This document shows positions 1 through 24,244 of a stretch of DNA of 24,244 nucleotides, one piece after another. The notes beneath the pieces were generated by a model. That model made no database searches. It saw nothing but the letters and a program-made list of their open reading frames with translations, and was not told the origin of the DNA. Source of the stretch: a virus; IMG/VR virus record IMGVR_UViG_3300030102_000140, positions 2,409 through 26,652 of that record; one strand, written 5' to 3'. The position numbers and the translations under genes were made by a program. The first letter of the stretch is position 1; each line of letters begins with the position of its first letter.

Positions 1-1
1 G

Positions 2-1492
2 GTCGAAGATACTACTGAAGAACTAGATATAGCCGCCCAAGACTTCACAGAACAGACTTACAATGTCACTGTTAAGCGAGTTAAAGAATATGGGCGTGTT
101 TGTATCGAGAATGTAGCACCTGAAAGTATGCTTGTAAGCAAAACTGCTACATCATTAGAAGATTGCAACTTTATCGGACAAAGAGTTTTTAAAACTAGGT
201 CTGAATTAATCAGTATGGGTTTTGACAAGAAGATGGTCAATGATCTACCTGTAGCTGATGAAGAAATTTACAACACAGAGGCTGTTACAAGACGATCTTA
301 TGACGATCAAGATATGCCTCAAGAGTATCAAAACATAGATCCTCTTTTAACAAGAGTAGCAGTCATTGATTGTTACATGAAGTGTGATTATGATAACGAT
401 GGTATAGCAGAACTCAGACACATAGTGGTTGGTGGTACAGGACAAAACGCTTATCACATCTTAGAGAATGAACCCATAGAGCAAATACCTTTTGCGATGG
501 TAACAGCTATCCCAATGCCTCACAGATTTTATGGTTTGTCGATATACGATTTGATAGGTGATGTTCAAGAGATCAAAACAACCCTATTAAGACAAACTTT
601 AAACAACGCCTATCTACAAAACAATGCTAGAACTGTTGTAGTAGATGGACAAGCAAACATAGATGACCTCCTTACATCGAGAGCTGGGGGGATTGTACGA
701 GTAAAGTCACCAAATGCAGTAACTCCCCTCGCCTCTCCTAACTTTATGAGTCAAGGTCTAGCCATGTTAGACAAAGTAGATAACATTAGAGAATCAAGAT
801 CAGGCGTATCAAAAGTTCAAATGGGATTAGATCCCGATCAGATTAATAAATCACACACGACAGCAACCAGTGCCAATGTGATGATGAACGCTTCTACTCA
901 AAGAATAGAACTTTACGCTAGAAACTTTAGTGAAGGTATCAAAAGAATGTTTCAAGGTATCTTGACTTTAGTATGTAAGTATCAAGATCAAGAAAGAATT
1001 ATTAGATTAAGAAATCAGTTTGTACCAATGAACCCTAGAGAGTGGGTTGATAGGTATAACGCAACAGTACAAGTTGGACTTGGTACAGGATCACAAGATC
1101 AACGACTAGAAGTATTAGGTCGTGTTCTTGCAGTCCAAGAAAAACTAATCGGTGCTGGTGGTATGGGTATTGTCGATCCTCAAAAGATATATAACACCCT
1201 AGAGAAGTATTTAGAAAATGCTGGTTACAAAGATGCAAGTCAGTTCTTTAACAACCCTCAAGTCAATCCACCAAGACCACAGCCAAAAAGACCTGATCCA
1301 GCAATACAATTAGCTCAAGCAGATTTACAAAGACAACAAGCTAAAGATCAAGCAGAATTACAACTTAAAGCACAAAAACTTGAACTCGATCAACAAAAAT
1401 TAGCATCACAACTTATCAAAGAAGATGATGCAAAAGAATCACAAAAAGAAAAACTAGCAACACAAATATTACAGCAAGGAATTAAAAGATAA
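2..1492 (+). CDS. Portal protein, P22-like (5' end outside window)
   Basis: The reading frame is open from base 2, so the N-terminus is missing; 496 residues are visible (P22 portal is about 725). Portal proteins form the dodecameric ring at the capsid vertex through which DNA is packaged and released. Supporting features are the acidic turn CDYDNDGIAELRH followed by a Gly-rich strand, the stretch PHRFYGLSIYDLIGDVQE typical of the portal stem/wing region, and an Asn/Gln-rich helix QTLNNAYLQNNAR. The last ~65 residues are almost only Gln, Lys, Ala, Leu and Glu, suggesting a helical C-terminal barrel as in P22. The ATG at 128 is internal, because coding continues upstream without a stop. Its stop overlaps the next start (TAATG). 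The portal call is firm from motif pattern and from the scaffold and coat genes downstream; the exact subfamily is inference. Confidence 0.88.
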   Translation, partial: VEDTTEELDIAAQDFTEQTYNVTVKRVKEYGRVCIENVAPESMLVSKTATSLEDCNFIGQRVFKTRSELISMGFDKKMVNDLPVADEEIYNTEAVTRRSYDDQDMPQEYQNIDPLLTRVAVIDCYMKCDYDNDGIAELRHIVVGGTGQNAYHILENEPIEQIPFAMVTAIPMPHRFYGLSIYDLIGDVQEIKTTLLRQTLNNAYLQNNARTVVVDGQANIDDLLTSRAGGIVRVKSPNAVTPLASPNFMSQGLAMLDKVDNIRESRSGVSKVQMGLDPDQINKSHTTATSANVMMNASTQRIELYARNFSEGIKRMFQGILTLVCKYQDQERIIRLRNQFVPMNPREWVDRYNATVQVGLGTGSQDQRLEVLGRVLAVQEKLIGAGGMGIVDPQKIYNTLEKYLENAGYKDASQFFNNPQVNPPRPQPKRPDPAIQLAQADLQRQQAKDQAELQLKAQKLELDQQKLASQLIKEDDAKESQKEKLATQILQQGIKR

Positions 1493-2403
1493 TGGCAACC
1501 CCTAATATGCCTTCTTCGGCACAAGATATTATTAACAACTTTTTATCAGGTGGATATTCAACACAGGCACAAGCAAATCCTTTCAGAGTTAATGTTGATC
1601 CTTTTCGACCACCTTCTCTTGATACGGACTATAGTAACGAGGCTAGTAAATCACCAACTGATCCTTGCCCAGAGGGTTTTATTTATGATCCTGTTATGAG
1701 AAGGTGTATGCCTATTGAAGAAGAATCAAGCGACAGACCTGACGAACCAGATCGTGATAAGATGATGTTCGATCAAATGAAAAGGGATAATAGTACCATT
1801 TTTGGTGCTTCTAATACTTTAGATGATTACCTTATAGATACAAATAATGATAATCTTTTATTAAAATTTGATCCTTCTATAGGTTCACCACCACCCATAT
1901 TCGGTTTAGGTTTGCTTGATACATTACTTGGTGGAAACAAAAGACGAGAAGATAGATTTAACGAAGCTATGCAAACTTATGTAGACGCTGGTTATGCAAA
2001 AAATCGAAATGATGGAACATTTCAAATTTTTACACCTCAGCAATATTACAATAGTGTAAAAAATAATCCTTTAGAAAATTTCAGAACTAATTTTACAGGT
2101 GGTTTTTTAGGAGAAAATCAAGATTTCAACAATAATCAATCACCTATAACAGTTGGACAGGCAGTTGATAGCGTAATGAACCCAACACCTCAAAGTGGAA
2201 CATCTGAAGGATCACCAATAGCACAAGATTTAAGTGGTGGTTTATTAGGTACTGCACCTCTCACGACTGTTGATTCGCAAGGCAATAGATCAAGAAATGA
2301 TACAGCTTATAGAGCCGCAGTTGCTAGAAATATTGAAAGAAATAAAAGAAATTTTGGAACTTCTGGCTTTAAAGAGGGTGTAGGTTTTACTCGTGGCAGA
2401 TAA
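1492..2403 (+). CDS. Hypothetical virion-module protein with CPEGF...RRC motif
   Basis: A 303-residue protein with no recognised enzymatic domain. It is rich in Asn, Pro, Gly and Asp, looks largely disordered, and has no membrane segment. Residues ~59-74 carry a small Cys pair in the pattern CPEGFIYDPVMRRC, a short motif I associate with unannotated marine phage proteins; it may form a compact metal- or disulfide-bound loop. A Gly/Leu-rich stretch (FGLGLLDTLLGG) lies mid-protein. It starts by a TAATG overlap with the portal gene and overlaps the next gene by 11 bases. Its place between portal and scaffold suggests a head-assembly or minor virion role, but this is position only. Confidence 0.7.
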   Translation: MATPNMPSSAQDIINNFLSGGYSTQAQANPFRVNVDPFRPPSLDTDYSNEASKSPTDPCPEGFIYDPVMRRCMPIEEESSDRPDEPDRDKMMFDQMKRDNSTIFGASNTLDDYLIDTNNDNLLLKFDPSIGSPPPIFGLGLLDTLLGGNKRREDRFNEAMQTYVDAGYAKNRNDGTFQIFTPQQYYNSVKNNPLENFRTNFTGGFLGENQDFNNNQSPITVGQAVDSVMNPTPQSGTSEGSPIAQDLSGGLLGTAPLTTVDSQGNRSRNDTAYRAAVARNIERNKRNFGTSGFKEGVGFTRGR

Positions 2404-2623
2404 TGAAATCAAAAGAAGCCAACAAGCTAAAGACATATTAGAAAACCCTATTTTTGTAGAAGCAGTACAAAAAGTTAGAACAGAGTTACACAATGAGTGG
2501 TTAAACTCTGACACAAAAGATTCAGAACAACGAGAGAACATCTTTGTCATGAGAAGAATGTTAGAAGTTGTCTTGATGCAAATACAATCAGTTATGGAAA
2601 CAGGCAAGATTGTAAAAAAATAA
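2393..2623 (+). CDS. Small hypothetical protein between portal and scaffold genes (GTG start)
   Basis: A 76-residue, mostly helical, charged protein with no recognised domain. The start is GTG at 2393, inside the last codons of the upstream gene. No in-frame ATG lies near the N-terminus, so GTG is the best choice; GAGGGTG about ten bases upstream could serve as ribosome binding site. The start sequence GTGGCAGATAAT is identical to the start of the gene at 7406, where the same overlap geometry recurs. Position suggests a small assembly factor, but function is unknown. Confidence 0.65.
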   Translation: MADNEIKRSQQAKDILENPIFVEAVQKVRTELHNEWLNSDTKDSEQRENIFVMRRMLEVVLMQIQSVMETGKIVKK

Positions 2624-2637
2624 CAGGAGAAATATAA

Positions 2638-3675
2638 ATGGCAGAACAACCAGTAATGGACTCTGCAACAGAGACTCAAGCAGAGCCTGTTGCACCAACG
2701 CCCAAGCCTCTTAATACTGGAGAGGCGGCTGAAGCCCTGAAGAACTTATTAAATGTAAACGCCTCAGAGACTCAGGAAACAGCAAGTGAAGAATCAAAGA
2801 AAGAGGTAAGCGACTCGGAAACGAATATCGAAGAAGCTTTCAATGATGATGAACTGATAGATCAAATTGAAGATGAACAACCATCTGTTAGTAATCAGGA
2901 ACTTTATAAAGTTGTTGTCGATGGACAAGAACAAGAAGTCACCCTTGATGAACTCATGAAAGGTTATTCTCGACAAAGCGATTATACTCGTAAAACCGAA
3001 AGACTATCGCAAGATAGAAAAAGTGTTGAACAATTAAAAAATGAATACACTAGGCAAAACGAGGAGGCTAAAATCAAACGAGATCAATACGAAAAGCAAA
3101 TTCAAGTATTATCCGAACAATTAAAACAAAGTGAACCATCAAAGGTAGATTTAGATAGACTTTATGAAGATGATCCAGCGGAGTATGTTCGTGTCAAAGC
3201 TGAACAAGATCGTAGGAAAGAACTTCTAGAAAAATCTAGACAAGAGCAAGAAAGAATACTTGCTGAAAAACAAGAGGAGCAAAGTAAACAATACAATGCT
3301 TATCTTGAACAGCAAAAACAACTTCTTGCAGAAAAACTACCTATCTACGCTGACAAAGAAAAAGGTGCAGAGTTTACTAAAAACTTAATAAACTATGCAA
3401 AAGAGATTGGTTATACCGATCAAGAAATCAATATGTTAGTGGATCATAGATCAGTTATTATGTTAGCTAATGCTTATCGTTACGATAAGTTAAAAAAAGC
3501 TAATTTAAAAAACAAAAAAGTAACAAAAGTATCTAAGGTCGTAAGTTCATCAAGTCCAAAGGTTCAAGATGAGAATGAAGTTGCAAAGCGTATTAAATCT
3601 AAAAAAGCAACTCTAAGAAATTCAGGAAAGGTTAATGATGCCGCTTCTGTTTTACAAGAGTTGTATTCTCAATAA
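2638..3675 (+). CDS. Scaffold-like head assembly protein
   Basis: A 345-residue, highly charged, coiled-coil-rich protein immediately before the major capsid gene, the usual place for a scaffolding protein. The first ~80 residues are acidic and low in complexity. Residues ~90-125 contain the strand-turn-helix element VVVDGQEQEVTLDELMKGY followed by SRQSDYTRKTERL, a pattern I know from many phage scaffold proteins. Residues ~125-240 are a long Lys/Glu/Gln coiled coil. The C-terminus is basic (KRIKSKKATLRNSGK), as expected for coat binding. AGGAG seven bases before ATG is a good ribosome site. Scaffolds direct coat polymerisation and leave or are cleaved before packaging. No protease gene is visible here. 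Confidence 0.85.
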   Translation: MAEQPVMDSATETQAEPVAPTPKPLNTGEAAEALKNLLNVNASETQETASEESKKEVSDSETNIEEAFNDDELIDQIEDEQPSVSNQELYKVVVDGQEQEVTLDELMKGYSRQSDYTRKTERLSQDRKSVEQLKNEYTRQNEEAKIKRDQYEKQIQVLSEQLKQSEPSKVDLDRLYEDDPAEYVRVKAEQDRRKELLEKSRQEQERILAEKQEEQSKQYNAYLEQQKQLLAEKLPIYADKEKGAEFTKNLINYAKEIGYTDQEINMLVDHRSVIMLANAYRYDKLKKANLKNKKVTKVSKVVSSSSPKVQDENEVAKRIKSKKATLRNSGKVNDAASVLQELYSQ

Positions 3676-3695
3676 CATATAGAAAGGAATAAGTA

Positions 3696-4673
3696 ATGGC
3701 ACAACCAACCAATACTTTTGATACCTATGATGGTGCAAACTCTATAAGAGAAGATTTAGCTGATGTAATTTATAATATTAGTCCATCAGAAACTCCTTTT
3801 ATGAGTAATGCAGCAAAAGGTACAGCCTCAAGTACATTGTACGAATGGCAAACAGACTCACTAGCTGATACTGCGGCTAACGCACAGATCGAAGGTGATG
3901 ATTATGACGGAGATGCAAGAACTGCAACTGTCAGACTCAACAATCGTACCCAAATAAGTGCTAAATCAGTAACTATTTCAGGTACAGACGATGCCGTGGA
4001 TAACGCAGGAATGAGTACGCAGATGGCGTACCAATTAGCAAAGATGGGTAAAGAACTCAAGCGAGACATGGAAAGAGCTTTTGTAGGAATTGAAAACGCA
4101 AAAGTTGCTGGTAATGCTTCAACAGCTAGAGAACTTGCATCTGTAGGAACTTGGTATGGTGGTAACAAACCTGGTACATCAAGTGCCGCTGGTAACTTCT
4201 CAAAAGGTGGATCACCATCTGCATCTCCAGCAGGTGACGGAAGCACAGCTATTGCTGGAGGTACTAACAGAACCTTTACAGAAACTCTACTTAAAGAAGG
4301 TCTTTTAAAAGCCTTTGAACTAGGTGGAGAACCTGAGACTATATTGATGACACCATCACACAAGCAAACAGCATCTGCATTTGCTGGGGTGGCAACAAAA
4401 TATAAAGATGCCAGTGATAGAGTATCTATTGGTACTACTGACATCTATGTATCAGACTTCGGTGAAGTTGCATTTGTACCTAACAGACACCAAAACGCAA
4501 ACAGAGTAGATATCCTACAAATGGATATGTGGAGTGTGGACTTTTTAAGACCATTCCAAACTACTGATCTTGCAAAAACTGGTGACGCAGACAAGAAGCT
4601 ACTCTTAACTGAGTACACTTTATGTGCAAAAGCACCTAACGCAAACTTTGGTATATTTAACTTAACTGCATAA
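3696..4673 (+). CDS. Major capsid protein, SU10/DUF5309 type
   Basis: A 325-residue protein matching the SU10-like major capsid family (DUF5309): an N-terminal segment of the form TYDGANSIREDLADVIYNIS, then SPSETPFMSNAAKGTA, then YEWQTDSLA. The family adopts the HK97 fold and forms the icosahedral or prolate shell of phiEco32/SU10-type short-tailed phages. The middle (residues ~150-195) is Gly/Ser/Ala-rich and low in complexity (GGSPSASPAGDGSTA), probably a surface-exposed loop or insertion. The C-terminal part contains VDFLRPFQTTDLAKTGDADK and ends in a beta-rich LTEYTLCAKAPNA. AAAGGA precedes the ATG. It is followed by a strong intrinsic terminator, as often found after highly expressed coat genes. 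Length is normal for the family. Confidence 0.92.
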   Translation: MAQPTNTFDTYDGANSIREDLADVIYNISPSETPFMSNAAKGTASSTLYEWQTDSLADTAANAQIEGDDYDGDARTATVRLNNRTQISAKSVTISGTDDAVDNAGMSTQMAYQLAKMGKELKRDMERAFVGIENAKVAGNASTARELASVGTWYGGNKPGTSSAAGNFSKGGSPSASPAGDGSTAIAGGTNRTFTETLLKEGLLKAFELGGEPETILMTPSHKQTASAFAGVATKYKDASDRVSIGTTDIYVSDFGEVAFVPNRHQNANRVDILQMDMWSVDFLRPFQTTDLAKTGDADKKLLLTEYTLCAKAPNANFGIFNLTA

Positions 4674-4689
4674 TTGTAGCTAAAGGACA

Positions 4690-4716
4690 GGGAGGGATTA
4701 TATGCCCTCCCTTTTT
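4690..4716 (+). terminator. Rho-independent terminator after the capsid gene
   Basis: A perfect 7-bp inverted repeat, GGGAGGG (4690-4696) and CCCTCCC (4705-4711), encloses an 8-base loop and is followed directly by five T (4712-4716). It lies 17 bases after the capsid stop in an otherwise AT-rich, gene-packed region. It is the only convincing intrinsic terminator I found. The next gene starts 16 bases later, so readthrough or a nearby unseen promoter must supply downstream transcripts. Confidence 0.88.
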
Positions 4717-4732
4717 AATTAGAGAGGAAACA

Positions 4733-4954
4733 ATGACAGTATTCGCAAATAAAAAACATTCATCAAGACTTTATAAAGTAGTGGCAAACTCAATTAAAAA
4801 AGATCAAACAATCTCAAGAGGTTTAGGCAAAAGACAATCCAAACAAACTTCAGGTGGAGATAGAAAGTATGATCCAATGTTGAGTATGAGAAGCAATCAA
4901 GGTCTAGAAATACAAGACACAGTTGATATGATGATTGCAAAAGCTATAAAGTAA
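4733..4954 (+). CDS. Small basic hypothetical protein
   Basis: A 73-residue, strongly basic protein (many Lys and Arg, for example KKDQTISRGLGKRQSKQ), without a membrane segment or recognised domain. AGAGAGGAAAC before the ATG is a good ribosome site, and this is the first gene after the terminator. Its stop overlaps the next ATG (TAATG). The charge could suit binding DNA or the acidic surface of a capsid or portal, but that is speculation. Confidence 0.65.
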   Translation: MTVFANKKHSSRLYKVVANSIKKDQTISRGLGKRQSKQTSGGDRKYDPMLSMRSNQGLEIQDTVDMMIAKAIK

Positions 4955-5307
4955 TGGCAAAAAAATTCTCGCTTAATGATCCTGACGATCAAGCATCTGT
5001 AAAAACTAATTTAATTGTAGATGAAGCTGAGAATAAATTTCATATTGAAAACTATCAAGATCAAGAAACTATTAAAGAAATCTTAGATGCAAACAAAGTA
5101 GCTCAAAATGAAGGTGCTTATAAGTCTCAAGCATTAAAAAATGAAAAAGGTTATCGAGTTGCAAGACTACCAAACATAGTAGTTCACCAATTAGCAAAAC
5201 AAGGCATACTGAATTACAATGGCACAGTCCTTGATAAACCTAGATTTTTTAGATGGTTAAACGATTCAGATAACAGACATTTTAGAATTTATACAGGTAA
5301 CTTATAA
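4954..5307 (+). CDS. Hypothetical protein in head-tail module
   Basis: A 117-residue soluble protein, acidic at the N-terminus and basic at the C-terminus, with no domain I can name. The C-terminal third has a compact pattern (ILNYNGTVLDKPRFFRWLND then RHFRIYTGNL) that looks like a folded alpha/beta unit. It is joined to both neighbours by TAATG overlaps. Its place just before the head-tail adaptor suggests a minor head or connector component; this is inference from position. Confidence 0.65.
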   Translation: MAKKFSLNDPDDQASVKTNLIVDEAENKFHIENYQDQETIKEILDANKVAQNEGAYKSQALKNEKGYRVARLPNIVVHQLAKQGILNYNGTVLDKPRFFRWLNDSDNRHFRIYTGNL

Positions 5308-5936
5308 TGGCAATAGATACATACACAAATCTCAAAACATCAATAGCTAACTATCTTAATAGAAGTGATTTGACTGCTTTTCTTGGTGATTTTATTACTC
5401 TTACAGAAGCAAGATTAAATAGAGAGTTGCGTGTGAGAGAAATGGTAAACACAGACACATCAATAACAACTGTGTCAGGCACACAAAGCTATGCCTTACC
5501 CACAGGATATATAGAGGCAACTACAGTAATTTATCAAAGCGATCCCTATTGCACACTTAAATTTATAAATAACAGTGATTTTTATAACAAATATAACGAT
5601 AGTCAGAGTAGAGGAAAGCCACAATTCTTCACTATAGTCGGCACAAATATTCTCTTAGGCAGACCACCTGATTCAGCAACAACACTACAAATAAACTTTT
5701 ACAAAAAATTAGATACTCTTTCTGACACAAATACTACAAACACAATATTAACAAATTATCCTGAACTCTATTTATATGGTGCATTAGCAGAGTCAGCTCC
5801 ATTTATTATGCAAGATGAAAGAATAAATACATGGGGTACTCTTTACAAAGAGTCACTAAAAAATGCTAATGAAGCATCATCAAGGGGTTCAACAACCACA
5901 TCACCACTACAGATGTCCACCACACAGGTAGCATAA
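5307..5936 (+). CDS. Head-tail adaptor (P22 gp4-like)
   Basis: A 209-residue protein resembling the phage adaptor/tail accessory factor family that binds under the portal ring and starts the tail (P22 gp4 as reference). The N-terminus has the usual helical pattern YTNLKTSIANYLNRSDL, then FITLTEARLNRELRVREM, in which the conserved EARLNRELR stretch is the main clue. A beta-rich middle (SYALPTGYIEATTVIY) and an Asn/Thr-rich C-terminus follow. It sits directly before the nozzle-like gene, the order seen in P22-like and SU10-like phages. Translation is coupled to the upstream gene by TAATG. Confidence 0.82.
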   Translation: MAIDTYTNLKTSIANYLNRSDLTAFLGDFITLTEARLNRELRVREMVNTDTSITTVSGTQSYALPTGYIEATTVIYQSDPYCTLKFINNSDFYNKYNDSQSRGKPQFFTIVGTNILLGRPPDSATTLQINFYKKLDTLSDTNTTNTILTNYPELYLYGALAESAPFIMQDERINTWGTLYKESLKNANEASSRGSTTTSPLQMSTTQVA

Positions 5937-5937
5937 A

Positions 5938-7416
5938 ATGATTGAATTTGGTGATTTACAAGCCGATCTACCTTCTTATGAAAACTCAGGTGCATTAGTT
6001 GTAGATAATGTTTTACCTCTTGCAAAAGGGTACAAAAGCCTAGCTGGTTTTCAGGCATTAAGTGGTACAGGATTGACAGGAAGTGCATTAGGTTTGTTTA
6101 CAAGTTTCAGTGCTAGTGGTTCTACAAACTATGCTGGTGATGCTACTAAGTTATATCAAATGGACTCCTCTCTAGTCTTTCAAGATAAAAGTAAATCTGG
6201 TGGCTACAACAACTCTACTACAGAAAACGCTAGAGACTTTTGGGCATTTACACAGTTTGGATCAAATATCATTGCAACTAATTTTGCAGATAACATACAA
6301 AAGTTTGAAGAAGGTGTAGATAGTGCCTTCAGTGATCTGATAGCATTAAAAGCTAAGTTTATAGCTGTTATTAGAGACTTTGTTGTTGTAGGTTATACCA
6401 ACGAGTCAAGTGTAGAGTACAATCAAAGAGTCAAATGGTCAGGTATTAATGACAGTTCTACATGGACTCCAAGCCAAGCAACACAATCAGGTTTTCAAGA
6501 TATTGTTGGTAGTCATGGAAATGTTCAAGCAATAGTTGGTGGTGAATCTGCTGGTGTCATCTTTATGGAAAAGGCAATCTACAGAATGTCTTATGTAGGT
6601 GTTCCATTAGTATTTCAGTTTGACAAGATCGCAGATAACATCGGAGCATTTGCACCTAAGTCTGTGGCTTCTTACGGAAACATGATTTTTTTCTTAGCAC
6701 AAGATGGTTTCTACAAACTAACTGGTGGACAACAACTGACACCGATTGGAAATGGTAAAGTAGATAACTTCTTCTTTGATGATTTATCATCTAATCTAGA
6801 TGGTATTACATCTGCTGTCGATCCTAACAATAGTATTGTTGTATGGTCTTATCGAGGATCAGGAGCAACTGGAACATCAAATAATAAATTATTAATTTAC
6901 AATTATGCTGTCGATAAATGGAGTACAGGTAGTGGACAAGACTTACAGTTTGTAGCTAGTGCATCACAAGAAGCATTTAACACTTTAGAAAGTCTAGATG
7001 TATTAGGTGATTTAGATAACTTGCCACGATCACTTGACTCATACTTTTATAGAGAAGGTGTTGTCGGTCTAGCTGGTTTTAATTCAGCAAACAAGTTTGG
7101 AAAGTTTATTGCAAACAGTTTATCAGCTACAGTCGATACGACAGAGTTTGAGGGTGCAAAAGGCAAAAGATCAACACTTATAGAGTGCAGACCTATTGTT
7201 GATGGCACAACTAATACCTCTGTTACAGTAACACCAATAACAAGGCAATCACAACTTGATACCACAACAACTGGCACTGCTGTTGATACTAATGATACTG
7301 GCACTTGTCCTTTACGATCTACCTCAAGGTATCATCGCATCAGGGTTAATGTGACAGGTAACTTTAATACTCTTAGCGGTGTAGATATAGAAGCGAGACC
7401 TGAAGGTGGCAGATAA
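5938..7416 (+). CDS. Tail nozzle / DNA stabilisation protein (P22 gp10-like)
   Basis: A 492-residue, beta-rich protein placed right after the adaptor. Members of this group form a hexameric beta-propeller nozzle that closes the portal channel and holds packaged DNA. Supporting patterns are the N-terminal DLPSYENSGALVVDNVLPLA, a series of short strands with small turn residues (YAGDATKLYQMD, VKWSGINDSSTWTPS), and the central GESAGVIFMEKAIYRMSYVG followed by FFLAQDGFYKLTGGQQLTPI, all typical of propeller blades in phage stabilisation proteins. The C-terminal ~100 residues are Thr-rich and may be a separate beta domain. The stop lies within the start region of the next gene (11-base overlap). 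Confidence 0.8.
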   Translation: MIEFGDLQADLPSYENSGALVVDNVLPLAKGYKSLAGFQALSGTGLTGSALGLFTSFSASGSTNYAGDATKLYQMDSSLVFQDKSKSGGYNNSTTENARDFWAFTQFGSNIIATNFADNIQKFEEGVDSAFSDLIALKAKFIAVIRDFVVVGYTNESSVEYNQRVKWSGINDSSTWTPSQATQSGFQDIVGSHGNVQAIVGGESAGVIFMEKAIYRMSYVGVPLVFQFDKIADNIGAFAPKSVASYGNMIFFLAQDGFYKLTGGQQLTPIGNGKVDNFFFDDLSSNLDGITSAVDPNNSIVVWSYRGSGATGTSNNKLLIYNYAVDKWSTGSGQDLQFVASASQEAFNTLESLDVLGDLDNLPRSLDSYFYREGVVGLAGFNSANKFGKFIANSLSATVDTTEFEGAKGKRSTLIECRPIVDGTTNTSVTVTPITRQSQLDTTTTGTAVDTNDTGTCPLRSTSRYHRIRVNVTGNFNTLSGVDIEARPEGGR

Positions 7417-7735
7417 TCAGTTTCCTACAGTTCCATTGTCAATACCTGACACTGGACAACATTTAAGACTAGTTTCAACATCATTAAACAATACAATTAA
7501 TGGTAAATTAAACAGCACAGGAACAGTAACATTAAGAGCAAGTCAAACAACAACGACTCTTACCGATGCAAGAATAGGTGGAAACTCAATAATATTGTTT
7601 ATGCCAACAACTGCAAATGGTAGCACAGCTCTCAATGGACTTCATGTTTCTGCTAGAGCAAGTGGGAGTGCAACATTAACTCATGCAAGTTCAACAAACG
7701 CAGACCAAAACTTATCATACTGTGTCATTGGATAA
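7406..7735 (+). CDS. Small beta-rich virion-associated protein (GTG start)
   Basis: A 109-residue Thr/Ser/Asn-rich protein, predicted all-beta. The C-terminal half reads SIILFMPTTANGSTALNGL, then HVSARASGSATLTH, then a YCVIG end. I recognise this pattern from small proteins that often sit between nozzle and internal-virion genes in phages; their function is not established. The start is GTG at 7406, and the twelve bases from it are identical to those at 2393. AAGGTGG around the start may act as a ribosome site, although it is very close. The gene overlaps the nozzle gene by 11 bases. Confidence 0.65.
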   Translation: MADNQFPTVPLSIPDTGQHLRLVSTSLNNTINGKLNSTGTVTLRASQTTTTLTDARIGGNSIILFMPTTANGSTALNGLHVSARASGSATLTHASSTNADQNLSYCVIG

Positions 7736-8129
7736 TGTAGTCACTAGAGTTCCTAGTGAAGATGTTGAATTTATATGGAGTCAAGTAGCTCCATTATTAG
7801 AAAAAGCATTAGACGAAACTTATAGTATCAAGGACATACTGTACGGATTGGCTAATGATCGTATGCAACTATTTATTAGTTGGAATAATAACAAAGTAGA
7901 AAGTGCTGTTGTAACTGAAGTAGCACAATACCCTCAGTCTAAAGTCTTACGATACTTTTTGGCTGGAGGAAACAACCTAGATAATTGGTTAGAAAGAATA
8001 CAAGAAGTAATAGAAAAATTTGCAAAAACACAAAATTGTACTCACCTTGAAGTAGCTGGAAGAAAAGGCTGGGTGCGAAAATTAAAAGGATATAAAATAA
8101 AAGCATATTTACTAAAAAAGGAAATATAA
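7683..8129 (+). CDS. GNAT-fold-like phage protein (putative internal virion or acyltransferase-like)
   Basis: A protein of 148 residues from ATG 7683, or 135 from GTG 7722. The sequence has the order and length of GNAT-fold proteins: helices (SIKDILYGLANDRMQLFISW), strands (AVVTEVAQYPQSKVLRYFLA), a long helix (WLERIQEVIEKFAKTQ), then CTHLEVAGRKGWVRKLKGY, which resembles the end of acetyltransferase domains. The canonical acetyl-CoA loop (Q/RxxGxG/A) is not evident, so catalysis is doubtful. T7-like phages have a related fold among internal virion proteins. ATG 7683 gives a 53-base overlap, and its possible ribosome site GGGAG is rather far (13 bases). GTG 7722 gives a 14-base overlap that fits neighbouring junctions better, so the start is uncertain. 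Confidence 0.65.
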   Translation: MQVQQTQTKTYHTVSLDNVVTRVPSEDVEFIWSQVAPLLEKALDETYSIKDILYGLANDRMQLFISWNNNKVESAVVTEVAQYPQSKVLRYFLAGGNNLDNWLERIQEVIEKFAKTQNCTHLEVAGRKGWVRKLKGYKIKAYLLKKEI

Positions 8130-8130
8130 A

Positions 8131-8961
8131 ATGTCAAAAGGATCATCACCACAAAATGTAACAACAACATCATCTGCTGAACCATCAGAGTTTATAAGAC
8201 CATATCTGACACAAGCGATTGATTACAGCCAAGATTTATTTGAGTCTGATTTACCAAACTTTTTTCCAAATAATACCTTTGTAGCTCCAGCCGCTGAAAC
8301 ACAAGCGGCATTAGATTTAGCATCTGCAAGAGCTGTAGCTGGAAATCCGTTACTAAATCAATCACAAAATCTTGCTCAACAAACACTAGCTGGAGACTTC
8401 CTATCTCCTACTACTAATCCCTATTCACAAGCATTGTTTAATCAGATGGCTGATGATGTAACATCTAAAGTACAATCACAGTTTAGTAGAGCTGGTCGTT
8501 TAGGATCAGCCGCCAATCAAGAAGTGTTATCTGATTCATTAGGTCGATTAGCAAATCAAGTTTACGGAGATCAATTCAATCGTGAAAGAGCATTACAAGC
8601 TCAAACCATGATGACAGCACCACAATTAGGTGAAATGGATTTTAACGACATAACAAGATTACAGCGTGTAGGAGCTGACAGAGAAAGTATAGAACAAGCA
8701 AAACTACAAGATGCAATCGCAAGATTTGATTTTGAACAACAAAAACCATTTCTTAAATTAAATCAATTCTTAGGTGCATTAGGTTCACCAGTACCAACAC
8801 AAACAGTATCAACACAACCAGTCTTTAGAAATACTGGTGCTGGATTATTAGGTGGTGCATTAACAGGTGCTAATATTGCAAGTCAAATAGGTGGTACATC
8901 TATGTTTGGTAATCCTCTCTTTGGTGCAATCGGAGGAGGACTTCTTGGAGGGTTTGCTTAA
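8131..8961 (+). CDS. Putative internal virion / DNA-ejection protein with glycine-zipper tail
   Basis: A 276-residue protein. Residues ~20-60 show FIRPYLTQAIDYSQDLFES and a Pro/Phe-rich turn. Residues ~105-150 contain FNQMADDVTSKVQSQFSRAG then RLGSAANQEVLSDSLGRLA, a helical pattern I know from unannotated proteins upstream of ejection proteins in short-tailed phages. The last ~45 residues are Gly/Ala/Leu-rich (GAGLLGGALTGANIASQIGG, then GAIGGGLLGGFA), a glycine-zipper-type segment able to insert in membrane. AAGGA ten bases before ATG is a good ribosome site. The following two genes look like further ejection proteins. Role in forming the DNA channel at infection is inference. Confidence 0.68.
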   Translation: MSKGSSPQNVTTTSSAEPSEFIRPYLTQAIDYSQDLFESDLPNFFPNNTFVAPAAETQAALDLASARAVAGNPLLNQSQNLAQQTLAGDFLSPTTNPYSQALFNQMADDVTSKVQSQFSRAGRLGSAANQEVLSDSLGRLANQVYGDQFNRERALQAQTMMTAPQLGEMDFNDITRLQRVGADRESIEQAKLQDAIARFDFEQQKPFLKLNQFLGALGSPVPTQTVSTQPVFRNTGAGLLGGALTGANIASQIGGTSMFGNPLFGAIGGGLLGGFA

Positions 8962-10511
8962 TGGGTAACAAAATAAATACCTATGGCTCAATATTAGACC
9001 AAGTTATAGGAACAAAATTAAATAAATTTTTAGCACCACAGCAAAATCAAGGTGGTTTGTTAAACTTTGTTAAAAGCCCTTATGCGGCTGATATTGGTAT
9101 GGGATTACTTGCACAATCAGGTTATTCAACAATGCCAACTTCTTTAGGTCAGTCATTAGGTGTAGCGATGAATCAAGCTAATCAATTAAGAAGCCAAAGA
9201 CGAGCTAATGATATTGCTGAACTAGGCACATTGGTAAATCTAAGAGGTGCATTACAAGATCCTGAAAGAAAAATTATTACTGGAGCAGACGGATTTCAAT
9301 ATTATGCTGATACAGGCGAAAGAGTTTTACCTAATGTTAAAGCACCAGTAAATACAAGTTTTAAAGAATATTTTAGTATAGCTGATGGTAGTTCTAAAAT
9401 TTTAGATGAAAATAGTCCTACATTTTTACAAGATGTAGAAGGATTTACTTCTGTTGAACCTAAGTATAAGCCATTGTCAGATAATTACATAAAAACTGAA
9501 AATGGTTTATTTGATTTAAGAACACAAGAAATTGTAAAAGGTACAGAGCCTACCGTTGATAGGCAAGAAAAAGACGATTATATAAAAACTGATAATGGAT
9601 TATTTCATGTACCTACACAAAAAATAGTTGAAGGTACACAAAAAGTACCAGAAAATTTTAGGCTACTTACAGATGAAGAAAAAATAAACCGAGGGTTAGA
9701 AGTAGATAAACCATATCAAATAAATACAAAAACTGACAAAGTATCAGGATTATCAAATGGTCAAACCATACAAATAGGTGACACATACCAAGCAAAAGAA
9801 GGTCTTGAAAGATACAAAAACCAATTGAAAATTGTAGGTGAAGATAGAGAAAAAGTATCAAACTGGTCAAAAGAACGAGGAGCTATTAATAGAATTGAGC
9901 TTGGTTTAGAAAATTTTTCATCAGGACAGTTTTCAGATGCAAGGTCATTTATTGGTGGTGTTATAAAACTTTTTGATCCTGATGCAGATTTACCAAACAT
10001 TATTGGCGAAGGTGGTGCTATTGCTAAATCAGGTATCAATGAATTTAAACGATCATTATTTGATGGATTACAAAACTTAAATCAACAAGAGGTACAAACT
10101 ATTGCAGATATTTTACCTAGTATAGGAATAACACCTTATGCAAATGATGTAATTATTGGTGCATTAAAAATTGATAACACTGCTAGTGAGTTAATAGACA
10201 ACGAAGGTAGAGATTTTGAAGCTGGAATAATTGATTATAAAACATATACCAAAAATGTAAGTAAAATTAAAAAAGACGCTAACAAGCAATATAGAGAATT
10301 TTATGAAAGTTCTAAAACAATCAATACAGCACTAGAAAAATCAATAAAAGAAGATGTAGGCACACCAGTAACAGGATTTGATGTAAATGGAAATCTTATA
10401 CAAATGCAAGTGGAGGCTAGTGATGTATGGACAGGTCAAAAAGATGTTAATGGTAATCCTATAATAAAAAAAATAACTGGTGAATTTTATGCTGTGGATT
10501 TAGAACAATGA
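8961..10511 (+). CDS. Putative internal virion protein with 31-residue tandem repeat
   Basis: A 516-residue soluble, charged protein. The N-terminal ~90 residues are helical with Leu/Gly/Ala (GMGLLAQSGYSTMPTSLGQS). Residues ~174-230 hold two copies of a unit (YIKTENGLFDLRTQEIVKGT and YIKTDNGLFHVPTQKIVEGT), followed by RLLTDEEKINRGLEVDKPYQ, a short element I have seen in phage structural proteins. The C-terminal half is helical and charged, with SFIGGVIKLFDPDADLPN and an acidic end. The start overlaps the upstream stop (TAATG) and the end overlaps the next gene (ATGA). Size and position suit a middle member of a three-gene ejection set; no lytic or transfer domain is recognised. Confidence 0.65.
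   Translation: MGNKINTYGSILDQVIGTKLNKFLAPQQNQGGLLNFVKSPYAADIGMGLLAQSGYSTMPTSLGQSLGVAMNQANQLRSQRRANDIAELGTLVNLRGALQDPERKIITGADGFQYYADTGERVLPNVKAPVNTSFKEYFSIADGSSKILDENSPTFLQDVEGFTSVEPKYKPLSDNYIKTENGLFDLRTQEIVKGTEPTVDRQEKDDYIKTDNGLFHVPTQKIVEGTQKVPENFRLLTDEEKINRGLEVDKPYQINTKTDKVSGLSNGQTIQIGDTYQAKEGLERYKNQLKIVGEDREKVSNWSKERGAINRIELGLENFSSGQFSDARSFIGGVIKLFDPDADLPNIIGEGGAIAKSGINEFKRSLFDGLQNLNQQEVQTIADILPSIGITPYANDVIIGALKIDNTASELIDNEGRDFEAGIIDYKTYTKNVSKIKKDANKQYREFYESSKTINTALEKSIKEDVGTPVTGFDVNGNLIQMQVEASDVWTGQKDVNGNPIIKKITGEFYAVDLEQ
9480..9650 (+). repeat. In-frame 93-base tandem duplication in virion protein
   Basis: Two in-frame copies begin at 9480 and 9573 (31-codon period) within the 8961-10511 gene. 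The encoded units share ~18 of 26 aligned residues (pattern D-x-YIKT-x-NGLF-x5-TQ-x-IV-x-GT). DNA copies have diverged, so this is not a recent duplication. Confidence 0.75.
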
Positions 10512-12937
10512 CAAAATATGTAATACCTGAATTATCTAGTAAAGTAACAGTTGATGATGTTGCTCCTAAAATTAATTTTATAAACCAGCAACAAAACAAT
10601 GTTAGTCCTAATGTTAAAGTCGGTAATAGATTTCAATCAGGTATAGATTCAGCTAAGGAACGAAATCAAGAAAAAGAAAATTTATACAACCAAGAAGTAT
10701 TAGTAAAACTCGGTGGTGATTTTAATCCTCAAGGAGAATTAGATGACAACTTACTGGAGTTTGATATGGCTGGTTCAGAAAACCTAGTTGCTAAACAACA
10801 AAAATTTAAAAATAAATATCCTGAAGGTTCTTTGATACCACTGACAATGAACGATGGATCAGTAGAGTTATTCTTTAAAAAGACACCAAATGAAAAATAT
10901 AGGTCAGTAAATAAAGGTGTTAATGTTCCTGAGTTAGCAAGAGCTGTATTTTCAGGGGAAACAATAGGTGGTGTTTTAGGATCAAGATTTGGTATTAAAG
11001 GCACTGCTGGTGGCACTGCATTAGGTTCTTTGGCAGAAACTGGAATAGAAAAAGCAAGAGGTTACGAAGTTGGAACTGCTAAAGATATAGGCATAGAAAC
11101 AGCGAAAGAAACTGGATTTGCAACTGGGTTTGACTTATTAACAAGAGGTGCTTTTAAGATATATAACAAAATAAAAAATAAAAATTATCCTACAAACATA
11201 GCTGTTGAAGATTTTGCTGACGATTTACAAAACTTTACACACAAAAATAATTTAAAGGGATTATCAATAGGACAAGTAGCAAAAACAGATTTAGTAAAAA
11301 GCACATACTCGCAAACTAAAATAACAGACAACAAACTAAAGGATCTAACAAAAGAACAAGCACAATCTTTGAAAGATCAGTTTGGTAAATTAGGTGCAGA
11401 TTTTGATCCTTCATTATATAGCGATGAACAATTAGAAGTTATTTTAAAAGGTCAAAGTGACGAAATACTTACAAAACTTTTACAAAACACAAACTTAAAT
11501 TCATCATTAACAGATGATTTTGCTAAAGCTGGTAAAGACTTTGTAAGTGGTATTAACAAGTGGAAAGCCTCTACAAAAGCACAAAGAGATAAATATTATG
11601 ATGATGCTATAAAATTAGCTGATGATGTTACATTTGATTTGACATCATTACAAAAGATAGCATCTGATTTACAAAAAGGAGTTCAAGCAAAAGGAGTACA
11701 AAAAGGTGCTTTATTTGATACTGAGACATCAATACAATTAAGACAACTTCCAAACGATATAAAAATATTGTTAGACGACATTTCATCTTTAAATCCACAA
11801 GTGTCAATGTATCAAGGAACAAATCCAATTGTTCAATTAAAAGAGTTAAGAACTCGTTTATACAATTTACAACAATCAGAAGATCCAGCGACAAAAAGAT
11901 ACGCAAACAAGTTATTTTCTGAACTAAAAGAAATAATGCAAAAACCTCAATCAGGTAACAAAGAATTTATAAAGGCTTATAATACTGCATCAGCATATAA
12001 TGCTTATAGAGAAAATATATTAAATCTAAGCGTTATAAAAAGATCATTAAAATCTGACTCTGTAGAGGATATTGTTCAAAGTAAATTTAATATAATTAAT
12101 CCAAGTGAAGTTCAATATATTAAGGAAGTTTTTAAAGACGATCCTAAAACATTTCAAATGTTAAAAAATGTATATTTAACTAATATTGTAAAAAACAAAT
12201 CAACATTAAATCAATTTTTAGATAAAGAAGATTTATATAGAGAAACAGTCAATAAAATATTTACAAAAGGAGAAGTAAAAGCAATTAAAGATTTTGCAAA
12301 TGCTAAAAGTAAAATTAACAGTTCTGCATTAAATAGATCTATTTCTCAAGATATATCAAACGCAGAAAGAGCATATCAGTTAATAGATCAAGGATATGAC
12401 GCATTTGGACAACTAATAAAATCACAAGGTGGTGCTAACAGTAAGTTTGCTCAATCTACAAAGGCTGGTATTTATAAAAGAATATTAGACAAAGCAACAA
12501 CAACAAACGATCAAGGGATTAATGTTTTAAATTTGAAGTTATTTAGTAGTGAAATTAACAAACTCAAGGATAACAAAGCATTGACTGATTTTTTGTTTAC
12601 AGCAGATGATTTTAAAAATTTAGATATGTATAACCTATATGCTAACACTATTAATATTAGCGATGATGTTGGTGGAGCTATGCAAAAGGGAAGTATAGCA
12701 AGTGATCTTAAATCATTTTTAAATCCAAAAGCTAAAGTTAAAGTAGGTAAAACATATTTAGATAATGCTCTTATGGCTAAATTATTATCACTACCATATA
12801 AATCAGGTAATAAAGTTTATAACACAACAAATGTCAGTGAAAATAAATTAAAATATTTTGTATTAGGATTGAACGCAATAAATCAAAACCTAAACGATGA
12901 AAGAAAAAAGAAAGATCCAAGAAAATTTATTAAGTAA
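10508..12937 (+). CDS. Large internal virion / DNA-ejection protein
   Basis: An 809-residue, Lys/Asp/Asn-rich, mainly helical protein. Residues ~140-205 form a Gly/Ala-rich weakly hydrophobic segment (ARAVFSGETIGGVLGSRFG, then GTAGGTALGSLAETGIE), flanked by amphipathic helices and a basic stretch (KIYNKIKNKN); this resembles membrane-interacting parts of ejection proteins such as P22 gp16 or T7 gp16, though there is no clear sequence match. The rest is long helices without a recognised transglycosylase motif. It starts by ATGA overlap with the previous gene and ends in a basic tail (KKKDPRKFIK) before the fibre genes. Order, size and composition support the ejection role; the sequence alone does not prove it. 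Confidence 0.68.
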   Translation: MTKYVIPELSSKVTVDDVAPKINFINQQQNNVSPNVKVGNRFQSGIDSAKERNQEKENLYNQEVLVKLGGDFNPQGELDDNLLEFDMAGSENLVAKQQKFKNKYPEGSLIPLTMNDGSVELFFKKTPNEKYRSVNKGVNVPELARAVFSGETIGGVLGSRFGIKGTAGGTALGSLAETGIEKARGYEVGTAKDIGIETAKETGFATGFDLLTRGAFKIYNKIKNKNYPTNIAVEDFADDLQNFTHKNNLKGLSIGQVAKTDLVKSTYSQTKITDNKLKDLTKEQAQSLKDQFGKLGADFDPSLYSDEQLEVILKGQSDEILTKLLQNTNLNSSLTDDFAKAGKDFVSGINKWKASTKAQRDKYYDDAIKLADDVTFDLTSLQKIASDLQKGVQAKGVQKGALFDTETSIQLRQLPNDIKILLDDISSLNPQVSMYQGTNPIVQLKELRTRLYNLQQSEDPATKRYANKLFSELKEIMQKPQSGNKEFIKAYNTASAYNAYRENILNLSVIKRSLKSDSVEDIVQSKFNIINPSEVQYIKEVFKDDPKTFQMLKNVYLTNIVKNKSTLNQFLDKEDLYRETVNKIFTKGEVKAIKDFANAKSKINSSALNRSISQDISNAERAYQLIDQGYDAFGQLIKSQGGANSKFAQSTKAGIYKRILDKATTTNDQGINVLNLKLFSSEINKLKDNKALTDFLFTADDFKNLDMYNLYANTINISDDVGGAMQKGSIASDLKSFLNPKAKVKVGKTYLDNALMAKLLSLPYKSGNKVYNTTNVSENKLKYFVLGLNAINQNLNDERKKKDPRKFIK

Positions 12938-12948
12938 AGGAATAGTAA

Positions 12949-15678
12949 ATGACAGTATCAAATTACAGCACAACAGCTAGTAGTAATACAGCGATTAATG
13001 GAGTTAATATTTCTGAGGGTATGTCACCCTCTGATGTAAACAATGCCATTAGAGAACAATTAAAAGATGTAAGATCAGTATGGAACGACAAAGAGTGGTT
13101 CTTATTAGGTGATGGTGATGGCACAACAACCTTTACTAGAGCCTCTGCTACATCAGTCACAGTAGCATCAAACATAACTTCTACTCACCATGTAGGTCGT
13201 AGAGTCAAAGTTATTGGATCTAATACAGGAACTATCTTTGGTAAGATTGCTACAAGTGCATTTTCTTCACCAAACACAACCTTAACTTTTACATTTGATA
13301 GTGGCTCTCTAAACTCTGGTGATACCACAGTTGCAGTATATGTAGGTTCAGTATTTACAAATCCAGCTAATCCTGTTGTCGATGAAGATAACATGGTGAG
13401 TGATAGTGCTTTACTTCCTCCTTCACAACAATCCACAAAAGCATTTGTCACTTCAGGCACAGTCACCTTATCGAATAAGTCTATCTCATTAGGTAGTAAC
13501 ACCCTTAGTGGAACAACTGCTCAATTCAACTCTGCGTTGAGCGATGGGAGCTTTGCTACATTAGCTGGATCTCAAACTCTAACTAACAAAACACTTACTT
13601 CGCCTATCATATCTTCTATTTCAAATACAGGCACACTAACACTTCCTACTTCTACAGATACCTTAGTTGGTAGAGCAACAACCGATACTTTAACAAATAA
13701 AACTCTTACAAATCCAACTTTATCTACTCCTGTAATTGACCAGATTAGTAATACTGGAACATTGAGCCTTCCCACATCGACTGATACTTTGGTGGGTAAA
13801 GCAACGACAGACACTTTAACAAACAAAACTATTTCTGGATCTGCGAACACCCTGTCGAATATTGCTACAACTTCTTTGACAGGAACAATAACTAACGCAC
13901 AACTTGCTGGAAGTATTACAACAGACAAAATTAGCGATAGTCAAATTACTACAGCAAAGATTAACGATGATGCTGTTACGATTGATAAAATCGCAGATGG
14001 AGTCATAGTTACAAATAGTGAACAGGCAACTCATACAGCAGACGACAATACATTCTTCACTACACAAGCTAGTGATTCAAGATACTTTAGACAAGATAGT
14101 ACAGAAACTATTAATTCAGGTAACACTTGGTCTGCTAGTGATAGTTTTATTGCTACTACTGCTGCTATAGACGCTAGAGTTATAGACCTTGTTGATGATG
14201 TTGGTGGATTCTTTCCAATAGCAAACGAAACAAGTTTTCCTAATACAAACCCTGATGTAAACGATGGTGCTGGTACTATTGTTAGTATCAAAGGATTATC
14301 TCAGGCTTACACTGCTAATGGATCAGGTGTCATTACTATTTCTAATGGAACTGTAGGTGGATCAACAGTTACTATCAATGGTTTATCTGCAAGTCAAACT
14401 TTAGGATCAGGCTTTGGTATTCTTGTTGAAACAACAACTACACTTAACACTTACACCTTTCATAGAGAAATAGCACCAGCTACATCAACTTCTACTTTAT
14501 CAGGTATTGCTACTGAAATTAGCAGACTTGGAACTACTGATGCGATAGCTGATATGAACTTATTAGGTACAACTGCTAATGTAACTGCTATGTCAAATGT
14601 TTCCGACTCTATTACAAATGTAAATAGTGTGGCTAGTGGATTGACTAATGTTAATACAGTTGCTTCTAATATTAGTGGAGTAAATTCTTTTGGTGAAAGA
14701 TATCGAGTAGCAAGTTCAGCTCCTACTACATCACTAGATTCTGGAGACCTCTATTTTGATACAACGCAAAGTATTCTTCGAGTCTATGGAACAAGTGGTT
14801 GGCAAAGTGCTGGTTCTTCTGTTAATGGTACTTCCGATAGATTTAAATATATAGCCACAGCAAACCAAACAACTTTTACTGGTGCTGATGCTAATGGTGA
14901 AACTCTAAGCTACGATGCTGGTTTTATCGATGTTTATAAAAATGGTATTCGTATGGTCAATGGGACTGATGTTACTGTTTCAAGTGGTAACTCTATCGTT
15001 TTTGCTAGTGGCTGTGATGCTAATGATATTATCGAAGCTGTAGCATTTGGAACATTCTCAGTTGCTTCACTTAACGCAAGTAATCTTGATAGTGGTACAG
15101 TTGATAACGCAAGACTGCCTTCTACAATAACTGATAAAACTATAAACGCCTCTAGCCCTCTTACAGTTAAAGGAGACGGATCTAGTGTTGAGGGATCTAT
15201 AATTTTAAACTGCCATGTCAATTCGCATGGTGTAAAGATTATGAGTCCACCTCATAGTGCTGGTCAAAGCTATACAATAAAATTACCAGATAACCAAATA
15301 GCTCAAGATAAGTTTTTAAAGGTTAAAAGTATCAGTGGAAGTGGATCAACCGCAATAGGTCAATTAGAATTTGCTGATGCTGATGTTACTACTTGGCAAG
15401 AAAAGACATCAAGTTTTACTACTGAATCTAATAAAAATTATTTTGTTGATACTGCTTCTGGTGCTGTAACAGCAACTCTACCTTCTTCTGCTACTATAGG
15501 AAATGAAATTAGATTTTTAGATGTATCAGGAACTTTTGACACTAATAATTTAATTGTAGCAAGAAACGGACATAATATTCAAGGTGATGCTTCTGATTTA
15601 ACAGTTAGTACAGAAAGAGCTGGATTTGCTCTTGTTTACTACAATTCAACACAAGGTTGGTTATTAAAGGATAAATAA
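12949..15678 (+). CDS. Tail fibre protein, long modular
   Basis: A 909-residue Thr/Ser/Asn/Gly-rich fibre. Residues 1-65 (INGVNISEGMSPSDVNNAIR and the WNDKEWF that follows) look like the N-terminal part that attaches fibres to virions in marine phages. Residues ~205-300 are repeats built on SNTGTLTLPTSTDTLVG and TLTNKT. Residues ~330-352 have QITTAKINDDAVTIDKIADG, a common fibre-shaft repeat. Residues ~660-670 carry VYKNGIRM, frequent in cyanophage-type fibres. Around residue 710, LDSGTVDNARLPSTI matches motifs in the next two genes. The final ~90 residues (AVTATLPSSATIGNEIRFLD, then NGHNIQGDASDLTVSTERAG, ending GWLL) form a familiar C-terminal knob or trimerisation domain. AAAGGA precedes the start. 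It probably contacts the host surface. Confidence 0.87.
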   Translation: MTVSNYSTTASSNTAINGVNISEGMSPSDVNNAIREQLKDVRSVWNDKEWFLLGDGDGTTTFTRASATSVTVASNITSTHHVGRRVKVIGSNTGTIFGKIATSAFSSPNTTLTFTFDSGSLNSGDTTVAVYVGSVFTNPANPVVDEDNMVSDSALLPPSQQSTKAFVTSGTVTLSNKSISLGSNTLSGTTAQFNSALSDGSFATLAGSQTLTNKTLTSPIISSISNTGTLTLPTSTDTLVGRATTDTLTNKTLTNPTLSTPVIDQISNTGTLSLPTSTDTLVGKATTDTLTNKTISGSANTLSNIATTSLTGTITNAQLAGSITTDKISDSQITTAKINDDAVTIDKIADGVIVTNSEQATHTADDNTFFTTQASDSRYFRQDSTETINSGNTWSASDSFIATTAAIDARVIDLVDDVGGFFPIANETSFPNTNPDVNDGAGTIVSIKGLSQAYTANGSGVITISNGTVGGSTVTINGLSASQTLGSGFGILVETTTTLNTYTFHREIAPATSTSTLSGIATEISRLGTTDAIADMNLLGTTANVTAMSNVSDSITNVNSVASGLTNVNTVASNISGVNSFGERYRVASSAPTTSLDSGDLYFDTTQSILRVYGTSGWQSAGSSVNGTSDRFKYIATANQTTFTGADANGETLSYDAGFIDVYKNGIRMVNGTDVTVSSGNSIVFASGCDANDIIEAVAFGTFSVASLNASNLDSGTVDNARLPSTITDKTINASSPLTVKGDGSSVEGSIILNCHVNSHGVKIMSPPHSAGQSYTIKLPDNQIAQDKFLKVKSISGSGSTAIGQLEFADADVTTWQEKTSSFTTESNKNYFVDTASGAVTATLPSSATIGNEIRFLDVSGTFDTNNLIVARNGHNIQGDASDLTVSTERAGFALVYYNSTQGWLLKDK
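13567..13833 (+). repeat. Tail-fibre in-frame repeats, 126-base period
   Basis: Two main copies begin at 13618 and 13744 (42-codon period); a partial unit (QTLTNKTLTSP) begins near 13570. The first 28 codons after the shared Ile encode nearly the same residues (differences are conservative Thr/Ser and Arg/Lys), yet more than half of the conserved residues use different synonymous codons. Confidence 0.85.
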
Positions 15679-15680
15679 AA

Positions 15681-16910
15681 ATGAGTAATTATAATGACAT
15701 CAAATACGAATTTCCAGCAAGTTCAATTTCTTCAGGAACTTTTGCTGATGCAAGAATAGCATCATCTAATGTTTCGCAACACGCAACATCTTTTGATGAT
15801 AACAAGATTATTAATGACATATCAACTCTAGCATTAAGAGAAGCCAGTAATGAAAACAGAGTTGCTTATAATGCAGGTGCATCATCTGTCGATGTCTTTC
15901 AAGATGCTACAGGGATTGACACACTTACTACTGCCGAAAGAAATAGTGATGAGTTTGTTCGTTCTTTTGGAGCATCAACAGGAACAACAGAGCAATACAG
16001 ATATTCTTTCTTTGGATTACCAACAATAACTTTAGGTAGTAATGTTTCATCATCAAGTGGATTTGGAAGCCAAAGTAGTCCTCAAATAGATCCTTATGTA
16101 AATGTTAATAATTATGACCCAGAACCACCAGTCGTATGTGGAACTAACACAGGAATACCAAACTGTTCTATCGTTTATGATTATGGAAGTGCAATAAGTG
16201 TTAAAAATTCAATCACTATATGTAGATATGCTTTTAATAATGTAGCAAGACAAATACGATTAGAGTACAGCACCGACAATACAAATTGGACTGGTGTTGA
16301 TTTTTCAAGTTCTTCTGAATTAAGTTGGTTCAAACAATCTGTAAGTGATATGAGTGTCGAGTCTAATTTTACTAGTGGAGATAGTAGTGGAAATATGAAT
16401 TTTGAAAACTGGGGTAACTATAATACAAGACTTATCTATCATAAAATTAGTATTCCAAGCACAGCTATATCAGCTAGATATTGGAGACAATCTGTTACTT
16501 CACAATCAGACTCAGGACAAAACTTTAATATAGGTCGTAATATTGGATTTGGTTGTTTCTCTCCAGAGGTAGATATTTTAGGAGTTAATCCTACAGGAAA
16601 CTTTACAGGAAGTACGATTACAGTTTCTAGTTCTGTATCGTCAATGGGTGCTGTTATTACTTATCAAGACCACAGCGGTACTAACGCATTAAACACAGAT
16701 ATTGTTTTACAATTATCAGCGGACGGTGGTTCTAACTTTACCACTGCTACTTTAGAAGCCTTACCAGATTTTTCTACAGGAATTAAAATGGCTAAGGTCA
16801 ATGATGTAAGTGTTACTGCTGGTACATCATTAAAATATAAAATTAGCTTTGCTAATCAAGTATTTAACAGCAAAGAAGCAAGAATTAGAGGAGTTAGTTT
16901 ACAATACTAA
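15681..16910 (+). CDS. Tail fibre / adhesin with discoidin-like middle
   Basis: A 409-residue beta-rich protein, second of four fibre genes. Residues ~10-45 (FPASSISSGTFADARIASSN) carry the SGTxxDAR motif found in the flanking fibre genes. Residues ~150-300 (CRYAFNNVARQIRLEYSTDN then TNWTGVDF; later ARYWRQSVTSQ) have the pattern of a galactose-binding/F5-8-type beta sandwich, where strain-deviation strands such as IRLEYSTDNTNW are typical. Residues ~310-409 (GAVITYQDHSGTNALNTDIV, then LQLSADGGSNFT, ending ARIRGVSLQY) form a second beta domain seen at the end of other marine phage fibres. A Cys cluster (CGTNTGIPNC) lies around residues 152-161. It follows the long fibre by two bases. Carbohydrate binding is plausible but not shown. 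Confidence 0.75.
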   Translation: MSNYNDIKYEFPASSISSGTFADARIASSNVSQHATSFDDNKIINDISTLALREASNENRVAYNAGASSVDVFQDATGIDTLTTAERNSDEFVRSFGASTGTTEQYRYSFFGLPTITLGSNVSSSSGFGSQSSPQIDPYVNVNNYDPEPPVVCGTNTGIPNCSIVYDYGSAISVKNSITICRYAFNNVARQIRLEYSTDNTNWTGVDFSSSSELSWFKQSVSDMSVESNFTSGDSSGNMNFENWGNYNTRLIYHKISIPSTAISARYWRQSVTSQSDSGQNFNIGRNIGFGCFSPEVDILGVNPTGNFTGSTITVSSSVSSMGAVITYQDHSGTNALNTDIVLQLSADGGSNFTTATLEALPDFSTGIKMAKVNDVSVTAGTSLKYKISFANQVFNSKEARIRGVSLQY

Positions 16911-16917
16911 ATAAAAT

Positions 16918-17655
16918 ATGAGCAAAACAAGAAACCTTTCTGATCTATTAGATGCTAATGGTGATGTTAAATCTGGTGCGTTAGATAATGTACCAGCTAG
17001 TAATAATGCTAGTGCCTTAACCTCTGGAACTTTACCAGATGCTAGATTGTCATCGAATGTTACATTGTTAGGAGCATCGCCTACTTACAGTGGTATATCA
17101 CCTAATGTCGTAGCACCAAGCACAGCAACTAATGTAACTGTTACAGGAACAGGATTTACAGCAACAACAATTTTTGAATTAGTAAGCACTTCAGGTGCTA
17201 TTACTATCCCCAATAGTGTTACCCTTAATAGTGCTACAAGCGTTACTATGAATGTAACCGCTCCAACAGGCACATACTTTATCAGAATTGAAAATGACTC
17301 AGGACTAGCTACACGATCAACTAATGCAGACCTTAACGCTTCAACCTCTCCTAGTTTTTCAACTTCGGCTGGAACTTTAGGAAGTTTTGATGCTGGTGCA
17401 ACTATTAATGTTTCTGTTTCAGCTAGTTCGGACTCTGCTGTTGATTTTAGTAAGGTATCTGGAACATTTCCAAATGGATTATCTTTAGGAAGCACACAAA
17501 ACACAGTAAGCATATCAGGTACGGAAAGCGGTACAAGTGCAACAACAACTTTTAACTTTACAATACGAGGAACTGACCAAGAGTCACAAACAGCCGACAG
17601 GGCTTTTTCAATAACAATTAATGTAGGAATGCAAGAATCAATGAGGTTTATATAA
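16918..17655 (+). CDS. Short tail fibre protein with two Ig-like domains, possibly truncated
   Basis: A 245-residue protein. Residues 1-50 (SKTRNLSDLLDANGDVKSGA, then SALTSGTLPDARLSSNVT) are an N-terminal module I associate with marine phage fibres. Residues ~55-132 resemble an IPT/TIG immunoglobulin-like domain (TNVTVTGTGFTATTIFELVS, then TGTYFIRIENDSGLA). Residues ~140-237 resemble a putative Ig (He_PIG) domain (FPNGLSLGSTQNTVSISGTE). The chain then ends in MQESMRFI, which continues no visible fold, so a receptor-binding C-terminal domain may have been lost or moved to the next gene. It has no obvious ribosome site and sits seven bases after the upstream stop. It may act as a linker between fibre parts. 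Confidence 0.75.
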   Translation: MSKTRNLSDLLDANGDVKSGALDNVPASNNASALTSGTLPDARLSSNVTLLGASPTYSGISPNVVAPSTATNVTVTGTGFTATTIFELVSTSGAITIPNSVTLNSATSVTMNVTAPTGTYFIRIENDSGLATRSTNADLNASTSPSFSTSAGTLGSFDAGATINVSVSASSDSAVDFSKVSGTFPNGLSLGSTQNTVSISGTESGTSATTTFNFTIRGTDQESQTADRAFSITINVGMQESMRFI

Positions 17656-17656
17656 A

Positions 17657-20011
17657 ATGGCAAGTACATATTTAACAAGAACACCTAGTAGTGCGAGTAA
17701 CAGAAAAACATTTACTTGGAGTGGTTGGGTTAAGCGATCAAGTTTAGGAGCAATACAAGGATTACTTTCAGTTGACACAGGTTCAGCTGAACATGCCTTA
17801 GGTTTTTTAGCAGATGATACTTTAAGACTTTATTTACATCTCGGTCCTAATTATCCTACGATAGAAACTACGCAAGTTTTTCGTGATACCTCTGCTTGGT
17901 ATCATATACTTGTTGCTGTAGATACAACTCAATCAACAGAGGCAGATAGGGTTAAAATTTATGTCAATGGTTCACAAGTAACTGCTTTTGATACGGCATC
18001 TTATCCATCACAGAATGTTGACACAGATTTTAATACAACTAACCCACACATGATTGGTTTTTATGCTAATCAAACAGGAGGAGCAGGCTATTTTGACGGA
18101 TATATGGCTCATGCTCACTTTACAGATGGTACTGCCTACACACCTTCTTCTTTTGGATCAACAGCAACTAATGGTCAATGGATTCCAAACACATCTCCAT
18201 CTGTTACCTATGGCACTAATGGATATTTCTTAAAGTTTACAAATGCCTCTGATCTTGGTGAAGATTTCTCAGGTAATAATAATGATTTTACTAAGAGTGG
18301 TAGCGGTGACAAAGTTTTAGATAATCCTCAAAATGTTTTTGCTACTTTAAACCCTTTAGATAAAGATGGTCACACAAATGCAGATGGTAATTTAGAAATG
18401 TCTGGTGATGTAGTTTATGGTATGCAAAGAGGAACAATAGGTGTTAGCTCTGGTAAATGGTATTTTGAAACACGATTAGAGGTTTATCAAGGAGATTCTG
18501 GTGTTGCTCTTGCAAATGAAAATGTGAATATCTATACAAAATTTACAGGAGAAACAACAGACAGTGTAGGTTATTTTGGTGATGGAAGATTTTTCTATAA
18601 TGGTTCATCTTCTAATTATAGTGCGTTATCAGCAGGTGATATTTTTCAAATGGCATTTGATGCTGATACTGGTAAAATATGGATAGGCAAAAATAATACT
18701 TGGCAAAATAGTGGAGATCCAGCAAATGGTACAGGTCAAGTACAAACAGTTTCTTGGAATAATTTCTTTCCTGCTGGTCGTACTGTAAATAATAATGGAA
18801 ATGGTAAACTACATTATAACTTTGGGCAAGATAGTTCTTTTGCTGGAGCGGTAACTGCTCAAAACAATGCTGACGGAAATGGAGAGGGTGATTTTTACTA
18901 TACTCCCCCAACAGGATTTAAGGCTCTTTGCACAAACAACTTATCAAGTACACTTACACTTCCTGTAGGAAAAGGTAGTAGTCATTTTAATACTGTTTTA
19001 TATAGTGGTGACGGAACTACAAGTAATGCAATTACAGGTGTAGGATTTCAAGGTGACTTTGCTTGGTTTAAAGCGAGAAGTACAGCATATTCCCACATGT
19101 TATTTGACTCTACTAGAGGGGGTGGTGCTAGATTAAATTCTGATGAAAATTATGCTGAAAGTACAGGCAGTGATAGAATAGTATCATTTGATAGTGACGG
19201 ATATACCATAAGCACTAATACTGCTATGAATAATAGTGGCACTTCGTTTGTGGTTTGGTCGTGGTTAGCCAATGGTGGTATTACCTCATCTAACACAGAC
19301 GGAAGTATTACCTCAACAGTTCAAGCCAATACTACTGCTGGATTTAGTATTGTGACTTACACAGGAAACCAAGCAACAGGTGCAACAGTCGGACATGGAT
19401 TAGGTATTATACCAGAAACTATATGGGTAAAACCTAGAAATGGCACTACTGCGTATGGTTGGAGATTATATTTTAAACCATTGGGCAACACAAATTATGT
19501 AAACTTAAATACTACTGACGCAACCTCTGCTTTTACCGATTGGAATAATACTTCACCAACTTCAAGTGTTTTTACAGTCAATTCTTCTTCTCCTCAAACT
19601 GTTAATGAAAGTGGCACTAATTATGTAGCTTACTGTTTTTCATCTATAGAAGGATATTCCAAAATAGGTTCTTATACAGGAAACGGAAGTACTGACGGAA
19701 CATTCGTCTATACAGGGTTTAGACCTGCTTGGCTCATGGTAAAAAGAACTGATGGATCAAATGATTGGGTAATTTTTGATAATAAAAGAAACCCAAGTAA
19801 TGTAATAAGAAAATATTTATATGCTAATAGTAATACATTCGAAGATAGTGCTTCAGCAACTTTTTCCGATATGATTGATTTTTTATCTAATGGATTTAAA
19901 TTAAGAAATACTTTCAATAATAGTAATGGTAGTGGTATTTCTGTAATTTACATGGCATTTGCAGAAAATCCATTTGTTGATGGATCAGGTGTACCAACGA
20001 CAGCTAGATAA
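17657..20011 (+). CDS. Large adhesin: LamG-like, SPRY-like and repeated C-terminal domains
   Basis: A 784-residue protein, fourth fibre gene. Residues 1-~200 have a concanavalin-A/LamG-like pattern (FTWSGWVKRSSLG, then WYHILVAVDTTQST, VKIYVNGSQV, GGAGYFDGYMAHAHFTDG). Residues ~257-365 resemble a SPRY domain (GVSSGKWYFETRLEVYQGD, then DIFQMAFDADTGKIWIGKNN). Residues ~440-784 hold FAWFKARSTAYSHMLFDSTR and two related units (FSIVTYTGNQATGATVGHG near 563 and YSKIGSYTGNGSTDGTFVYT near 666), each followed by a WVK or MVK strand; I associate this with a conserved uncharacterised domain of marine phage tail proteins (DUF7483 type). There is no signal peptide or catalytic signature. It is likely the main surface-recognition protein. 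It starts two bases after the previous stop region. Confidence 0.8.
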   Translation: MASTYLTRTPSSASNRKTFTWSGWVKRSSLGAIQGLLSVDTGSAEHALGFLADDTLRLYLHLGPNYPTIETTQVFRDTSAWYHILVAVDTTQSTEADRVKIYVNGSQVTAFDTASYPSQNVDTDFNTTNPHMIGFYANQTGGAGYFDGYMAHAHFTDGTAYTPSSFGSTATNGQWIPNTSPSVTYGTNGYFLKFTNASDLGEDFSGNNNDFTKSGSGDKVLDNPQNVFATLNPLDKDGHTNADGNLEMSGDVVYGMQRGTIGVSSGKWYFETRLEVYQGDSGVALANENVNIYTKFTGETTDSVGYFGDGRFFYNGSSSNYSALSAGDIFQMAFDADTGKIWIGKNNTWQNSGDPANGTGQVQTVSWNNFFPAGRTVNNNGNGKLHYNFGQDSSFAGAVTAQNNADGNGEGDFYYTPPTGFKALCTNNLSSTLTLPVGKGSSHFNTVLYSGDGTTSNAITGVGFQGDFAWFKARSTAYSHMLFDSTRGGGARLNSDENYAESTGSDRIVSFDSDGYTISTNTAMNNSGTSFVVWSWLANGGITSSNTDGSITSTVQANTTAGFSIVTYTGNQATGATVGHGLGIIPETIWVKPRNGTTAYGWRLYFKPLGNTNYVNLNTTDATSAFTDWNNTSPTSSVFTVNSSSPQTVNESGTNYVAYCFSSIEGYSKIGSYTGNGSTDGTFVYTGFRPAWLMVKRTDGSNDWVIFDNKRNPSNVIRKYLYANSNTFEDSASATFSDMIDFLSNGFKLRNTFNNSNGSGISVIYMAFAENPFVDGSGVPTTAR

Positions 20012-20020
20012 GAGAATAAT

Positions 20021-20059
20021 ATGTGTGAATTTTGTAACGGTGAATGTGTTTGTAGGTAA
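20021..20059 (+). CDS. Putative 12-residue Cys-rich micro-ORF
   Basis: ATG at 20021 opens a 12-codon frame encoding MCEFCNGECVCR, ending in TAA at 20057-20059; the final A is also the first base of the next gene's ATG (TAATG). Four of twelve residues are Cys, in the order C-x2-C-x3-C-x-C, which could bind one zinc ion. It is the only reading of the 47-base gap between the adhesin and the exported-protein gene. AGAGAA seven bases upstream is a weak ribosome site. It may be a real micropeptide or a leader that couples translation of the next gene. Chance is possible at this length. Confidence 0.4.
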   Translation: MCEFCNGECVCR

Positions 20060-20619
20060 TGGCTAAAGACCACCTAACTTTTTTTACATCACTAGCAGTA
20101 GTGTTTTTATTTACATTACTTTTATGCTCACAGGCACACACTGAGACAAATACTGTGTCATCGACTGTGGTTACAAATTCAACTCCACCTACTGCAAATG
20201 CACCTTCTATAATCAATTCGAATAGTGATATATGTAAAGTTGGTGTTGGAGCTAGTGTTCAAAATAATATTGTTGGACTAGCAAGTGGTATAGTCATTGA
20301 TGATGAGCTATGTCAAAAACTAAAACTTAGTCGATCTCTTTATGCTTATGGTATGAAAGTTGCGGCTGTATCTTTACTGTGTCAAGATCCTAGAGTATTC
20401 GACTCAATGATGGACTCTCAGACACCTTGTCCGTCTAGAGAAGGCATTGGCTCAGACGCTATGACTTACTGGGAAAACAACATATCTGAAATCCCTGACG
20501 GAAGTAAATACAAAACACAATACACACAACAAAAAGAGGCGAAAGAACAACCAATAGGAAACAATGATGGTCTTAAAAACTTTGCTCTTATGGCTCTTTC
20601 TATGCTTCTCATACTCTAG
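20059..20619 (+). CDS. Exported protein, four Cys, C-terminal membrane tail
   Basis: A 186-residue protein. Residues ~7-26 form a Sec signal peptide (FFTSLAVVFLFTLLLCSQA) with probable cleavage after Ala26; the LLLC is not a proper lipobox. The mature part has Cys at 59, 85, 108 and 124, so two disulfides are possible. A conserved-looking block (LKLSRSLYAYGMKVAAVSLL, then CQDPRVFDSMM) matches an uncharacterised family I recognise from marine phage genomes. The last ~16 residues (GLKNFALMALSMLLIL) are hydrophobic and probably anchor the C-terminus in a membrane. The gene overlaps the next exported-protein gene by 56 bases. Position beside a spanin-like gene suggests an envelope role at lysis or superinfection, but the function is unknown. 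Confidence 0.75.
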   Translation: MAKDHLTFFTSLAVVFLFTLLLCSQAHTETNTVSSTVVTNSTPPTANAPSIINSNSDICKVGVGASVQNNIVGLASGIVIDDELCQKLKLSRSLYAYGMKVAAVSLLCQDPRVFDSMMDSQTPCPSREGIGSDAMTYWENNISEIPDGSKYKTQYTQQKEAKEQPIGNNDGLKNFALMALSMLLIL

Positions 20620-22057
20620 TTACGCTAATACTTGTTTACCTGACCACGAAGGTCTATGCGATCCAAGTGTTATTATTACTGAAGATACACAAGTTGAAAT
20701 AACTGAAGAAGATAAAGGCACAGAAATAGTCACTACAACGACAACTACTGTCACTACGACTACTACAACTATCACAAACGAGGACTCAGGTGATATTCTT
20801 GATGGATCAAATGACTATGTTTCTTCTAATAAAGAAGGTGACATGGACATTGACTGGGGTGGGCAAGGCTCTGCTTCTATGCCATCAGGTTCAACTTGCG
20901 GACAGCTAGGCACTGATAAATGTGCCATGATTACTGGTGGTGGTAATTCTACATCTGCGATGGGTGTTCCTAATATGGGAACAACATTTATTAATACAGT
21001 AGATATATCAGACCTTAGTATTTCTAATGGTGGAGAAACTAATTACGCAATAAAAGTATTTAAGCCTGATGCACAAGACTCTATCTATATGCACATTACA
21101 GGCAGAAATGGTAATACAAATGTATTTACTGGCACTGATATTTTAAGTGCTAGTGGGATAGACAGTCAATATCAAGAATATACTGGTGGTTTTGATTTTT
21201 CAGGCAGTCTGACTTCAATCATCGTTGAGGTTGGTGGTCGTGATATAAACATGGCTGTTGGTGTTATGTTTGACGATGTATCAGTCAATGTAATCTACAA
21301 TGTTATTAACACAATAGTTACTCAAAATATCACAACAATAGAAGAAATATATTACTTAGATATATTTGATCCAACAGAATTAGATTTTGTTGAAGAAGTT
21401 TTTGAATTTAATGATGTAAGTTTTGATGATGGCGAGATAAATTTTACACCTATAGAGCCTGAAACAGAAGAAATCACATACGAAACTGTAGAGCTAGAGA
21501 TACAAGAATTTGAAATTGATTTTGAGATAGATTTACCTGAACCTGAGATTGTTGCAGTTGAGATAGAAACAGAATTAGAATTAGAATTAGAGATTGAAAT
21601 GGAGATGGAGTTGGAGTTACCTGAACCTGAAGTGGAAGAAACAGTAGAGGTTGCTCAAGCAGAAGAACCATCTGATGAAAAGCCTGAAGAAACTGAAACT
21701 GTAGAAGAAACTACAGAAGAAGCACCAGTAGAAGCTGAAAGCAAAGAAGAAGAAGTTGAAAAGGAAGAACCTAAAAAACCTGTCAAAGAACCTACTAAAA
21801 AAGAAAAGGTTGCTACTAGAATCGTAAAGAAAATAGACGATAAAGAAAGATACGATGATACTGCACAGATCAAAACATTGATTGTGATGCAAATACTTGG
21901 TGACACCAAAGGTTTCTTTGATGCACAGGCAACAATACAAGACACTAATATCAATCAATATCTTGATAAATCCTTACAAGATCAGTTTGGAGTCTTGTTT
22001 GAACAAGCACAAGGACAAACTATGGAGGATATGATTAATGCCCAATACATCGATTGA
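20564..22057 (+). CDS. Large exported protein with acidic extended region
   Basis: A 497-residue protein with a clear Sec signal peptide (LKTLLLWLFLCFSYSSYA, cleavage likely after Ala21). Mature Cys at 24, 32, 112 and 120 could pair. Residues 57-69 are two runs of six Thr separated by Val. Residues ~112-265 look like a folded beta domain (MGTTFINTVDISDLSISNGG, then YMHITGRNGNTNVFTGTD). Residues ~268-405 are extremely acidic, first alternating Glu with hydrophobic residues (ELELELEIEMEMELEL, flanked by two LPEPE motifs), then Glu/Pro/Thr-rich, ending in a basic patch (KKPVKEPTKKEK). Residues ~410-497 are helical. AGGA six bases before ATG 20564 supports this start despite the overlap with the upstream gene. 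Function unknown; a periplasm-spanning or surface role is inferred. Confidence 0.78.
   Translation: MMVLKTLLLWLFLCFSYSSYANTCLPDHEGLCDPSVIITEDTQVEITEEDKGTEIVTTTTTTVTTTTTTITNEDSGDILDGSNDYVSSNKEGDMDIDWGGQGSASMPSGSTCGQLGTDKCAMITGGGNSTSAMGVPNMGTTFINTVDISDLSISNGGETNYAIKVFKPDAQDSIYMHITGRNGNTNVFTGTDILSASGIDSQYQEYTGGFDFSGSLTSIIVEVGGRDINMAVGVMFDDVSVNVIYNVINTIVTQNITTIEEIYYLDIFDPTELDFVEEVFEFNDVSFDDGEINFTPIEPETEEITYETVELEIQEFEIDFEIDLPEPEIVAVEIETELELELEIEMEMELELPEPEVEETVEVAQAEEPSDEKPEETETVEETTEEAPVEAESKEEEVEKEEPKKPVKEPTKKEKVATRIVKKIDDKERYDDTAQIKTLIVMQILGDTKGFFDAQATIQDTNINQYLDKSLQDQFGVLFEQAQGQTMEDMINAQYID
21450..21800 (+). repeat. Purine-rich low-complexity coding tract
   Basis: The + strand is dominated by GAA, GAG and TTA/GTA codons, encoding the Glu-alternating and Glu/Pro/Thr-rich region of the exported protein. 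Two LPEPE-coding copies (TTACCTGAACCTGA) begin at 21533 and 21617, 84 bases apart, and suggest an internal duplication. Codons are mixed, so it is not a simple microsatellite. Confidence 0.75.
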
Positions 22058-22559
22058 GTATAATGGACTTAAATTTACTGGTGGTAAATTTTTCATTATC
22101 ATATCTCTTATAGGTACAATCATAGGTGGTGGCTGGACAGGGTATAAGTTTTATGACGATTACCTTGATATGAAACAGCAAGTGCAAGATTTTGTTGCAC
22201 CTGACCTTAGTGGTTTTGATAAAAAGATTGAACTAGCTGAAGCTGAGATGGACAAAAGACTTCAGTTGATCGAACAAGAATTAGATATGATTAAAGGCGA
22301 GATGTCTATGATCCTTGAAGAAGTACAGCTTGTAGCTGGTGTAAGCACAGAATTGAAGAATGATCTAAAACAAGATTTACGATCCATGAACTCTGACATT
22401 CGACACATAACTGAGATAGTTAATGATGTCGAGGATAGACAAAAAGAAGATAATCGTGAACTTTTAGATGAGTTGAAATTACTAGAAGAAAACATAGACT
22501 TAAAAATTAACAAGGCATTGAACAATCCATTGAGTGATATGTCAGCAAAGGTGAAATAA
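22038..22559 (+). CDS. Membrane-anchored coiled-coil protein, inner-spanin-like
   Basis: A 173-residue protein with a short N-terminal segment, one membrane helix at residues ~18-36 (FFIIISLIGTIIGGGWTGY), then a long charged coiled coil to residue ~160 (EAEMDKRLQLIEQELDMIKG and following heptads). This is the layout of Rz-type inner-membrane spanins, which bridge to an outer-membrane partner and fuse the membranes at the last step of lysis. GGAGG about nine bases upstream supports ATG 22038, which overlaps the preceding gene by 20 bases. No small lipoprotein partner with a lipobox is found; the exported protein just upstream could be the partner, or this may be another kind of envelope protein. 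Confidence 0.65.
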   Translation: MPNTSIEYNGLKFTGGKFFIIISLIGTIIGGGWTGYKFYDDYLDMKQQVQDFVAPDLSGFDKKIELAEAEMDKRLQLIEQELDMIKGEMSMILEEVQLVAGVSTELKNDLKQDLRSMNSDIRHITEIVNDVEDRQKEDNRELLDELKLLEENIDLKINKALNNPLSDMSAKVK

Positions 22560-22981
22560 TGACAACAGCAGTAGTAAGAAAACAAGGCAACAGACCAAGC
22601 AAATACAAACAGTCTATCTTATCAGACTTGTTTGAAATGTTAGCAAGAGGTCAGACCATTCGTGAATGTTGCAAAGAACTAGATGTATCTTGGACTACTC
22701 TGAGACAATGGATAAACAAAGACGAAAAACTTAACAAACAATATTTACAAGCAAAGCATGATAGCGTTTTATACACTATTGAAGATTTAGATACTTTGCT
22801 AGAACAAGCAAAAACAGATCCTAAATTAAACATGACTAAAGTTAAACTGTTAGAGATCATACAAAAAAATGTTCATTTCAAGGCTGGTAAACTAGCACCT
22901 AAGATTTTTGGTACAGAAAAACAAACTATGTCTATCCAAGACCAAAAGGGTAACGAGTTTAAGGTGGAGTGGTCTAAATGA
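22559..22981 (+). CDS. Terminase small subunit (HTH DNA-binding)
   Basis: A 140-residue basic protein with a helix-turn-helix near residues 32-55 (TIRECCKELDVSWTTLRQWI), preceded by a homeodomain-like first helix. Residues ~70-125 are helical with KVKLLEIIQKNVHFKAGKLA then PKIFG, the pattern that follows the DNA-binding domain in many small terminases, where it forms the oligomer ring. Small terminases recognise the packaging site and load DNA onto the large subunit. The start overlaps the upstream stop (TAATG) and the end overlaps the next start (ATGA). No large subunit is in the window, so it is expected beyond either edge. A transcription regulator is the main alternative. Confidence 0.78.
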   Translation: MTTAVVRKQGNRPSKYKQSILSDLFEMLARGQTIRECCKELDVSWTTLRQWINKDEKLNKQYLQAKHDSVLYTIEDLDTLLEQAKTDPKLNMTKVKLLEIIQKNVHFKAGKLAPKIFGTEKQTMSIQDQKGNEFKVEWSK

Positions 22982-23172
22982 ACATAAACATAAAAACAAT
23001 TGCACCCTATTTAGTAATAGCCGCATCAATGCTGATTACTTGGGGTACATGGAGTCAGAGACTAGAGGCAGTTGAAAAAAAAGCAGACTCTATTACACAA
23101 ATGCAACAAGACATAGCTGTCATTAAAGAGAAGATAATTTGGATAGAGAACTATCTTTTATCTGACAAATAA
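22978..23172 (+). CDS. Small membrane protein with coiled coil
   Basis: A 64-residue protein with one membrane helix at residues ~7-25 (IAPYLVIAASMLITWGTW) and a short coiled coil to the C-terminus (DSITQMQQDIAVIKEKIIW). It resembles small lysis-associated membrane proteins such as XhlA-type or short spanin-like proteins by shape only. It overlaps the terminase gene by ATGA and lies just before lysozyme, consistent with a lysis role. A run of eight A lies within the gene (near 23074) but the frame is intact. Confidence 0.65.
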   Translation: MNINIKTIAPYLVIAASMLITWGTWSQRLEAVEKKADSITQMQQDIAVIKEKIIWIENYLLSDK

Positions 23173-23184
23173 ATTGGAGTAAAT

Positions 23185-23613
23185 ATGTACGAAGATATAA
23201 AAGAAGAAATTATCAAACATGAAGGTAAGAGAAATAAGATTTACCTCGATCATTTGGGAAATGCCACAATAGGAATAGGGCATTTAGTTTTACCATCAGA
23301 CAATTTAGAGGAAGGAGTAGAATATGAAGATGACAAAATTATGGAACTCTTTGAACAAGACTTTAGACAGGCTTCCATTGATGCACAAACTTTCATCGAA
23401 GGGCAAGATATTGATCCTCGTGCTTTTGGCTGCATTATTAATATGGCATTTCAGCTAGGATTACCTAGACTATCAAAATTTGTCAAATTTAAAGACTGTT
23501 TAATGAAAAAAGACTATGTATCTGCTAGTTCAGAAATGCTCGATAGTCGTTGGGCAAAACAAACTCCAAACAGAGCAAACGAACTAGCAGAGATCATGAG
23601 GAGTATTGTATGA
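23185..23613 (+). CDS. Endolysin, T4-type lysozyme (GH24)
   Basis: A 142-residue muramidase that cleaves the glycan strand of peptidoglycan. The catalytic triad is intact with the exact T4 lysozyme spacing: Glu13 (KHEGK), Asp22 (YLDHLG) and Thr28 (ATIGIGHL), corresponding to T4 Glu11, Asp20 and Thr26. The C-terminal part has the expected helices, including INMAFQLGLPRLSKF and SRWAKQTPNRANELAEIM. Length is close to phage family members (T4, 164). There is no signal peptide, so release must depend on a holin. GGAG seven bases before ATG is a good ribosome site. It is followed by a holin-like gene with an ATGA overlap. Confidence 0.95.
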   Translation: MYEDIKEEIIKHEGKRNKIYLDHLGNATIGIGHLVLPSDNLEEGVEYEDDKIMELFEQDFRQASIDAQTFIEGQDIDPRAFGCIINMAFQLGLPRLSKFVKFKDCLMKKDYVSASSEMLDSRWAKQTPNRANELAEIMRSIV

Positions 23614-24005
23614 TACAAATGTTAATTAAGCCTTTGTTGGGTGTAGCAACAAGTGCTGTAAGTGGCTATGTAGAAACTAAAAAAGCAAAAGCAGACCTTG
23701 CTTTGACTGAAATTAAGGCACAAAAGGCAATTAAAGAGCAGCAAATTCAGGGCAAAATTTCGTGGGAAGCTAGTGCTGTCGATCAAATGAAAGGGAGCTG
23801 GAAAGATGAGCTAATTTTAATATGCCTATTAGTTCCAGCGGTAGCAGTATTTATTCCTGGTTGGACTCCACATATAAAAGCTGGGTTTGAAGCATTACAT
23901 TCATTACCAGATTACTACAAGCATCTCTTATATATTGCTTGTTCAGCGAGTTTTGGCATCAAGGGAGCAAAGGGTGCTATGGGTTTGATAACAAAAAAGA
24001 AATAA
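23610..24005 (+). CDS. Holin-like membrane protein
   Basis: A 131-residue protein. I choose ATG 23610, since it gives an ATGA overlap with lysozyme and AGGAG lies seven bases upstream; an earlier in-frame ATG at 23550 would extend 20 residues into lysozyme. Residues ~1-60 contain a helical Lys/Ala-rich region. SWKDELILICLLVPAVAVFI (residues 63-82) leads into the first clear membrane helix and PGW; a second hydrophobic segment (YYKHLLYIACSASFGIKG) lies at 102-119. The WKDE-helix-PG layout is familiar from marine phage holin-like proteins next to endolysins. It probably forms the membrane lesion that lets the lysozyme out. Confidence 0.75.
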   Translation: MIQMLIKPLLGVATSAVSGYVETKKAKADLALTEIKAQKAIKEQQIQGKISWEASAVDQMKGSWKDELILICLLVPAVAVFIPGWTPHIKAGFEALHSLPDYYKHLLYIACSASFGIKGAKGAMGLITKKK

Positions 24006-24011
24006 TTATTT

Positions 24012-24244
24012 ATGGCTATTTATAAAGGTAAAAAAGTTCCTCTTAATAAGCCAATGAGAGGTGATGTAAAAAAATTCAAAGTCTTTGTAAAAGATGGCGA
24101 TAAGGTCAAAAAGATTAACTTCGGTGATAAATCTATGACCATTAAGAAAAACCAACCAGCTCGTAAGAAAAGTTATTGTGCGAGATCAGGTGGTATCAAA
24201 GGAAAGAACAACAAGTTATCTGCTAACTATTGGAGTCGCAGAGC
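24012..24244 (+). CDS. Small basic phage protein, DUF5872-like (3' end outside window)
   Basis: ATG at 24012 opens a frame that runs off the right edge (77 residues visible). The order KKFKVFVKDGDKVKKINFGD, then KNQPARKKSYCARSGG, then ANYWSRR matches the DUF5872-type family common in T4-like and marine phages, in which a KxVNFGD strand, an R-K-S-F-x-A-R helix and a GYWSC/W end are conserved. Here the usual His/Cys-rich loop is replaced by a GGIKGKNNK loop. The protein is strongly basic; its function is not established. No good ribosome site is visible, but the gene starts six bases after the holin stop. Confidence 0.75.
   Translation, partial: MAIYKGKKVPLNKPMRGDVKKFKVFVKDGDKVKKINFGDKSMTIKKNQPARKKSYCARSGGIKGKNNKLSANYWSRR

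Follow-up and report, generated by a model that had tools for sequence, protein, structure and literature searches.

Two-component spanins of the lambda Rz/Rz1 type include a subunit with an N-terminal transmembrane helix and a periplasmic coiled coil and an outer-membrane lipoprotein, and their genes overlap and occupy a slot beside the endolysin, holin and terminase genes (Kongari et al., 2018; PMC6139136). A unimolecular spanin carries an N-terminal lipobox and a C-terminal transmembrane domain in one protein. SAR11 phages are moreover known to bear mobile envelope proteins in the form of the pelagiphage type VIII secretion (curli) module (PMC7029224; PMC9599517; PMC9004378). In the open literature searched, the outer-membrane step of SAR11-phage lysis has no assignment; queries on the module described below, on pelagiphage lysis genes and on virion proteomics yielded no mention of the module, and no virion proteomics was found. 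SAR11 phages rank with the most abundant viruses known.

The stretch of DNA analysed here (the window) is 24,244 nucleotides long and covers positions 2,409 to 26,652 of the IMG/VR virus record IMGVR_UViG_3300030102_000140, which comprises 26,652 bases with a pelagiphage-like gene content. Three genes, A, B and C, follow a tail-fibre region. Next come the small terminase subunit (TerS), a short coiled-coil protein with a transmembrane segment, a lysozyme and a holin-like gene, the endolysin and holin standing 0.6-1.1 kb after C. The features of the locus are as follows.

20059..20619, plus strand: gene A, exported 186-aa protein (ORF; AF2 model; IMG/VR relatives)
20191..20478, plus strand: conserved disulphide-type domain of A, predicted beta-hairpin and helices (invariant or near-invariant residues)
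20564..20619, plus strand: A/B overlap of 56 nt, encoding the A hydrophobic tail and the B signal peptide in two frames
20564..22057, plus strand: gene B, exported 497-aa protein (ORF)
20777..21301, plus strand: B beta-sandwich, carbohydrate-binding-module-like, aa 72-246 (VIA structure comparison)
21356..21793, plus strand: B acidic linker, predicted disordered, aa 265-410 (pLDDT 23-49; variable length in homologues)
21797..22051, plus strand: B C-terminal helical part ending in the MINAQY motif (motif counts; low-confidence model)
22038..22559, plus strand: gene C, 173-aa inner-membrane coiled coil with N-terminal transmembrane helix (ORF; homologue charges)
22515..22532, plus strand: ALNNPL motif near the C-terminus of C (alignment; linkage test)
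22978..23172, plus strand: small transmembrane coiled coil, 64 aa (15/57 loci have a relative close to the module)
23185-23613, plus strand: endolysin, T4-type lysozyme (PF00959)
23610-24005, plus strand: holin-like gene (phrog_2524)

The initial annotation had described three consecutive envelope-targeted genes with overlaps of 56 and 20 bases, and the ORF coordinates bear out both overlaps (A/B and B/C, respectively), while A and B possess Sec-type signal peptides and C an N-terminal transmembrane helix. TerS of the window has no match among named phages; it stands between C and the 64-aa coiled coil, unlike in many related loci bearing the module, where relatives of this small protein often lie directly 3' of C. 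The 64-aa protein is thus a possible fourth member of the module in the clade of the window.

Protein A begins with a signal peptide (about aa 1-26) and contains a conserved four-cysteine domain (about aa 45-140), the two being separated by an Asn/Thr/Ser-rich segment whose length differs greatly among homologues. The mature protein has 4 cysteines that are invariant or nearly so, and the positions conserved to this degree are P49, D57, C59, G73, D82, C85, G98, C108 and C124. The AF2 model (pLDDT 78) consists of a beta-hairpin and helices, for which neither Foldseek, VIA nor sequence comparison found a PDB relative, an absent match that does not prove a new fold; likewise no relative of known function or fold was found. 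The conserved domain, as well as a relative of A, matches PHROG 20531 (function unknown), and one viral-library match led to phiAxp-2. At the C-terminus (aa 170-186) there is a hydrophobic tail, short at about 15 residues and followed by no basic residue. Overlap with the signal-peptide region of B is observed for 50/51 tailed A's versus 8/29 tail-less A's, so that the tail could be considered a mere by-product of the overlap. This explanation is ruled out by codon variation: within the overlap, position 3 of A codons, where changes are always non-synonymous in B, is about twice as variable as position 2, indicating that the A frame itself is constrained, and in locus L042 the tail is kept although the A/B overlap is absent. 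The earlier proposal of a secreted protein with a C-terminal membrane tail therefore stands for its signal peptide and for a hydrophobic tail maintained in its own frame.

Protein B, which had been described as a large secreted protein with an even cysteine count, indeed has 497 residues, a signal peptide and 4 cysteines in its mature form, and is composed in order of the signal peptide, Thr-rich strands, a beta-sandwich, an acidic linker and C-terminal helices. As modelled, the head has a carbohydrate-binding-module-like beta-sandwich fold, with VIA Z scores of 12.9 to the sugar-binding domain of Fbs1, 11.2 to CBM16 and 11.0 to the phage Kp7 tail fibre, at about 10% identity, those to Fbs1 and CBM16 at about 3 A over 137-155 residues; the sandwich probably binds an envelope glycan. 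Head domains vary by phage group, being CBM-like in the clade of the window and of other types in L071, L072 and ctXG6705. The MINAQY motif is present in 45/68 complete B homologues as against 50/2368 other ORFs, and thus does not qualify as a universal B motif.

Protein C consists of a hydrophobic transmembrane helix followed by coiled-coil-type sequence (judged by eye), and the charge bias of 45/61 homologues fits an N-in/C-out orientation, in agreement with its initial assignment as an inner-membrane coiled coil. Alignment of C homologues shows a shared ALxNPL motif in which NPL is invariant and AL nearly invariant. Two proteins annotated as lysozymes, CRP-810 gp51 (L008 7198-7620) and CRP-207 gp73 (L009 3292-3873), have the transmembrane helix, coiled coil and NPL end of C homologues, and their annotation looks wrong. 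Tandem C pairs, each copy ending in NPL, occur in L071 (8185-9269), L083 and L088.

Signal-peptide-like hydrophobic N-termini are present in 78/80 A and 76/80 B homologues, and even loose lipobox-like matches number only 1/80 and 7/80, respectively. Across the whole window no exported ORF with a lipobox was found, as had been noted for the three proteins themselves. The description "spanin-like" accordingly suits the shape of C and lacks its other half, the lipoprotein partner; since this lipoprotein is missing, ABC is not a spanin by definition.

A scan of IMG/VR with the A alignment gave at least 584 stretches with a true relative of A, the best 80 of which were examined, and a further 12 relatives were taken from bacterial genome contigs. 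Every locus having at least 3 kb downstream (63/63) contains an ORF with an NPL or NPM end within 4.5 kb after A, against a background of 15/1941 ORFs. The reverse scan from C found A upstream in 24/24 loci with 3 kb and in 7/7 with 2.2-3 kb, in total 31/31, and thus co-occurrence and order hold in both directions. Clustered by identity of A, the 63 linked loci fall into 53 groups at 90% and 31 at 70%. A, B and C are a single linked module. Among the named phages that carry it are HTVC115P, HTVC023P, HTVC202P, HTVC033P, Baldr, the myovirus Mosig, Votkovvirus S28C10 and two Roseobacter phages; because these fall in different phage groups, the three genes have probably travelled together. In L077 (7297-8629), L064, L068, L080 and L085, B and C are separated by three extra exported genes of about 166, 130 and 136 aa. 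Extra genes X and Y at this place looked pilin- and PapD-like, but PDB profile searches of both gave no match, so neither is assigned.

The A domain is also found in two Achromobacter phages and some proteobacterial genomes, whereas an NPL-tailed C was found neither alongside the bacterial A homologues nor in the JWDelta and phiAxp-2 stretches. The A domain is therefore probably an envelope component that predates its combination with C in phages. A proteobacterial operon type (L120, L121, L122, L125) encodes an exported Gly/Ser/Asn-rich protein, an A-domain protein and an exported protein of about 110 aa, in some cases adjoined by a response regulator, and in a Novosphingobium protein (L126 5491-6759) the A domain is joined to a peptidoglycan-binding OmpA domain.

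At the site of the module, sister phages in three phage groups carry an alternative cassette composed of a transmembrane coiled coil and a gene of about 70 aa. Votkovvirus S28C10 has holin-A-B-C-TerS-TerL where its congener HTVC200P has lysozyme-holin-coil-71aa-TerS-TerL; HTVC202P has A-B-C-TerL where HTVC026P and HTVC111P have coil-small protein-TerL; and HTVC023P has A-B-C-M15 peptidase where HTVC027P has coil-small protein-M15 peptidase. In HTVC200P the pair lies after lysozyme and holin and before the terminase, which is the usual spanin slot. The coil of this pair occurs in 45 phage records, nearly all of pelagiphages, and examples in the spanin slot, without lipobox, are L128 (5212-5786), L131 (5104-5678) and L205 (4001-4545). 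The coil pair is a candidate for the missing outer-membrane lysis step. HTVC115P alone among named phages has both the coil pair and ABC, and the two adjoin in the metagenomic or genome loci L026/L139, L032, L034, L198 and L103. Of the identifiable neighbours of the module in other loci, lysozyme is one of the most frequent. Where an endolysin could be placed, about half of the genomes have it near ABC, and it adjoins the module in the window, HTVC023P, HTVC033P, ctXG6705 and others. A constant location beside the endolysin is untrue, as the two lie 10-24 kb apart in eight records (HTVC115P, Baldr, HTVC202P, CRP-810, Mosig and three contigs).

We tentatively favor, at somewhat less than an even chance, a late envelope-spanning complex of A, B and C with a spanin-like role at lysis. 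In such a complex, made late in infection, C would be anchored in the inner membrane and extend a periplasmic coiled-coil rod tipped with the invariant NPL motif; exported B would place its sandwich probably on envelope glycan, span the periplasm with its acidic linker and dock its helical C-terminal part on either the rod of C or A; and disulphide-stabilised A would, in the clade of the window, be held at the membrane by its tail. The linkage, signal peptides, membrane helix, absent lipobox, selection on the A tail, CBM-like fold and positional swap are computed results; from them we infer that the three proteins bind one another and, like a spanin, may couple inner membrane, wall and outer membrane at lysis, so that the outer membrane would fail once the endolysin has cut the wall. 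Late timing and glycan binding would likewise be part of this model. The obligate linkage both ways across 31 groups at 70% identity, the same-site swaps in three groups, the i-spanin-like layout of C, and the endolysin and holin near C in the window, with lysozyme a common neighbour elsewhere, argue for this role. It is weakened by the absent lipoprotein partner, by the distant endolysin of eight records, by the side-by-side occurrence of coil pair and ABC in HTVC115P and about five other loci, and by the fact that the coil pair is itself only a putative spanin; B is also far larger than a typical spanin part, and the bacterial A homologues, in small operons of exported Gly/Ser-rich proteins, point to a surface role. 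A bolder version, which we regard as doubtful, is that ABC may be a third kind of outer-membrane-breaking system, lipoprotein-independent and three-part with a glycan-binding head, replacing spanins in unrelated phages whose hosts are SAR11, Roseobacter-group and other marine diderm bacteria.

That same bacterial context would suit a surface or periplasmic fibre or adhesin altering aggregation or attachment of the infected cell, in a role comparable to pelagiphage curli, and so would the long Asn/Thr-rich N-terminal stretches of A homologues, the response regulators next to the bacterial genes, the OmpA fusion and the further exported genes between B and C. Curli itself was considered since pelagiphages carry it, and is ruled out because none of the searched phage and virus records that bear ABC, several of which are fragments, matched CsgG (PF03783); a fibre would thus have no known route through the outer membrane, and the bacterial operons have no counterpart of C. 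We regard the fibre explanation as unlikely. Superinfection exclusion, in which the complex would coat the wall or the periplasmic side of the outer membrane, with the C rod anchored in the inner membrane and the variable B head (sandwich or other) masking a receptor or blocking DNA entry, is in our estimation unlikely. The B heads do differ by phage group, as expected for a host-specific target, the context is not always that of lysis, and the module has probably moved between unrelated phages, but in many genomes it lies in the structural, lysis or terminase region and not in an early one, and known exclusion proteins are usually single and small. Accessory virion or genome-ejection proteins with incidental hydrophobic N-termini might be suspected from the tail-fibre-type genes preceding the module in the window and from the resemblance of the B sandwich to a tail-fibre domain (Kp7 gp52); the nearly universal signal-peptide-like N-termini, the conserved cysteines and the inner-membrane topology of C make this very improbable. 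The initial hypothesis of a lysis or superinfection-exclusion complex is upheld in part, as to a linked envelope module with an inner-membrane rod and an acidic linker. Its lysis half fits the site, which is where some sister phages keep the lysis-cassette coil pair, and is weakened by the distance to the endolysin in about half of the placed genomes and by the occurrence of the A domain, without C, in bacteria and two Achromobacter phages.

ABC is a new, linked and abundant phage module of the cell envelope, carried by many phages of the commonest ocean bacteria; its proteins probably work together in the envelope of the infected cell and may help to break it open. The linkage, exceptionless in the loci examined, and the swap with an unexplained coil pair provide a short list of genes for the outer-membrane lysis step, and if lysis proves unaffected by ABC, the same genes become candidates for a new form of exclusion.

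Compared with the two-component spanins, ABC has in C the same N-terminal transmembrane helix and periplasmic coiled coil, and matches them in gene overlap and, for several genomes, in a position next to endolysin, holin or terminase, but it comprises three genes without lipobox or outer-membrane lipoprotein, includes a large CBM-like partner and is often far from the endolysin (PMC6139136). With respect to the unimolecular spanin, A has a hydrophobic C-terminal tail and no lipobox. The pelagiphage coil pair (HTVC019P/HTVC200P type) resembles ABC in its site, its transmembrane coiled coil and its lack of a lipobox, whereas no similarity to A or B was found, its coil has no NPL tail, and it sometimes adjoins ABC. 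PHROG 20531, to which JWDelta JJJA_0025 probably belongs, has the conserved A domain in common with the module, which differs in its NPL-tailed C. The pelagiphage curli module differs from ABC in gene order and proteins, and both are sets of mobile, phage-borne envelope proteins of SAR11 phages (PMC7029224; PMC9599517; PMC9004378).
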